A DNA stretch of 64,000 nucleotides from Thermus oshimai DSM 12092. Lineage in GTDB: Bacteria > Deinococcota > Deinococci > Deinococcales > Thermaceae. This document shows, piece after piece, positions 1 through 64,000 of the stretch (the first letter of the stretch is position 1; every line of letters begins with the position of its first letter). The stretch lies in the NCBI RefSeq assembly GCF_000373145.1, contig NZ_KB890620.1, positions 62,001-126,000 of the forward strand, given 5' to 3'. Made by a program: the position numbers and the translations under genes. A model generated the notes under the pieces. The model was given only the letters and a program-made list of their open reading frames with translations. It searched no databases and was not told the origin of the DNA.

Positions 1-1430
1 CCATGCGGCAGTACGCGGGCTTCTCCACCGCGGAGGAGTCCAACCGACGCTACCGCTACCTCCTGGCCCAGGGCCAGACCGGGCTTTCCGTGGCCTTCGA
101 CCTCCCCACCCAGCTGGGCCTAGACCCGGACCACCCCATGAGCGTGGGGGAGGTGGGGCGGGTGGGGGTGTCCATCGCCACCCTCGAGGACATGGAGCGG
201 CTCTTTGAGGGCATCCCCCTGGACCAGGTGTCCACCAGCATGACCATCAACGCCCCCGCCATGATGCTCCTGGCCCTTTACCTCCTGGTGGCCGAAAGGC
301 AGGGGGTTTCCTGGGACAAGGTTTCGGGCACGGTCCAGAACGACATCCTGAAGGAGTACTTCGCCCGGGGGACCTACATCTACCCCCCGGGGCCCTCCAT
401 GCGCCTCGTCACGGACATCTTCCAGTTCTGCGCGGAGAAGGTGCCCCGCTGGAACACCATCAGCATCTCCGGCTACCACATCCGCGAGGCGGGGGCCACC
501 GCCGCCCAGGAGATCGCCTTCACCCTGGCGGACGCCAAGGCCTACGTGCGGGCGGCCATAGAGAGGGGGCTGGACGTGGACCGCTTCGCCCCCCGGCTTT
601 CCTTTTTCTTCGCCGCCCACAACGACATCTTTGAGGAGGCGGCCAAGTTCCGCGCGGCCCGGCGGCTTTGGGCCCGGATCATGCGGGAGGAGTTCGGGGC
701 CAAGGACCCCAGGAGCTGGGCCCTCCGCTTCCACACCCAGACCGGGGGCTCCACCCTCACCGCCCAGGAGCCCCTGAACAACGTGGTGCGCACCGCCTAC
801 CAGGCCCTGGCCGCCGTCCTTGGGGGCACGCAGAGCCTGCACACCAACGCTTACGACGAGGCCCTGGGCCTGCCCACGGAGAAAAGCGCCCTCCTCGCCC
901 TCAGGACCCAGCAGATCCTGGCCTACGAGAGCGGGGTCACCCGGGCCATAGACCCCTTGGGGGGAAGCTTCTACCTGGAGCACCTCACGGACCGGCTGGA
1001 GCGGGAGGCCGAGGCCCTCATCCGGGAGATCGACGCCCTCGGGGGCGCGGTGGCCGCGGTGGAGGCGGGCTACTTCCAGCGGGCCATCGAGGAGTCCGCC
1101 TGGCGCTTCCAGAAGGAGGTGGAGGAGGGCGGGCGGGTCATCGTGGGGGTGAACCGCTTCTTTGACCCCCAAAGCCCCCTGAACGAGCCCGTCCCCGTGC
1201 AGCGCATAGACCCCGAGCTCCACGAAAAGCGCAAGCGGGAGGTGGCGGAGTTCAAGAGGAGGCGGGACGGGGAAAGCGTCCGGGTGGGCCTCGAGGCCCT
1301 AAGGCGGGCGGCAAGGGGCGAGGAAAACCTCTTCCCCTACGTGCTGGAGGCCTTCCGCCGCCGGGCCACCCTGGGGGAGGTCTGCGGGGTCCTAAGGGAG
1401 GAGTGGGGGGAGTACCAGCCCCCCCGGTGA
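1..1430 (+). CDS. Methylmalonyl-CoA mutase, catalytic (large) subunit, 5'-truncated by window edge
   Basis: Catalytic TIM-barrel part of adenosylcobalamin-dependent methylmalonyl-CoA mutase, which interconverts (R)-methylmalonyl-CoA and succinyl-CoA in propionate and odd-chain acid metabolism. 475 residues are visible. Family motifs include [14 protein letters not shown] near the left edge, VQNDILKEY, the [10 protein letters not shown] arginine region, [12 protein letters not shown] with the active-site histidine, and [12 protein letters not shown]. Homologues carry about 80 more N-terminal residues including the substrate tyrosine loop, so the first visible Met is internal and the frame runs off the window. 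The protein stops before any cobalamin-binding domain, so the B12 subunit must be a separate gene, which is not in this window. The next gene starts 6 nt downstream. Confidence 0.93.
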
Positions 1431-1436
1431 GGGCGT

Positions 1437-1823
1437 ATGGAGAGCGAAGCCGAGCTCTGGGCCTTTTTGGAGGAGCACCTCAGGAGCATCTACGAAGGGG
1501 ACCCGGAGGGCTACCGGGCCACCACCCACGAGGAGCTCTCCCTCTATGAGTGGTTCGTGACCCCCCACCGCCTGGACGGCCTCCCCTTCCACCTCTTCAT
1601 GACCGAGCGGCGCTGGGCCACGGGGGGCAGGCCCTACCGGCTGGACCTTCTGGAAAGAAGGCTCCAGCGCTACGGGGACGTGGCCATCTTCAGCTACACC
1701 CTCCTCCTCACCGTGGAGGAGGAGGGGGGCCTAAGGCACCGGGCGGTGAACGAAAGCCGGGTGGCGGTGCGCTTTCCCGAGGGGTGGAAGGTGGTGCACG
1801 TCCACAAGAGCCCGGCGGGCTAA
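1437..1823 (+). CDS. NTF2/SnoaL-like domain protein
   Basis: A 128-residue protein with the alpha-plus-beta pattern of the NTF2-like superfamily (SnoaL, DUF4440, CaMKII-association type). An N-terminal helical part (ELWAFLEEHLRSIYEGD) is followed by strands ending in a WKVVHVHKS segment, the usual last strand of these cone-shaped domains. It starts at ATG 6 nt after the mutase stop, with GTGAGG as a weak ribosome-binding site, so it is probably co-transcribed with the mutase. No catalytic residues can be assigned from sequence. It could be a ligand-binding accessory protein or a small hydrolase or isomerase. Confidence 0.72.
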   Translation: MESEAELWAFLEEHLRSIYEGDPEGYRATTHEELSLYEWFVTPHRLDGLPFHLFMTERRWATGGRPYRLDLLERRLQRYGDVAIFSYTLLLTVEEEGGLRHRAVNESRVAVRFPEGWKVVHVHKSPAG

Positions 1824-1850
1824 GCGCCTTCCCCTCCCGCCACCTTTTGG

Positions 1851-1883
1851 AAAAAAACCCACCCCGGGGCTCCGGCCCCGGGG
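1851..1883 (-). terminator. Rho-independent terminator after acs
   Basis: On the minus strand downstream of the acs stop there is a perfect 9-bp GC stem (arms 1862-1870 and 1875-1883, 4-nt loop) followed by seven T (complement of 1851-1857). Confidence 0.8.
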
Positions 1884-1898
1884 CGGGGGCCTTAGGGG

Positions 1899-3845
1899 TT
1901 AGGCCTCCTCCTTCAGCTTCTCCACCACCCGCTGGTCCTCGAGGGTGGAGGTGTCCCCCTTGATCTCCTTCTCCCCCGCGGCGATCTGGCGCAGGAGGCG
2001 GCGCATGATCTTGCCCGAGCGGGTCTTGGGCAGGGCGTCGGTGAAGCGGACCTCGTCCGGCCGGGCGATGGGGCCGATGACCTTGGCCACGTGGGCCTTG
2101 AGCTCATCCCGGAGGGCATCGGAAGGGCTGTGCCCTTCCTTGAGGGTCACGAAGGCCACGATGCCCTCCCCCTTCACGGGATCGGGGCGGCCCACCACCG
2201 CGGCCTCGGCCACCGCGGGGTGGGAGACCAGGGCGGACTCGATCTCCATGGTGCCGAGGCGGTGCCCGGCCACGTTCAAGACGTCGTCCACCCGGCCCTG
2301 GATGAGGTAGTAGCCGTCCTTGTCCCGCCGGGCCCCGTCCCCGGTGAAGTACACCCCGGGGTGCTGGCTGAAGTACTGCTGGATGAAGCGGCCCGGGTCC
2401 CCCCAGACCGTGCGGAGCATGCTGGGCCAGGGGCGGGTGATGCAGAGGTGCCCGCCCTCGTCGGGGTTTTCCACCGGGCGGTGCTCGCTGTCCAGGATCT
2501 CCGGCACCACCCCGAAGAAGGGCTTGCCCGCGTGGCCGGGCTTCATGGCGTGGGCCCCGGGGAGGGTGGTGATCATGATCCCCCCGGTCTCCGTCTGCCA
2601 CCAGGTGTCCACGATGGGGCAGCGCCCCTTGCCGATGACGTTGTAGTACCAGAGCCAGGCCTCGGGGTTGATGGGCTCCCCCACCGTGCCGAGAAGCCTT
2701 AGGGTGTCCAGGCGGTGCTTCAGGGGCCAGCCCTCCCCCCAGCGCATGAAGGAGCGGATGGCGGTGGGGGCGGTGTAGAGGATGGTGACCCCGTACTTGT
2801 CCACGATGCGCCAGAAGCGGTCGGGCTCCGGCCAGTTGGGGGCCCCCTCGTACATCACCGTGGTGGCCCCGTTGAGCAGGGGGCCGTAGACCACATAGGA
2901 GTGGCCGGTGATCCAGCCCACGTCCGCGGTGCACCAGTAGACGTCCTCGTCCTTGAGGTCAAAGACCAGCTTGGTGGTGAGGTAGACGTAGGTCATGTAC
3001 CCGCCCAGGGTGTGGAGGACCCCTTTGGGCTTGCCCGTGGAGCCGGAGGTGTAGAGGATGAAGAGGGGCTCCTCGGCCTCCATGGGCTCGGGCTCGCAGC
3101 GGTCCGAGGCCGCCTCCATGAGCTCGTGCCACCAGTGGTCCCGCCCCGGGACCATGGGCACCTCCTCCCCCGTGCGCCGCACCACCACCACGTGCTCCAC
3201 GCTGGGGGTGTCCTTCAGGGCCTCGTCGGCGTTTTGCTTCAAGGGGACGATGCCCCCCCGCCGGTACCCCCCGTCCGCGGTGATGAGGACCTTGGCCTCC
3301 GCGTCCTTGATCCGGTCCGCCAGGGCCCCCGCGGAGAAGCCGCCGAAGACCACGCTGTGCACCGCCCCGATGCGGGTGCAGGCCAGCATGGCGATGGCCG
3401 CCTCGGGGATCATGGGCAGGTAGATGGTGACCCGATCCCCCTTCTTGACCCCCAGGCGCTTCAGGACGTTGGCGAACTTCTGCACCTCCCGCCAGAGGTC
3501 GTGGTAGGTGAGGACCCTTTCCTCCCCCGGCTCCCCTTCCCAGACGATGGCCGCCTTGTTCCTGCGCCAGGTTTCCACGTGGCGGTCTAAGGCGTTGTAG
3601 GAGAGGTTGGTCTTGCCCCCTACGAACCACTTGGGGTGGGGCAGCTCCCCTTCCAGGACCTTCTGCCAGGGGGTGAACCAGTGGAGTTCGGAGGCCACCC
3701 GTCCCCAGAACCCTTCGGGGTCCTGGATGCTTTCCTGGTAAAGCCGCTGGTACTCCTCCTCGCTCTTGATGTGGGCCTTTTGCCGGAAGGCCTCGCTGGG
3801 GTAGAACACCCGCTCTTCCTTCAAGACGCCCTCAATGCGGTCCAT
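1899..3845 (-). CDS. acs: Acetyl-CoA synthetase (AMP-forming)
   Basis: A 648-residue cytosolic ligase that activates acetate to acetyl-AMP and then acetyl-CoA. It has the full ACS set: N-terminal ACAS_N region, P-loop [11 protein letters not shown], the acetate-pocket tryptophan in [10 protein letters not shown], the A8 hinge and CoA-tunnel motif [16 protein letters not shown], and the regulatory lysine of [10 protein letters not shown] at about K612, the usual acetylation target. The start is ATG at 3845, not the longer frame, because an excellent AAAGGAGG lies just upstream. A TTGACC-17-TATCCT promoter precedes it and a hairpin terminator follows. It is divergent from an IclR-ACS fusion gene, which suggests regulation through the shared intergenic region. 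Confidence 0.97.
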
Positions 3846-3867
3846 GGCACCCTCCTTTGAGGGTTTT

Positions 3868-3896
3868 AGGATAGGGAGAAAAGGCCTGGGGGTCAA
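3868..3896 (-). promoter_or_regulatory. acs promoter
   Basis: Reading the minus strand, -35 TTGACC (3896-3891), a 17-bp spacer and -10 TATCCT (3873-3868). The predicted start is near 3861, giving a leader of about 15 nt that contains the AAAGGAGG ribosome-binding site. Confidence 0.8.
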
Positions 3897-3942
3897 GAAA
3901 GAAGGGGTTTTTCACCATGCGCAAAAACCCGGGTTTCTTGAC
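3892..3942. promoter_or_regulatory. Nested inverted repeat between divergent promoters (candidate IclR-type operator)
   Basis: Outer arms GTCAAGAAA (3892-3900) and TTTCTTGAC (3934-3942) are perfect 9-bp complements. Inner arms GGGTTTTT (3905-3912) and AAAAACCC (3923-3930) are perfect 8-bp complements. The centre is near 3917. The outer arms contain the two outward-facing -35 hexamers, so a protein bound here would contact both promoters. It lies upstream of both transcripts and so acts as DNA rather than RNA structure. Caution: the outer arms may partly reflect the -35 consensus itself, because TTTCTTGACC recurs at another promoter (31914-31923). Confidence 0.6.
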
Positions 3943-3967
3943 GGGGGGTCTTGGGAACGGGAAAGAT
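3938..3967 (+). promoter_or_regulatory. Promoter of the IclR-ACS fusion gene
   Basis: -35 TTGACG (3938-3943), an 18-bp spacer and a weak -10 AAAGAT (3962-3967). Only 8 nt separate the -10 from the ATG at 3976, so the transcript would be leaderless or nearly so. Confidence 0.5.
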
Positions 3968-3975
3968 GGGGAAAG

Positions 3976-6504
3976 ATGGCCCGCAAGCGGAGCCTTTCCA
4001 CCGTTCAGGCGGCCCTGCGCCTCCTCGCCTACCTGGCGGAGCACCCCGAAGGGGTGGAGGTGAAGGAGGTGGCCCGCCTTTTGGGCAAAAGCCTCTCCAC
4101 CGCCTACGCCCTGCTTAACAGCCTGGTGGAGGAAGGCTTCGCCGTCAAGACCGAGGGGGGCTACCGCCTGGGGAGCACCAAGCCCGTGCCCCAGCCCTCG
4201 AGCTTCTTGGAAGAGGCCCTGGAGGAGCTTTACCTGCGCACCCGGGAGCGGTGCTACCTGGCCCTCCCCACCCCGGAAGGGATCCGGCTCAAAAGCCGGG
4301 GGCGGCAGGGCCAGCCCCACCCCCTGGGGGAGGCCCTGCCCGAGGAGGCCCACGCCCTGGCCCTGGGCAAGGTCTTCCTGGCCTACGGGGCCCTGCCCAC
4401 GCCCTCCTTGCGCTCCCGGACCCCCTACACCCTCACCGATCCCCTGGCCCTGGAGGAGGAGCTGAAAAGGGTGCGGGAAAGCGGCCTGGCGGTGGAGATG
4501 GAGGAGTACGCCCTGGGGCTTTCCGCCCTGGCGGCCCCCCTCCTCGGGCCTAAAGGGGAGCTCCTCGGGGCGCTAGGGGTGGTGGTGCCGAGCCGCCGCT
4601 TTCCCTTCGCCTTCAGCCGCCTGGCCCGGGCCCTTTCCGAGGTGGCCCGGGTGCCCGCCCACCTCACCCCCCCCGAGCCCCCAAACCTCCCCCCACCCGA
4701 GGAGGGGCCCTTGCGGGTGGAAAAGGTGGAGCCCCCCCGGGCTCTGAAGGAGGGGGCCAACCTCGGGGACTTCCTCGCGGCCTACCGGGCGAGCCTCGAG
4801 GACCCCGAGGGGTTCTGGGGGGGCTTCGCCCGGGGGTTCTACTGGGAAAAGCCCTGGCGGGTGGCCTACGCGCCCGAGGAACGGGCCTGGTTCCAGGGGG
4901 GCCTCACCAACGCCGCCCTGAACGCCCTGGACCGCCACCTGCCGGAAAGGGCCCAGCAGGTGGCCCTCCTCACCCTGGACGGGGAGGGGCACCTCAGCAA
5001 GTGGACCTACCGGGAGCTCACGGAGCTTTCCTCGAGGCTCGCGGGGGTCCTTAAGGCCCTCGGGGTGGGGCCGGGGGACCGGGTGGCGGTCTACCTCCCC
5101 ACTGGGCTGGAGGCCGCCCTCACCCTCCTGGCCTGCGCCCGGATCGGGGCGGTGCACGTGGCCCTGCCCCTCGGCCTTGGCCCCGAGGCCCTACGGGAGC
5201 GCCTTAAGCAGGTGGGGGCCAAGCTCCTGGTGGCCGCGGACGGCTACTACCGCCGGGGGCGGTTCATCCCCCTGACCCAGGGGGTGGAGGAGGCGGCGGA
5301 GGGCCTCCCCATCCTCTGGCATCGCCGGGGCACGAGCGAGTTCCTGGAGCGGGTGAGCGAGGGCAAGCCCCAAGACCCCCTCCCCGTCCCCTCGGACCAC
5401 CCCCTCTTCCTCCTCCACACCTCGGGCTCCACGGGGAAGCCCAAGGGGGTGGTGCACGGCCACGGGGGGTACATGGTGGGGGTGGCCTGGGCCCTGCGCC
5501 ACCTCTTTGACCTGAAGCCGGGGGAGGTCTTCCACAGCACCGCGGACCTCTTCTGGATCGTGGGGCACTCCTTCGGCCTCTACGCCCCCCTCTTCCTGGG
5601 GGGCACGAGCCTCCTCCTGGAGGACCGGCCCGACCACCCAAGCCCCGCGGCCTTCTACGGAAGGATGGCCGCTCTTGGGGTGGACCTCCTCCTCACCTCC
5701 CCCACCCTCCTCCGGGCCCTGAGGCGCCATGGGGAAGCCAGGCCCACGAGGCTAAGGCTCCTGGGAAGCGTGGGGGAGGCCCTGGCCCCCGAGGTCTGGC
5801 GCTGGACCCGGGAGCACCTGGCCTGGCCCCTGGACAACTGGTGGCAGACGGAGCTCGGGGCCCCTGCCCTGGCCACACCCCTCGCCCTCCCCGCCAAGCC
5901 GGGCTTCGTGGGGGTGCCCCTGCCGGGGGTGGAGGCCCGGGTGGTGGGGCCCAAGGGGGAGGTCCTCCCCCCGGGGGAGAAGGGGCACCTGGTCCTTCTC
6001 AGGGCGGGCCCCGCCCAGATGGTGGGCCTCCTCGGGGGGGCCTCCCCCTGGCAGGGGGGGATGTACTGGACGGGGGACCTGGCCGTGATGGACGAGGAGG
6101 GGTACTTCCGCATCCTGGGGCGCACGGACGAGGTCATCAAGGTGGGGGAAGCCCGGCTCGGCACCGCGGAGGTGGAGGCCGCCCTCCTCACCCACCCCCA
6201 GGTGGCCGAGGCCGCGGCCATCGGCGTGCCGGGGGAGGAGGGGGAGGAGATCGCGGCCTTCGTGGTGCCCCGGAGCAAGGAGCTCCCCGAAGAGCTCAAG
6301 CCCCTCCTGGCGGAGAAGCTCAAGGCCCACCTCCTCCGCCACCTGGGGCCTTTGCCCCCGCCCCGCATCTTCTTCGTGGAAACCCTCCCCCGTACCCGGA
6401 GCGGCAAGATCCTGAGGCGGGTCCTGAAAGCGGAGCTTCTTGGCCTGAACCCGGGGGACACCTCGGGCCTGGAGGAGGAGTATGGCGGTGGAAAAACTCC
6501 TTAA
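3976..6504 (+). CDS. IclR-family regulator fused to an acetyl-CoA synthetase-like domain
   Basis: One uninterrupted 842-residue frame. Residues 1-60 form an IclR winged helix (STVQAALRLLAYLAEHPEGV, then VKEVARLLGKSLSTAYALLNSL), and about 70-225 form the IclR effector domain, with GLAVEMEEYALGLSALAAPLLGPKG matching its signature. From about 260 onward it is an ACS: P-loop [11 protein letters not shown] near 480, the acetate-pocket DNWWQTELG, and the A10 lysine of TRSGKILRR at K811. The A8 motif reads KVGEARLGT where Acs has NVAGHRLGT, so the CoA-tunnel Gly is Glu725. I start at ATG 3976 because upstream residues do not look like protein and overlap the acs promoter. No stop or frameshift separates the halves. 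Likely role (inference): a transcription regulator sensing an acyl acid, ATP or acyl-AMP and controlling acs and itself. Confidence 0.9.
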   Translation: MARKRSLSTVQAALRLLAYLAEHPEGVEVKEVARLLGKSLSTAYALLNSLVEEGFAVKTEGGYRLGSTKPVPQPSSFLEEALEELYLRTRERCYLALPTPEGIRLKSRGRQGQPHPLGEALPEEAHALALGKVFLAYGALPTPSLRSRTPYTLTDPLALEEELKRVRESGLAVEMEEYALGLSALAAPLLGPKGELLGALGVVVPSRRFPFAFSRLARALSEVARVPAHLTPPEPPNLPPPEEGPLRVEKVEPPRALKEGANLGDFLAAYRASLEDPEGFWGGFARGFYWEKPWRVAYAPEERAWFQGGLTNAALNALDRHLPERAQQVALLTLDGEGHLSKWTYRELTELSSRLAGVLKALGVGPGDRVAVYLPTGLEAALTLLACARIGAVHVALPLGLGPEALRERLKQVGAKLLVAADGYYRRGRFIPLTQGVEEAAEGLPILWHRRGTSEFLERVSEGKPQDPLPVPSDHPLFLLHTSGSTGKPKGVVHGHGGYMVGVAWALRHLFDLKPGEVFHSTADLFWIVGHSFGLYAPLFLGGTSLLLEDRPDHPSPAAFYGRMAALGVDLLLTSPTLLRALRRHGEARPTRLRLLGSVGEALAPEVWRWTREHLAWPLDNWWQTELGAPALATPLALPAKPGFVGVPLPGVEARVVGPKGEVLPPGEKGHLVLLRAGPAQMVGLLGGASPWQGGMYWTGDLAVMDEEGYFRILGRTDEVIKVGEARLGTAEVEAALLTHPQVAEAAAIGVPGEEGEEIAAFVVPRSKELPEELKPLLAEKLKAHLLRHLGPLPPPRIFFVETLPRTRSGKILRRVLKAELLGLNPGDTSGLEEEYGGGKTP

Positions 6505-8365
6505 GGAAGCGGAACGGCTTTGGGCACCGGAGGCCTTGCGCCAGGGGGCGAACCTCAAGGACTTCCAAGGGGAGTACCGGCGGAGCCTCGAGGACCCCGA
6601 GGGGTTCTGGGGGGCGTGGGCCAGGCGCTTCCACTGGGAGGTCCCCTTCGCGAGGGTGCTGGAGTGGAACCTCCCCGAGCACCGCTGGTTCTTGGGGGGC
6701 CGGACCAACGCGGTCTACAACGCCCTGGAAAGGAACGTGGAGCGGGGCCTACGGAACAAGGTGGCCCTCCTCTACCTCTCCGAGGACGGGCGGGAGGAAA
6801 AGCTCACCTACGGGGAGCTTCTGGACCGGGTGCGCCGCCTGGCCACGGGGCTAAGGGCGCTCGGGGTGGGGCCGGGGGACCGGGTGGTGGTCTACATGCC
6901 CCTCACCCTGGAGGGGGTCCTGACCATGCTGGCCACCGCCTACCTGGGGGCCATCCACAGCGTGGTCTACGCGGGGCTTGGGGTGGGGGCCTTGAGGGAG
7001 CGCATCCTGGACGCGGGGGCCAAGGTCCTCATCGCCGGGGACGTGGGGTACCGGCGGGGCAAGGTGGTGGACCTGCGCTCCATCGCCGAGGAGGCCATCC
7101 GGGACCTCCCCCTCAAGGTGGTCTGGTTCCAGCGCCTGGGGAAGGCGGAGCTTCCCCCCGGCCACCACGATTTTGAGGAGCTCCTCTGGGGCCACCCCCC
7201 CGAGGCCCGGGCGGAGATGGTGGACGCGGAACACCCCCTCTTCATCCTCTACACCTCGGGCTCCACGGGCAAGCCCAAGGGGGTGGTACACGTGCACGGG
7301 GGGTACATGGTGGGCACCACCTACCACCTGCGCACCTTCTTTGACGTGAAGGACGACGACCTCTTCTGGGCCACCAGCGACATCGGCTGGATCGTGGGCC
7401 ACTCCTACATCGTCTACGCCCCCCTCCTGGAAGGGATCACGAGCCTCCTCAGGGAAGGGGCGCCCGACCATCCGGACCCCGGGGCCTTCTGGAAGGTGGT
7501 GGAGCGCCACCGGGTGAACGTGATGTTCACCGCCCCCACCGCGGTGCGCATGTTCATGAAGTTCGGCCCCGAGTGGCCCAAAAAGTACGACCTCTCCTCC
7601 CTGCGCCTCATCGCCGTGGCCGGGGAGCCCCTGAACCCCGAGGCCCTCCGCTGGGCCTACGCCCACCTGGCGGACGGGGGGCGGCGGGGCTTCGTGGCCG
7701 ACAACTGGTGGCAGACGGAGCTCGGGGGGCCCACCCTGGGCACCCCCCTCACCCTCCCCGCCAAGCCGGGCTTCGCCGGGGTGGCCCTCCCCGGGGTGGA
7801 GGCGGGGGTGGTGGACGAGGAGGGGCGGCCCGTGCCCCCGGGGAAGGGGGGGCTTTTGGTGCTCAAAAGGCCCTTCCCCCACATGATGCGCACCGTCTGG
7901 GGGAACCACGAGCGCTACCTCCAGTACTGGCGGGAGGTCCCGGGCGGGGTCTACGCCGCCGGGGACGTGGCCAGCCAGGACGAGGAGGGGTACTATAGCG
8001 TCCTCGGGCGGGCGGACGACGTCCTGAACGTGGCCGGGCACCGCATCGGCACCGCGGACGTGGAAAGCGCCCTGGTTTCCCATCCTGCGGTGGCCGAAGC
8101 CGCGGTCATCGGCGTGCCCGACCCCCTGAAGGGGGAGGCCATCAAGGCCTTCGTGGTCCTCCGCTCTGGACACACCCCTTCGGAGGAGCTAAAAGAAAGC
8201 CTCGTCGCCCACGTGCGCCGGGAGCTCGGCCCCATCGCCACCCCTAGCGAGGTGGTCTTCCTGGACAAGCTCCCCAAGACCCGTTCGGGGAAGATCCTGA
8301 GGCGCCTCCTGAAGGCCCAGGAGCTTGGGAAGGACCCTGGGGACCTCTCCACCCTCGAGGAGTAA
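6482..8365 (+). CDS. Acyl-CoA synthetase, ACS family paralogue
   Basis: A 627-residue AMP-forming acyl-CoA synthetase with intact P-loop [11 protein letters not shown], tryptophan DNWWQTELGG, A8 motif [16 protein letters not shown] and lysine motif KTRSGKILRR, so full adenylation and thioesterification is expected on acetate or another short acid. The ATG lies 23 nt inside the end of the IclR-ACS gene, preceded by GGAGGAG, which indicates translational coupling. Its N-terminal ACS region is shorter than in Acs and is most like the ACS half of the upstream fusion (both share GANL.DF and SLEDPEGFWG), suggesting the two arose by local duplication. The substrate cannot be decided from sequence. 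Confidence 0.92.
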   Translation: MAVEKLLKEAERLWAPEALRQGANLKDFQGEYRRSLEDPEGFWGAWARRFHWEVPFARVLEWNLPEHRWFLGGRTNAVYNALERNVERGLRNKVALLYLSEDGREEKLTYGELLDRVRRLATGLRALGVGPGDRVVVYMPLTLEGVLTMLATAYLGAIHSVVYAGLGVGALRERILDAGAKVLIAGDVGYRRGKVVDLRSIAEEAIRDLPLKVVWFQRLGKAELPPGHHDFEELLWGHPPEARAEMVDAEHPLFILYTSGSTGKPKGVVHVHGGYMVGTTYHLRTFFDVKDDDLFWATSDIGWIVGHSYIVYAPLLEGITSLLREGAPDHPDPGAFWKVVERHRVNVMFTAPTAVRMFMKFGPEWPKKYDLSSLRLIAVAGEPLNPEALRWAYAHLADGGRRGFVADNWWQTELGGPTLGTPLTLPAKPGFAGVALPGVEAGVVDEEGRPVPPGKGGLLVLKRPFPHMMRTVWGNHERYLQYWREVPGGVYAAGDVASQDEEGYYSVLGRADDVLNVAGHRIGTADVESALVSHPAVAEAAVIGVPDPLKGEAIKAFVVLRSGHTPSEELKESLVAHVRRELGPIATPSEVVFLDKLPKTRSGKILRRLLKAQELGKDPGDLSTLEE

Positions 8366-8383
8366 CCCCGCTCCGGGGCGGGG
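8366..8383. terminator. Possible hairpin between convergent genes
   Basis: Perfect 6-bp stem CCCCGC (8366-8371) and GCGGGG (8378-8383) in the 25-bp gap between the convergent synthetase and secA. There is no clear T run on either side, so termination is only suggested. Confidence 0.35.
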
Positions 8384-8390
8384 CCTCCCC

Positions 8391-11384
8391 TTACTTCTTC
8401 TTTTTCTTCTCCTCCCGCATGAGCCGCCGGCGCTCCGCCCGGGAAAGGCCCGGCTGGGGCGGCGGGGTGGGGGCGCGTTTCCGCTCCACCCCAAAGGGCG
8501 GCGGGGCCTCCTCCTTCTCCGGCACCGGGACGAAGGGGGCCTCCCGCACGGGGCGCACGGGCTCGGCCTCCACCTTGAGGCGGAAGAGGAACTTGGCCAC
8601 CTCCCCCTTGATGAAGGCCACCATCTCGTTGAAAAGGCGGGTGGCCTCGATCTTGTACTCCTGGAAGGGGTCCTTCTGGCCGTAGCCCCGGAGGAAGATG
8701 CCCTGGCGGAGCACGTCCAGGTTGTGGAGGTGCTCCTTCCAGGCGGAGTCCACCACGTTGAGGATCACAAAGCGCTCCACCGCCCGCATGAGGGGGGGCG
8801 AAAGCTCGGCCTCCCGGGCCTCGTAGGCCTTTAGGGCCGCCTCCACCAGGCGGTCCACCCCCTCTTCGGGCTTCAGAGCCCGAAGCTCCTCAAAGGGGAA
8901 GTCCGCAAGCTGGGGGGCGGTGTCCAGAAGGGCGGTCTTCAAGCCCTCCAGGTCCCAGTCCTCGGGGTGGACCTGGGGGTTTAGGAAGTTCTCCGCCAGG
9001 GCGGCCACCGTCTCCTCCACCATGCCGGTGGCGGCCTCCCGCACCTCCTCGTCCTTCCCCAAGAGGATGAGGCGGCGCTGGGCGTAGATGACCTCCCGCT
9101 GGCGGGCCATCACGTCGTCAAACTGGAGGAGCTGTTTGCGGATGGCGAAGTTGCGGTCCTCCACCCGCTTTTGGGCCCGTTCTATGGAGCGGGTGACCAT
9201 GGGGTGCTCAATGGGCTCGGAGTCGTCAAAGCCCATGCGGTCCAGCATGGCGATGACCCGGTCGGAGGCAAAGAGGCGCATGAGGTCGTCGTCAAAGGAG
9301 ACGTAGAACCGGCTCCCCCCCGGGTCCCCCTGGCGGCCCGCCCGGCCCCGGAGCTGGTTGTCGATGCGCCGGGACTCGTGCCGCTCGGTGCCCAGGATGA
9401 AAAGCCCCCCAAGCTGGCGCACCCTCTCCTCGTCCCGCTTGCACTCCTCCCGGATCTCGCGGATCCTCTCCAGAAGCTCGGGCTTCACCCCAAGCTCCTC
9501 CGCCAGGGCCTTCGCCTCCTCCTCCTGCCCCGCCACCATCTTCTTGATGAAGAGCTCCACCTTCCACTCGTAGCGGTTGAAGCCCTCCTTCTCCAAAAGG
9601 GCCGCGGCCAGGTACTCGGGGTTGCCCCCGAGCTTGATGTCCGTGCCCCGGCCCGCCATGTTGGTGGAGATGGTGACGGTCTTGGAGCGCCCCGCCTGGG
9701 CCACGATCTCCGCCTCCCGGGCGTGGTGCTTGGCGTTTAGGACCTGGTGGGGGATGCCCTGGCGGAGGACCTCCAGGGTGTGCACCGCCCGCTTTAGCCC
9801 TTCCCAGGCGGTGCGGATATTCCCCTTCTGGGGGATGAGCTCCTCAAAGGGCTTCAGGTCCTCGTCCCTAAGCTGGCCGGGGCGTTCCAGGAGCTTCTTA
9901 AGCCGGTCCCAGCCCTCCCCCCCCTGCTTGGCTATGGCCTTTTTGAAGAGCTCCACCCGCATCTCCAGGCGGGGGAGGTAGAGGCGGGGCTCCTTCAGCA
10001 TCTGGGAAAGCCTTTCGGATTTCTCAATGCTGATGGTGCCCACCAGGACGGGCTGGCCCTTCTCGTACTTCTCCGCGATCTCCTCCACCACCGCGTAGAA
10101 CTTCCCCTTCTCCGTGCGGTAGACCACGTCGGGGAAGTCCTGGCGGATCATGGGGCGGTTGGTGGGGACCACCACCACGTCCATGCCGTAGATCTCCTGG
10201 AACTCCTTCTCCTCGGTCTTGGCGGTGCCGGTCATGCCCGCCCGCTTCTCGTAGAGGCGGAAGAAGTTCTGGTAGGTGATGGTGGCCAGGGTCTGGTTCT
10301 CCCTTTCAATCCGGACCCCCTCCTTGGCCTCTATGGCCTGGTGGAGGCCCTCCCCGTAGCGGCGCCCGGGCATGAGGCGGCCCGTGAACTCGTCCACGAT
10401 GATGACCTGGCCGTCTTGGACGATGTAGTCCCGGTCCCGGTGGTAGAGCTCCTTGGCCCGGATGGCCTGGATGAGCATGTGGGCGAGCTCCATGTTCTCC
10501 GGGCTGAAAAGCCCCTCCACCCCAAGGAGCCTCTCCGCCTTGGCGATGCCCTGGAGGGTGAGGTGGACGGAGCGGTTCTTCTCCTCGATGGTATAGTCCC
10601 CCGTGGGCTCCTTGCGCACCCCGGGCTCCGCGGGGAGGCCTCTCTCCAGCTTCTTGGCGATCTCCGCCATCTTGTAGTAGAGGTCGGTGGCCTTCTCCGC
10701 GGGGCCGGAGATGATGAGGGGGGTGCGGGCCTCGTCGATGAGAATGGAGTCCACCTCGTCGATGATGGCGTAGTGGAGGGGGGTGTCGTGGCGGAGGACC
10801 AGCTGGTCCGGGCTGATGGCCATGTTGTCCCGGAGGTAGTCAAAGCCCAGCTCGGAGTTGGTCACGTAGGTGACGTCCGCCAGGTAGGCCCTCCGCCGCT
10901 CCTCGGGGGTGGAGCTGTGCTGGATCACCCCCACGCTAAGCCCCAGGCCCCGGTAGACGGGCCCCATCCACTCCGCGTCCCGCCGGGCCAGGTAGTCGTT
11001 CACCGTCACCACGTGCACGCCCTTGCCGGTGAGGGCGTTGAGGGCTACGGCCAGGGTGGCCACCAGGGTCTTGCCCTCCCCGGTCTTCATCTCGGCGATC
11101 TTGCCCTCGTGGAGCACCGCCCCGCCGATGAGCTGCACGTCAAAGTGGCGCATGCCCAGGTAGCGCTTGGCGGACTCCCGGGTGAGGGCGAAGGCCATGG
11201 GGAGGAGCTCGTCCAGGGGGGCCCCCTTTTGGTGCTTTTCCTTAAGCTCCCGGTAGGCCGAGGCCAGGTCCGCGATCTTTTCCACCTCGGCCTCGAGGGC
11301 GTTGGTGGGCTCCACCACCTGCTTGCGGTAGCGGGCGATTTCCTTTTCGTTGTTGTCAAAAAGCCGCCTGAGAAGACCCAACAT
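8391..11384 (-). CDS. secA: Protein translocase ATPase SecA
   Basis: A 997-residue motor of the Sec pathway that drives unfolded preproteins through SecYEG at the membrane. The N-terminus [16 protein letters not shown] is typical. Walker A MKTGEGKT lies at 99-106, the DEVD Walker B near 210 ([18 protein letters not shown]), and the C-terminal motor motif [10 protein letters not shown] is present. The C-terminus ends in a lysine-rich tail and lacks the CxCx8CH zinc motif that binds SecB in proteobacteria, as expected for Thermus. A TAGAAT -10 sits 10 nt before the ATG. It is divergent from tsaD with only 53 bp between. Confidence 0.98.
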
Positions 11385-11426
11385 CCTAAGGCCGATTCTA
11401 CCCCCAAGGGAGATGAGAAAACCGTG

Positions 11427-11432
11427 TAGCCT
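11427..11432 (+). promoter_or_regulatory. -10 element of tsaD, leaderless type
   Basis: TAGCCT ends 5 nt before the GTG start of tsaD. No convincing -35 is seen. Confidence 0.5.
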
Positions 11433-11437
11433 AAGGG

Positions 11438-12409
11438 GTGTGGGTCTTAGGGATTGACACCTCCTGCGACGACACCGGGGTGGGCCTCGTGCGGGACGGG
11501 AGGGTGGTGGTGAACCTGGTGGCGAGCCAGGTGGCCCTCCACGAGGCCTTTGGGGGGGTGGTGCCGGAGCTGGCCAGCCGGGAGCACCTGAAGGTCTTAA
11601 GACCCCTCACGGAACGGGCCCTAGGAGAGGCGGGGATCGGGCCGGAGGACCTCGGCCTCATCGCCGCCACCCGGGGCCCGGGGCTCATCGGGGCCCTTCT
11701 CGTGGGCTACACCTTCGCCAAGGGGCTCGCCTGGGCCTTGGGAAAGCCCTTCTACGCAATCCACCACCTCGAGGCCCACATGGCCGCCGCCTGGCCCGAA
11801 GACCTGGCCCCCCCCTTCCTGGCCCTGGTGGCCTCCGGCGGGCACACCCACCTCTTCCTGGTGGAGGACCTGGGCCGCTACCGCCTCCTCGGGGCCACCC
11901 GGGACGACGCCGCGGGGGAGGGGTTTGACAAGGTGGCTCGCCTCCTGGGCCTCGGCTTCCCGGGGGGGCCGGAGATCGAGCGGCTGGCCCAGGAGGCCGA
12001 GGAGAAGGCCCCCTTCCCCGTGCCCCTCAAGGGGCAGGAGGGGCTGGACTTCAGCTTCTCCGGCCTCAAGACCCAGGCCATCCGGCTTTTGGAGGCGGGC
12101 TGGCCCAAGGCGGCCATCGCCAAGGGCTTCCAGGAGGCGGCCATCGCCCACCTGGGGGAGGTGGTCCTAAAGGCCGTGGAGCGGACGGGGCTCAAAACCC
12201 TCCTGGTGGCGGGCGGGGTGGCGGCGAACCGGGCCCTACAGGCCCGCTTCCAGGAGGCGGGGCTGAGGGTCTTCTTCCCCCCCAAGGGGCTTTCCCAGGA
12301 CAACGGGGCCATGGTGGCCCTGGCGGCCTGGCGCCGCCACCAAAGGGGCTTCCCCCCAAGCCCCTTAAGCCTCGGGGCCACCCCCTACTGGCCCCTGGAG
12401 GAGGCCTAG
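11438..12409 (+). CDS. tsaD: tRNA N6-adenosine threonylcarbamoyltransferase TsaD
   Basis: A 323-residue catalytic subunit (ASKHA fold, formerly Gcp/YgjD) that transfers the threonylcarbamoyl group from TC-AMP to A37 of ANN-decoding tRNAs. Visible motifs are the N-terminal [13 protein letters not shown], the metal-binding HHLEAH near residue 107, SGGHTHL, and [10 protein letters not shown] near 265. The start is GTG at 11438, giving WVLGIDTSC as the first strand; no upstream coding is possible before the divergent secA start. It heads a co-directional run of genes ending at about 16.6 kb. Confidence 0.97.
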
Positions 12410-12415
12410 AGGGGG

Positions 12416-13738
12416 ATGCTCTGGCTCCTCCTTCCCGTCCTCCTCCTCATCTACGTCCTCTACCGAAGGGGGGGGCCTAGGCCCAGGCCCTGGGCCGGGG
12501 TGTGGCTCTGGCGGCGGGGCCGGGCGCGGCGCTTCCGGCCGAGGCTGGACCTGAGGCTTCTCCTCCTCCTCCTTGCGGGGGCGGCCCTGGTCCTGGCCCT
12601 GGAGGACCCCCCCCTCCTCCCCTCCCCCCTGGTCCTGGTGGTGGACGCCTCGGCCAGCATGGCCGCCAAGGAAAGGGGAAGGACCCGGCTGGACCTGGCC
12701 AAGGAAAAGGCCCTGCCCCTCTTGGAAAGGGCCCCGGAAGCGGTGCTGGTGGCGGCGGGGGAAACCCCCAGGGCCTTCGGCCCCGCCCCGGGGGTGGCCC
12801 TGAGGGGGAGGCTTCTGGCCCTCGAGGCGGAAGGGGGCGGGGCAGACCTGGAAGGGGGGGTGGCCCTCGGGCGGAGGCTCCTTAAGGCCCCGGTGGTGGT
12901 GGCCACGGACGGCCCCCCGCCCCCAGGGGTGGAGGGGTACCTGGGGGTGGGGAGCGGAGCGGAGAACCTGGGGCTCGTGGCGGTGGCGGGGGGGTTTCTG
13001 GCGGTGGGGAACGGGGGCTTTAGCCCCAGGACCGCCCGGGTCCTGGTGGAGGGGCGCCCCTACACCCTACCCGTCCCCCCCAGGGGGTACGCCCGCCTGG
13101 AGGGCCTCCCCCAGACCTTCACCGCCCGCCTCCTGGGGGAGGACGCCCTGGCCCTGGACGACACCGCCGGCTTCGCCCTCCGCCCCTTGGGGGTGCGCCT
13201 TCCCGAGGAGCCCGCCCTAAAGCGCCTTTTCGCCCTCCTCGGAGCCCGGCCGGGGGAGGAGGTGCGGGTGGCGGTGGGAAGCCCGGAAGGGGCCCCGGAA
13301 AGGCCCACCCTCTACCTGGCCCGGGAGGGGGGTGCCCCCACGGCGGTCCTTTCCGCCCTTCCCCACCCCCTCCTGGAAGGGGTGGCCCTCCTGGGGGCCC
13401 GCCTGCCCCCACCCCCCCCGCCCCCGCCCCCCTGGCGGCCCCTGGCCGAGGGGGAGGGAGGGGTGGGCCTGATCTATTGGACGGAAGGGGGGCTCTACCT
13501 CCCGCCCCTTTCCGCCTTACAGGATGAGCCCTTTTTCCCCCTCCTGGTCTACAACTTCCTAAAGCCCTACCGGGAGGTGAGGACCGGCCTCCTCCGCCCC
13601 GAGGAAACCCTCCTCCCCACCCCCAAGGAAAGCTTCCTCCCCAAGGGCCAAGGGGGTGGGGGGCGCTTCTTCGCCCTCCTCGCCTTTGGGCTTCTCCTCC
13701 TGGAGCTCGCCCTCTGGCCGAGGCGGAGGGTAGCATAG
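12416..13738 (+). CDS. BatA/VWA-like membrane protein
   Basis: 440 residues. An N-terminal hydrophobic segment (LLLPVLLLIYVLYRR), a second one near 43-60 (LLLLLLAGAALVLAL), then a von Willebrand A-like domain beginning VLVVDASASMAAKERG, which carries the MIDAS DxSxS near residues 77-81. A C-terminal hydrophobic helix (FFALLAFGLLLLELALW) is followed by positive residues. This is the layout of BatA/YfbK-type membrane proteins. A run of prolines near 13,405-13,440 forms a rigid spacer. No MoxR ATPase, the usual partner of such proteins, is visible in the window. It begins 7 nt after tsaD with AGAGGGGG before the ATG. Confidence 0.75.
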   Translation: MLWLLLPVLLLIYVLYRRGGPRPRPWAGVWLWRRGRARRFRPRLDLRLLLLLLAGAALVLALEDPPLLPSPLVLVVDASASMAAKERGRTRLDLAKEKALPLLERAPEAVLVAAGETPRAFGPAPGVALRGRLLALEAEGGGADLEGGVALGRRLLKAPVVVATDGPPPPGVEGYLGVGSGAENLGLVAVAGGFLAVGNGGFSPRTARVLVEGRPYTLPVPPRGYARLEGLPQTFTARLLGEDALALDDTAGFALRPLGVRLPEEPALKRLFALLGARPGEEVRVAVGSPEGAPERPTLYLAREGGAPTAVLSALPHPLLEGVALLGARLPPPPPPPPPWRPLAEGEGGVGLIYWTEGGLYLPPLSALQDEPFFPLLVYNFLKPYREVRTGLLRPEETLLPTPKESFLPKGQGGGGRFFALLAFGLLLLELALWPRRRVA

Positions 13739-13742
13739 GGGC

Positions 13743-14168
13743 ATGCGCTTCCGGCCCTTCAGCGAGCTGGACCTCGAGGCCTTAAACCGGGTGGCGGGGG
13801 ATAGGCCCCTAAGCCTGGGGGCGGTCCGCCACTTCGCCCGCACCGGCCACTCCTTCCTGGCGGAGGAGGGGGAGGAGCCCCTGGGCTTCGCCCTGGCCCA
13901 GGCCCTCTGGCAGGGGGAGGCCACCACGGTGCTTGTGACCCGGATAGAGGGCCAAAACGCCCGGGTCCTGGAGGGCCTCCTGGGGGCGGTGGTGAAAAGC
14001 GCCTACGACGCAGGGGTCTACGAGGTGGCCCTGCACCTGGACCCCAAGCGGGAGGACCTCAAGGAAGCCCTCCTGGCCCAAGGGTTCACCGTGGGGCCCT
14101 TGGTCCTGGCGGTGCGCCTTCTGGGAAGCCGGGGCCTGAGGGGGGAGGCCCGGGGGGTCTTGGAATAG
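13743..14168 (+). CDS. DUF1999 / GNAT-like protein
   Basis: A 141-residue protein matching the small Thermus/Deinococcus family DUF1999, whose structure from T. thermophilus has, as I recall, a GNAT-like fold. The order of helices and strands ([33 protein letters not shown], then a helix and EVALHLDP) fits an acetyltransferase core. The classical acetyl-CoA pyrophosphate loop (Q/RxxGxG/A) is not obvious, so enzymatic activity is unproven. It starts 4 nt after the VWA gene stop. Confidence 0.7.
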
Positions 14169-14196
14169 GCGGGCCTTCCCGGAAAGAATGGGAGGC

Positions 14197-14406
14197 ATGA
14201 ACCGCGTCTTTCTCGGCGTCCGGGGGGAGCCCACCCCCGAGGGGATGGAGCGCATCCTGGCGGCCCTCCGCCGCCTTCCGGGGGTGGCCGAGGCCCAGGC
14301 GGTGGGGCCGGCCCAGATCCAGGTGGAGTACGACCCCCAGGCCCTCACAGTGATGGACCTCATCCGCACCGTGCGGGAGCAGGGCTTCCTGGCGGGCATG
14401 CTCTGA
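14197..14406 (+). CDS. Small HMA-like ferredoxin-fold protein without CxxC
   Basis: 69 residues with the beta-alpha-beta-beta-alpha-beta pattern of heavy-metal-associated domains: [52 protein letters not shown]. The metal-binding CxxC between strand 1 and helix 1 is absent (GEPTPEG in its place), so it should not carry copper like CopZ. I prefer the ATG at 14197 (GGGAGGC directly before it) over the ATG 9 nt upstream. Its stop overlaps the helicase start (TGATG). Confidence 0.65.
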
Positions 14407-16607
14407 TGCTCCCCGAGGGCCTGAAGGGGTTTGGTAGCTACCGGGAGTGGCTGGAAAGCGACCCCGAGTACCGGGGCCGCATCGCCTTCGCCCGCCTCCT
14501 CCCCGCAAAACCCCCCAGGCCCGTCCCCTACGGGGGGGTCTTCAGCGGGGTGCTGGGGGCCTTGGGCCTCACGCCCTTCGCCCACCAGAAACGGGCCCTG
14601 GAGGCCTTGGAAGAGGGGCACCACCTGGTCATGGCCTACGCCACCGCCTCCGGGAAAAGCCTGGTCTTCCAGGCCCCGGTGCTGAAGGCCGCCCTGGAAG
14701 GGGGAACCAGCCTCCTCCTCTTCCCCACCAAGGCCCTGGCCCACGACCAGCTTAAGCGCCTCAAGGCCATGGGAAAGGCCCTAGGGGTGGAGGGGATCTT
14801 CCCCTACGACGGGGACACCCGCTCGGAGGTGCGCAAGGAGGCCAGGGAAAGGGGAACGGTCCTCCTCACCAACCCGGACATGCTCCACTTCGGCCTCCTG
14901 CCCCGGCACGGGGCGTGGGCCCACTTCCTGGCCCGGCTCCGCTACCTGGTCCTGGACGAGCTCCACGCCTACCGGGGGGTCTTCGGAACCCACGTGGCCT
15001 GGGTCCTAAGGCGCCTCCTCCGCCTGGCCCGCCACTACGGGGCAAACCCCCAGGTGATCGCCGCAAGCGCCACCATACGGAACGCCAAGGCCCACGCGGA
15101 GGAGCTCACGGGCCTCCCCTTCCTGGAGCTTTGGGAGGAGGTGGCCCGCTCGGAACGGGAGCTTCTGGTGCTTCCTCCCAAAGCCCTGGACAAGAAGGGG
15201 GAAAGGCGGCGGAGCCCCCTCCTGGAGGCCGCCCACCTGGCCCGCACCCTGGCCGAGGGGGGGCTTAGGGGCATCGTCTTCGCCAACGCTAGAAAGGCGG
15301 CGGAGCTCGTGGCCCGCTACGCGGACCACCCCCTGGTGCGCCCCTACCGGGCGGGCTACACCGCAAAGGCCCGCCGGGCCCTGGAGGAGGGCCTAAAGCG
15401 GGGCGAGGTCCGGGTCCTGGTGGCCACCAGTGCCCTGGAGCTCGGGGTGGACATCGGGGAGCTGGACGCGGTGGTCCTCCTGGGCTACCCCGGCTCCATC
15501 GCCTCCTTCTGGCAAAGGGCCGGGCGGGCGGGGCGGGGGGGGAGGCGGGCCCTCGTGGTCTACATCCCCCGGGAAGACCCCCTGGACGAGTACTTCCTCC
15601 ACCGGCCTGAACTCCTCCTCCAAAGCCCCCCGGAGGAGGCGGTGGCCGACCCCAAGAACCCCGTCCTCTGCCCCCTTCACCTCCACGCCGCGGCCTACGA
15701 ACTCCCCCTCACCCGGGAGGAGGTCCCCTGCCCGGAGGCCCTAGGGGAGCTCAGGGAAAAGGGGGGCCGCTTCTACACCCCCAAACGCCACCCCCACCGG
15801 GACCTCTCCTTGAGGGGCCTAGGAGCCACCTTTACCCTCAGGGGCCCCGACGGGGAGGTGCTGGGCCATTTGGACGAGCGCCAGGCCTACTGGGAGGCCC
15901 ACCCGGGGGCGGTCTACCTCCACCAGGGGGAAAGCTTCCTGGTGCGGAACATAGACCCCCTGAAGCGGGAGATCTGGCTCCTGCCGGCCCTGGAGGACTA
16001 CTACACCGAGCCCCGGGCGGAGATGGACCTCGAGGTCCTCTCGGGGGAGCCCGTGGGCCATGGGGTCTGGGTGGGCCGGGTCCTCCTAAGGGAGCGGGTG
16101 GTGGGGTACGTGAAGAAGCGCTTCTATACGGGAAGCGTCCTGGAGGAGGTGCCCCTTTTCCTTCCCGAGATCGCCTTCCCCACGGAAGCCCTCTGGTTCC
16201 ACCCCCCCGAGGTCCTCCCGCCCCACAGGATCCCCGGGGGGATCCACGCCCTGGAGCACGCCATGATCGGCCTCCTGCCCCTTTTCGTCCTGGCGGAGCG
16301 GCAGGACATCGGGGGGCTCTCCTACCCCGTCTACCCCCGCCCCCTCCCCTCGGGGGGCGGCCCCACGGTCTTCATCTACGACGGCTACCCGGGCGGGGTA
16401 GGGTACGCGCGGGCCGCGGCCCGGCGCTTCCCCGACTGGATCCGGGCCACCCTGGAACTCCTGAAAGGGTGCCCCTGCGAGGAGGGCTGCCCCCGGTGCG
16501 TCCTCTCCCCCAAGTGCGGGAACGGCAACCAGCACCTGGACAAGGGGGCGGCCCTCCAGCTTGCGGCCAACCTGGTCCTCTCCTTACCCGGACGCACCCT
16601 GCACTGA
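14406..16607 (+). CDS. DEAD/DEAH-box helicase, MrfA/YprA (Hrq1-like) with DUF1998 domain
   Basis: 733 residues. Superfamily 2 helicase core with a TASGKS Walker A near 80, a DELH box near 181, SATIRN (motif III), and a second RecA domain with ALELGVDIGELDAVV and QRAGRAGRGG (motif VI). The C-terminal DUF1998 region ends in a four-cysteine cluster (CPCEEGCPRC then C) near 688-704, as in B. subtilis MrfA, a 3'-5' helicase for mitomycin C-type DNA damage. It overlaps the preceding stop by 1 nt and is the last gene of the tsaD run. Confidence 0.9.
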   Translation: MLPEGLKGFGSYREWLESDPEYRGRIAFARLLPAKPPRPVPYGGVFSGVLGALGLTPFAHQKRALEALEEGHHLVMAYATASGKSLVFQAPVLKAALEGGTSLLLFPTKALAHDQLKRLKAMGKALGVEGIFPYDGDTRSEVRKEARERGTVLLTNPDMLHFGLLPRHGAWAHFLARLRYLVLDELHAYRGVFGTHVAWVLRRLLRLARHYGANPQVIAASATIRNAKAHAEELTGLPFLELWEEVARSERELLVLPPKALDKKGERRRSPLLEAAHLARTLAEGGLRGIVFANARKAAELVARYADHPLVRPYRAGYTAKARRALEEGLKRGEVRVLVATSALELGVDIGELDAVVLLGYPGSIASFWQRAGRAGRGGRRALVVYIPREDPLDEYFLHRPELLLQSPPEEAVADPKNPVLCPLHLHAAAYELPLTREEVPCPEALGELREKGGRFYTPKRHPHRDLSLRGLGATFTLRGPDGEVLGHLDERQAYWEAHPGAVYLHQGESFLVRNIDPLKREIWLLPALEDYYTEPRAEMDLEVLSGEPVGHGVWVGRVLLRERVVGYVKKRFYTGSVLEEVPLFLPEIAFPTEALWFHPPEVLPPHRIPGGIHALEHAMIGLLPLFVLAERQDIGGLSYPVYPRPLPSGGGPTVFIYDGYPGGVGYARAAARRFPDWIRATLELLKGCPCEEGCPRCVLSPKCGNGNQHLDKGAALQLAANLVLSLPGRTLH

Positions 16608-16617
16608 GCCCCAAAGC

Positions 16618-16647
16618 TTGACAAAAGCGCAAAGAAAAGGATATTTG
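16618..16647 (+). promoter_or_regulatory. Promoter of lipoprotein gene
   Basis: Consensus -35 TTGACA (16618-16623), a 17-18-bp spacer and an A/T-rich -10 ATATTTG (16641-16647), followed 7 nt later by the ATG. It is one of the few strong sigma-A type promoters in the window. Confidence 0.7.
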
Positions 16648-16654
16648 TGAAGCC

Positions 16655-17284
16655 ATGAAGAGGTTCAAAAGCCTTTTTGGGCTGATGCTTTTTCTAAGTG
16701 CTCTGCTAAGCGGTTGCGGCAGCCAAAACCAGAGCTCCGGTAACACCGCGCCAAGCCAAACGGAGGTGGAAGCCATACTAACCGCCCTCGCCCCCTACAT
16801 CGCCCCCACTTACAACCCCATGGGCCTAAGCCCCCAGAGCTCCATGAGCGCCACCTCCTCCGTCGCCTGCCCCGCCGGCGGCACCCTGACCTCTAACCTC
16901 ACGGTTTCGGCCAGCGAAACCTCTCTCCAGCTCAGCGGGAGTCTCACGGGGACCTGTAGGGTTAACCGGCCCGAGCCCACCGCGCTAGAAAACGTGAATC
17001 TCTCCTACCAAGGTGCTCTCACCTTTAACAGCAGCCAAACCAGCGTGACCCTCTCGGGTAACTTCACGGAAACCGGCGGGTTCACCCTGCAGTACAAAGG
17101 GAACACCTACCAGGTAAGCGACCTAAGCCTGACCGTCTCCACCACCGACACCCTCACCTTCAGCCAGTCGGGGTACACCGTAAGCCGCTCCGGTAGCCTC
17201 CAAGGCACCCTAAAGGTGAACGGCCAGACCTACACCGTAAACAAGACCTTCTCCGGTAGCGTCTCCGTATCCTTCAGCCGGTAA
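16655..17284 (+). CDS. Putative lipoprotein, Ser/Thr-rich, unknown function
   Basis: 209 residues. A lipoprotein signal peptide (MKRFKSLFGLMLFLSALL) ends in the lipobox LSGC with Cys21. The mature part is rich in Ser, Thr, Asn and Gln and has repeated beta-strand-like segments (LQLSGSLTGTC, VTLSGNFTETG, SRSGSLQGTLKVNG), suggesting an all-beta extracytoplasmic domain. Base composition is visibly lower in GC and codon use is more mixed than in its neighbours. It has its own promoter and terminator, so it is a single-gene unit. Function unknown. Confidence 0.8.
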   Translation: MKRFKSLFGLMLFLSALLSGCGSQNQSSGNTAPSQTEVEAILTALAPYIAPTYNPMGLSPQSSMSATSSVACPAGGTLTSNLTVSASETSLQLSGSLTGTCRVNRPEPTALENVNLSYQGALTFNSSQTSVTLSGNFTETGGFTLQYKGNTYQVSDLSLTVSTTDTLTFSQSGYTVSRSGSLQGTLKVNGQTYTVNKTFSGSVSVSFSR

Positions 17285-17302
17285 CGGCCAAACCCCCCTA
17301 GC

Positions 17303-17331
17303 AAGCCCCCCTTGGGGGGGCTTAGACTTTT
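17303..17331 (+). terminator. Rho-independent terminator after lipoprotein gene
   Basis: 9-bp stem AAGCCCCCC (17303-17311) and GGGGGGCTT (17315-17323) with a 3-nt loop, followed by AGACTTTT. The 3' arm abuts the -10 of the next gene. Confidence 0.75.
17323..17328 (+). promoter_or_regulatory. -10 element of the 17335 gene, leaderless type
   Basis: TAGACT ends 6 nt before the ATG at 17335 and overlaps the end of the preceding terminator stem. Confidence 0.5.
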
Positions 17332-17334
17332 CCC

Positions 17335-17736
17335 ATGACCCCAAGGCCCATAGAGGAAAGCCCAGAAAGCTTCCTGGAGCGGTTCTCCGCCCACCGGGAG
17401 GAGGTCTTCCTCTTCCCCGAGCCCTGGGGAAGCCCCTTGGTGGAGGCCAAAACCCCCGCGGGGGTGGTCTACGCCTTTGACCGGGGCCCCCCGCCCACCC
17501 CCACAGGCCCCCTCAAGGCCCTCCTCCACGGCGTGGCGGAGGCGGTGGGGCCCTTGGAGGGCGAGGCCTTCCTCCGCCGGGAAGGCCCCCGCTACCGCCT
17601 AGGGGGGGAGACTACCCCCTTGGGGGGAGGGTTCTACCTCCTGGAGGCGGGGGCCAAGGTGGTGGTCTACTGGGAAGGCCCTATGCCGAAAAGGGCCGAG
17701 GTCCTCCTAAGCCCCCCCCTCATGCTCTTCCGCTGA
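17335..17736 (+). CDS. Unknown 133-residue protein upstream of cyclase-like ATPase
   Basis: A 133-residue soluble protein with no signal peptide or membrane segment. An N-terminal acidic helix (PIEESPESFLERFSAHREEV) is followed by alternating strands and short helices, with GGGFYLLEAGAKVVVYWEG near the end. I do not recognise a family. Its TGA overlaps the ATG of the cyclase/STAND gene by 1 nt (TGATG), so the two are likely translated together and may interact. Confidence 0.7.
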   Translation: MTPRPIEESPESFLERFSAHREEVFLFPEPWGSPLVEAKTPAGVVYAFDRGPPPTPTGPLKALLHGVAEAVGPLEGEAFLRREGPRYRLGGETTPLGGGFYLLEAGAKVVVYWEGPMPKRAEVLLSPPLMLFR

Positions 17737-20375
17737 TGCGCTGCTCCTGCGGCCAGAAGAACCCCCCCGAGGCCCGCTTCTGCATGGCCTGCGGCCAGGC
17801 CCTGGGGGTCACCCTGCCCCGGGAAAGGCGCTGGGTGAGCGTGGTCTTCTTTGACCTGGTGGGCTCCACAAGGGGGTTCCAGAAGGGCCTCCACCCCACC
17901 TATGAAGCGGTGCAGGAAACCCTCACCCGCGCGGCCCAGGCCGCCCGGGCCCACGGGGGCCACGTGCACGCCTTCCCAGGGGATGGGGTCCTGGTCCTCT
18001 TCGGCGCGCCCCGGGCGAGGGGCCTCGAGGCCCACCGCGCCCTGGAGGCCGCCCTGGCCATGGTCCGGAGAAGCCCCTGGCCCGCCCGGGCGGGGGTGGC
18101 CAGCGGGGAGGTGCTCTGGACCCCTTTGGGGGATGGCCTCGCCGGCCGGCCCACGGCGGTGGGGCCGGTGGTGGCCCTGGCGGAGCGGCTTTCCAAAGCC
18201 GCCCCCACGGGAAGCGTCCTAGCGGACCCCGCCACCTTGGACCTGGCCCCGGGGGCGAAGGCCCACCTCCTGGGCGAGGAGGCGCTTCCGGGCCTGGGGC
18301 CCTTTCCCCTTCTGCAAGTGGAAGGGGTGGGGCTCCAGCTCACCCCGGAGGAGGAGGCCCTCCTGGACGCCTTGGAAAGGGATCTTCGGACCCAGAGGCG
18401 GGCCCTCCTCACGGGGCCCCCGGGAAGCGGGAAAAGCTTCCTCCTGGAGGCCTTCCTGCGGAGAAAGGCCCCGGGGATGAGGCTCCCCGTAGCGGTCCTG
18501 GAGCGGATGGGGCCGGAAACCCCCTTGAGGGAAAGCCTGAAACGGGCCGCGGAGGAGCTTTTCGGGGAGGCGGAAGGGGCCCTGGAAGGCCTGGAAGGGG
18601 AGGAAAGGACCGCTTTGGCCTACAGCTTGGGGCTTGGAGAACGCCCCCCCTGGCCGCGGGAGGTCCTGGAGGAAAGGATCCTCCAGGCCTGGACCGCAAG
18701 CCTGGCCCGGCTCGGCCCTTTCCTTCTGGTCCTCAAGGACCTCCACCTTCCCGACCGCACCTTGGCCCGCTTTCTTGAGCGTCCTCCGGAAGGCCTTTTC
18801 CTCCTGGTGGAAAGCCGCAAGCCCCTATGGGCGCCCCACCTGGCCCTAAAACGGACCCGCCCGCCCCTTCCCTGGACCCTGCAGCCCGCCCTGGACGGCC
18901 TGCCCCACCGGGAGCGGAAGGCCCTTCTCGCCCTTGGGGTCCTGGGCCGGGCCACGCCAGCGCTTCTGGAGGAGCTGGTGGGGCCTTTTGACGGGCAGCG
19001 CCTCGAGGCCGAAGGCCTCATCCGAACCCAAGGGGCCTGGCTTCTGCCCCTCCCCGAGGTGGGGCAGGCGGCCCGGGGGTTGGTCCTGGAGGAAGAGGCC
19101 CATGGGTGGCGCCGGGAAGCGGCCCAGCGCCTATTGGCCCAAGGGGCCTACCTCCTCGCGGCCAGGCTCCTGGAGGAGGCCGGGGAGGGCGAAAAGGCGG
19201 CCCGGGTGTACCGGGCCCTGGCCCACGCCGCCTGGAACCGGGGGCACCCGGAGCGGGCCCTTTCCCTTTACGAACGGGCCCTAAGGGCGGCCCCAGAAGC
19301 CATGAGGCCCGCCCTGGAAAGGGAAAGGCAGGACGCCCGGGCCAGCCTCGGCCTGGGGGAAGGGGCCCGGGGGGGCCTTAGGGCCAAGGACCCCGCCCTC
19401 GAGGCCTACCGGAGGCTCCGCAAAGCCCCAAGCGCCCCGGAGCTTGCCAACCTCCTCCCCGCCCTAAAGCCCTACCCCCTGGAGGCCACCGAGGCCCGGC
19501 TTCTCCTGGCGGGCCTCCTCTGGCGGGGCTTCCAGCCCCAGCTCGCCCTGGCCCACCTCCCTCCCCCCCATCCCCACCTCCCCCCCGCCTTGAAAGCGGA
19601 GGTAGAGGCCCTCCGGGCGGGCCTCCTCATGGACCTGGGGCGGCACGAGGAAGCGGGAAAGATCCTGAAAGCCCCCCCGCCCCCGGAGGAACGGGAGGCC
19701 TGGGCCCGCTTCCAAGCCACCCGCCTTAGGCTCCTCTTGGAGACGGGGAGGCTTCACGAGGCCCTGGCCCTGGGAGAGGCGGCCTACCGCCAAGCCCCCC
19801 ACCCCTGGCTGGCCGCGGCCCTCCTGGCCGCCTCCACCTTAAGGGGCCGATTCCGAATAGACCTCCTGGAGGAAGCCCACACCCACCCCGACGGCCGGGC
19901 CCTGGCCGACCTGGCCCAGGCCCTGGACCGCTGGCGGAAGGGCCTAGACCCCAGGCCCCTCCTGAAGGAGGCCCTGAAGGCGGGGCGGACGCTCCCCAAC
20001 CCCTACGTCTACCACCTGGCCCTCTCCACCTTAAGCCTCTACCTCTGGCCCCAAAGCCCGAGGAAGGCCAAGGCCCTCTCCCAGCACCTCCTCTACCACA
20101 CCCACAAGACCGGCTTCGCGGTCCAGCTGGAGCTCGCCCGCCTCCTCAGGGCCCAGCTCCTCCTGGAGGAGGGGGAGGGGGTGGGGCACCTCCTGGGCTT
20201 CACCCCAAGCCTCCCCTTCCTTCAGGCCTGGCGGGCCTACCTCCTCCGGGCCTCCGGGGGCGGAGGGTGGGAGGAAAGGGTGGCCCCCAAGCTCCGGGGG
20301 TACGGTATCCTGGGGGAGTGGGTGCGCAGGCTTTGGGGTAGGGGGAAGCCCGTATGGACGTGGCCCAGGCGGTAG
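17736..20375 (+). CDS. Degenerate class III cyclase domain fused to STAND ATPase and helical repeats
   Basis: 879 residues. An N-terminal zinc-ribbon-like CxC...CxxC (C3, C5, C16, C19) precedes a class III nucleotide cyclase homology domain (about 30-165). The metal aspartates are kept (D40 in FFDLVGST, D83 in PGDG), and the transition-state arginine is kept (R151). The purine-recognition lysine is Ala79 and the transition-state asparagine is Ala147. Next come an ATPase with Walker A GPPGSGKS at 227-234 and a [10 protein letters not shown] Walker-B-like segment, and then a long C-terminal helical, TPR-like region. This matches the large cyclase/AAA regulators of bacteria, but catalysis is doubtful. 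It overlaps dnaG by 22 nt. Confidence 0.85.
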
Positions 20376-22096
20376 AGGCCATTAAGGCCCGCCTTTCCCT
20401 TCGGGAAGTGGTGGGGCGGTACGTGGCCCTGAAGCCCGCGGGCAAGGGCCGGTGGAAAGGGCTTTGCCCCTTCCACCAGGAGAAGACCCCCTCCTTCTAC
20501 GTGGACGAGGACAAGGGCCTCTTCCACTGCTTCGGCTGCAAGGCGGGGGGGGACCTCTTCGCCTTTGTGGAGCGCATGGAGGGCCTGGACTTCCGGGGGG
20601 CCCTGGAACGCCTGGCGGAAGAGGCCGGGATTGCCCTCGCCCCCCTGGGGGGTGCGGGGCCCCGCAGGGAGCTTCTGGACCTCCTGAAGGCGGCCCAGGC
20701 CTACTTTCAGGAAAACCTCCAAACCCACCCCGAGGCCCTGGCCTACCTGAGGGCTCGAGGGCTTTCCGAGGAGAGCGTCGCCCGCTTCGGGCTGGGCTAC
20801 GCCCCCCCCAAGGGGGACGGGCTCCTCACCTTCCTGGCCCAAAAGGGCTTCACCCCCGAGGAGGGGCTTAAGGCGGGGGTGCTGGCGGAAAAGGAGGGCC
20901 GGCCCTACGACCGCCTCAGGGGCCGCATCACCTTCCCCATCAAGGACGCCCTGGGGCGGATCGTGGCCTTTACGGGGAGGGCCCTTGGGGAGGAAACCCC
21001 CAAGTACCTGAACACCCCCGAAACCCCCCTTTTCCGCAAGCGGGAGGTCCTCTTCGCCTACCCCGAGGCCAAGGAGGCCATGCGGGAAAAGCGCAGGGCC
21101 ATCGTGGTGGAAGGGCTTTTTGACGCCATCGCCCTGCACCAGATGGGCTTCCCCGAGACGGTGGCCGTCCTGGGCTCGGGGCTTTCCGAGGCCCAGGCGG
21201 CCCTCTTGAAGAAGGCGGAGGTCCTGGAGGTCTACCTGGCCTTTGACGCGGACGAGGCGGGCCAGAGGGCCACCCTGCAGAGCCTGGACCTGGAGGTGGC
21301 CCGCCGGTTCCTCTTCTTCGCCGTGCGCCTCCCCGCCAAGGACCCGGGGGAACTCCTCCTGGCCGCGGGCGGCCCGGCCCTCTTTCAGAAGGCCCTGGAG
21401 GAGGCCCTGCCCGAGGTGGAGTTCCGCTTCCGGGAGGCGGCCCAAGGCCTGGACCTGAGCCGCCCCGAGGCCAAGCGCAAGGTGCTGGAGAGGCTCGCCC
21501 CCAGGATGCTCTCCCCCGAACCCTTTGACCCGGTGGCGGAGAGGCTCAAGGCGGTGGCCATCACCGAGCTCGGCCTCAGGCCCAAGGCCCTGGAGGACTA
21601 CCTGGAGGCCCTAGCCCGCAAGGGGCGGAAAGCGGCCCCACCCCCTGCTCCCCCCAAACCCCTCCCCCAAAACCGGACCCTCCTCCTGGAGCTGGACGTG
21701 ATGGCCCTGGCCCTCTCCGCACCGGAGGAGGCCTTTGCGGAGACGGTCCGCTTCATCGCGGATAGGGTCTGGCCTCCCGAGGGCTCCCTTCTAGGGGAGT
21801 TTCTGGAAAGCGCCCAGAAGGACCCCCGGAGGGACCACCTCCGCCGGGTCCTGGGGAAAAAGGAAGCGGGGGGTCTTCTTTTTGAAAGGCTCCTCCTGGC
21901 CCCGGCCCTGGAGGACCCCAAGCGGAAAGAGGTCTTGGAAAAGGCCCTGGCCCGCCTGCGGGAGGCCTACTACACCGAGAGGCTGGAGGAGGTGAAGGCC
22001 CTTTTGAAGGAACGGGCCACCACGGAGCTCCTCAAGGAGTACCAGGAGCTCCGGGCGGCCATAGAGGCGGAACGGCGGCTCTACCGGGGCCCCTAA
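20354..22096 (+). CDS. dnaG: DNA primase DnaG
   Basis: A 580-residue primase that makes RNA primers for lagging-strand synthesis and docks on the DnaB helicase. The CHC2 zinc finger has C38, H41, C59 and C62 ([24 protein letters not shown]). The TOPRIM domain has VVVEGLFD near 252-260, where many homologues have VEGYMD, and LAFDADEAG near 296-303. The C-terminal part is helical, as for the DnaB-interaction domain. The ATG lies 22 nt inside the upstream cyclase/STAND gene. Its stop overlaps the convergent malQ stop by 3 nt. It is not in the rpsU-dnaG-rpoD arrangement of E. coli. Confidence 0.97.
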
Positions 22097-23595
22097 ACCC
22101 GCCCCGTGTCTTGGGCCAGGGCGAGAAGCCGCGCCCCGTGGGCCTCGGTGAGGGCCCCTGGGAAAAGGCGCCAGGCCCAGTTGCCCGCGGGGCGCCCGGG
22201 GTAGTTCATCCGGGCCTCGGAGCCCAGGGCCAGCACGTCCTGCACGGGGAAGACCGCAAGCCGGGCCACGGACTTCATCCCCAAGGCCATGAGGGCCCAG
22301 GGCACCTCCTCTTCCCTCTCAAAGCCTAGGCCCCACTCGGAAAGGTACTGGGCCAGGAAGGCCCGCTCGTGGGGGGTGGCGGTGCGGTACCAGCCTAAGG
22401 TGGTGTCGTTGTCGTGGGTGCCGGTGTAGACCACCACCCGGCCGTGGGGGGGGTAGTTGTGGGGGAGGAAGGGGTTCTCCCGCCCCCCGTCAAAGGCGAA
22501 CTGCAGGACCTTCATCCCCGGGAGGCCGAACCGGTCTCTTAGGGCCTCCACCTCGGGGGTGATGACCCCGAGGTCCTCCGCCAGGATGGGCACCCGGCCG
22601 AAGACCTCCTCTATGCGGGCGAAGAGCTTTTCCCCCGGGGCCTTCACCCACCGCCCCTCCACCGCGGTGGGGCAGGAGGCGGGGATCTCCCAGTAGGCCT
22701 CAAACCCCCGGAAGTGGTCGATGCGCACCAGGTGGAAAAGCTCTAGGGCCTTCCCCAGGCGCTCCACCCAAAAGGAAAACCCCTCCCGCTCCAACACGTC
22801 CCAGCGGTAGAGGGGGTTGCCCCAGCGCTGGCCCGTTTCCGAGAAGTAATCCGGGGGCACTCCGGCCACCACCGTGGGCCGGCCCTCCTCGTCCAGGTGG
22901 AACCACCCGGGGTGGGCCCAGACCTCCGCGGAGTCCTCGGCCACGAAGATGGGCATGTCCCCGATGAGCTCCACCCCCAAGGCCTCCGCCTCCTCCTTCA
23001 AGGCGCCCCACTGGCGGAAGAAGAGCCACTGGGTCCAGGCGTGGAAGGCCACCTCCTGGGCCAGCTCCCCTTCCGCCCTCCTAAGCGCGGCCTCCTCCCT
23101 GAGGCGCAACGGGTGGGGCCAGGCGTTCCAGGGAAGCCCCCCGTGCCGGGCCTTTAGGGCCATGAAGAGGGCGTAGTCCCTAAGCCAGGCCCCTTCCCGC
23201 TCCTGGAAGGCCTCAAAGGCTTCTCGCTCCGACCTTGGCGCCTTTTCCAAAAAGCCCTGGAAGGCCGCCCTTAGGGCGGGCCACTTCCAGCGGTAGAGGA
23301 GGCCATAGTCCACCCGCCCTTGGGGGAAGCCGGGGTCCTCGAGGCGGAGGTAGCCCGCCTCCTCCAAAGGCCTAAGGTCTACGAGGTAGGGGTTCCCCGC
23401 GAAGGCGCTGAAGGACTGGTAGGGGGAGTCCCCGTAGCCCGTGGGGCCCAGGGGGAGGACCTGCCAATAGCGCCCGCCGAAGCGGTGGAGGAAGCGGAGA
23501 AACCCCCGGGCTTCCTCCCCCAGCACCCCCACCCCGTAGGGGCCGGGAAGGCTCGTGGGGTGGAGGAGGAGGCCGTAGGCGCGTGGAAGCTCCAT
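22093..23595 (-). CDS. malQ: 4-alpha-glucanotransferase (amylomaltase, GH77)
   Basis: A 500-residue enzyme that disproportionates maltooligosaccharides and can make large cyclic glucans. Length and sequence match the well-studied Thermus amylomaltases. The nucleophile Asp is in VRIDHFRGFEAYWEIP, the acid/base Glu in ILAEDLGVITPEV, and the third carboxylate in YTGTHDNDTTLGW. The N-terminal GLLLHPTSLPGPYGVG is also typical. It starts at ATG 23595 with GGAGGC immediately before and TAGACT as the -10. No other maltose genes are adjacent. Confidence 0.97.
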   Translation of the reverse strand: MELPRAYGLLLHPTSLPGPYGVGVLGEEARGFLRFLHRFGGRYWQVLPLGPTGYGDSPYQSFSAFAGNPYLVDLRPLEEAGYLRLEDPGFPQGRVDYGLLYRWKWPALRAAFQGFLEKAPRSEREAFEAFQEREGAWLRDYALFMALKARHGGLPWNAWPHPLRLREEAALRRAEGELAQEVAFHAWTQWLFFRQWGALKEEAEALGVELIGDMPIFVAEDSAEVWAHPGWFHLDEEGRPTVVAGVPPDYFSETGQRWGNPLYRWDVLEREGFSFWVERLGKALELFHLVRIDHFRGFEAYWEIPASCPTAVEGRWVKAPGEKLFARIEEVFGRVPILAEDLGVITPEVEALRDRFGLPGMKVLQFAFDGGRENPFLPHNYPPHGRVVVYTGTHDNDTTLGWYRTATPHERAFLAQYLSEWGLGFEREEEVPWALMALGMKSVARLAVFPVQDVLALGSEARMNYPGRPAGNWAWRLFPGALTEAHGARLLALAQDTGRV

Positions 23596-23601
23596 GCCTC
23601 C

Positions 23602-23630
23602 AGTCTAGCCCGGGATTGGAAGCCTTTCCA
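23602..23630 (-). promoter_or_regulatory. malQ promoter with overlapping palindrome
   Basis: -10 TAGACT (23607-23602) lies 6 nt before the ATG. The 17-bp-upstream hexamer TGGAAA is a weak -35 and is part of a 14-bp palindrome, TGGAA-N4-TTCCA (23617-23630), that could be an operator. Confidence 0.4.
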
Positions 23631-23666
23631 GCCCCCCACCCCCTGGGGCCTACCCTCTTGGGGTGC

Positions 23667-24539
23667 TTACCCCACCTTGTTCCCCTTCTCGTCGTAGGTG
23701 TAGAACCCCCGGCCCGTCTTGCGGCCCAGAAGCCCCGCCTGGACCATGCGGCGGAGGAGAGGGGAAGGGCGGTACTTGTCGTCCCCGAAGCCCCGGTGGA
23801 GGACCTCCATGATGGCGAGGCAGGTGTCCAGGCCGATGAAGTCCGCAAGCTCCAGGGGCCCCATGGGGTGGTTCATGCCCAGGCGCATCACCCCGTCGAT
23901 GGCCTCCTTGGTGGCTACCCCCTCCCGCAGGGCCTCGATGGCCTCGTTGATCATGGGCATGAGGAGGCGGTTGGAGACGAAGCCGGGGTAGTCCTGGACC
24001 TCGAGGGGGGTCTTCCCCATGCGCCTCGCCGCCTCCACCACCCGGTCCCGGGTGGCCTCGGCGGTGAGGGCCCCCCGGATCACCTCCACCAAGGGCATGA
24101 GGGGGACGGGGTTGAAGAAGTGCATGCCGATGAAGCGCTCCGGGGCCCCCGAGTAGCGGGCTAAGGCGGTGATGGGGATGGAGCTGGTGTTGCTGGCCAG
24201 GATGGCCTCCCCCTTGGCCAAGGCCCCCAGCCTCTCCCAAAGGGCCCGCTTGGCCCCCTCGTCCTCCACGATGGCCTCCACGATGAGGTCGGCCTCCGCT
24301 AGGTCCTCCAGGCGGAGGCTGGTGCGGATACGGCCCAAGGTGGCCTCACGGTCTTCTTGGGTGATCCGCCCCTTTTCCAGGAACCTGTCCAAAGAGCGCC
24401 GGATGGTGGAGAGCGCCCGTTCCAGGACGCTTTCCGACACGTCCACCAGGACCACCCCGTAACCCGCCTGGGCCGCCACCTGGGCGATCCCCGAGCCCAT
24501 CTGGCCCGCGCCCACCACACCCACCGTGCGGATCTCCAT
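23667..24539 (-). CDS. 3-hydroxybutyryl-CoA dehydrogenase
   Basis: A 290-residue NAD(P)-dependent dehydrogenase of the 3-hydroxyacyl-CoA family, interconverting acetoacetyl-CoA and 3-hydroxybutyryl-CoA in beta-oxidation or butyrate/PHB metabolism. The N-terminal Rossmann loop is [13 protein letters not shown], the catalytic region is [10 protein letters not shown] then [17 protein letters not shown] with the active-site His, and a C-terminal helical dimer domain contains [15 protein letters not shown]. The length equals single-domain Hbd/PaaH enzymes with no fused hydratase. TAGAAT (24563-24558) and GGGAGG precede the ATG. It fits the short-chain acyl-CoA theme of the window's left end. Confidence 0.93.
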
Positions 24540-24565
24540 ATCTAGCCTCCCGAGGAGATTCTACG

Positions 24566-25420
24566 CTACCGGCGGAGGTTCACCAGGAGGACCCCAAGGA
24601 GGGCCAGAGCCCCCCCCAGGAGGCTCAAGGGGGAAGGCACCTCCTTAAGCCAGACCCAGGCGATGAGGATGGCCAGGGCCGGGGAAAGGTAGAGGAAGGA
24701 GGAAAGCCGGGCCGCCCCCGTGAGGGAAAGGGCGTAGGTCCAGGTGAGGTAGGCCAGGGCCCCGGGGAAGACCCCCAGGTAGACCGCGCTCAAGAGGGCC
24801 TCCCGGGGGGCCTCCCTTAGGGCCTGCGGCAGGCCGGGCAGGAAGACGAGAAGGGGCAGGGTGCCGAGGAGAAGGGTGTAGACCGTCATCTCCCAGGCGG
24901 TGTAGCGGGCGAAAAGGGGCTTTTGCAGGACGAAGTAGAAGGCGGTGGAGAGGGCGGAGAGGAGGACGAGAAAGGCCCCCGGGCTCACCCCCACCCCACC
25001 CCCCTCCCCGAAGGCGATGAGGGCCACGCCGAGGAAGGCCAGGCCCATCCCCAAGGCCCCTCTCCTCCCCAGGCGCTCCCCCAGGAGGAAGCGGGCGAGG
25101 AGGGCGGTGAAGATGGGCCCCGAGGCGATGAGGAGGCTCGCCGCCCCCGCGGTGACGGTCTTTTCCCCGTAGACCAAGGCGGTGTGGTAGAGGGTGATGC
25201 CGAGGAAGCCCAGGAGGAAGAGCCGGGGAAGGTCCTCCCTGCGGGGCGGGCGCACCCTGAGGAGGGGGGCGAGGAGGAGGAGAACCCCCCCCGCCACCAG
25301 GAAGCGGAGGAGGACCAGGTGGCCGGCCTCGAGGCCCCTAAGCCCCGCGCGGATGGCGGCGAAGGCGCTGGCCCAAAAGAGGATGGTGACCAGGGCGGCG
25401 AGGAGGGCCCTAGGGCTCAT
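24566..25420 (-). CDS. EamA/DMT-family transporter
   Basis: A 284-residue integral membrane protein with about ten hydrophobic helices arranged as two EamA repeats (each about 135 residues; LFWASAFAAIRAGL in the first, YLTWTYALSLTGAARLSSFLYLSPALAILIAW in the second). The drug/metabolite transporter superfamily commonly exports amino acids or other metabolites; the substrate cannot be predicted. The start overlaps the end of the M16 peptidase gene by 11 nt, so it is part of that operon. Confidence 0.88.
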   Translation of the reverse strand: MSPRALLAALVTILFWASAFAAIRAGLRGLEAGHLVLLRFLVAGGVLLLLAPLLRVRPPRREDLPRLFLLGFLGITLYHTALVYGEKTVTAGAASLLIASGPIFTALLARFLLGERLGRRGALGMGLAFLGVALIAFGEGGGVGVSPGAFLVLLSALSTAFYFVLQKPLFARYTAWEMTVYTLLLGTLPLLVFLPGLPQALREAPREALLSAVYLGVFPGALAYLTWTYALSLTGAARLSSFLYLSPALAILIAWVWLKEVPSPLSLLGGALALLGVLLVNLRR

Positions 25421-26630
25421 GGGGAAGGAGGAGCTGGTAGAAGCCTTGGCGGAGAAAGCCCCGCTCCAGGAGGGCGTTCACCTCCTCCGCGGTCACCCGG
25501 AGAAGGCGGGCCTTGGCCTCCTCCAGGGTAAGGGGGTAGCCCGTGTAGAGGTACTCCAGGCCCAGGTGGAAAAGCCGCCCCATGGGGGTTTCCCCCGCGA
25601 AGACCAGGCCCGTGGCCAGGGGGGTTTTGGCCCGCTCCACCTCCTCCTCCCCCACCCCTTCCCGCTCCAGGCGGGCCAGGGTCTCCTCCAGGGCCTCGAG
25701 GACCGCTCCCCTATAGGCGGGGTCCGCCTGCACGTAGGCGTGGAAGAAGCCCGCCCGGTCCCCCTCCTCGTGCCCAAAGGCCGCCACCTCCGCCAGGCCC
25801 CGGTCCACCAGGGCGAAGTGGAGCCGCCCCGAGCCCTCCTCCCCCAGGAGGTAGGCCAGGACCTGGGCGGCGAAGCGGGCCTCCTCCTGGTAGGCGAAGC
25901 CGGGGAAGAGGGCCACCAGGTAGAGCTGGCTGGCCTTCTCGTAGGGCCTTTCCGAAAGGCCCACCTGGGGGACGAGGGGGGGGTAGGCCCTTTCCGCCTC
26001 TCCCCCGGGGAACCCCTCCGTGAGGGCCTCCGCCTGGGCGAGGAAGGCCTCAAAGTCCACCCGCCCCGTGGCGAGGAGGACCATGTTCCCCGTGCGGTAG
26101 CGCCTGTGGTGGTAGCGGGCCATGGCGGCAGGGGTGAGGGCCCGAATGGTCTCCGGCGTCCCCAGGACGCTTTGGCCCAAGGGGTGGTCCCCGAAAAACC
26201 CCTTCCGGGCCCACTCGTAGGCCACGTACCCCGGGCGGTCCTGGTAGCGGGCGATCTCCTCCAGGATCACCTGCCGCTCCACCTCAAAGTCCTCCGGGCG
26301 GAGGGCGGGGCGCATGAGGCGGGAGAAAAGCGCGAGGAGGGAAGGCCCGTGCTCCGGAAGCACCGCCCCGTAGTACACCGTGGCCTCCTCGGAGGTGAAG
26401 GCGTTGTACTGGGCCCCCAGGCGGTCAAAGGCCAGGTTCACGGAAAGGGCGTCCATGCCTTCCGGGCCCTTGAAGACCATGTGCTCCAGGAAATGGCTCA
26501 CCCCGCTCTCCTCCGGACGCTCGTCCCGGGCCCCCGTTCTCACGAAGTAGCCCAGGGCCACGCTCCGAGCCTCGGGAAGGATCTCCGCCGCCACCTTCAG
26601 GCCGTTTTTCAGGGTCGCTTCACGAAACAT
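25410..26630 (-). CDS. M16-family zinc metallopeptidase, catalytic subunit
   Basis: 406 residues with the inverted zinc motif HFLEH (H46, E49, H50) and the downstream third-ligand glutamates E124/E125 in VILEEIARYQDRP. Two M16 halves are present (N-terminal active, C-terminal degenerate). It corresponds to the T. thermophilus M16 peptidase that has been compared with the mitochondrial processing peptidase beta subunit. It overlaps the upstream non-catalytic paralogue by 11 nt, and M16B enzymes commonly form clam-shell heterodimers of this kind. Cytosolic: no signal peptide is seen. Confidence 0.93.
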   Translation of the reverse strand: MFREATLKNGLKVAAEILPEARSVALGYFVRTGARDERPEESGVSHFLEHMVFKGPEGMDALSVNLAFDRLGAQYNAFTSEEATVYYGAVLPEHGPSLLALFSRLMRPALRPEDFEVERQVILEEIARYQDRPGYVAYEWARKGFFGDHPLGQSVLGTPETIRALTPAAMARYHHRRYRTGNMVLLATGRVDFEAFLAQAEALTEGFPGGEAERAYPPLVPQVGLSERPYEKASQLYLVALFPGFAYQEEARFAAQVLAYLLGEEGSGRLHFALVDRGLAEVAAFGHEEGDRAGFFHAYVQADPAYRGAVLEALEETLARLEREGVGEEEVERAKTPLATGLVFAGETPMGRLFHLGLEYLYTGYPLTLEEAKARLLRVTAEEVNALLERGFLRQGFYQLLLPHEP

Positions 26631-27828
26631 CGTTCACCTCCCCCAGAAGCCCCACCCAGGGGTCGCGGTAGGGGTGGGCCTGTAGGTAGGCGTTCACCCC
26701 CTCCAGGGTGAGGGCCTCCAGGGCGCCCTCGATCTCGGAGAGGGGGCGGACCCGGCCCAGCATGAAGAGGTCCCGGGCCATGGAGGCCGCCCGGCTCCGC
26801 ACGGACTCGTCCGCAAGGACCAAGGCGGTCTTCAGGCCCACCTTGGCCCGCTGGAACTCGTCCTCCGTGATCCCCTCGGAAAGCCGTTCCACCTCTTCCC
26901 TCAGGACCTTCAGGGTCTCCCCCGCCCGCTCGGGGGTGGTGCCCGCGTAGGCCATGAGGAGGCCCTGGCCCTTGACCCCGGCGGGGAAGGCGGAGACCGC
27001 GTAGACCAGGCCCCGCTTCTCCCGCACCTCGGTGAAGAGGCGGCTCGCCATCCCCCCGGAGAGGGCCTCGAGGGCCAGCCTCGCCGCGTAGAACCCTGGG
27101 TCCTCTGGCCCCACGTCCTTGTAGGCCAGGCCGATCTGCACCTGGGCCGTGGGGCGCTTTAGGAGGAGGCGGCTGGGCTCGGAAAGCTCAGGGGTGGGGT
27201 AACCCACCCCCTCCCCCCGCCAGGCGAGGAGGGGTTCCAGGGCCCCCCTAAGCCGCCCCCAGTCCACCCCGCCGGCCACGGCCAGGATGGCCCCTTCCGG
27301 GGTGTAGCGGCGGGCGAAGTCCTCCCTGAGGGCCTCCGGGGTGGCCCCCCGAATGGCCTCCTCCTCCCCCAGGGGATCCCGCCCGTGGGGGGAGCGGAAG
27401 ACCCGCTTCCTGAGCTCGGAAAAAAGCTTCCTCGCGGGCTGGTCCTCCTGGGCCCTTAGGGCCTGGAGGGCCACGCTCTTCACCGCGGGGAGGTCCTCCC
27501 CCTTAAGCCAAGGCTCGGTGAGGAGCAGGGCGTAGAGGCGGAAGACCTCCTCCAAGACCTCGGGGAGGAAGGCGGCGCTGAAGGCGGTGTACTCCAGCCC
27601 CGCCCCGCTTCCCCGCCGCACCCCAAGGGCGTCCAAGGCCCCCGCAAGCCCCTCCGCGTCCAAGCCCCCCGCCCCCTTCCAGAGCCACCCCTCCAAAAGG
27701 GTGCTCGCCCCGGGAAAGGGTTCGTTCACCGCCCCTGCAGGGAGGAGGAACTGGAAGGCCACCCCGGGGTAGTCCCGCTCCTCCAAGGCCACGAGGAGCC
27801 CGTTTTCCAACCGTTCCACCCGGCTCAC
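26620..27828 (-). CDS. M16-family peptidase homologue, non-catalytic partner
   Basis: 402 residues, homologous to its neighbour but lacking the zinc motif: where the partner has SHFLEH, this protein has STLLEG. It keeps the substrate-binding segment REKRGLVYAVSAFPAG of non-catalytic M16B subunits. I start at GTG 27828 (VSRVERLENGLLVALEERD), because the residues of the longer frame lie in the divergent recG coding region and are not protein-like. A TACCCT hexamer 7 nt before this GTG supports the choice. Confidence 0.9.
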   Translation of the reverse strand: MSRVERLENGLLVALEERDYPGVAFQFLLPAGAVNEPFPGASTLLEGWLWKGAGGLDAEGLAGALDALGVRRGSGAGLEYTAFSAAFLPEVLEEVFRLYALLLTEPWLKGEDLPAVKSVALQALRAQEDQPARKLFSELRKRVFRSPHGRDPLGEEEAIRGATPEALREDFARRYTPEGAILAVAGGVDWGRLRGALEPLLAWRGEGVGYPTPELSEPSRLLLKRPTAQVQIGLAYKDVGPEDPGFYAARLALEALSGGMASRLFTEVREKRGLVYAVSAFPAGVKGQGLLMAYAGTTPERAGETLKVLREEVERLSEGITEDEFQRAKVGLKTALVLADESVRSRAASMARDLFMLGRVRPLSEIEGALEALTLEGVNAYLQAHPYRDPWVGLLGEVNDVS

Positions 27829-27835
27829 AGGCCTA

Positions 27836-27841
27836 AGGGTA
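27836..27841 (-). promoter_or_regulatory. -10 element of the M16 operon, leaderless type
   Basis: TACCCT on the minus strand ends 7 nt before the GTG at 27828. It supports the GTG start. Confidence 0.45.
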
Positions 27842-27843
27842 TC

Positions 27844-30156
27844 ATGAAGACCGTGACGGAAGGGGAGCTCAAGGCCAGGCTCCGCAAGCCCCTTCTCCTG
27901 GAGCTCAAGGACGGGGCCCAAGACCGGGTGGTCATGGGGGGCCTCGAGGCCCTGGTGGAGAACCTGGCCCGGCCCTTCCCCGAGATCCGGGCCCTCTTCC
28001 AGGGCTACGGGGCGAAGACCCCGGAGGAGCGAAGGAAGGCGCTGGAGCAGGCCCTAGCCCTCCTGGAGGACGGGGAAGAGGCGCGGAAGGAGCCCCCCTC
28101 CAAAGGCGGGGGGCGGATGGGCCTCGAGGACCCCGCCCACCCCCTCGTCCCCCCCCAGAGCCGGAAGAGGCTCGCTGAACTCGGCCTAAGGACGGTGCGG
28201 GACGTCCTCCTCTACTTCCCCCGCCGCTACGAGGACCGCCGGGCCCTCCCCGGGGTGCGCTACCTGGAGGACGGCCAGAAGGCCACCTTAAGCGTCAAGG
28301 TCCTCTCCAAGGAGCTGGTCAAGACCCCCAAGAAGGGGATGACCCTGGTCCAGGTGAGGGCGGTGGACGCCTGGGGGTGGCGGCTCACCCTGGTGTGGTT
28401 CAACCAGACCTGGGTCCTGAACCAGATCCAGGAAGGGGCGAGCCTCATCGTCACCGGGAAGGTGCGGCGCCAGGGGGGGGTGCAGCTCTACGTGGAGCAC
28501 TTTGAGGACGAGGGGACGGAGTCCCTCTCCACGGGCCGCATCGTCCCCATCTACCCCGCCAAGGAAGGGGTGGGCCAGGCCTTCTTGAGGCGCACGGTCC
28601 ACCGGGCTCTGGAAAAGGCCCTCCCCCTGGAGGACCCCCTTTCGGCCTACCGGGAGGAGCACGGGCTCATGGACTTTAGCTTCGCCCTCAAGGCCATCCA
28701 CTTCCCCGAGGACGAACGGGAGCTCGCCCGGGCCCTCCTCCGCCTGAAGTTTGACGAGTACCTGCTTCTGGAGCTCAAGGCCCTCCTGGACGCTGGGGGC
28801 CTGGTCCTGGGCCGGGCGTTCCGGGTGGAGGAGGCCTGGGTGGAGGCCTTCAGGAAGGCCCTCCCCTTCCCCCTCACCCGGGCCCAGGAGCGGGTCATGG
28901 GGGAGATCGCCAAGGACATGCAAAGCCCCCGGCAGATGGCCCGCCTCCTCCAGGGGGACGTGGGCTCGGGGAAGACGGTGGTGGCGGCCTTCGCCCTCTT
29001 CCTCGCCGCCAAGAACGGGGCCCAAGGGGCCCTCATGGCCCCCACGGAGATCCTGGCCCGGCAGCACTACGAGAACCTCCTCCGCTACCTCTTCCCCCTG
29101 GGGGTGAAGGTGGAGCTCCTCCTGGGCTCCATGGGGGAGCGGGAGCGGCGGGGGGTCTTGGAGAGGCTAAAAAGCGGCGAGGCCCAGGTGGCGGTGGGCA
29201 CCCACGCCCTCATCCAGGAAGGGGTGGGGTTTCGGGACCTGGGCCTGGCGGTGGTGGACGAGGAGCACCGCTTCGGGGTCTTACAGCGCCGGGCCCTCCT
29301 CAAGATGGCCCAGCACCCCCCAGACGTCCTCGTCATGTCCGCCACCCCCATCCCCCGCTCCCTGGCCCTCACCCTCTACGGGGACCTGGAGGTGAGCGTC
29401 CTGGACGAGATGCCCCCGGGGCGGAAGCCCGTGAAGACCAAGGTCCTCCCCCACGCCCTCCGCCTCCAGGCCTACGCCTTCGCCCGGGAGGAGATCAGGA
29501 AGGGCCACCAGGTCTTCGTGGTGGCCCCGGCCATCGAGGAGTCCGAGGCCCTGGAGTTAAAAGCGGCCACCGCCCTTTACGAGGAACTCAAGGGCCTCCT
29601 CCCCGAGGCCAGGCTGGCCCTCCTCCACGGCCGCATGCCCGCCCGGGAGAAGGAGGAGGTGATGGAGGCCTTCCGCCAGGGGGCCTTTGACCTTCTGGTC
29701 TCCACCACGGTCATAGAGGTGGGGGTGGATATCCCCAAGGCCACCCTCATCGTCGTGGAGAACGCGGAGCGCTTCGGCCTGGCCCAGCTCCACCAGCTTA
29801 GGGGCCGGGTGGGGCGGGGGGGCCTCGAGGGCTACGCCCTCTTCATCGCCGGGGAGGCGAGCCGGGCCACCCTCAAGCGCCTCAAGGTGCTGGAGGCCTC
29901 CACGGACGGGTTCTACATCGCGGAGATGGACCTGAAGCTTAGGGGCCCCGGGGAACTCCGGGGCACCCGCCAGTCGGGCTACCCCGAGCTCCGCCTCGGG
30001 GACCTGGCGGAGGACACGGAGATCATAGAGAAGGCCCGGGCCCTGGCCAAGCGCATCCTGGAGGAAGACCCCACCCTCTCCAAACCCCAGCACCAGGCCC
30101 TGAGGCGGGAGCTCCAGGCCCAGGCGGAGCGCATCGGCTTCCGCGAGGTGATATGA
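27844..30156 (+). CDS. recG: ATP-dependent DNA helicase RecG
   Basis: A 770-residue branch-migration helicase that remodels stalled forks and Holliday junctions. An N-terminal extension (about 1-100) precedes the wedge OB fold (SVKVLSKELVKTPKKGMTLVQV). The helicase core has LLQGDVGSGKT near 370, VVDEEHRFG (DEEH, where most RecG have DEQH), SATPIPRSLALT, and a second RecA domain with STTVIEVGVDIPKAT and LHQLRGRVGRG. The C-terminal TRG region contains RGPGELRGTRQSGYP. AAGGG 4 nt before the ATG serves as ribosome-binding site. Divergent to the M16 operon. Confidence 0.97.
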   Translation: MKTVTEGELKARLRKPLLLELKDGAQDRVVMGGLEALVENLARPFPEIRALFQGYGAKTPEERRKALEQALALLEDGEEARKEPPSKGGGRMGLEDPAHPLVPPQSRKRLAELGLRTVRDVLLYFPRRYEDRRALPGVRYLEDGQKATLSVKVLSKELVKTPKKGMTLVQVRAVDAWGWRLTLVWFNQTWVLNQIQEGASLIVTGKVRRQGGVQLYVEHFEDEGTESLSTGRIVPIYPAKEGVGQAFLRRTVHRALEKALPLEDPLSAYREEHGLMDFSFALKAIHFPEDERELARALLRLKFDEYLLLELKALLDAGGLVLGRAFRVEEAWVEAFRKALPFPLTRAQERVMGEIAKDMQSPRQMARLLQGDVGSGKTVVAAFALFLAAKNGAQGALMAPTEILARQHYENLLRYLFPLGVKVELLLGSMGERERRGVLERLKSGEAQVAVGTHALIQEGVGFRDLGLAVVDEEHRFGVLQRRALLKMAQHPPDVLVMSATPIPRSLALTLYGDLEVSVLDEMPPGRKPVKTKVLPHALRLQAYAFAREEIRKGHQVFVVAPAIEESEALELKAATALYEELKGLLPEARLALLHGRMPAREKEEVMEAFRQGAFDLLVSTTVIEVGVDIPKATLIVVENAERFGLAQLHQLRGRVGRGGLEGYALFIAGEASRATLKRLKVLEASTDGFYIAEMDLKLRGPGELRGTRQSGYPELRLGDLAEDTEIIEKARALAKRILEEDPTLSKPQHQALRRELQAQAERIGFREVI

Positions 30157-30899
30157 AAGCCCTCCCCCACCCCCACCTCCCGGCCTTCGCCTCGGAGGGG
30201 GCGGAGCTCCGGGCGGAAAACCTCAGGGCCTACCTCCTGGACCTGCGCAGGGTCTACACCGCCTACGCCCCCCTTCCCCCGGTCACCCTCTACGTGCTCT
30301 CGGAAGGGGACTGGCGGGCCCGCCTCCCCTACCCCTACGGCCTCCCCTTCCAGCGCACGGAAGGGGGGCGCCTAAGCCTCTTCGCCCCCGCCCGCTACCC
30401 CGAACGCCTCCTCCACCGCCTGAGGGCCCTCCTCCTCCCCCTGGGGCCCCCGCCCGGGGAGATCCCCTTCTTCCTGGACCTCACCCTGGGCCACGAGTAC
30501 GCCCACGCGGTGCAGGTGGCCTTCCGCTTGCGCACGGGGGCCCGCTGGCTGGATGAGTTTCTGGCCAACTACCTCTTCCTCCTAGGCCTTGGGGCCCGGC
30601 CCGACCTCAAGGAGCACCTCCTCGCCTGGTCGCGGTATCTCGCGGCCCTGGACCCCGAGGAACGGCGCCTTTCCGCCTATGAGAAAAGGCGGGGGAACCT
30701 GAAAACCGCCCTCTGGTTCCAGGCCCACTTCACCCTAAAGGCGGAAGCCCTCCTGAGGGAAAAAGGCGACGCCCCCCTGAGGGCGCTTCTGGAGGCGGCC
30801 CCCCTGGACCGGAAAAAGGGGCACCGCCTCCTCCTCGCCCTTTACCCCGGGCTCAAGGGGTGGTTCGCCACCCTAGGACGGCCTAAGGCCGGACCCTAG
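30153..30899 (+). CDS. Putative zinc metallopeptidase (HEXXH) of unknown family
   Basis: 248 residues with HEYAH at 114-118 inside a helix (FFLDLTLGHEYAHAVQVAF) and a candidate third ligand E135 in RWLDEFLANYL, the HEXXH...E layout of gluzincins though with a short spacer of 16 residues. No signal peptide or membrane helix is apparent, so it is probably cytosolic. It overlaps the recG stop by 4 nt (ATGA), implying coupled expression. I do not recognise a named family; proteolytic activity is inferred from the motif only. Confidence 0.72.
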   Translation: MKALPHPHLPAFASEGAELRAENLRAYLLDLRRVYTAYAPLPPVTLYVLSEGDWRARLPYPYGLPFQRTEGGRLSLFAPARYPERLLHRLRALLLPLGPPPGEIPFFLDLTLGHEYAHAVQVAFRLRTGARWLDEFLANYLFLLGLGARPDLKEHLLAWSRYLAALDPEERRLSAYEKRRGNLKTALWFQAHFTLKAEALLREKGDAPLRALLEAAPLDRKKGHRLLLALYPGLKGWFATLGRPKAGP

Positions 30900-31872
30900 G
30901 GGGCACCTTCCCTTCCGAAAGAGCCCTTAGCCAGTCCAGGAAACCTGTCTCCCCCACCTTGAGGGTGTAGAGCTCCGGCCGGGGCAGGATGCAGTGCTGG
31001 GACCCCGGGGCCAGGAAGAAGGTGTAGTTCTGGGCCTGGGCCGGGAGGGTCACCGCCTGGAGGGCGCGGGCCGCCCACTCCCGGGCCGTGGCCTCGGAGG
31101 GGGTCCTCTCCCCCTTCATGAGCCCGTAGAAGAAGATCTGGGTCCCGTCCAGGGCGGTGGTGTACTGGGCGATGGCCGCCTTGGGGTAGGCCTGGGCCAG
31201 GGCGGCGTAGATCTCCGCCACCTGGGGCCTAGGGGAGAGGCCGGGGAGGTCGGGGTAGCGGGGGTTCCAGACCCTAAAGCCGGGGAAGTCCTCCGTGGCC
31301 ACCCCCACCCCCGCGTCCCCGCAGAGGGCCACCTGGGCGTTTTTGTAGGTGGAGAGCACCTTGTCCGCCCAGAACACCGCCCCGTAGGCCCCGGCGCTGC
31401 AGCCGGTGACAAAGACCCGCTCCGCCTGGGGGTGGTTCCGGAAGAGGTACTCCAAAACCGCCAGGGCGTTCCGGGCCCCCTGGTGGTGGCCCCTAAAGCC
31501 CCCGTAGTCCACCGTGGCCTGGCCCACGTGCAGGTCCCCGGTGCAGTAGGGGACGAAGATGTGGGTCCAGCCGAAGAAGGGGTTGGCGATGCTCATGCGG
31601 TTGTAGATCCCCTGGGCCAGGAGGAGCTCCTGGGGGTCCACCTTCTTGCGGTAGGTCTGGCTTGCCGGGCCGCAGGTGGCCGCGTCCCAGCAGGCCCCGC
31701 CCCCCTGGAAGTCCAGGACCACCCGCTTGGGGTCCCCGGGGCTCACGTAGAACCTGTAGGGGGAGCCGTCGGAACACACCCCGCCCGGAACCTGGACCTC
31801 CTGCCAGAAGGGGCCCAGGCCCTGGGCCAAGGCCATAACCAGGAAGAGGAAAAGCCCGATAAGGCGCTTCAT
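30883..31872 (-). CDS. Secreted pectinacetylesterase/Notum-like hydrolase
   Basis: 329 residues with a Sec signal peptide (MKRLIGLFLFLVMALAQG). The alpha/beta-hydrolase core of the pectinacetylesterase-Notum family has an oxyanion region VVLDFQGGGACWD, nucleophile S159 in GCSAGAYG, and catalytic histidine H293 in GSQHCIL. Paired cysteines (CWDAATC and others) suggest disulfides outside the cytoplasm. The physiological ester is unknown. It has its own strong promoter, and its 3' end overlaps the convergent zincin gene by 17 nt. Confidence 0.88.
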   Translation of the reverse strand: MKRLIGLFLFLVMALAQGLGPFWQEVQVPGGVCSDGSPYRFYVSPGDPKRVVLDFQGGGACWDAATCGPASQTYRKKVDPQELLLAQGIYNRMSIANPFFGWTHIFVPYCTGDLHVGQATVDYGGFRGHHQGARNALAVLEYLFRNHPQAERVFVTGCSAGAYGAVFWADKVLSTYKNAQVALCGDAGVGVATEDFPGFRVWNPRYPDLPGLSPRPQVAEIYAALAQAYPKAAIAQYTTALDGTQIFFYGLMKGERTPSEATAREWAARALQAVTLPAQAQNYTFFLAPGSQHCILPRPELYTLKVGETGFLDWLRALSEGKVPPRVRP

Positions 31873-31890
31873 TGTTGACCTCCCTCCTAG

Positions 31891-31919
31891 AGTGTAGGGA
31901 ATTTGCTGGACTAGGTCAA
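31891..31919 (-). promoter_or_regulatory. Promoter of the pectinacetylesterase-like gene
   Basis: Minus strand -35 TTGACC (31919-31914), a 17-bp spacer and -10 TACACT (31896-31891), followed by GGAGGGAGG and the ATG at 31872. The -35 box overlaps the tail of the upstream CBS-gene terminator. Confidence 0.8.
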
Positions 31920-31920
31920 G

Positions 31921-31954
31921 AAAGTACCCCGCCGAAGCCCAGGCTTCGGCGGGG
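31921..31954 (-). terminator. Terminator after the CBS-pair gene
   Basis: Perfect 13-bp stem (arms 31927-31939 and 31942-31954, 2-nt spacing) followed on the minus strand by TACTTT. Confidence 0.8.
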
Positions 31955-31966
31955 GCCCCGCAACGC

Positions 31967-32344
31967 TTAGAAGACCGCCTTCCGCAGGATGTCCGTCACG
32001 GAAACGATGCCGATGACCTCCCCCTGGATCACCGGGGCCCGGCGGATGCCGGTGTTGGCGAAGAGGCGGGCCACGTACTCCACCCCTAGGTCGGGGTTCA
32101 CGGTGATCACGGGCTTGGTCATGATCTCGTGGACCTGGACCGTGGCCGGGTCTTTGCCGTAGGCGATGACCTTATAGACGATGTCCGTCTCGGTGACGAT
32201 GCCGTAGGCGTCCTCCTCGCTCCGGCGCTCCACGAGGAGGGCCCTGAGGCCCGTCTCCTTCATGAGGTTGATGGCCTCCTTCACCGTGGCCGAGCCCTGG
32301 ATCCGCACCACCTCGGTGGTCATGATGTCCTTGGCCTTCTTCAC
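31967..32344 (-). CDS. CBS-domain pair protein
   Basis: A 125-residue protein made only of two CBS motifs, the first beginning AKDIMTTEVVRIQGSATVKEAINLMKE and the second VHEIMTKPVITVNPDLGVEYVARLF. Such Bateman modules bind adenine nucleotides and act as energy sensors for partner proteins. The start is GTG 32344 with a strong AGGAGG 7 nt upstream. It has its own promoter and terminator and lies just downstream of the V/A-ATPase operon on the same strand. No direct link to the ATPase is shown. Confidence 0.93.
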   Translation of the reverse strand: MKKAKDIMTTEVVRIQGSATVKEAINLMKETGLRALLVERRSEEDAYGIVTETDIVYKVIAYGKDPATVQVHEIMTKPVITVNPDLGVEYVARLFANTGIRRAPVIQGEVIGIVSVTDILRKAVF

Positions 32345-32391
32345 GGCGCACCTCCTTGCCCAAGAAGGCGGTGGGGGTGTTGGGCACCCTC

Positions 32392-32419
32392 AGGGTACAT
32401 CTGTGGGTTTTTTCTCCAA
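32392..32419 (-). promoter_or_regulatory. Promoter of the CBS-pair gene
   Basis: Minus strand TTGGAG (32419-32414), a 16-bp spacer and TACCCT (32397-32392), about 48 nt before the GTG start. Confidence 0.5.
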
Positions 32420-32456
32420 TAGAGGCAAAGGTCCCTTTTTTCTTAAGAACCCATGG

Positions 32457-32490
32457 AAAATCCCCCCCGGTCCATAAGGACCAGGGGGGG
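32457..32490 (-). terminator. Terminator of the V/A-ATPase operon
   Basis: GC-rich stem of 7 bp (CCCCCCC 32462-32468 with GGGGGGG 32484-32490), a mismatched base, then GGTCC/GGACC around an ATAA loop. Four T follow on the minus strand (complement of 32457-32460). It lies just after atpD. Confidence 0.75.
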
Positions 32491-32506
32491 CTAGGGGGAC
32501 CAGCGC

Positions 32507-33169
32507 TCAGAGGCCGGCCCCGATTTCCAGAGCGGGGTTGGGCCGCCCGCCCTCCTCGGCCTCCCGGGCCTCGATCTTGCCCTTGATGCGCTTCAGGCGG
32601 AAGGTGTCCTCCCGCTCCCTTTGCTCCAGGACCTGCTGGATGAAGCGGATCTGGCCGCGGATGCCGGGGATGACCACCTGCTCCAGGGCGTTCACCCGCC
32701 GGGTGGTTTTCTTGATCTCCTCCCCGAGCTTCTTCAGGCGGGTCTCCGTGTTGGCCACCCGGACCAGGGCCTCGGCGTAGCGGAGGAAGGCCCGCTGGGC
32801 CTCGAGGACCTGGGCGGGGGTGGCGGGGGAAAGCCCCCCTTTGGGGAAGTCCACCTTGAGCCGGGGCACCCGGCTCCCCCAGACGTTCTCCACCTCCGCC
32901 TCCACCCCTCTTAGGGGGGGCACCCCGAGGGCGGCCGCGGCCACGGCCTCTGGGCCCGCAAAGGCCTGGGCCAGGAGGAGCGCCCCGTAGGCCTCCTTGG
33001 CGGCCTCGTTCAGGGCCTTCCTGGCCTCCAGGGCCTCCCGCACCAGCCCGAAGAACTCGGCCACCAGGGCGTCCCGCTTCTTCTTGAGGAGGTCCACCCC
33101 CTTCTGGGCCAGGCGGAGCTGCCCCCGCCTTTGCAGAAGGTTCATCCGGGTGGGGCTCACCTGGCTCAT
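32507..33169 (-). CDS. atpD: V/A-type ATP synthase subunit D (central stalk)
   Basis: A 220-residue, largely alpha-helical central rotor shaft that turns inside the A3B3 hexamer and links it through subunit F and the C socket to the L ring. Long N- and C-terminal helices form the coiled coil (LRLAQKGVDLLKKKRDALVAEF at the N-terminus; LKKLGEEIKKTTRRVNALEQVVIPG near the C-terminus), both hallmark segments of the family. It is the last gene of the operon, 9 nt after atpB. Confidence 0.96.
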   Translation of the reverse strand: MSQVSPTRMNLLQRRGQLRLAQKGVDLLKKKRDALVAEFFGLVREALEARKALNEAAKEAYGALLLAQAFAGPEAVAAAALGVPPLRGVEAEVENVWGSRVPRLKVDFPKGGLSPATPAQVLEAQRAFLRYAEALVRVANTETRLKKLGEEIKKTTRRVNALEQVVIPGIRGQIRFIQQVLEQREREDTFRLKRIKGKIEAREAEEGGRPNPALEIGAGL

Positions 33170-33178
33170 GCCGCCTCC

Positions 33179-34606
33179 TTAGAGGGCCGTGCCCCAGATC
33201 TCTTCCAGCTTCTGGCCGTAGTACTTGCCGATGTGGTCCTTGGAGATCCGCTTAAGCTCGCCCTGGGGCAGCATGGAGAGCAGGGCCCAGGCGATCTGGA
33301 GGCTCTCCTCAATGGAGCGGTTCTGCTGGCCCTGGTTGATGAAGAACTTCTCAAAGGCGTCGGCGAACTGGAGGTAGCGGCGGTCGTTCTCCGTGAGGGC
33401 GTCCTCGCCGATGATGGCCACCAGCTTGCGGATGTCCACCCCGTTGGCGTAGGCGGAGTAGAGCTGGTCGGAGACCTGCTTGTGGTCCTCCCGGGTCTTG
33501 CCCTTGCCCACCCCGTTGTTCATGAGCCGGGAGAGGGAGGGCAGGGGGTCAATGGGGGGGTAGATGCCCTTGCGGTGGAGCTCCCGAGAGAGCTGGATCT
33601 GCCCCTCGGTGATGTAGCCCGTGAGGTCGGGGATGGGGTGGGTGCGGTCGTCGTCGGGCATGGAGAGGATGGGGATCTGGGTCACGCTCCCCTTCTTCCC
33701 CTCCACCACCCCCGCCCGCTCGTAGATGGTGGCCAGGTCGGTGTACATGTAGCCCGGGTAGCCCCGGCGCCCGGGGATCTCCTCGCGGCTCGCCCCGATC
33801 TCCCGCAGGGCCTCGCAGTAGTTGGTCATGTCCGTGAGGATGACCAGGACGTGGTAGTCGTGCTCAAAGGCCAGGTACTCGGCCACGGTGAGGGCCATGC
33901 GGGGGGTGAGGATGCGCTCAATGGTGGGGTCGTCCGCCTTGTTCAGGAAGAGGACGGAGCGGGAAAGGGCCCCGGTGCGCTCAAACTCCTGGATGAAGTA
34001 GGAGAGCTCCCGCTGGGTGATGCCCATGGCGGCGAAGACCACCGCGAAGGGCTCCTCCTTCTCCCCTTCCCCGGAGAGGTCGGGACGGACGGTGGCCTGG
34101 CGGGCGATCTGGGCGGCGATCTCGTTGGCGGGGAGGCCGGAGCCCGAGAAGATGGGGAGCTTCTGCCCCCGCACCAGGGTGTTCATCACGTCAATGGTGG
34201 AGATGCCGGTCTGGATGAACTCCTCGGGCTTCCTGCGGGCCACAGGGTTCAGGGGCAGGCCCACGATGGGCAGGCGCTTCTCCGGGGTGATGGGGGGCAG
34301 GCCGTCAATGGGCTTGCCGATGCCGTTGAACCGGCGGCCCAGCATCTCCTTGGAAACCCCGAGCCGGGCCACGTCCTCCACCAGGCTCACGCTGGTGGTG
34401 GCCAGGTCCAGCCCCGTGGTCTCCTCAAAGACCTGGATGACCGCGTACTCCTCGGAAACCTCGATGACCTGCCCGCCGCGGACCCGGCCCGAGCCGTCCT
34501 TGATGTCGACGATGGCCCCGTAGGCCAGGTCCTTGGCGTTCTCCACGAAGAGGAGCGGCCCGGAGATGTAGGTGATGCCGGTGTATTCCTTCTTCAAGAG
34601 GTCCAT
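33179..34606 (-). CDS. atpB: V/A-type ATP synthase subunit B
   Basis: A 475-residue non-catalytic nucleotide-binding-fold subunit of the A3B3 head. It has the [17 protein letters not shown] beta-barrel start and central-fold segments [19 protein letters not shown] (which lacks a true P-loop lysine), [15 protein letters not shown] and [19 protein letters not shown] start at ATG 34606 because AAGGGAGGG lies just upstream; the in-frame extension would overlap the end of atpA. Confidence 0.97.
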
Positions 34607-34616
34607 CTTCCCTCCC

Positions 34617-36353
34617 TTAGGCCAGGGCCTTAAAGGCGCCCTCAATCTCCTTCAGGGCCTCCTCCAGATAGGCGGGGAAGGCCTCCTCCGTGACGTAGCG
34701 GGCGCGGCCGATGCGCTCCACCACGGGGAGCTGGAGAATCTCGTCAATGGAAACCCCGCGCTTGATGGCCGCCTCGGCCTCCTTGTAGAAGGCCAGGATC
34801 ATCTTCATGATGCCGTAGGCCTTGGGCATGGAGCAGTAGGCGTCCACCTCGTGGTAGGCGTTCTGCTGGAGGAAGTCCTCGCGGATGATCCGGCCCACCT
34901 CGATGATGAGCCTTTCCGCGTCCTGGAGGGCATCGGGCCCCACCAGCTGGACGATCTCCTGCAGGCCGGCCTCCCGCTGGAGGAGCTCGGAAATCGTGTC
35001 CCGGAGCTCGGGGTAGTCGGGGGCCACGTGCTCCCGGTACCAGGGGTCCAGGGCCGGAGTGAAGAGGCTGTAGGAGCCGTTCCAGTTGATGGCGGGGAAG
35101 TGGCGGCGGAAGGCCAGGGAGGCGTCCAGCCGCCAGAAGGCCCCCACGATGCGCAGGGTGGACTGGGTCACGGGCTCGGACATGTCGCCGCCCGGAGGGG
35201 AGACCGCGCCCACGATGGTCACCGCCCCCTCCTCGCCCCCTAAGGTGATGACCTTGCCCGAGCGCTCGTAGAAGGCCGCCAGACGGGCCGCGAGGTAAGG
35301 GGGGTAGCCCTCTTCCGCGGGCATCTCCTCCAGGCGGCTAGAGATCTCCCGCAGCGCCTCCGCCCAGCGGCTGGTGGAGTCGGCCATGAGGGCCACGGAG
35401 AAGCCCTGGTCGCGGAAGTACTCGGCGATGGTCACCCCCACGTAGATGCTGGCCTCGCGGGCGGCCACGGGCATGTTGGAGGTGTTGGCGATGAGCACGG
35501 TGCGGTGCATGAGGGGGCCGCCGGTCTTGGGGTCGGTGAGCTCGGGGAACTCCACGAGAACGTCCGTCATCTCGTTCCCCCGCTCCCCGCAGCCCACGTA
35601 GACCACCACGTCGGCGTTGGACCACTTGGCCAGGGACTGCTGGGTCACGGTCTTGCCGCTCCCAAAGGGCCCGGGGATGGCCGCCGTCCCCCCCATGGCC
35701 ACGGGGAAGAGGACGTCCAGGATGCGCATGCCCGTGAGGAAGGGGGTGTTGGGGTCAAGCTTCCTTTGCACGGGGCGGGCGCGGCGCACGGGCCAGGTGT
35801 GGTACATCCTGAGCTCGGTGCCGTCCTCCAGGATCACCACCGGCTCCTCCACGGTGTACTCGCCCGCGGGCTTGACCTCCTTCACCCGGCCCCTCACGTC
35901 CGGGGGCACCAGGATCTTGTGGGTGAAGGCGAACTCGGGCACGGTGCCGAGCACCATCCCCCCCCGCACCTCGTCCCCGGGCTTCACCCTGGGGGTCCAG
36001 GCCCATTTGCGCTCCCGGTCCAGGGCGTGGACCACCACGCCCCGGCTGATGTAGATGCCCGTCTTCTCCCGGATGCGCTCCAGGGGACGCTGGATGCCGT
36101 CGTAGATGCCGTTCAGCATCCCGGGGCCGAGCTCCACCGCCAAAGGAAGCCCCGTGGAGACCACGGGCTCGCCCACCTTGAGGCCCGAGGTGTCCTCGTA
36201 CACCTGGACGAAGGCGGTGTCCCCATCCAGGCGGATGATCTCCCCCACCAGGCCCTCGTGCCCCACCTTGCAGATGTCGTACATCCGGGCCCCGGTCATG
36301 CCCTTGGCGATGACGGCCGGGCCCGCAATCTTCTGGATGACACCTTGGATCAT
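34617..36353 (-). CDS. atpA: V/A-type ATP synthase catalytic subunit A
   Basis: A 578-residue catalytic subunit. Its P-loop [12 protein letters not shown] lies near 232, followed by [13 protein letters not shown], the Walker B/arginine region [20 protein letters not shown], and the family's non-homologous insertion at about 110-200. It makes ATP at the A/B interface when the L ring is driven by protons. Thermus uses this V/A enzyme as its ATP synthase, and no F-type genes are present here. AGGGAAG precedes the ATG. Confidence 0.98.
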
Positions 36354-36365
36354 CTTCCCTCCATT

Positions 36366-36686
36366 CTAAAGCTTGATGTCAAAGCCGATGGTCTCGCGCA
36401 CCAAGGCGCGCATGTAGGCCTCCACGTCGGGGTTCTGGAAGGCCTCCTTTAGCCCCGCGATGGACAGGAGGACGGGCAGGTCCCGCCCCCGCATGAGCTT
36501 CTCCACCGCCTTCTCCGGATCGGGGAGGAGGCTTCCGTCCACGGCCACCAGGGCGTAGTCCTTGCTCTGGACGAGCTCGGAAAGCCGGGCCTTGGCCTCC
36601 TCGGGGGTGGAGGCCCCATAGGCCTCGAGGCCCGCCAAAAGGAACCCCTGGGCGGTCTCGGGATGGGCGATCACCGCGATCTTCAC
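36366..36686 (-). CDS. atpF: V/A-type ATP synthase subunit F
   Basis: A 106-residue small Rossmann-like rotor subunit (KIAVIAHPETAQGFLLAGLEAYGA start; LPVLLSIAGLKEAF; C-terminal helix) that binds the D shaft and modulates ATPase inhibition. The start is GTG 36686, overlapping the atpC stop by 3 nt (GTGA). Confidence 0.95.
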   Translation of the reverse strand: MKIAVIAHPETAQGFLLAGLEAYGASTPEEAKARLSELVQSKDYALVAVDGSLLPDPEKAVEKLMRGRDLPVLLSIAGLKEAFQNPDVEAYMRALVRETIGFDIKL

Positions 36687-37654
36687 GAGCAGGTCACCTC
36701 CTCCTCCACCTGGGCCCGGGGAAGGCCATAGTAGGCCTTACGGGCGATGAGCCTCAGGCGCTGGCCCTCCCACTCCCGCTCCTTCACGTAGGCCAGGGCC
36801 AGCCCCGCCCCCAAGGGGTCGTTCAGGCCCTTCCTGGCCTCCTTGAGGAGGACGCACCGCAGGCGGCGGGCCGCCTCCTTGAGGTCCCGCACCCCCGCCA
36901 GGGGGGCAAGGGGGGTGCCGGAAAGCTCGTCCAGCACGGCGTAGTCCCCCTCCAGGAGGCGGGCGAAGGCCACCCGGTCCAAAAAGCGCCCGCCCCGGAT
37001 GAAGACCTCCTCCGGAGGGAGGCTTTCCCCCTGGAACTTGAAGGCGTTCAGGATGTTCTCCGCGTCCACCTCCAGGGCCAGGTAGTCCCTAAGGGCGGGC
37101 TGGTCCAGGCCCTTGGCCCCCTTGGAGAGCTCCTCGTAGAAGCGCTTGGCGAGCAGGGCCTCGAGGCGGGCCGGGTCCTGGGTCTCCCGCAGGGCCTGCC
37201 TCAGGGCCCGGGCCAGGGGGTGGCCGGGCACGGCCAAGAGCTGGGCCAGGCTGGCCGCGTCCTGGGCCTCGTAGAGAAGGGGCCAGAGGCCCTCCTTGAG
37301 GGTCCCGGGCAGGAGGGCCACCTCCTCCAAGGGGCGGCCCGTGGCCTTGGCCCGGAGGACGGCGAGAAGGTTGGTGAGGTCGTTTCTCAGGAGGAGGAGG
37401 CGCACCGCCTCCCGGGCCTCCCCCGTGACCAGCCGGAAGAGGTCCCCCACCAGCCGGGCCTGGGTCCTTTCCACCGCCCGGTCCACGTCCCCTAGGGCCT
37501 GGCCCGCCAGGTCCTGGCCGTAGGGGGTTTCGGAAAGGAGGCGGAGGAAGTCAGGGAAGGGCAGGTCCAGGGCCTCCTGGAAGAAGCTCTCCTTGAGGAG
37601 GCCCGCCCGCCGGGCCCGGACGCGCGCGTTGAGGTAAGCGAAATCGTCCGCCAT
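36683..37654 (-). CDS. atpC: V/A-type ATP synthase subunit C (socket)
   Basis: A 323-residue funnel-shaped, mostly helical homologue of subunit d/AC39 that sits on the L ring and receives the D-F shaft. The start is ATG 37654 (MADDFAYLNARVRARRAGLL), 4 nt after the atpE stop; the longer in-frame extension runs antisense-like through atpE and is not real. The three-fold helical repeat is visible, with recurrent segments such as FARLLEGDYAVLDELSGTPL. Confidence 0.95.
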   Translation of the reverse strand: MADDFAYLNARVRARRAGLLKESFFQEALDLPFPDFLRLLSETPYGQDLAGQALGDVDRAVERTQARLVGDLFRLVTGEAREAVRLLLLRNDLTNLLAVLRAKATGRPLEEVALLPGTLKEGLWPLLYEAQDAASLAQLLAVPGHPLARALRQALRETQDPARLEALLAKRFYEELSKGAKGLDQPALRDYLALEVDAENILNAFKFQGESLPPEEVFIRGGRFLDRVAFARLLEGDYAVLDELSGTPLAPLAGVRDLKEAARRLRCVLLKEARKGLNDPLGAGLALAYVKEREWEGQRLRLIARKAYYGLPRAQVEEEVTCS

Positions 37655-37658
37655 GGCC

Positions 37659-38225
37659 TTAGCCCCAAAGGACCTGGGCCACCTTGGCCGAAAGGGCATC
37701 CCAGGCCCGCGCAAGACGGGAGAGGACCGAGTTCTCCACCTGGGTCTTCCCCCCCCGGCCCACGGCCCGCACCCCCAGGCGCAGGGCGGGGTCGGGGCGG
37801 AGCTCCAGGCCCCGGGCCCTGGCCAAGTCCTCGAGGTGGGGCAGGTCCTCCGGGTGGGCCAAGAGGGCCTCGGGCTCGGGCAGGGCGGATAGGGCCTCTT
37901 CCGCAAGCTTCCTCAGGATCTCGGGCCAGCGGGGGTCTTGGGGCAGGGCGGAGAGGGCCTCCTCCACCTGGGCCCGCACCCCGTCCAGCACCTCCCCCCT
38001 GGCCTGGGCCCGGGCGGTGGAAAGGAGGAGCTCCCCGGCGCTTTCCGCCCGCTTGAGGGCGGCTTGGAAAGCGGCCTTCACCGCCTTTTCCTTGGCGGAA
38101 ACCAGGGCCTCGGCCTTGGCCCGGGCCTCGGCCAGGAGGCCTTCCGCCTCCTTCCTCGCCCCCTCCAGGATGGCGCGGATCTCCGCCTCCACCTCTTGGC
38201 TCAGGATGGCTTCCAGCTTAGACAT
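37659..38225 (-). CDS. atpE: V/A-type ATP synthase subunit E (peripheral stalk)
   Basis: 188 residues. A long N-terminal helix (LEAILSQEVEAEIRAILEGARKEAEG and onward) pairs with subunit G as the peripheral stalk, and a globular C-terminal domain (VENSVLSRLARAWDALSAKV) binds the top of A3B3. The complex has two E-G stators. Its ribosome-binding site AAAGGAGG lies within the 3' arm of an intergenic hairpin. Confidence 0.95.
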   Translation of the reverse strand: MSKLEAILSQEVEAEIRAILEGARKEAEGLLAEARAKAEALVSAKEKAVKAAFQAALKRAESAGELLLSTARAQARGEVLDGVRAQVEEALSALPQDPRWPEILRKLAEEALSALPEPEALLAHPEDLPHLEDLARARGLELRPDPALRLGVRAVGRGGKTQVENSVLSRLARAWDALSAKVAQVLWG

Positions 38226-38228
38226 TCA

Positions 38229-38265
38229 CCCTCCTTTGGGGAAAAGGGCCCCACCCCAAGGAGGG
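38229..38265 (-). promoter_or_regulatory. Hairpin sequestering the atpE ribosome-binding site
   Basis: In the 58-nt atpL-atpE gap the arms 38229-38241 and 38254-38265 pair over 12 bp with one bulge and a 12-nt loop. In the mRNA the 3' arm contains AAAGGAGG, the atpE ribosome-binding site. It may stabilise the atpL 3' end, reduce atpE translation, or both. Confidence 0.6.
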
Positions 38266-38283
38266 CAGGGCCCGGAAAGGGGC

Positions 38284-38583
38284 TTAGAGCTTGCCGTTCA
38301 GGATGAAGGCGATGAGCAGGCCGAAGATCACCAGGGTCTCGGGCAGGAGGAGGAAGATGAGGGCGGTACCGAAGTTGCCCCGGTCCTCCGCGATGGCCCC
38401 CACGCCCGCGGCCCCGATGCGGGCCTGGGCCACACCCGTGCCCAGGGCGGCCAGGCCCACCGCCAGACCCATGCCCACGGCGATGAGGCCCCGGTCCAGA
38501 CCCCCGGAGGCCGCCGCCTCCTCCGCCGCAAAGGCCAACGCGCCGAACACCGCCAGGAAAAGAACCGCCAGTAGCTTCTTCAT
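38284..38583 (-). CDS. atpL: V/A-type ATP synthase proteolipid subunit L (K/c)
   Basis: A 99-residue proteolipid. A cleavable-looking N-terminal leader (MKKLLAVLFLAVFGALAFAAEE) precedes two transmembrane hairpin helices. The ion-carrying glutamate is E82 in LLLPETLVIFG, and the polar loop is near QARIGAAGVGAIAEDRGN. Multiple copies form the membrane rotor ring. The true start is ATG 38583, 12 nt after atpI; a much longer in-frame extension overlaps atpI and is an artefact of high GC. Confidence 0.96.
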   Translation of the reverse strand: MKKLLAVLFLAVFGALAFAAEEAAASGGLDRGLIAVGMGLAVGLAALGTGVAQARIGAAGVGAIAEDRGNFGTALIFLLLPETLVIFGLLIAFILNGKL

Positions 38584-38594
38584 CGTTTCCCTCC

Positions 38595-40553
38595 CTACTG
38601 CGTCTCGCGGACGCTTTTGAACGGCCGGTATGGCCTGCCGTTCTCCTCGTAGAAGCCAAACTTGGTGAAGAACTCCACCCAGATCAAACGGATGGGCTGG
38701 AGCATGTGCCCCAGGGTGGTGAGGAGGAGGATGAGGAGGTGGAGCACCCCCGCCACCGCGAGGCCCAAAAGGACCCCCACCAGGCCCAGGCTCGAGGCCA
38801 GGGCGAAGCCCACGTCCGTGAGGAGCCCCGCCAGGATGCCCCCCGCGGCCCCCACGGCGTAGATACGGATGTGGGACAGGATGTGCCCCGCCTGGGTGAA
38901 GATCTCCGGGATCATGAGCCAGATGCGGCTCATGAGGACGGAAAGCAAGAACACGCCAAAGCCCAGGTACATGAGGAGGCTGAGCCAGCCCGCCTGGAGG
39001 TTCCCCAGGTAGGAGGCCGCCAGGGCCAGGATGCCGGTAAGCCCCCCCAGGTACCCCACCCCCTCCCAGAAGTGGGCCATGTGGTGGTGCTTGAGGCCCA
39101 GGTAGGCCCGGAGGAGGAGGCCGTAGAAGACCATGACCACCCCAAAGGCCACGGAGAGGAGGATGAGAAGGTTGGCCGTCTCGGCGGTGTTGATGCGGTG
39201 GATGAGGATGGGGATGAGGCCCGGATGCTCGGGGGTGCCGAAGACCCCCAGGTGCTCCAGGAAGGTCCCGAAGAACTCCCCGTAGACAAAGCCCCACACC
39301 ACCGTCCAGAAGACCATCCAGTTCAGGATGTAGACCAGCTTGCGGATGACCTCGGGCTTGAGCTTGAGGGCGAAGAGGTCTATGACCAGGGGCTCGTTCC
39401 GCCGGGCATAGCCGGAAAGCCAGCGCCCGAGGAGGAGGAAGAGCAGGGCGTAGCCGATGTCCCCCACGATCATCCCGAACCAGAAGGGGAAGAAGAGGGG
39501 GACCACCGGGGTGGGGTCCAGGGTGCCGTACTTGGGGGTGTTGAGGAAGGAGACCAGAAGCTCAAAGGGCTTGACCCAAGGGGGGTTGTCCAGGGCCACG
39601 GGGATGCGGTCCGCCTCGTGGTGCTCGTCCACGGGCTCAAAGGCGTAGACCACCTCCTCCTTGTGGCGGGCCAAGGCCTCCTCCACCTGGGGCTTGGCCT
39701 TCACGGGCACGTACCCCAGTAGGGCAAACCCGTACCGCCCCGAGGCCAGCTCCTCCAGGGCCTTGAGCCGGGCCACCTCGTCCTTGGCCCGGGTCCAGAG
39801 GGCGCGCAGGGTGGAGAGGCTTTCCCCGGCCAGCTTATACAGGGCCTGGCGCACCTCGGAAAGCTCCTTGGGGGCCTTCTCCGAGCGTTCCTTGAGGAGG
39901 CGGGCCGCCTCGGAAAGGGGAAGCTCCCCAAAGCGCCCGGGAAGCCTAAGCTCCGCAAGGCCAGCCCGGGAAAGGGCGGCCTTGGCCGCCTCCAGGTCCT
40001 TGCGGTGGACCACGAGAAGGGCCGCGAGGCCCTTGCCGTAGGGCTCCTGGGCGAGGAGGTAGCGGTCCTCCAGGGCCTTCTTCAGGGCCTCCTCCACCAG
40101 GGGAAGCTCCTTCTCCGTGAGGAGGAAGGGGAGGACCCGGAGGAAGGGGCTTTTGTCCAGGCCCTGGGCCATGGCGGAAAGCTTCTCCAGGGCCTCCAAA
40201 TAGGTGGCGGCCAGGGCGATCTCCTCCTCCAGCTCCTGCTTTTGGCGGGTGAGGCCTTCCGCGTGGGCCTGGATGGGCTTCAGGGCCTTTTCCGCCTCGG
40301 GAAGGCCCTCAGGGAAAGGCCTGGCGGGCTCGGGCTCCTGGCCCAGGAGGGCCAGGGTGTGCTCGGCCCCCGCGGCCACCCCCTCCCAGCGCCGAAGCTC
40401 CTCCCTTTCCTCGGGGGAAAGCCGGTACTCGGAGAGGGCCTCCGTCCTTAGGGTTTCCAGGTGGACCACCCCCGCCTGCTGGAGGCTTTGGAGAAGAGCC
40501 CTGGACCTGGACTTGGGCCCGGCCAGGACCAGCTTCTCCATGGGGGCGATCAC
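38595..40553 (-). CDS. atpI: V/A-type ATP synthase subunit I (a-like stator)
   Basis: 652 residues. A cytosolic N-terminal half rich in coiled coil binds the peripheral stalks, and a C-terminal half has about eight transmembrane helices (FWFGMIVGDIGYALLFLLLG, LLILLSVAFGVVMVFYGLLL, WLSLLMYLGFGVFLLSVL and others) forming the proton half-channels. The conserved arginine region near HILSHIRIYAVGAAGG is typical of the family. It starts at GTG 40553 with a 4-nt overlap with atpG. Confidence 0.96.
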   Translation of the reverse strand: MIAPMEKLVLAGPKSRSRALLQSLQQAGVVHLETLRTEALSEYRLSPEEREELRRWEGVAAGAEHTLALLGQEPEPARPFPEGLPEAEKALKPIQAHAEGLTRQKQELEEEIALAATYLEALEKLSAMAQGLDKSPFLRVLPFLLTEKELPLVEEALKKALEDRYLLAQEPYGKGLAALLVVHRKDLEAAKAALSRAGLAELRLPGRFGELPLSEAARLLKERSEKAPKELSEVRQALYKLAGESLSTLRALWTRAKDEVARLKALEELASGRYGFALLGYVPVKAKPQVEEALARHKEEVVYAFEPVDEHHEADRIPVALDNPPWVKPFELLVSFLNTPKYGTLDPTPVVPLFFPFWFGMIVGDIGYALLFLLLGRWLSGYARRNEPLVIDLFALKLKPEVIRKLVYILNWMVFWTVVWGFVYGEFFGTFLEHLGVFGTPEHPGLIPILIHRINTAETANLLILLSVAFGVVMVFYGLLLRAYLGLKHHHMAHFWEGVGYLGGLTGILALAASYLGNLQAGWLSLLMYLGFGVFLLSVLMSRIWLMIPEIFTQAGHILSHIRIYAVGAAGGILAGLLTDVGFALASSLGLVGVLLGLAVAGVLHLLILLLTTLGHMLQPIRLIWVEFFTKFGFYEENGRPYRPFKSVRETQ

Positions 40554-40864
40554 GGAAGGACCTCCCGTAGGACGAGCTCCACCGCGGCCTTGAGCTTGGC
40601 CTCCGCGGCCTCCTTCACCTTCCTAGCCTCTTCCTCCGCCCGCTGGCGGTAGGCCGAAAGAAGGGCCTCCACCTCCTTGGCCTCCTTCGCCCGGTGCTCC
40701 TCCTCCAAGGCCTTGGCCTTGGCCTCCGCCTCCTGGAGGAGGGCTTTGGCCTCCTCTTGGGCGCGCTTTACGAGGGCTTCCGCCTCCTTCTTCGCGGCCT
40801 CGAGGCGGGCCAGGAGCTCCTGCTCCTTCTCCGCTAGGCTTTTGATAAGTCCCAGGCCTGCCAT
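40550..40864 (-). CDS. atpG: V/A-type ATP synthase subunit G (peripheral stalk)
   Basis: A 104-residue, almost continuous charged helix (SLAEKEQELLARLEAAKKEA with Ala/Glu/Lys heptads), pairing with subunit E as the stator coiled coil. It is the first gene of the operon, with AAGGGAGGGGCG before the ATG. From memory the T. thermophilus HB8 protein is somewhat longer at the N-terminus and differs in the helix, one reason not to assign this window to that strain. Confidence 0.9.
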   Translation of the reverse strand: MAGLGLIKSLAEKEQELLARLEAAKKEAEALVKRAQEEAKALLQEAEAKAKALEEEHRAKEAKEVEALLSAYRQRAEEEARKVKEAAEAKLKAAVELVLREVLP

Positions 40865-40908
40865 CGCCCCTCCCTTGTGAAAAGATGCGCAAAACGCGCT
40901 CGCCGGCT

Positions 40909-40937
40909 ATGTTACCGGCTCTTCCGGGGCCTGTCAA
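40909..40937 (-). promoter_or_regulatory. V/A-ATPase operon promoter
   Basis: Minus strand -35 TTGACA (40937-40932), an exact 17-bp spacer and -10 TAACAT (40914-40909). The predicted leader is about 38 nt and contains a short GCGC-GTTTT-GCGC hairpin. Confidence 0.85.
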
Positions 40938-40964
40938 TGTGCCATCCATCAAGCCCCGACTAAG

Positions 40965-40970
40965 TATACT
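40965..40970 (+). promoter_or_regulatory. -10 element of the RlmI-like gene, leaderless type
   Basis: TATACT ends 6 nt before the ATG at 40977. No -35 is evident at the expected distance. Confidence 0.55.
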
Positions 40971-40976
40971 TGGCCG

Positions 40977-42119
40977 ATGAGGATTTCCGTCAACGAACGG
41001 GGCGCAGAAAGGCTCCTAGGCCGCCACCTCTGGGTCTTCCGCCGGGACGTGGTCTCGGGCCCCGAGGAGCCCGGGCTTTTCCCGGTGTACTTCGGACGGC
41101 GCTTCCTGGCCCTCGCCCTTTACAACCCCCAAAGCGACCTCACGGTGCGGGCCTACCGCTTTCAGGAAGGGGAGCCTGAGGAGGCCCTCCTGGAAAACCT
41201 GAAGCGGGCCCTAAGGCGGAGGGAAAAGGCCCTGGAGGAGGAGCCCGAGGGGGGCTTCCGGCTGGCCCACGCGGAAGGGGACTTCCTGCCCGGACTGGTA
41301 GTGGACAGCTACGCGGGCCACCTGGTCCTCCAGGCCACGGCCTACGCCTGGGAGGGGCTCCTTCCCCGGGTGGTGGAGGTCCTAAAGCCCTACGCCAAAA
41401 GCCTCCTAGCCAAGAACGACGCCCCCACCAGGACCCTGGAGGGGCTTCCCCTCTACGTCCGGCCCCTCCTGGGGGAGGTGCCCCCAAGGGTGGAGGTGAA
41501 GGAGGGGGGGATCCGCTACCTCGTGGACCTTCTGGAAGGGCAGAAGACCGGGGCCTTCCTAGACCAGCGGGACAACCGGATCCTTATGGAAAGGTTCCGG
41601 GGGGAAAGGGCCCTGGACGTCTTCAGCTACATGGGGGGGTTCGCCCTGCACCTGGCCCTGGGCTTCAAGGAGGTCCTGGCGGTGGACAGCTCCAAGGCCG
41701 CCCTCGAGCGGGCGGAGGAGAACGCCAGGCTGAACGGGTTCTCCTTAAAGACCCTGGAGGCCAACGCCTTTGACCTCTTAAGGGCCTTGGAAAAGGCGGG
41801 GGAGCGGTTTGACCTCATCGTCCTAGACCCCCCGGCCTTCGCCAAGGGCAAGAAGGACCTGGAGCGGGCCTATCGGGCCTACAAGGAGGTGAACCTAAGG
41901 GCCATGCGCCTCCTAAAAGAGGGGGGCATCCTGGCCACGGCCAGCTGCAGCCACCACCTCACCGAGCCCCTCTTCTACGAGATGCTGAAGGAGGCCGCTC
42001 AGGACGCCCGCCGGGCCTTCCGCATCCTGGAAAAGCGGGGCCAGGGGTGGGACCACCCGGTCCTCCTCAACCACCCGGAAACCCACTACCTGAAGTTTGC
42101 CCTGCTCCAGATGGCCTAG
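40977..42119 (+). CDS. RlmI-like 23S rRNA m5C methyltransferase
   Basis: 380 residues. An N-terminal PUA domain ([25 protein letters not shown]), a central EEHEE-type segment ([17 protein letters not shown]), and a C-terminal SAM-dependent Rossmann domain with [16 protein letters not shown] (SAM loop), [32 protein letters not shown] and the catalytic cysteine in TASCSHH. It corresponds to the structurally characterised Thermus protein TTHA1280 (recalled). RlmI in E. coli methylates C1962. The rRNA target here is inferred, not shown. Confidence 0.92.
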
Positions 42120-42132
42120 GAGGGGATGGGGG

Positions 42133-42138
42133 TAGACT
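42133..42138 (+). promoter_or_regulatory. -10 element of the 42145 gene
   Basis: TAGACT, then GGAGGC, then ATG. The 17-nt string TAGACTGGAGGCATGGA is identical to that at the malQ start. Confidence 0.45.
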
Positions 42139-42144
42139 GGAGGC

Positions 42145-42366
42145 ATGGAAGGGCAGGGGCTCCTGGAAGACCATCTGGAGAAGCTGGGGCAGCACCTGGT
42201 CTGGCGCATCGGCAAGGCGGAGGAGGAGGACGTGGTGGTGGTGCGGGTGGGCCTGGCCTCCGCCACCCCCCGGTTCCGGGAACTGCCCCGCCTCCTGAAC
42301 GTGCCGGACGCGGAGATGGCCCGCCTGGTGAGGGAAGGGAAGGTGCGGGTGGAATGGGTGGAGTGA
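42145..42366 (+). CDS. Small unknown protein (73 aa)
   Basis: A 73-residue acidic protein with two helical stretches (LLEDHLEKLGQHLVWRIG; DAEMARLVREGKVRVEWVE) around a strand-rich centre (EDVVVVRVGLASA). No family is recognised. Support for a real gene is the TAGACT plus GGAGGC signal before the ATG, protein-like composition, and a coding overlap with the next small gene. Confidence 0.55.
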   Translation: MEGQGLLEDHLEKLGQHLVWRIGKAEEEDVVVVRVGLASATPRFRELPRLLNVPDAEMARLVREGKVRVEWVE

Positions 42367-42695
42367 GGATCCCCTTCCCCCCCAAGGGGCTCCCCCTTTC
42401 CCTAAGGCTGGAGGGGGACCGCCTCCAGGGGGAGGTCCAGGCCAGGGTTCCGGTCTTCGGGGAGGTGCGCCTCCCCTTCGCCGCCCGCCTCGAGGGGCTT
42501 CTCCTTAAGCCCCTCCCCCTCCCGCCCCCCGCCCTGGAGGTGGAGGGGCGGCTTGGGGACGGGGTGCTGGACCTCTCCTTCCGGCTCCACCTGGGGGAGA
42601 AGTGGGGGGACCGGGCCCTGGCCCATATCCTGGAGGCCCTGCTCCTTCGTCACCTGGAGGACGCCCTTTCCCCGGAGGCCAAAACGCTGGTATAG
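42354..42695 (+). CDS. Unknown protein (113 aa)
   Basis: 113 residues beginning MGGVRIPFPPKGLPLSLRLEG, with repeated beta-strand-like segments (LQGEVQARVPVFGEVRLPFAARLEG; LEVEGRLGDGVLDLSFRLH) and a C-terminal helix. It resembles a compact all-beta lipid- or ligand-binding protein but I recognise no family. The start is ATG 42354, or GTG 42363 which would give a GTGA overlap with the previous stop. Probably co-transcribed with the 73-residue gene. Confidence 0.55.
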   Translation: MGGVRIPFPPKGLPLSLRLEGDRLQGEVQARVPVFGEVRLPFAARLEGLLLKPLPLPPPALEVEGRLGDGVLDLSFRLHLGEKWGDRALAHILEALLLRHLEDALSPEAKTLV

Positions 42696-42711
42696 TGGCC
42701 CCTAAAGGAGG
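42688..42711 (+). promoter_or_regulatory. Extended -10 promoter and RBS of the UPF0173 gene
   Basis: TGG-TATAGT (42688-42696) is an extended -10. AAAGGAGG follows at 42704-42711, 5 nt before the ATG at 42717. Confidence 0.6.
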
Positions 42712-42716
42712 CGCGT

Positions 42717-43391
42717 ATGGTGGAAGTCCGCTATCTGGGCCACTCGGCGGTGCTCCTTTCGGACGGGAAGACGCGGCTCATCATAGACCCCTTCCTCACC
42801 GGAAACCCCATGGCCGCGGCGGGGGTGGGGGAGGTGGAGGCCGACCTCATCCTGGTCACCCACGCCCACGGGGACCACTTCGGGGACAGCGTGGCCCTCT
42901 CCAAAAAGGGCGGGGTGGTGGTCTCCACCTTTGAGATCGCCACCTACGCGGAAAAGCACGGGGCGAGGAGCGTCCCCATGAACCTCGGGGGCACCTACCG
43001 CTTTGAGGGGGGATGGCTTAAGTGGGTCCCCGCCTGGCACTCCTCGAGCTTCCCCGACGGCACCTACGGGGGGATGCCCATGGGGGTGGTGGTGGAGCTT
43101 TCGGGCAAGCGCATCTACCACGCGGGGGACACCGCCCTCTTCTCCGACATGGCCCTCATCGGGGAACTGGGCCTGGACCTGGCCCTCCTCCCCATCGGGG
43201 ACCACTTCACCATGGGCCCTGAGGACGCCCTAAAGGCCCTGGAGCTCCTCAAGCCCAAGAAGGTGGTTCCCATCCACTACAACACCTTCCCCCCCATCCG
43301 CCAAGACGGGGAGGCCTTCGCCAAAAGGGCCACGGAAAGGGGCGTGGAAGGGCATGCCCTGAAGCCCGGGGAGGTCCTAAGGCTTGACTAG
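42717..43391 (+). CDS. UPF0173 metal-dependent hydrolase (metallo-beta-lactamase fold)
   Basis: 224 residues with the MBL-fold signature THAHGDHFGD (HxHxDH) near residues 57-66, YLGHSAVLL at the N-terminus, HAGDTALFSDM (the bridging Asp region), PIGDHFTMGPEDA and the C-terminal VPIHYNTFPPI, matching the UPF0173 family of predicted Zn/Mn hydrolases. The substrate is unknown. It has its own promoter and overlaps the kinase gene by 8 nt. Confidence 0.92.
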   Translation: MVEVRYLGHSAVLLSDGKTRLIIDPFLTGNPMAAAGVGEVEADLILVTHAHGDHFGDSVALSKKGGVVVSTFEIATYAEKHGARSVPMNLGGTYRFEGGWLKWVPAWHSSSFPDGTYGGMPMGVVVELSGKRIYHAGDTALFSDMALIGELGLDLALLPIGDHFTMGPEDALKALELLKPKKVVPIHYNTFPPIRQDGEAFAKRATERGVEGHALKPGEVLRLD

Positions 43392-44151
43392 CCCCACCCG
43401 GAAGGACTTCCGCCTGGAGATGCTCCTAGGCCTCGGGCAGACGGCCCAGGTCCACCTGGCCCGGGGGCCTAGGGGGGAGCGGGTGGCCCTCAAGATCCCC
43501 AAAAAGGAGGTGCGGGAAAACCCCCGCCTTTCGGAGCGCTTCGCCCGGGAGGTGAACTTCACCCTTTCCCTCCAGCACCCCCACCTGGTGCGGGGGCTGT
43601 GGGGGGTGCCCTTCGGGGAGGAGGCCTTTTTGGCCCTGGAGTACCTGGAAGGGGGCACGCTGGAAGAACGGCTCCTCCGAGGCCCCCTCCCTAGGGAGGA
43701 GGCCAAGAAGGCCCTCCTTCAGGTGGGGGAGGCCCTCCTCTTCCTCCACGAAAAGGGGTTTTTGCACCAGGACGTGAAGCCCGCCAACGTCTTCGTGGGC
43801 CAGGGGGTGTACAAGCTGGGGGACCTGGGCACGCTAAGGGCCAGGGAGGACCGGAGCCTGGAGTACGCAGGAAGCCCCTTCTACCTGGCCCCGGAGCTCC
43901 TCTTGGGAGGCCTTCCCAGCGAGAAGAGCGAGGCCTACAGCTTCGGGGTCATGGCCTACGAGCTCCTCACGGGAAGGCGGCCCTTCCGGGGGGAGAGCGC
44001 AGAGGAGGTGGCCCGGGCCCACCTCCTCCTCCCCCCACCCCCCACCCCCCTTCCCCCCAGGCTGGACCGGGCCCTAAGGCGGCTTCTCGCCAAGCGGCCC
44101 GAGGACCGAGGGAGCATCCGGGACTTCCTGGAAGTCCTGGCCAAAACGTAA
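43384..44151 (+). CDS. Cytosolic Hanks-type Ser/Thr protein kinase
   Basis: 255 residues comprising only a kinase domain. Glycine-rich loop LGLGQTAQVHLA, K37 (VALKIP), alpha-C E56, catalytic loop HQDVKPANVF (D130, N135; RD-type Arg replaced by Gln), magnesium loop DLG at 147-149 instead of DFG, and LAPE near 168-171. All catalytic residues are present, so activity is plausible. There is no transmembrane or PASTA region, unlike PknB. The apparent start is TTG 43384, with GAGGT upstream. It sits 10 nt before an acyl-CoA synthetase gene. Confidence 0.88.
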   Translation: MTSPTRKDFRLEMLLGLGQTAQVHLARGPRGERVALKIPKKEVRENPRLSERFAREVNFTLSLQHPHLVRGLWGVPFGEEAFLALEYLEGGTLEERLLRGPLPREEAKKALLQVGEALLFLHEKGFLHQDVKPANVFVGQGVYKLGDLGTLRAREDRSLEYAGSPFYLAPELLLGGLPSEKSEAYSFGVMAYELLTGRRPFRGESAEEVARAHLLLPPPPTPLPPRLDRALRRLLAKRPEDRGSIRDFLEVLAKT

Positions 44152-44161
44152 GGAGACCCCT

Positions 44162-46063
44162 ATGGAAGGCATCTGGTACCCCCGCGAGGCGGAGGCCACC
44201 CGGCTTTACCGCCTGATGCAGGCCCTGGGCTTTTCGGACTATGGGGCCTTCCACCGCTACAGCGTGGAGGAGCCCGAAGGGTTTTACCGGGCTCTCCTGG
44301 ACCACCTGGCCCTCCCGTGGCGGAGGCCCTATGAAAGGGCCATAGAGGGGGGCTTCCCCTTCCCCCGCTTCTTCACAGGGGGGGCCTTGAACCTCACGGA
44401 CTGGGCCCTCCGCCACCCGGAAGGGGCCCTGGCCCTGGTCCACGAGACGGAGGACGGGGCGGTGCGAAGCCTCACCTACGGGGAGCTGAAGGAAGAGGTG
44501 GCGAGGCGGGCCGGGGAGCTTAGGGCCTTCGGGGTGGAGCGGGGGGACCGGGTGGGGCTTTGGCTCCCCCTGAGCCTCGAGGCCGCCCTCTACCTCCTGG
44601 CCACGGCCCACCTGGGGGCCATCGCCATCCCCATCTTCTCGGGCTACGGGGCGGAGGCCGCCGCAGTGCGGCTTAAGGACGCGGAGGCCAAGCTCCTCAT
44701 CGTCCAGGACGGCTTCCTCCGCCGGGGGCGGAGGGTGGAACTCCTCGGCGAGGCCCGGAAGGCCCGGGCCCTTGCGGGCACGGAAAAGCTCCTCGTGGTG
44801 CAGAGGCTTGGCCTCCCCCTGGAGGAGGGAGAGGCCCCGGCGGGAAGCCAGGGGGAGGAGGTTTCCGGAAAGACCCTGGAGAGCATGGACCCCTTCATGC
44901 TCATCTACACCTCCGGCACCACCGGCCGCCCCAAGGGCACCGTGCACTACCACGCGGGCTTTCCCCTGAAGGCCGCCTTGGACCTGGCCCTCCTCTTTGA
45001 CCTCCGCCCGGGGGACCGGCTCTTCTGGTTCACCGACCTGGGCTGGATGATGGGCCCCTGGGCCATCCTGGGGGGGCTTGCCTTGGGGGCCACGGTGATC
45101 CTCTACGACGGGGCCCCCGACCACCCGGGGCCCGGGCGGCTCTGGCAGCTGGTGGAGGCCCACCGGGCCACCCACCTGGGCCTCTCCCCCACCCTGGTGC
45201 GGGCCCTCATCCCCTTTGGGGAAGAGCCCGTCAAGGCCCACGACCTCTCCTCCTTAAGGGTCCTGGGCTCCACGGGGGAGCCCTGGAACCTCGAGCCCTA
45301 CCTCTGGTTCTTCCGGGTGGTGGGGGAAGAGCGCCGCCCCATCGTGAACTACTCCGGGGGCACGGAGGTCTCCGGGGGCATCCTGGGGAACGTCCTCCTC
45401 CGCCCCATCAAGCCCATGGGCTTCAACGCCCCCGCCCCCGGCATCGAGGCCGCGGTCTTGGACGAGGGGGGAAGGCCCATCCGAAACCAGGTGGGGGAGC
45501 TCGCCGTCCTAAAGCCCTGGCCGGGGATGACCAAGGGCTTCTGGCGGGACGAGGAGCGCTACCTGAAAACCTACTTCGGCAAGATCCCCGGGGTCTGGGT
45601 CCACGGGGACTTCGCCCTTTTGGACGAGGAAGGGCACTTCTTCATCCTGGGCCGCTCCGACGACACCTTGAAGGTGGCGGGCAAGCGGGTAGGCCCCGCG
45701 GAGGTGGAGACCGCGGCCATGACCCACCCCGCCCTCCGGGAGTGCGCCGCCATCGGGGTGCCCCACCCGGTGAAGGGGGAGGCCATCCTCCTTTTCGCCG
45801 TCTTAAAGCCCGGCTTCCAGGCGAGCCCGGCCCTGGCGGAGGAGGTGGCGGAGGAGGTGGCGAAGGCCCTCGGGAAGCCCCTAAGGCCCGAAAGGGTCCT
45901 CTTCGTCCCCGACCTCCCCAAAACCCGGAACGCCAAGGTCATGCGCCGGGTGGTGCGGGCGGCCTACCTGGGCCAGGACCCGGGGGACCTCTCCGCCCTG
46001 GAAAACCCCGAGGCGGTGGAGGCCATCCGCCTAGCGGCCCAATCGGGGGAGGGGAAGCCTTAG
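44162..46063 (+). CDS. AMP-forming acyl-CoA synthetase with enlarged acyl pocket
   Basis: 633 residues, ACS-like. P-loop YTSGTTGRPKG, A5 motif NYSGGTEVSGG, A8 motif GRSDDTLKVAGKRVGP, and lysine motif KTRNAKVMRR. The tryptophan that caps the acetate pocket in Acs (WWQTE) is glycine here (SGGTE), as in synthetases for longer or hydroxylated acids such as archaeal 3-hydroxypropionyl- or 4-hydroxybutyryl-CoA synthetases. AAGGAG precedes the ATG; it is downstream of the kinase and probably co-transcribed. The 3' end overlaps murJ (convergent) by 33 nt. Confidence 0.9.
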   Translation: MEGIWYPREAEATRLYRLMQALGFSDYGAFHRYSVEEPEGFYRALLDHLALPWRRPYERAIEGGFPFPRFFTGGALNLTDWALRHPEGALALVHETEDGAVRSLTYGELKEEVARRAGELRAFGVERGDRVGLWLPLSLEAALYLLATAHLGAIAIPIFSGYGAEAAAVRLKDAEAKLLIVQDGFLRRGRRVELLGEARKARALAGTEKLLVVQRLGLPLEEGEAPAGSQGEEVSGKTLESMDPFMLIYTSGTTGRPKGTVHYHAGFPLKAALDLALLFDLRPGDRLFWFTDLGWMMGPWAILGGLALGATVILYDGAPDHPGPGRLWQLVEAHRATHLGLSPTLVRALIPFGEEPVKAHDLSSLRVLGSTGEPWNLEPYLWFFRVVGEERRPIVNYSGGTEVSGGILGNVLLRPIKPMGFNAPAPGIEAAVLDEGGRPIRNQVGELAVLKPWPGMTKGFWRDEERYLKTYFGKIPGVWVHGDFALLDEEGHFFILGRSDDTLKVAGKRVGPAEVETAAMTHPALRECAAIGVPHPVKGEAILLFAVLKPGFQASPALAEEVAEEVAKALGKPLRPERVLFVPDLPKTRNAKVMRRVVRAAYLGQDPGDLSALENPEAVEAIRLAAQSGEGKP

Positions 46064-47488
46064 GAGAAGGGCCCCGGCCCCAAAGAGGAGCCCCCCAAGC
46101 CCCCCGCCCAGGAGGAGGGGGAGGAGGGTGGCCCCTGGGGTAAGGGCGGGCACGACCCCTTGGAGAAGGAGGCCGGGAACGGCGGCGAGGAGGCTTAGGA
46201 GGAAAAGGCGCGGGAGAAGCCCCCCCACCCCAAGCCCCCCCACCCCCTCCCGGCGGAGGAGGAAGAGGTAGAGGAAAAGCCCCAGGTACCCGGCCAGGGC
46301 GGTGGAGAGGTTGAGGAGGAAAAGCCCCGCGTCCTTGAGGAGCCAGTAGCCCAGGGTGTTGCTGAGGAAGACGAGGGCGCTGGCCGCGACCGCCTCCCGC
46401 ACCCGCCCCAGGGCGTAAAGCCCCCGGAGAAGGAGGGTGTTCAGGCCCCAGGGGAGGAGGGCGAAGCCCAAGGCGGTGAGGACCTCGGCGCTGTAGCGGC
46501 GGTTTTCCGGGCTTAGGGGCCCGAAGAGGCCAAAGAGGAGGACCACCCCATAAGGGGCAAGGCCCACGGTGAGGCCGGAGAGCAGCCCCAAAAGGAGGCC
46601 CACCCGCGCCAAAGGGCCCCTTAGGAAGCGGGCGAGCTCCGCCCCCCGGAGGGTGCTCATGCGGGGGAAGAGGGCGATGGCGGGGGAGGTGGCGAAGAGG
46701 CCCAGGAACATCTGGAAGACCACCTCCGCGTTGTAGAAGCCGGTGACCGCGGCCTGGGGGTAGCGGGTGAGGATGTGGGTGAGGACCAGGTTCAAAAACT
46801 GGCGCAAGGAGGTGGTGAAGGCGAAGGGCCCGATGCGGAGGAGGGCCTCACCCAAGGCGGGGTGCCAGCGCCACTCGGGGAAGAAGCTCCGGAGGAAGGG
46901 AAGCTGGACCAGGGCCTGGAAAAGCCCCCCTAAGGCCACGGAAAGCCCTAGGGCCGTGGGGTCCCCCGGGAAAAGGGCCATGAGCAGGATGGCCGCCAGG
47001 TTGAAGGCGATGGGGCCCAGGGCGTAGGGCAAAAAGCGCTCCTCCGCCTGCAACAAGGCGGAAAAGAGGGCGGCCAGGGAGATGCCGAGGAGGAAGGGCA
47101 GGAGGAGGCGGACCAGGCGCACCGTTTCCTGGAAAAGGCCGGGCTCGCGGAGGTGGCTCTCCTGGGCCACCAGGAGGTCCACCAGGAAGGGCGCAAGGAG
47201 GTAGCCCAGCCCCAGCACGAAGAGGTTCACCCCCAAGAGGAAGGCATAGAAGCGGCGGGCGAAGGCCCGGGCCTCCTCCGGGGGGAGGCCTTTAAGGAGG
47301 GGGATGAGGGCGTTTTGCACCGCCCCTTCCGCAAGGAGCTCCCTTAAGAGGTTCGGCACCCGGTAGGCCACGTTGAAGGCGTCCTTAAGGGCATCGGGGT
47401 AGAGGGCATTGAAGACCGCCTGGCGCACCAGGCCCAGCACCCTCGAGGCCAGGGTGCCCCCCATGACCAGGAGGACCTTACGGAGCAT
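46031..47488 (-). CDS. murJ: Lipid II flippase MurJ (MviN family)
   Basis: 485 residues with about 12-14 transmembrane helices. The MOP-superfamily start LVMGGTLASRVLGLVRQAVFNALY and LPNLLRELLAEGAVQNALIPLL-like segments are diagnostic of MurJ. It moves the lipid-linked peptidoglycan precursor across the inner membrane. It starts inside the end of the nuclease gene (11-nt overlap), placing it at the tail of the sbcD-sbcC-nuclease unit. Confidence 0.92.
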   Translation of the reverse strand: MLRKVLLVMGGTLASRVLGLVRQAVFNALYPDALKDAFNVAYRVPNLLRELLAEGAVQNALIPLLKGLPPEEARAFARRFYAFLLGVNLFVLGLGYLLAPFLVDLLVAQESHLREPGLFQETVRLVRLLLPFLLGISLAALFSALLQAEERFLPYALGPIAFNLAAILLMALFPGDPTALGLSVALGGLFQALVQLPFLRSFFPEWRWHPALGEALLRIGPFAFTTSLRQFLNLVLTHILTRYPQAAVTGFYNAEVVFQMFLGLFATSPAIALFPRMSTLRGAELARFLRGPLARVGLLLGLLSGLTVGLAPYGVVLLFGLFGPLSPENRRYSAEVLTALGFALLPWGLNTLLLRGLYALGRVREAVAASALVFLSNTLGYWLLKDAGLFLLNLSTALAGYLGLFLYLFLLRREGVGGLGVGGLLPRLFLLSLLAAVPGLLLQGVVPALTPGATLLPLLLGGGLGGLLFGAGALLLRLPLPRLGR

Positions 47489-48533
47489 CCTTCTCCAGAA
47501 CCTCCTGGAAGGCCTCGAGGAAGTTCGCCTGGTTCACCACCGTGAGGCCGTGGAGGGCGGAGAGCTCCTTGGCCCGGGTCTTTTCCATGCCCAGGAGGAC
47601 CAAAAAGCTCTCCCGCCCGGAGAGGCCCAGGGTCTTCTTGAGGGCGGCGTACTTGGCGATGTGGGCCTGGAACTCCCCCGTCTTGGCCTCAAACCAGAAG
47701 AACCGCTCCCCCACCCGCACCAACACGTCCAGCTCCATGGCCTCGCCCCCCGGGAGGGTCACCTGGTAGCCCACGGCCACCTCGTGGGGCAGGTTCTTGG
47801 AGCGGAGGAACTTCTTGAGCTTTTCCGCCACGTAGCGCTCCAGCCAGCCCCCGGTGAGGAAGTTCTGCACCCAGCCTTCGGTGCTGGCCTTGGCCCGGAT
47901 GCGCCGCTCCTCGCTCTTGTAGTGGTAGCTGGTGAGGAGGGCGTACTGCTTGAGGAGGGTGCAGAACTGGGTGGAGTTGGCGATCTCCTCCTGGGAGGCC
48001 TCCGCCAGGGAAAGCTCAAACTGGCGCTTGGTGGAAAGGCTTTGCTTCAGGCGCTCGTAGAGCTTTTCCAGGCTGGGGTAGCGGTCCCCCAGGAAGAGGG
48101 CCAGGCGGGTGAGGACCTTTTCCTTTTCCTCCTCCTGGGCTTCCGGACGGCGCACCACCTGGATGCCCAGGCCCGAAAGCCACTCCTCCAGACTCCCGGG
48201 GCCCTTTTTGGGCTTTTCGGGGGGCCTTTTCTCCTCCAGAAAAGGCTCCCTAAGGAGGCGCCACATCTCCTGGGCCAGGGCGAAGAAGCGGGTCCTTACG
48301 GGGTCCTCGGGGGCCTCGAGGCCGGGGGGAACCACCCCCTGGCGCAAGGCCTCCAGGAGGTGGGCCTCCAAGGCCTCCTGCAAGGCGGCGCGGGCCGCCT
48401 CCAGGTGCTCGGCCTCCACCTTGAGGCCCAGCTCGGGGATCTCGCCCACGTAGCGGCCCGGACCCAGAAGGTCGTAGCGGGCCCGGGCTAGGGTGGCGGA
48501 GAGGTACCGGGTGAGAACGCCCACGGGCTCCAT
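47478..48533 (-). CDS. PD-(D/E)XK nuclease-like protein (DUF1887/Card1-like C-terminal domain)
   Basis: About 351 residues. The N-terminal 200 residues are helical and unassigned. The C-terminal domain has GGWLERYVAEKLKKFL, then MELDVLVRVGERFFWFEAKTG, a PD-(D/E)XK core with D269, E282 and K284, followed by a helix and a strand. This resembles the nuclease half of the DUF1887 (Card1/Can2) family, but I see no CARF domain. ATG 48533 is chosen; a GTG at 48563 overlapping the sbcC stop is possible. The position directly after sbcC suggests a role in DNA end processing or defence. Confidence 0.75.
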   Translation of the reverse strand: MEPVGVLTRYLSATLARARYDLLGPGRYVGEIPELGLKVEAEHLEAARAALQEALEAHLLEALRQGVVPPGLEAPEDPVRTRFFALAQEMWRLLREPFLEEKRPPEKPKKGPGSLEEWLSGLGIQVVRRPEAQEEEKEKVLTRLALFLGDRYPSLEKLYERLKQSLSTKRQFELSLAEASQEEIANSTQFCTLLKQYALLTSYHYKSEERRIRAKASTEGWVQNFLTGGWLERYVAEKLKKFLRSKNLPHEVAVGYQVTLPGGEAMELDVLVRVGERFFWFEAKTGEFQAHIAKYAALKKTLGLSGRESFLVLLGMEKTRAKELSALHGLTVVNQANFLEAFQEVLEKDAP

Positions 48534-48553
48534 GCTACAAGAGGACGGGGCCC

Positions 48554-51448
48554 TTAGGCCCACTCCACCCAGCTCCCCCTGGGGGTCTTGCGCACCTTTA
48601 GCCGGGCGGGAAGGCGCTCCGCCAGGGCCTCCACGTGGGTGACGATGCCCACCAGCCTGCCCCCCGTGGGCAGGGCCTCCAAGACCCCGGCCACCATCTC
48701 CAGGGTCTCCCCGTCCAGGGTGCCGAAGCCCTCATCCAGGAAAAAGGCCCCAAGCCGCCCCTTGGAGAGCTCCTCGGAAAGGGCCAGGGCCAGGGCCAGG
48801 CTCACCAAGAAGCTTTCCCCGCCCGAAAGGGTGCGCACCGGGCGCTCCACCTCCGCCCAGCGGTCCAGGACCAGGTAGTCGTCCCCATCGGCCAAAAGGC
48901 GGTAGCGGTCCCCGGAAAGGGCATGGAGGAGCTCGTTGGCCCGCGCGAGGAGGGCCTCCTGGCGCTGGCCCAGAAGGTAGGCGGGGAAGTTGTCCTCCTG
49001 GAGGTCCTGCGAAAGCTTGGCCCAAAGGTCCAGCTCCTGGACCAGGCGGGCCAGCCTGCCCTCCACCTCCCGGCGCCGCTTCAGGGCCTCCTCCAGGGCC
49101 TCAAGCCGCTCCTGCAACCGCCCCCCCTCCTGCACCAACGCCTCCCATCTCGCCCTCAGCCCATCCAGTTTTTTCCGGAGTTCCTCCACCCTTTTTACCG
49201 CTTCCTCCAGGGTGGGAAGGGGTTCGGAAGGGGAAAGGCGCGCCCGAAGCGCCCTCTCCGTCTCTTCCAGGCCCCTTCGCGCCTCCTCCAGGCCCCGCTC
49301 GTGCGCCCTAAGGCGGGCCTCGAGGGCGGCCCTTTCCTCCGGGGCAAGGACCTTGGCCTTGGCCTCCTCATAGGGCATGAGGCCCTGGGTGCGGGCCTCG
49401 GCCTCCTTCAGGGCCTTCTCCTGCTCCTCCTTGCGGGCGGAGAGGGCCTTGAAGTCGCCCTCGAGCTCCAAAAACTTCTGGGAAAGCTCCTGGAAGCGCC
49501 GCCCGGCCCACCTAAGCGCCTTAACCCTCCCCTCCAGGGCCTTCAGGTGGGCCTCCACCCCCTTCCCCCCCGTGGCCTCCTCCAGGTGGGCCCTAAGCCC
49601 GAGGGCCAGGTCGGCCCTTTCCCTCTTGAGGTGACGCTCCTCCTCCTCCAAGGCCCTAAGCCGGGCTCTAGGGTCCTGGACCCCACCTTGCCGGGCCTTT
49701 TCCTCCTCGCCTTCCAGCCTGGCGATCTCCCGTAGCAGCTTCTCTTCGTCTCGTAAAAGCGATCCGTAAAGTGTCCGGAGTTCCTGCAACTCCCTATCCT
49801 TCTCCGCAAGCCGCTCCTTCAACGCCTCGGGATCGCCGGGCCGGGGCTCGGCCTCGAGGGCCCTAAGCTCCTGATCGAGGCGGTCCTTTTCGGCCTCCTT
49901 GCGGGAGAGGAGGGCCGTGAGGGCTTTGATCTCTTCCTCGAGCGCCCGCTTGGCCTTGGGATCGAAGGCCCGCCCCTGGGGCACCTCGGGGAGGGCGTGA
50001 ACCACCCCCCCGCAAAGGGGGCAGGGCGCTCCCACCTGGAGGAGGTCCCGGTAGGCCAGCACCCCCTGCCTCCGTTCCTCCAAGCGCAGGGCCTCCAGGG
50101 CCCGTTCCTTCTCCTCTAGGCCTTCCCGTAGGCCAGAGATCTCCCCTTCCAAGGCCTTGAGGGCGTCCTTGAGCGTCCAGGCCAAAGCTGCCCGGTAGGC
50201 CCCCTGTAGCTCGTCGTAGAGCCTGCGGGCTTCTTTCCCCTTGGCCTCCACGGCCCGGCGCTCCTCCCCAAGCGCCAAAAGCTGGGCCCTTAGGTCCTCC
50301 AGACGATCCAGGAGGGCCGCCCAAGCCTGTAGGGCCGTCCGCTCCACCTGAATCTGGACCAGCCGTTCCAGAACCCCCTCCAGGGCCTCGGGGTCAAACC
50401 TCGGGGCCAAGGCGCCTTCGCTGGGACCCGCCCGCCGGAGGAGGGCTTCCAGCGCCTTCAGGCCCTGGGCCTCCTGCAGGGCGGTTTGCGCCTCCTCCAA
50501 GGCCTCCGGGTCAAAGCCCAAAAGGGCGCGCTCCTCCTCCAAACGGCCCCTTTCCCCTTCCAGCTTGGCGAGGCCCTCCAGGGTTTCCCTCAACGCCTTC
50601 TCCTTAGCCAGAAAGTCTTCCCAAAGAGGCAGGGCCTTGGCCGCCTCCTCTGACTTTTCCAGGCGGAGCCGGAGCTCGGCCATACGGGGGGCCTCGGCCT
50701 CCAGGGCCTTCAGGCGGGCCAGGAGGCGGTGGCGGTCTTCCAGAAGCGCAAGCAGGGCCTCCGCCCCCTTAAGGGCCTCCTCCACCGCCCCCACCTCCCC
50801 CTTGAGCCGGGAGGCCTCCCTCTGCACCCCCTCAAGCCCCGTTTGCAGCTCCGCCTGGAGCTCAGGGGTGGCCCACTCCAGGGCCTTGGCCTCCCCCTCC
50901 AGGGCCTCTTTCTCCAGGAGGAGGGCCTTTCGCCGCTCCTCGGCCTTGGCCCGGGCCTTCTTGAGCTTCTCCAGCTCAAAAAGCTGGAGGAGGAGCCCCC
51001 TCCTTTCCCGGGCCTCCCCCTTCAGGAAACGGTCAAACTCCCCCTGGGGGAGGAGGAGGGCCCGGGTGAACGCCGTGTAGTCCAGGCCCAAGAGGTCCTC
51101 TAGGGCCTCGTCCACCTGCCTGAGCCTTTCCAGGGGGATCAGCCTATCCCCCTCGTAGAGCCGGGCCTCGCTCCGCCGCCCCCGGGTGCGCTCCACCCGA
51201 TAGACCCGATCCCCCAGGGCGAAGGTGAGGGCCACCCAGGCCTCCTTGGCCGCGGGGTGTTTGAGGTCCACCCCCCGGTCCACGCGGGGGGCCTTGGCGT
51301 ACAGGGCGAAGGCCATGGCCTCCAAAAGGGTGGACTTTCCGCTTCCCGTGGGGCCGGTGATGGCGAAAAGCTCCACGTCGGAAAAGTCCACGGACTGCTC
51401 TTCCAGATAGGGGCCAAACCCCTTAAGCGTCAGGCGCAAGGGCCTCAC
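48554..51448 (-). CDS. sbcC: Exonuclease subunit SbcC (Rad50-like)
   Basis: A 964-residue ABC-type ATPase. N-terminal Walker A GPTGSGKSTLLEAMAFALYAK, a long Leu/Glu/Arg-rich coiled coil, the zinc hook CPLC near residue 472, and a C-terminal ABC signature TLSGGESFLVSLALALAL with Walker B FFLDEGFGTLD. With SbcD it opens hairpins and processes blocked DNA ends. The start is GTG 51448, 26 nt inside the end of sbcD. Confidence 0.97.
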   Translation of the reverse strand: MRPLRLTLKGFGPYLEEQSVDFSDVELFAITGPTGSGKSTLLEAMAFALYAKAPRVDRGVDLKHPAAKEAWVALTFALGDRVYRVERTRGRRSEARLYEGDRLIPLERLRQVDEALEDLLGLDYTAFTRALLLPQGEFDRFLKGEARERRGLLLQLFELEKLKKARAKAEERRKALLLEKEALEGEAKALEWATPELQAELQTGLEGVQREASRLKGEVGAVEEALKGAEALLALLEDRHRLLARLKALEAEAPRMAELRLRLEKSEEAAKALPLWEDFLAKEKALRETLEGLAKLEGERGRLEEERALLGFDPEALEEAQTALQEAQGLKALEALLRRAGPSEGALAPRFDPEALEGVLERLVQIQVERTALQAWAALLDRLEDLRAQLLALGEERRAVEAKGKEARRLYDELQGAYRAALAWTLKDALKALEGEISGLREGLEEKERALEALRLEERRQGVLAYRDLLQVGAPCPLCGGVVHALPEVPQGRAFDPKAKRALEEEIKALTALLSRKEAEKDRLDQELRALEAEPRPGDPEALKERLAEKDRELQELRTLYGSLLRDEEKLLREIARLEGEEEKARQGGVQDPRARLRALEEEERHLKRERADLALGLRAHLEEATGGKGVEAHLKALEGRVKALRWAGRRFQELSQKFLELEGDFKALSARKEEQEKALKEAEARTQGLMPYEEAKAKVLAPEERAALEARLRAHERGLEEARRGLEETERALRARLSPSEPLPTLEEAVKRVEELRKKLDGLRARWEALVQEGGRLQERLEALEEALKRRREVEGRLARLVQELDLWAKLSQDLQEDNFPAYLLGQRQEALLARANELLHALSGDRYRLLADGDDYLVLDRWAEVERPVRTLSGGESFLVSLALALALSEELSKGRLGAFFLDEGFGTLDGETLEMVAGVLEALPTGGRLVGIVTHVEALAERLPARLKVRKTPRGSWVEWA

Positions 51449-52544
51449 GGTCCACCTCCTCTAGCACCTCCCCAAAGCGGGCCAGAAGCCCCTCCTCCTC
51501 CCGGCCCTTGGCCTTGAGGTACGCCCGGTAGGCCTCCACCAGGGAAGGGGGGCCTTGGGTGGGGGCGGGAAGGGGCTCCTCGCCCCCAAAGTGCTGGACC
51601 TCCAAAAGCCCCGGCAGGGCCCGGAAAAGGCGCTCCTTCACCGGGGGGGAGAGCCGCCCCTCCACCACCACCTTGAGGTACCCCGGGAACCCCCGAAGCT
51701 CCTCCAGCCGCCCGTCCAGCTCCTCTGGGGCAAGCCGCAGGGTCCTTAAGGGCTTCCCCCAGCGCTCCCTTATGGGGTGGACCCGTGGGGGCCCCGAGGG
51801 GGGAAGCTCCACCAAAAGGGCCCCCCGCTCGGCGCCCTCCCCCTCCCCGAAGTCCAGCTGGACCAGGCTCCCCGGATACCAGGCCAGGGGGGCCTCCGAG
51901 GCCTGCTGCTGGCGGTGGATGTGCCCCAAGGCCAGGTAGCGGGCAGAAAGGGGCAGGGCGGAGGGGGGCACCGCGTAGCTCCCCGCAAGGTGGAAGAAGA
52001 ACTCTCCCCCTCCGGGCCTCGCCCCTTCCAAGGCGAAGTGGGCCAGGATCAGGGGGCTTTGGAGGTTATCCAGGATGCGCCGCATGGCCTCCGCGTAGCT
52101 CCGGTGGCGCTCCTCCTCTTCCTGGAAGACCCGCTTCACCAGGATCCGTTCGGAGACGAAGGGAAGGAGGGCGGCCCTAAGGCCCTTCACCTCCACCACC
52201 CCCCCTTCCTCCCGGAAGAGGGGCCGGCCCCGCACGGTGGCCCCCACCCCGGCGAAGAGAGGGCTTAGGGCCTCGAGGCGCTCCTTGGGGTCGTGGTTGC
52301 CGGCGATGACCAAAGCGGGCACCCCAAGCTCCCTGAGGCGCAGGAAGAACTCCACCGCGTGGGCCTCGGCCTCCGCGGAGGGTTGGGGCCGGTCAAAGAG
52401 GTCCCCCGAGACCAGCACCAAATCCACCCGCTCCTTCTTTACGATCTCCAGGAGGGCCTTTAGGGCCCCTGCGACCTCCGGGGTGCGGTCGATCCCCTTC
52501 AAGACCTTGCCCAGGTGCCAGTCCGCGGTGTGGAGGAGGCGCAT
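51423..52544 (-). CDS. sbcD: Exonuclease subunit SbcD (Mre11-like)
   Basis: A 373-residue calcineurin-like phosphoesterase. MRLLHTADWHLGK, SGDLFDRPQPS, GNHDPKERLEAL, and LALGHIHRQQ supply the two-manganese site. It forms the nuclease head with SbcC. The start is ATG 52544, because MRLLHTADWHLG is the universal N-terminus; the in-frame extension lies in the yibE/F gene. A TAAAAT -10 lies 7 nt upstream. Confidence 0.96.
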   Translation of the reverse strand: MRLLHTADWHLGKVLKGIDRTPEVAGALKALLEIVKKERVDLVLVSGDLFDRPQPSAEAEAHAVEFFLRLRELGVPALVIAGNHDPKERLEALSPLFAGVGATVRGRPLFREEGGVVEVKGLRAALLPFVSERILVKRVFQEEEERHRSYAEAMRRILDNLQSPLILAHFALEGARPGGGEFFFHLAGSYAVPPSALPLSARYLALGHIHRQQQASEAPLAWYPGSLVQLDFGEGEGAERGALLVELPPSGPPRVHPIRERWGKPLRTLRLAPEELDGRLEELRGFPGYLKVVVEGRLSPPVKERLFRALPGLLEVQHFGGEEPLPAPTQGPPSLVEAYRAYLKAKGREEEGLLARFGEVLEEVDREALAPDA

Positions 52545-52551
52545 GGGAGGG

Positions 52552-52581
52552 ATTTTAACCGCAAGCTTGCACCTAGTGCGG
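52552..52581 (-). promoter_or_regulatory. sbcD -10 element with upstream palindromes
   Basis: TAAAAT (52557-52552) ends 7 nt before the ATG. Just upstream are a perfect 10-bp palindrome GCAAGCTTGC (52561-52570) and CCGCA (52559-52563) facing TGCGG (52577-52581), a possible operator. Confidence 0.4.
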
Positions 52582-53574
52582 ATGGGGGTGGTCGGGCGCC
52601 CCGCCCCGCCCGCCCCGAAAGGCCCAGGCGGCCACCAGGGTGGTGAGGGGCACCGCCAAAAGAAGCCCCAAGGAGCCCAGGAGCATGGCCACGATCTCCG
52701 CGGCAAAGGGCTCGGTGTTGAGGAGGAAGCGCCAGGGGGTGGGGTCCTTGGTGAGGAGGAGGAAAAGGGGCAGGCTGCCCGCGCTGTAGGCCAGGACCAG
52801 GGTGTTCACCAGGCTCCCCATGTGGTCGTAGCCCACCTCCATGGCCCGGCGGTAGAGGAGGCGGAAGGGGGCCTTGGGGTCCGCGTGGGCCAGGGCCTGG
52901 ACCACGGCGGCCTGGGTCACGGTGACGTCGGTCAGCGCCCCCAAGGCCCCCACCACCACCCCCGCCAGGTACAGGGCCAGGAGGTCCACCCCGCCCCACT
53001 GGTGGAGGAGGAGGGCCTCCTCCGAAGCCAGGCCGGTAAAGCCCAGGGCCCGCACGAAGAAAAGGGCCAGGAGGAGGACCACGAAGGCGGAAAGGAGGGT
53101 GCCCAAAAAGGCCGCGGTGGTCTTCCGGTTCACCCCGTGGACCAGGTAGACGGTGAGGAGGAGCACCCCCAGGCTCCCCAAGAGGGCGTAGAGGAGAGGG
53201 TTCCCCCCATGGGCCAAGTGGGGCACCACCCAGAGGACCAGGACGAGAAGGCTTAAGAAGGTGCCGAGAAGCCCCCGCACCCCCTTCCCCCGGGCCAGGA
53301 GGGCGGCCAGGAGGGCGAAGAGGGCGAAAAGGGCAAGGAGGGCCGGCATCCGGTCGGGCTCCGTGAGGTAGAGGCGCCCTCCCTCCTCGTAGAGCACAGC
53401 CCGCATCCCCGGGGCGAACCCCCCGCCCCCCTGGGGCAGGAGGGCCTCCCGCACCTCCGCGCCCACCTGGACCCGGGCGGTGCCGGAAAGGGGGTCCACC
53501 TCCAGCACCCGCCCCACCAGGTAGCCCTGGGCCAGGGCCAGCCCCAAAAGGAGGAAGAGGACCACCGCGCGCAT
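52573..53574 (-). CDS. YibE/F-family membrane protein
   Basis: 333 residues. An N-terminal signal/anchor (MRAVVLFLLLGLALAQG), a short soluble beta domain to about residue 70, then about seven or eight transmembrane helices with family segments GALGALTDVTVTQAAVVQAL, YDHMGSLVNTLVLAYSAGSLPL and FAAEIVAMLLGSLGLLLAVPLTT. The function is unknown; YibE/F proteins are predicted membrane components sometimes linked to transport. The C-terminus ends in a His-rich DHPHPH. ATG 53574 is preferred over GTG 53583. Divergent from a Fur-family gene. Confidence 0.88.
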   Translation of the reverse strand: MRAVVLFLLLGLALAQGYLVGRVLEVDPLSGTARVQVGAEVREALLPQGGGGFAPGMRAVLYEEGGRLYLTEPDRMPALLALFALFALLAALLARGKGVRGLLGTFLSLLVLVLWVVPHLAHGGNPLLYALLGSLGVLLLTVYLVHGVNRKTTAAFLGTLLSAFVVLLLALFFVRALGFTGLASEEALLLHQWGGVDLLALYLAGVVVGALGALTDVTVTQAAVVQALAHADPKAPFRLLYRRAMEVGYDHMGSLVNTLVLAYSAGSLPLFLLLTKDPTPWRFLLNTEPFAAEIVAMLLGSLGLLLAVPLTTLVAAWAFRGGRGGAPDHPHPH

Positions 53575-53626
53575 GCCCCCCACTTTGCCAGCCCGGGGAT
53601 TAGAGGAGATGAAAACCCCTTCTCAC

Positions 53627-53635
53627 TGGTATCCT
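53627..53635 (+). promoter_or_regulatory. Extended -10 of the Fur-family gene, leaderless type
   Basis: TGG-TATCCT ends 7 nt before the ATG at 53643, in the 68-bp divergent gap with yibE/F. Confidence 0.5.
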
Positions 53636-53642
53636 GGAAGCG

Positions 53643-54011
53643 ATGGAACGCTCCACCCGCCAACGCCGGGCCATCCGGGAGGCCTTCCTGGAGGCGGGCC
53701 GCCCCCTCTCCCCCCAGGAGGTCTTGGACCTGGCCAGGAGAAGGGTCCCCAGCCTGGGCCTGGCCACCGTGTACCGCAACCTGAAGGCCCTCCTGGAAGA
53801 GGGCTTCCTGGCCCCGGTCCACCTCCCGGGGGAACCCCCCCGGTACGAGCCCGCAGGGCGGGGGCACCACCACCACTTCCACTGCCGGGTCTGCGGCCGG
53901 GTCTTTGAGCTTCCGGGGTGCGCCCTCGAGGCCGAAGCCCACCTCCCCCCCGGCTTCCGCCCCGAGGGGCACGAGGTCACGGTCTACGGGCGCTGCCCCG
54001 ACTGCCCCTAA
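53643..54011 (+). CDS. Fur-family transcriptional regulator
   Basis: A 122-residue metal- or peroxide-responsive repressor. Winged helix with recognition segment GLATVYRNLKALLEEGFL (38-55), histidine cluster GRGHHHHFHCRVCG (H75-H78, H80) as the regulatory metal site, and structural zinc cysteines C81, C84, C118 and C121. The HHHHFHC pattern resembles PerR/Zur-like members, so the metal cannot be assigned. Divergent from yibE/F, which makes that gene a candidate target. Confidence 0.9.
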   Translation: MERSTRQRRAIREAFLEAGRPLSPQEVLDLARRRVPSLGLATVYRNLKALLEEGFLAPVHLPGEPPRYEPAGRGHHHHFHCRVCGRVFELPGCALEAEAHLPPGFRPEGHEVTVYGRCPDCP

Positions 54012-54409
54012 TCCAGGGCGTAGCGGGCCCGGGCCTCCTTGAGGCTCCAGCGGACCTCCTCCAGGGCCCCGTCAAAGCGGAGGAGGGCGGCCAGGCGGGA
54101 TCGGGAGTACACCCGGTGGGGCTCTTTGGGGATGAAGGCGGTGACGATGTCCACCCGCCTGGGCGGGGTGTAGTCCAGGACCACGTGGAGGGGCAGCCTG
54201 AGCCTCGGGGGGAAGACCATGTACCCCAGGACCAGCATCCGCCCGTCCTCGGGGTAGATGGCCAGCTCCCGGCCCCATTCCAGAGCCTTCAGGACATCCA
54301 GCTCCGTGAACCCCTCCTGGAGCATGTGCTTGGCCACGTGGGGGCCAAGCCGGTAGCGGCCTTCCTTGAGGTGGGGGAGGAGGTCTTCCAGGCGGCGAAG
54401 CTTCTTCAT
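54008..54409 (-). CDS. DUF4258-like protein
   Basis: 133 residues. The pattern HVAKHMLQEGFTELDVLKALEWG then LAIYPEDGRMLVLGYM, LPLHVVLDY and VDIVTAFIPKEP resembles DUF4258 (H.A..RM...G....DV...L..G...Y...) with its histidine, PLHVV and V..Y/F.P motifs, a RelE-related fold found in toxin-like proteins. No antitoxin-sized gene is adjacent, so it is probably not a simple toxin-antitoxin unit. AAAGGGGGG precedes the ATG. It overlaps the convergent fur gene by 4 nt. Confidence 0.65.
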   Translation of the reverse strand: MKKLRRLEDLLPHLKEGRYRLGPHVAKHMLQEGFTELDVLKALEWGRELAIYPEDGRMLVLGYMVFPPRLRLPLHVVLDYTPPRRVDIVTAFIPKEPHRVYSRSRLAALLRFDGALEEVRWSLKEARARYALD

Positions 54410-54471
54410 GGAACCCCCCTTTGACCCCCAGTCTAGCCGAGCCCCCCTGGGGGAAAAGGCGCTTGGCCCAC

Positions 54472-55089
54472 TTAGCGGTAGGGCCCCAGGGCCTTGGGGC
54501 CCTTAAGGGCGATGAAGGCCCCGTACACCCTCTCCGCCCCGGCCTCCAAAAGGGCCTCCTCCGCCCTCAAGAAGGTGGCCCCGCTGGTGAGGACATCGTC
54601 CACCAGAAGCCAGGCCCCCTCTACCCGCCCCCTTGGGCGGAAGAGCCCTTCCGGGAGGCGGGCCCGCGCCCTTCCCCTCACCAGGGGGCGGCTTGGGGCG
54701 TAGCGGGCCCGGTAGAGCACCGGGCGGTAGAGAAGGCCTAGGCGCGCCGCCAGGGCCCGGGCCAGGAGGTCCGGGGGGTTATACCCCCTTCGGAGAAGGC
54801 GGGGAAGGAGGGTGGGAACCGCGGTGACCCCCTTTAGGGGCCAGCCCGCCTCCTCCACCCCCAGGGCCAGGGCCTCCGCCAGAATAGGGGCCAGGCCCCA
54901 CCGCCCCCCGTACTTCAGGGCCCGCACCAGGCCCCCCACCCGGCCGTAAAGGCCCAGGTAGACGAAGCGGTCCGTGCGGAAAGGCCTCAAGCTCCCTCGG
55001 CAGAGGGTGCAGAGCAGGGGGCGGTCCAAGGGGCCCCCGCACCCCGGGCACCGGTGCCCCAATAGCGCCTCAAGAAAGGCCCAGGGCAC
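54472..55089 (-). CDS. comF: ComF-family phosphoribosyltransferase-like protein
   Basis: About 205 residues. An N-terminal zinc-finger-like pair of CxxC (CPGC, CTLC) and a C-terminal phosphoribosyltransferase domain with the PRPP loop WLLVDDVLTSGATFLRAEEAL. ComF is needed for natural transformation in Bacillus, Haemophilus and Thermus, consistent with the high competence of this genus. I choose GTG 55089 (GAGG 9 nt upstream), overlapping mtnA by 20 nt; TTG 55107 is an alternative. Confidence 0.9.
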   Translation of the reverse strand: MPWAFLEALLGHRCPGCGGPLDRPLLCTLCRGSLRPFRTDRFVYLGLYGRVGGLVRALKYGGRWGLAPILAEALALGVEEAGWPLKGVTAVPTLLPRLLRRGYNPPDLLARALAARLGLLYRPVLYRARYAPSRPLVRGRARARLPEGLFRPRGRVEGAWLLVDDVLTSGATFLRAEEALLEAGAERVYGAFIALKGPKALGPYR

Positions 55090-56059
55090 GGCGGAGGGCC
55101 TCGCCAAAGGGGGGGTAAAGCACCCCCTTTTCCGTGATGATCCCCGTGAGGTAGCGGTGGGGGGTCACGTCAAAGGCGGGGTGGTAGGCGGGAAAGCCCT
55201 CGGGGGCGATGGGAAGGCCCCGGAGGTGGGTCACCTCCTCGGCGGGGCGCTCCTCTATGGGGATGCCCTCCCCGCTTTCAAGCTTTGGGTCCACGGAGGA
55301 AAGGGGAAGCGCGGCGTAGAAGGGAATCCCGTGGTGGTGGGCCAGGACGGCCAGGGCGTAGGTGCCGATCTTGTTGGCGAAGTCCCCGTTTAGGGCCATG
55401 CGGTCCACCCCCACGATCACCGCGTCCACCTGTCCCCTCGCCATGAGGAAGCCCGCCATGTTGTCCGCGATGAGGGTGGCGGGGACCCCGGCTTTCATGA
55501 GCTCAAAGGCGGTGAGCCGGGCCCCCTGGAGGTAGGGCCTCGTCTCGTCCACCCAGACGTGGCGCACAAGGCCCCGGCGGTGGGCCTCGAGGATGGCCCC
55601 CAAAGCGGTGCCGTACCCCCCGGTGGCGAGGGGTCCGGTGTTGCAGTGGGTGAGGACCTGGCCCCTTAAGACCTCCGCCCCGTGGCGGCTAATCGCCGCT
55701 TCCGTCTCCTCCACCTCCCGCCAGAGGGCGTAGGCCCCCTCAAGGGTCCCCTCCAGGCTCCCCCAGTGGGGCCGGAGGCGGTCTAAGGCGTGGAAGAGGT
55801 TCACCGCCGTGGGGCGGCTCGCCCGGAGGAGCCGGTCCGCCTCCTCGGGATCCTCCCCGGAAAGGTGGGCCAGGACCATGCCGAAGGCCGCGGAAACCCC
55901 GATGGCCGGGGCCCCCCGCACCACCATGGCCCGGATGGCCTCGGCCATCCCCTTGGCCGTGCGCACCGGGACCCAGACCTCCTCCTGGGGCAGGCGCCGT
56001 TGGTCCAGGAGCCAGAACACCCCCTCTTCCCGGTCAAAGCGGAAGGGCAGAAGCCTCAT
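55070..56059 (-). CDS. mtnA: S-methyl-5-thioribose-1-phosphate isomerase
   Basis: A 329-residue methionine-salvage enzyme converting MTR-1-P to MTRu-1-P. RGAPAIGVSAAFG near 49-60, catalytic C139 in THCNTGPLATGGYGTALG, and D218 in VGVDRMALNGDFANKIGT are the family signatures. The start is ATG 56059; the long in-frame extension overlaps pxpA antisense-like sequence and is discarded. A TACCTT -10 lies 6 nt upstream. Confidence 0.95.
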   Translation of the reverse strand: MRLLPFRFDREEGVFWLLDQRRLPQEEVWVPVRTAKGMAEAIRAMVVRGAPAIGVSAAFGMVLAHLSGEDPEEADRLLRASRPTAVNLFHALDRLRPHWGSLEGTLEGAYALWREVEETEAAISRHGAEVLRGQVLTHCNTGPLATGGYGTALGAILEAHRRGLVRHVWVDETRPYLQGARLTAFELMKAGVPATLIADNMAGFLMARGQVDAVIVGVDRMALNGDFANKIGTYALAVLAHHHGIPFYAALPLSSVDPKLESGEGIPIEERPAEEVTHLRGLPIAPEGFPAYHPAFDVTPHRYLTGIITEKGVLYPPFGEALRRALGLS

Positions 56060-56065
56060 GCCCCT

Positions 56066-56071
56066 AAGGTA
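56066..56071 (-). promoter_or_regulatory. -10 element of mtnA, leaderless type
   Basis: TACCTT on the minus strand ends 6 nt before the ATG at 56059. It supports the short start. Confidence 0.5.
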
Positions 56072-56150
56072 CCCCACCCCAGCACCCTCCCCGTGGAAAA
56101 ACCCCCACCCAGGGGAAGAAGGCAGCCTAAAGGCCCTTCCCTTGGGGCGC

Positions 56151-56903
56151 TTAGAAAGCCCGGATCTCCACCCCGTGGGCCAAAAGGGCCTCCCGCACCG
56201 CCCGCACCACCAGGGGGGCGTTGGGGTTATCCCCGTGGATGCAAAGGGTTTCCGCCCGCACCTCCACCTCCCCCCCGTCCAGGGCCTCCACCCTCCCCTC
56301 CAGGACCATGCGCACCGCCCGCCGGGCGGCCTCCTCGGGGTCGGTGATCCAGCTTCCCGGCATGGAGCGGGGGGCAAGCTGGCCGTTTTTCAGGTAGGCC
56401 CGTTCGGGAAAGGCCTCCAGGACCACCCTAAGCCCCAAGGCCCGGGCCTCCTCCTCGTAGACCGTGCCCGGGAGGACCACCAGGGGCAGGGCGGGGTCAA
56501 AGGCCCGCACCGCCTCGGCGATGGCCCGGGCCGTCTCCCGGTCCCGGCAGGCCTTGAGGTAGAGGGCCCCGTGGGGCTTCACGTGGTGGAGGGAAAGGCC
56601 CTCCGCCTTGAGGAGGGCGGAAAGGGCCCCGATCTGGTAGAGAACGTCCGCGTAGACCTCCTCCGGGCTTAAGGCCATCTCCCGCCGGCCGAAGCCCACC
56701 AGGTCGGGAAAGCCGGGGTGGGCCCCCACCTGGACCCCATGGGCCTTGGCCAGGCGCAGGGCCTCGAGGATGCGCGTGGGGCTTCCCCCGTGGAAGCCGC
56801 AGGCCAGGTTGGCCGAGGTGATGTGGGGGAAGACCTCCCGGTCGTGCCCGTAAAGGAAGGCCCCGTAGGACTCCCCCGCGTCCGCGTTCAGGTCCACCCG
56901 CAT
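56151..56903 (-). CDS. pxpA: 5-oxoprolinase subunit A (LamB/YcsF family)
   Basis: 250 residues. MRVDLNADAGESYG at the start, SANLACGFHGG, GAHPGFPDLVGFGRR, HVKPHGALY and LCIHGDNPNAP define PxpA, the polydeacetylase-like subunit of the prokaryotic 5-oxoprolinase that opens pyroglutamate. PxpB and PxpC are not adjacent here. I use ATG 56903, the conserved N-terminus, over GTG 56912. TAGGGT overlapping the upstream dipeptidase stop lies 7 nt before the ATG. Confidence 0.93.
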   Translation of the reverse strand: MRVDLNADAGESYGAFLYGHDREVFPHITSANLACGFHGGSPTRILEALRLAKAHGVQVGAHPGFPDLVGFGRREMALSPEEVYADVLYQIGALSALLKAEGLSLHHVKPHGALYLKACRDRETARAIAEAVRAFDPALPLVVLPGTVYEEEARALGLRVVLEAFPERAYLKNGQLAPRSMPGSWITDPEEAARRAVRMVLEGRVEALDGGEVEVRAETLCIHGDNPNAPLVVRAVREALLAHGVEIRAF

Positions 56904-56913
56904 GTCCCCCACC

Positions 56914-57867
56914 CTAAAGCCAAGAGGAAAGCCAGCGCAACCAGTTCCCCCCGAGGAAGGCCTCGTCCCCCAGGCGCTTCAGGTCCCCATGGCCCTCGAG
57001 GCCCAAGGGCACGCTCTCCAGGCCGAACCCCCCGTCCCAGTCCGAGCCCAAGCCCACCCCCTCCCGCCCCAGGAGGCCCTCCGCGTAGGCCTTGTGCTCC
57101 AGAAAGCGGGCTAGAGGCAGGCGGGGCATCCCCCTTTTCCAACCCGCATCCAGGAAGGCGTTGAAAGGGACGAGGCCCAGCACCCCGCCCCGCGCCCTAA
57201 GGGCAAGGAGCATCCCGTCGGAGAGGTTTCTCGGCGTGGGAGCGAGGGCGCGGGGGTTGGCGTGGCTCACCAGCACCGGCCCCTCGTACCGCTCCAAGGC
57301 CTGGAAGAAGGCCTCGTCCGCAAGGTGGGATAGGTCCAGGGCCACCCCGAGCTCCTCCATCTTGAGGAGGAGGGCCTCCCCCATGGGGGTGAGGGGGCCA
57401 GGGTGGGCGTTTCCCCCGGCGTAGGGGCTCCCCGTGGCCCAGGCGGGGCCGAGAAGGCGCACCCCTTCCCGGTAAAGGTCCTCCAGGGCCTCCGGCTCCG
57501 GGAGGGGGTGGGCCCCTTCCAGGAGGAGGACCAGGCCCAGAACCCCGTCCCTGGGGTAGGCCTCGAGGTGGCACTTCAGGTCCTCCCCGTCCCGGAGGAG
57601 GCGCACCAGGCCCCTTTCCTCCCAGGCCCGGTACAGGGCCACTTGGCGCCGGGCCTCCTCCCAAAGCCGGCCCGCGTGGGCCTTGGGGTCCACGAACACC
57701 GTGGCGAAGGCCAAGCCCACCCCCGCTTCCTTCAAGGCGGGGAGGGTCACCATGGGGGTTTCCTCCCCCTCTCCCTTCCTCTGCCGGAGCTGGGAAAGGG
57801 GGAGGGTGAGGTCCCGCCCCAGGTCCAACGCGTTATAGGCCAGGTCTAGGTGGGCGTCCACCATCAT
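56914..57867 (-). CDS. M19-family membrane-dipeptidase-like protein
   Basis: 317 residues with the amidohydrolase metal motif DAHLD at the N-terminus, the bridging-glutamate region VLLLEGAHPL, LDLSHLADEAF, VSHANPRAL and GLGSDWDGG, all typical of peptidase M19 (renal dipeptidase family, dinuclear zinc). No signal peptide, so it is cytosolic; the likely substrates are dipeptides. It overlaps the aldose dehydrogenase stop by 4 nt (ATGA). Followed closely by pxpA, which suggests peptide and pyroglutamate recycling. Confidence 0.92.
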   Translation of the reverse strand: MMVDAHLDLAYNALDLGRDLTLPLSQLRQRKGEGEETPMVTLPALKEAGVGLAFATVFVDPKAHAGRLWEEARRQVALYRAWEERGLVRLLRDGEDLKCHLEAYPRDGVLGLVLLLEGAHPLPEPEALEDLYREGVRLLGPAWATGSPYAGGNAHPGPLTPMGEALLLKMEELGVALDLSHLADEAFFQALERYEGPVLVSHANPRALAPTPRNLSDGMLLALRARGGVLGLVPFNAFLDAGWKRGMPRLPLARFLEHKAYAEGLLGREGVGLGSDWDGGFGLESVPLGLEGHGDLKRLGDEAFLGGNWLRWLSSWL

Positions 57868-58922
57868 AGGAGCCTAAGGATCCGGTCGTCCCCCGGGCGC
57901 ACCCGGCCCCGGCCGTCCCGGTTGGAGGTGGTCACGTAAAGGGCCCCCTCGGGCCCCACCCGGACCTCCCGCAGGCGGCCAAAGCCCTCCAGGACCCGCT
58001 CCACCCGCGCCACCCGCCACCTTCCCTTGCCCCCTTCCAGCACCAGGCGCAAAAGGGCCTCGCCCCGGAGGCCCGCCACGTAAAGGGCCCCCCTCCAAAA
58101 GGCCAGGTTCCCCGGGGGGAAGCCCTCGGGCCAGAAGTAAAGGGGGTCCTGGAAGCGGGGGTCTCCTCCCCGCCCCACCACCTGGGGCCAGCCGTAGTTT
58201 TCCCCGGGAAGGATCAGGTTCACCTCGTCGTGGCCAAAGCCCTGCTCCCCGCTGGGCCCGTGCTCCGAGGCAAAGAGCTCCCCCGTCTCGGGGTGCCAGG
58301 CCAGGCCCTGGGGGTTGCGGTGGCCGTAGGAATAGATCTCGGGCCGCGCCCCCCTCTGGCCCAGGAAGGGGTTCCCCGGGGCGGGGGCCCCCTCGGGGGT
58401 GAGGCGGAGGATCTTGCCCCCTAAAGAGGCGAGGTCCTGGGCCAGGGCCCGCTCGTAGACCTCCCCCGTGGTCACGTAGAGCATCCCGTCGGGGCCGAAG
58501 GCGATGCGCCCCCCCGAGTGGAGGCCGTGGGGGCGGGCGGGGATCCCGTCCAGGATGACCCGCTCCAGAACCCCCCGGCTCCCCTCGTGGCGCAGGCGCA
58601 CCACCTGGTTCCTCAGGCCCCCCTCCTCCACGGTGCGGTAGGCGTAGACGTAGGGGGCCTCGGGAAAGCGGGGGTGGAGGGCGAGGCCTAAAAGGCCCGA
58701 CTCCCCCCGGGCGTAGACGGGAAGCTCCGCGTAGGGGGTAAGCCTTCCCCCTCGGAAAAGCCGGATCCGCCCCGGCCGCTCGGAGACCAGGAAGCCCCCG
58801 TCCGGGAGGAAGGCCAAGGCCCAGGGCGCCTCGAGGCCCCCCACCACCTCCTCCACCCGCCCCTGGGCCCGGGCCAGGGGCAGGGCCGCCAAGAGGGCGA
58901 GCACCCGCCTCCTTGAGAGCAT
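57864..58922 (-). CDS. PQQ-type soluble aldose sugar dehydrogenase
   Basis: 352 residues. An N-terminal signal peptide (LSRRRVLALLAALPLARAQ) and a six-bladed beta-propeller of the sGDH/YliI family: LEAPWALAFLPDGGFLVSERPGRIR, HPRFPEAPYVYAYRTVE, RPHGLHSGGRIAFGPDGMLYVTTG with the catalytic histidine, and GHRNPQGLAWHPETG. It oxidises aldoses in the periplasm if PQQ is available. It resembles the Thermus enzyme of known structure. Confidence 0.92.
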   Translation of the reverse strand: MLSRRRVLALLAALPLARAQGRVEEVVGGLEAPWALAFLPDGGFLVSERPGRIRLFRGGRLTPYAELPVYARGESGLLGLALHPRFPEAPYVYAYRTVEEGGLRNQVVRLRHEGSRGVLERVILDGIPARPHGLHSGGRIAFGPDGMLYVTTGEVYERALAQDLASLGGKILRLTPEGAPAPGNPFLGQRGARPEIYSYGHRNPQGLAWHPETGELFASEHGPSGEQGFGHDEVNLILPGENYGWPQVVGRGGDPRFQDPLYFWPEGFPPGNLAFWRGALYVAGLRGEALLRLVLEGGKGRWRVARVERVLEGFGRLREVRVGPEGALYVTTSNRDGRGRVRPGDDRILRLL

Positions 58923-58936
58923 GCCCTAAGGATACC

Positions 58937-59968
58937 CTAGGCCTTGGGGTCCAGGATGACCTTCACCCCCTGCCCCTTTTCCAAGAGGGCGAAGGCCTCC
59001 TGGTAGCGGCTTAGGGGCAGGCGGTGGGTGATGAGGGGGGTGAGGTCCACCCGGCCGGAGTAGACCAGGGCGGTGCCCTGCATCCAGGTCTGCCAGAGCC
59101 TGCGGCCGGCGATGCCGTAGGCGGTGATCCCCCGCATGACGAGCTCCCCCGCCAGGTCAAAGCGGATGGGGTCTGAGGGGATGCCGAGGATCCTGGCCTC
59201 CCCCCCGGGGATGAGGGCCTTCAGGCCCTGGTGGATGGCCGCCTCGTTCCCGGAAAACTCCAGGAGGACCTCCACCCCGCTTCCCGTAACCTGCCGCACC
59301 ACCTCCAGGAGGTCTTCCTCCAGAGGGTTCACCAAGCGGTCCGCGTAGGGGCGGGCGAAGCCCAAGCGGTAGGGGTTGGGGTCGGAGACCAGGATGGGGC
59401 CGGCCCCGCTGGCCCGGGCCACCATGGCCGCCATGAGGCCGATGGGCCCCGCTCCCGTAATGAGGACGCTCTTCCCCGAAACCCCGCTTCCCGCGTAGAC
59501 CGTGTGGACCGCGTTGCCAAAAGGCTCCAGGATGGCCGCCACCTCAAAGGGGAAGCCCTCCGGGTGGACCCAGGCGTTTTCCGCCGGGACGAGGGCGTAC
59601 TCGGCGAAGCCCCCGTCCCGGTCCACCCCCAGGATCTCCGTGTTCAGGCAGACGTGGTAGTGGCCCACCCGGCAGGCGGGGCAGGTATGGCAGACCACGT
59701 GGCTTTCCAGGCTCACCCGGTCCCCCACCTTGGGCCTTTTCACCCCCGGGCCCACCGCCTCCACCACCCCGCTGAACTCGTGCCCCAGGACCAAAGGCGG
59801 GCGGATCCGCCCCTGGGCCCAGGCGTCCCAGCGCCAGATGTGGAGATCGGTGCCGCAGATGCTGGCCGCCTCCACCCGCACCAGGATCTCCCCGGGGCCG
59901 GGCTCGGGCACGGGGCGTTCCACCAGGGTTAGGCCAGGGCTTCCTTCCAGTTTGGCGAGCGCGCGCAT
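58937..59968 (-). CDS. tdh: L-threonine 3-dehydrogenase (zinc MDR)
   Basis: A 343-residue medium-chain dehydrogenase. Catalytic zinc ligands C38 and H63/E64 ([17 protein letters not shown]), structural zinc C93, C96, C99 and C107, Rossmann loop [10 protein letters not shown] near 170, and a C-terminal region matching bacterial Tdh. It converts threonine to 2-amino-3-ketobutyrate with NAD. TAGGAT, overlapping the tamB stop, lies 9 nt before the ATG. Confidence 0.92.
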
Positions 59969-59980
59969 ACCGGGGGCATC

Positions 59981-62900
59981 CTACCACCGGTAAAGGGCCC
60001 CCACGCTGAAGCGCACGGTGTCGGAGGCCTCGAGGCCGAGGGAGAGGGCCAGGTCCGGGGCGAGGTCGTAGCCCAGCTCCAAGTCCAGGCGGCTCAATCG
60101 CCCGTCCCCGAAGAGGAAGGTAGAGCCCAGGCTCACGGTGAGCCCGTCCCGGCGGTAGCCCACGGAGAAGGTCTGCGCCCCCTGCAGGTCCAGGGTGTAG
60201 CCCAGGAAGAGCTCGGGGCTTAAGTATTTGCCGATGGAGAAGCGGGTGTCCTCCAAAGCCCCCCCCTGGAGGGCGGGCAGTTCCACCCGGAGCCGGTCCA
60301 GCCCCAGGGCGCGGGCCAGCTCCCGCTCCAGCTGGCCCACCAGGAGGTTTTCCAACACCGCCCCCAGGGCCACCTGGGGGAAGGTCTCCGCCAGGCGGGT
60401 CACGTCGGGGGTGCCGAGGGCGAGGAGGGCGTAGATCTCCGGCTCGGAAAGGGGGGGCTCGGAGGTGAAGCGGGGCTCGAGGCGCACCTTCACCCGGCCG
60501 TTTTCCCGGAGGAACTCCCCTTGGGCCTCGAGGGCCACGGCGTAGCCCCGCACCTGGGCCGAGGCCTTTAGGGCGAACTCGGGGAGGAGACCCCGGTCCG
60601 GGCGGAAGCGGAGGGCGCTTTCGGGCTCCAAGGCAAACTGGGCGTCCCACAGGCGGAAGGCCCCCCAAAGGGGCCGGACCTCCCCCACCAAATAGGGGTC
60701 GGCGTAGGGGCCCTCCAGGTACACCTCCCCCTTAAGCTCCCCCTGGGCTAGGCTCTCCTGGACCAAGATCCCCCGCTCCGCGTAGATCCGCACCCCCTCA
60801 AAGCGGAGGGGGAGGGGCGCCCCTGGGGCCTCCCCGGTGGGCACCCCCTCCTGCACCAAGGCCCGCTGGCCCGCCTCGGGGATGGCCAGGCGGGCCCTCA
60901 AGACCTCCGCGTTCCCCGTAAGGTGGTAGGTGCCCTTCTCCTCGTAAAGGAAGAAGCTCTTCACGTCCAGCAGGCCCTCTTGCAGGTAGTAACGGGGGTA
61001 GTAGAGGGGAAGCTTGCCGTAGCCCGCAAGCCGCAAGGGAAAGAGGGTGCCCGAGGCCTGGGCCTCCCCTAGGGCGATCCCCACCCCGTAGCCGGGGTAG
61101 CGGAGGGCGAGCTCCGCAGGGGTGGCTTCCTTAAGGCCGGGCAGGGAGACCTCCCCCCGGGCCAGGACCCGGAAGTCCTCTAAGGTGCCCTGGAGGCCCA
61201 GCCGGGCCCGCCCCGGGAAGGGCTTGGAGAGGAGGAGCTCCCCCTCCGCCCTAGCCCCCCCGTTTAGGGCAAGGAGGCCCTTGGGCACGCGCCCCTCCAG
61301 GGGGCCTAAGCGGAAGGCGAAGTCCTCCAGGTCCACCCGGAACCCCTCCCCGGTAAGGCGAAGCTCCAGGGTGCCCGAGGCCTGGGGCCGGTAGGGCTTT
61401 AAGAAGGGCACCACCTGGAGAACGGGGGTGTAGACGGTGTCCTTAAGGGTGAGGCGGAGGTCGCTCCCCTCCGGGCTCCAGTAGCCCGCCCCCTCCCAGC
61501 TCCCCCGGCCCGAGAGGCGGAGGTGGTCCACGGTAAGCCGCCTTCCCCCGTAGCGGAAGGCGGCCTGCCCCCTAAGCTCATCCCCCCCGCCCCGGAAGAC
61601 CAGGCTCTCCCCCACCAGCACCCCCTCCCCCGCCCAGGGGTCCCCAAGGGGCAGGCGGAGGCGGAGCGCGCCCGTCCAGTAGGCCTGGCCCTCCAGGGGG
61701 CCCGCCACCGCGGCGAGGAGGAGGTGGAGGGGGAAGCCCCGGGGGTCGGCCCGGAGGTCCAGAACCCCCCGCTCCCAGGCCAGGGCCAGGGGGGTGCGCC
61801 CCAGGACCCCCAAAACCTCCACCCTGGGGCCAAAGCCGCCCTGCAGGCTAAAGGGCAGGGTCTCCCCCGCCACCCCCACCTGCCCCTCCAAGCGGGCCTC
61901 TCCCCTACCCCCCTTAAAGGCCACCTCCCCCGAGGCCCGGCCCTTCAGGTAGGGGGCGTATCGGCCCAAGAAGTCCTCCAAGGCGGCGTCTTCCAGGCGA
62001 AGGCGCCCCTCCAGGGGAAGAAGGGTGCCCTGCCCCTGGAGCCGGCCCACCTCCCCCGAGAGGACCCCCTCCACGGGGAAGCCCGGGCCATCCCGCACCT
62101 CCCCCAGGAACCGGGCCCCCAAGGGGGCCAAGGGCAGGTCCACCTTCAGGACCCCCCCACCCTCCCCGGGGTAGCGGAGATGGCCCCGCAGATAGGGGCC
62201 CTCCGCCTTAAGCTCCACCTCCAAAAAGCGCCCCGATAGCTCCACGGCCTGCGGGCCCGCCCGGTAGTGGACCCGGTAGCCTCCGGCCAGGTCCACCCGC
62301 CCCTCCAAAGCCCCCTCCCCCGCCGCCCACCAGGGATGGGCCGGGTGGGCCCCCTCCAGGAAAACCTCCTTCCCCTTCCCCTCCAGGCGCAAACTGAGCC
62401 CGGAAAGGGGCAGGGCCAGCGCCCCGGACACCTCCCCCCCCTGGTAGCGCAGGGCCCCCTCCCCAAAGGTGGCGGAGAGGGTGAGGGCCAGAGCCTCCAG
62501 GTCCAAGACCCCCCGCACCTCCCCTTCCGCCAAAGGGTTTGGGGGCAGGGTAAGGGCCAGGGCCACCCTTCCGCCCTCGCCCTCCACCCGGATGGGGGGG
62601 AGGGAAAGGACGCGCACCTCCCCCGACCCCCGGGCCTCCCGCCGGGCCAGGTCCACCCCCACCCCCCCCACCTCCAAGAGGGGCCAGGCCAGGCGGAAGG
62701 CCTGGCCCAAGGCCTCCCCCTCCAGGAGAGGCACCCCCCGCCCGGAAAGCCGCGCCCGCCCGTAGGGGAAGGCCACCTCCCCCTCCCAGGCCCCCCGGTA
62801 GGCCACCTCCCCCTCTAAATCCCCCGAAAGGCGGGCCTCCAAAGCCCCCTCCCTCCAAGCCCCCTCCGCCTCCGCCCGCCGCCCAAAGGCCTCCAGAAGG

Positions 62901-64000
62901 AGGCGGCCCTTTAGGTGGGCAAAAGAACCCTCCACCCCCCCCGTGAGGCGCAAGGGGCCGTAGGCAAACCCCTGGAGGCGGAGGCCCACCCCGCCGGGTC
63001 CCACCTCCCCCGAAACCCCATCCCCCTCCACCCTCAGGCGGAAGCCGGGAAGGCCCGTGAGGGCCAAGGCCACCTCCCCGTACCGGTAGACCCCCTTAAG
63101 CCACACCCCCGGATAGGCCCCCTCCGCCTCCAAAACCCCAAGGCCCCAGGGCAAGGGCCCCTCGTACCGGTAACGCAGGGCCAAAGGGGAAAGGTCCAGC
63201 CGCCCGGTAAGGGGAAGGTCCACCCCCAAAAGGTCCAGCCCCAGCCCCCGCCCCACCGCCCGCACCGCCCCGTAGGGGGTGGAAAGCACCCCCTCCCCGG
63301 CCACCCCCCCCTGGTAGCGGTACGCGCCCCGGAACCCCACCCCCCGGTAGGCCAGGTCCAGTCGCGCCCCCCCTTCCACCCCCGCGCAAGGCCCCAGGGG
63401 CCGGGGCAGGCAGAAGACCCCCTCCCCACCCCCCTCCAAAGCCCCCTCGCCCCTCAGCAGGATGCGCCCCGAGCCTAGGTCCGCCTCCGCCAAAACCGCA
63501 CCCTCAGGCACCGGGTAGCGCACTTGGAGCCGCCCAGAAAGCCCCTCCCGGTAAAAAGCCTCCCCCCTTACCCTAGGCCCCAGGAAGCGCGCCCATAAGC
63601 CCCCCTCCCCATACCCCGCCTCCAGGGCCTCCCCGAGGAGGGTTCCCCTAACCTCCGCCCGCAAGGGGGAAAGCCAAAGCCGCCCCGAGGCCTCCCCTTC
63701 TAAACCCAGCCCCGCCCCCGGACGGAGGGTGAGGGAAAGGGGCCCTGTCCAAGGCCCTTCCCCGGAAAGCCCCACGAAGAGGGGCAGGCCCAAGGGGGTG
63801 AGGTCCAAACCCCCTTGGGCCTTTAGGCGCCCTCCCTCCAGGGCCAGGTCCAGCCCCTCTCCCCGGGCCTCCAGGCTTAGGGCCTCCACCCCGTAAGCCC
63901 CTCCTCCCTGCCGGTAGGCGAGGCGGAAGGGAAGCCTCAGGCCCTCCCCTTCCAAGGCCCCCCGCCCCTCCGCCCGGAGGTCGGGGAGGGTGCCCAAAAG
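59981..64000 (-). CDS. tamB: TamB-like (DUF490) envelope protein, N-terminus beyond window
   Basis: At least 1338 residues, open to the right edge, so the N-terminal membrane anchor is missing. It is a long series of beta-strand repeats rich in Leu, Gly and Glu, as in the TamB/AsmA lipid-transfer groove. The C-terminal DUF490 module shows YALLALGTPDVTRLAETFP, NLLVGQLERELARALGLDRLRVE, FSIGKYLSPELFLGYTLDLQG, and terminates in aromatic F/W residues like an outer-membrane strand (FSVGALYRW). Likely role: phospholipid transport or protein insertion between membranes; Thermus has a diderm envelope. Confidence 0.88.
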   Translation of the reverse strand, partial: LLGTLPDLRAEGRGALEGEGLRLPFRLAYRQGGGAYGVEALSLEARGEGLDLALEGGRLKAQGGLDLTPLGLPLFVGLSGEGPWTGPLSLTLRPGAGLGLEGEASGRLWLSPLRAEVRGTLLGEALEAGYGEGGLWARFLGPRVRGEAFYREGLSGRLQVRYPVPEGAVLAEADLGSGRILLRGEGALEGGGEGVFCLPRPLGPCAGVEGGARLDLAYRGVGFRGAYRYQGGVAGEGVLSTPYGAVRAVGRGLGLDLLGVDLPLTGRLDLSPLALRYRYEGPLPWGLGVLEAEGAYPGVWLKGVYRYGEVALALTGLPGFRLRVEGDGVSGEVGPGGVGLRLQGFAYGPLRLTGGVEGSFAHLKGRLLLEAFGRRAEAEGAWREGALEARLSGDLEGEVAYRGAWEGEVAFPYGRARLSGRGVPLLEGEALGQAFRLAWPLLEVGGVGVDLARREARGSGEVRVLSLPPIRVEGEGGRVALALTLPPNPLAEGEVRGVLDLEALALTLSATFGEGALRYQGGEVSGALALPLSGLSLRLEGKGKEVFLEGAHPAHPWWAAGEGALEGRVDLAGGYRVHYRAGPQAVELSGRFLEVELKAEGPYLRGHLRYPGEGGGVLKVDLPLAPLGARFLGEVRDGPGFPVEGVLSGEVGRLQGQGTLLPLEGRLRLEDAALEDFLGRYAPYLKGRASGEVAFKGGRGEARLEGQVGVAGETLPFSLQGGFGPRVEVLGVLGRTPLALAWERGVLDLRADPRGFPLHLLLAAVAGPLEGQAYWTGALRLRLPLGDPWAGEGVLVGESLVFRGGGDELRGQAAFRYGGRRLTVDHLRLSGRGSWEGAGYWSPEGSDLRLTLKDTVYTPVLQVVPFLKPYRPQASGTLELRLTGEGFRVDLEDFAFRLGPLEGRVPKGLLALNGGARAEGELLLSKPFPGRARLGLQGTLEDFRVLARGEVSLPGLKEATPAELALRYPGYGVGIALGEAQASGTLFPLRLAGYGKLPLYYPRYYLQEGLLDVKSFFLYEEKGTYHLTGNAEVLRARLAIPEAGQRALVQEGVPTGEAPGAPLPLRFEGVRIYAERGILVQESLAQGELKGEVYLEGPYADPYLVGEVRPLWGAFRLWDAQFALEPESALRFRPDRGLLPEFALKASAQVRGYAVALEAQGEFLRENGRVKVRLEPRFTSEPPLSEPEIYALLALGTPDVTRLAETFPQVALGAVLENLLVGQLERELARALGLDRLRVELPALQGGALEDTRFSIGKYLSPELFLGYTLDLQGAQTFSVGYRRDGLTVSLGSTFLFGDGRLSRLDLELGYDLAPDLALSLGLEASDTVRFSVGALYRW

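Follow-up and report, generated by a model that had tools for sequence, protein, structure and literature searches.

A conserved 19-bp site between the divergent acs and iclR-acs promoters of Thermus as the probable operator of an IclR-acetyl-CoA synthetase fusion protein

The stretch of Thermus oshimai DSM 12092 DNA analyzed here (64,000 nucleotides, referred to as the window) includes a 130-bp gap that separates acs (ATG at 3845, reverse strand) from a divergent gene coding for a fusion of an IclR-type regulator and an acetyl-CoA synthetase-like protein (ATG at 3976, forward strand). A 19-bp core within this gap, TTTTTCACCATGCGCAAAA (positions 3908-3926, axis 3917), is conserved in Thermus and recurs before a symporter operon. 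Comparison of the sequences makes it quite probable that this core is the operator through which the IclR-ACS fusion controls acetate genes at three promoters. The best reading is that a compact three-promoter acetate regulon, with the fusion protein as its candidate regulator, exists across the Thermaceae.

The gene acs (1899-3845, reverse strand), a candidate target, encodes a 648-amino acid acetate--CoA ligase (TIGR02188, 1018.9 bits; cut-off, 724.95). The fusion gene (3976-6504, forward strand; 842 amino acids), a candidate for both regulator and target, starts with an HTH_IclR domain (PF09339, 46.3 bits; cut-off, 22) followed by a shortened IclR_C domain (PF01614, 55.1 bits; cut-off, 24) that covers only profile positions 56-170 of 174. 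Its C-terminal, acetyl-CoA synthetase-like part scores below the AcsA cut-off (TIGR02188, 472.1 bits vs 724.95). A second acetate--CoA ligase-like gene, acs2 (6482-8365, forward strand; PRK00174, 735.1 bits; cut-off, 657), overlaps the fusion gene by 23 bp, and both are probably in one operon. Nearly all Thermaceae carry the fusion gene and the divergent acs, as does a single genome (G058) from a related family. In a scan of the genome collection, among the matches listed, the IclR part was covered only in Thermus and Meiothermus; the other loci matched the synthetase part alone.

Two promoters pointing outward from the gap had been predicted in the first-pass annotation, and both were borne out when the coordinates were read directly. 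The acs promoter consists of a -35 box TTGACC (3891-3896, reverse strand), kept across the Thermus rows, and a -10 box TATCCT (3868-3873, reverse strand), which is the same in most Thermus, separated by 17 bp. The fusion gene promoter has a -35 box TTGACG (3938-3943, forward strand; TTGACA in most Thermus) and, after an 18-bp spacer, the probable -10 box AAAGAT (3962-3967, forward strand). The latter is a poor -10 sequence, assigned by its position and by the GAATAT, CAAGAT or GAAGAT found at about that position in relatives. The ATG at 3976 lies 8 bp past this box and is preceded by no clear Shine-Dalgarno sequence, which is how a leaderless mRNA would look. Leaderless mRNAs are common in this phylum (PMC12340547).

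The phylogenetic footprinting of the gap that had been suggested in the first-pass annotation was carried out with about 45 genomes of Thermus, Meiothermus and relatives (27 Thermus-type rows plus some 20 more, with the gaps brought to one orientation). The core is TTTTTCACCATTTGCCAAA in most Thermus, with a mean pairwise identity of 85%, whereas identity among Thermus species drops to 63% in the G/C runs that flank it and to 46-51% in the promoter spacers. The distance between the -35 boxes is exactly 45 bp in 24 of the 27 Thermus-type rows (46-47 bp in the other three) and in 17 other gaps, that is, in 41 gaps from Thermus, Meiothermus and the related family genome G058. The core midway between both -35 boxes, where an operator had been proposed from one sequence, is conserved across Thermus, Meiothermus and the related family. 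The core is an imperfect palindrome. In Meiothermus it runs in the opposite direction (e.g., TTTGGCAAATGTACGAAA), as expected from a roughly symmetric site. Judged by eye, its TTT/AAA arms, with 12-13 bp between them, are reminiscent of the A/T-armed group 1 IclR class without a full consensus match. In this comparison the core fits closely neither of the two consensuses quoted from PMC8222616, GKTYCRYW3-4RYGRAMC and TGRAACAN1-2TGTTYCA.

When the genome that contains the window was searched with the site pattern, one more close match, TTTTTCGCTATGCGCCAAA, came up immediately ahead of two genes, one for DUF4212 and one for a VC_2705-type sodium/solute symporter. The products match the small DUF4212 subunit (TIGR03647, 111.9 bits; cut-off, 26.05) and the large SSS subunit (TIGR03648, 552 bits; cut-off, 320.75), and the spacing between this site and a TTGACA/TAAGAT promoter equals that between the core and the -35 boxes in the acs/fusion gap. 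This third site, missed in the first-pass annotation, is what makes the system a regulon. The symporter operon usually follows acs2 in relatives; in this genome it is on another contig and the site is retained. Other Thermus have the same site ahead of the operon and Meiothermus has a diverged form. A sequence-only model built from these sites detected exactly three promoter sites in the window's genome at E < 1e-6 (acs, iclR-acs and the symporter operon; the next match had E = 0.45), and mostly three matches per genome in 27 Thermus genomes. Weak Thermus matches outside the cluster (L118-L120) have no clear operator or promoter context and were not counted as sites. The transporter behind the third site, downstream of acs2, varies by species: it is DUF485-ActP in T. 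arciformis and Thermus sp. 2.9, and a divergent DUF4212-SSS symporter in two other genomes (G044 and G047). All four conserve a recognizable core and the TTTTCTTGAC box, and site and spacing remain constant.

In the proposed mechanism, the fusion protein would bind the 19-bp core and, from this single site, control acs leftward and its own gene together with acs2 rightward. The second copy of the core, at the same distance from a single -35 box elsewhere in the genome, would place the symporter operon under its control. In this way, one acetate-type sensor could regulate both the uptake and the activation of short monocarboxylates, the signal presumably being acetate, acetyl-AMP or acetyl-CoA. 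At all three promoters the core is centered about 21 bp ahead of the first -35 base, which puts its center near -57 relative to the predicted starts. Such a constant distance at independent promoters suggests that the bound protein would touch RNA polymerase, in the manner of IclR-type activators, and activation of this kind is slightly favored over repression by covering of the -35 boxes. The strongest competing explanation, a serious one even if we consider it less probable, is that the fusion acts at the same operator as a repressor, perhaps as a tetramer that covers the core and both -35 boxes until it is released by acetate or an acetate-derived product. The near-consensus -35 boxes and the core are separated by 11-12 bp, a distance that a larger complex could span, and the account of the family in PMC8222616 includes IclR proteins that can bind as tetramers and many members that repress. 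On the other hand, none of the three promoters has an element overlapped by the core, the single upstream distance of the core is more typical of an activator, and the far side of the symporter site lacks a second half.

The fusion protein had been named as the obvious regulator because of its location next to the site; phylogenetic profile and regulon content now also point to it as the best candidate for binding. A second site model, made from Meiothermus-type sites, found sites in 16/16 Meiothermus genomes that have the fusion and in 0/2 that lack it, a pattern with a probability of 1/153 by chance if the two losses were independent, which they may not be since they are possibly related. 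In one of these two genomes (G012), two TTGAC boxes remain in the gap, 133 bp apart, and the core is gone. Since these sites also served to train the models, the counts of presence are partly circular, and independent weight was given only to the absences, the specificity within the own genome and the symporter sites. The sites in G003, G004 and G058 were missed by model R2 and recognized by eye. The recognition helix is nearly identical in the Thermus and Meiothermus fusions. Alternatively, the core could be bound by a different regulator, either an IclR paralogue or a global one, with the fusion being only a neighbor and a target. Three IclR_C matches besides the fusion in the window's genome would supply candidates for such a role, but two genomes (G001 and G020) keep the site with the fusion as their sole IclR_C match, and the two Meiothermus genomes without fusion and site (G006 and G012) still have 4 and 7 IclR_C matches, respectively. 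The presence of only three sites per genome also argues against a global regulator. We consider this explanation improbable. The loss of the site together with the fusion, and its retention where the fusion is the sole IclR_C match, indicate that the fusion is the likely binder.

The first-pass annotation described the symmetry of the gap as a nested inverted repeat with perfect 9-bp and 8-bp arms centered near 3917. The arms are perfect as described, but they are not strictly concentric. The outer arms, GTCAAGAAA (3892-3900) and TTTCTTGAC (3934-3942), have their axis at 3917.0, the midpoint of both -35 hexamers, whereas the axis of the inner arms, GGGTTTTT (3905-3912, overlapping the core) and AAAAACCC (3923-3930), is at 3917.5, half a base off that of the core. 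The best palindrome in the 130-bp gap is a partial one, 3892-3942 with its axis at 3917, and its score was reached by 0.13% of 3000 dinucleotide shuffles (p ~0.001). The outer arms are the acs -35 box (on the reverse strand) and the fusion gene -35 box, each with a TTTC extension, and are invariant in the 24 Thermus-type rows with 45-bp spacing. At the symporter site, where there is a single promoter, the arm is found only on the promoter side. Its absence from the promoterless side indicates that the outer arms belong to the promoters, in agreement with the earlier suspicion that they owe part of their symmetry to the -35 boxes, and they were rejected as half-sites of the regulator. The possibility that the symmetry is just that of two back-to-back -35 boxes, with no operator between them, has in its favor this composition of the outer arms and their absence where there is no promoter, but is very hard to sustain with a 19-bp core that is much better conserved than the sequence around it and is found again, equally spaced, ahead of other transporter genes. 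The exact inner arms were also rejected as a functional unit, being half a base off the axis in a register that is not kept: the footprinting that singled out the core showed no conservation of the 8-bp arms in that register, and the flanking G/C runs, besides their lower identity, are non-complementary in several Thermus. The claim that these arms form the operator was not supported. The TTTC ahead of the -35 box is not specific to the regulon, as the genome has four instances of TTTCTTGAC followed by a TANNNT -10 box, two in the acs/iclR-acs gap. Two other promoter-like sites with a TTTCTTGAC box, a TANNNT -10 box and no match to the operator model are at G000:C19:93891-93923 (about 31891-31923 of the window, reverse strand) and G000:C13:38547-38580.

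The role of the synthetase part of the fusion was considered from its motifs. Of the 28 aligned fusions, 27 have Glu and one has Asp in place of the A8 glycine, which is present in acs and acs2; the adenylation motifs are retained in the fusion. By motif, this position would correspond to Gly459 of MacsMa, a residue described as strictly conserved across the superfamily (PMC10455477). That all aligned fusions lack this glycine and still have the adenylation residues fits an idea that is less likely than not: the synthetase part might be a sensor and no longer a working CoA ligase, binding acetate and ATP and perhaps forming acetyl-AMP. The domain movement known from such enzymes would then switch the attached IclR part on the operator. 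If so, the family would illustrate clearly how an enzyme can become the ligand sensor of a transcription factor, which would sense a metabolite by carrying out half of an enzyme reaction, and it could provide a heat-stable acetate switch for engineering.

There is ample precedent, described in PMC8222616, for operators common to divergent promoters and for IclR regulons of this extent. As in the PcaU, PobR, MhpR and GenR type of regulators treated there, which act on themselves and one or two adjacent operons, the proposed system has HTH_IclR and IclR_C domains, a divergent target, a near-palindromic A/T-armed site and two to three operons. Unlike them, the fusion carries a whole acetyl-CoA synthetase-like part and its IclR_C domain is matched only from profile position 56. 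In the literature searched, which included the main text of PMC8222616, an IclR survey that takes in Deinococcus-Thermus regulators, neither an IclR-acetyl-CoA synthetase regulator nor its site was found, and the literature searched gave no account of acetate control in Thermus.

The proposed co-regulation of an acetyl-CoA synthetase and a sodium/solute symporter is like that of acs and ActP in E. coli, and ActP itself is the transporter in two Thermus genomes. In E. coli, acs responds to CRP and further global factors, in contrast to the dedicated fusion regulator proposed in Thermus. PutA, BirA and NadR are enzyme-regulator fusions or trigger enzymes; like them, the fusion would combine a metabolic enzyme and a DNA-binding domain in one chain and control genes of the same pathway, and it differs in being assembled from other protein families. 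In this reading, the site marks out a small acetate regulon in the Thermaceae, points to the regulator that is likely to act on it and tells exactly which bases to mutate.

Other features were noted at the locus. A methylmalonyl-CoA mutase-like open reading frame (3-1430, assigned by reading) and a gene for a CaMKII_AD-domain protein (1437-1823) are located beside acs, which hints at a link to propionate metabolism. The fusion gene is split into two reading frames in T. parvatiensis RL (G038, C1:800652-803176) and in G045 (C38:4172-6630), by a frameshift or a sequencing error.
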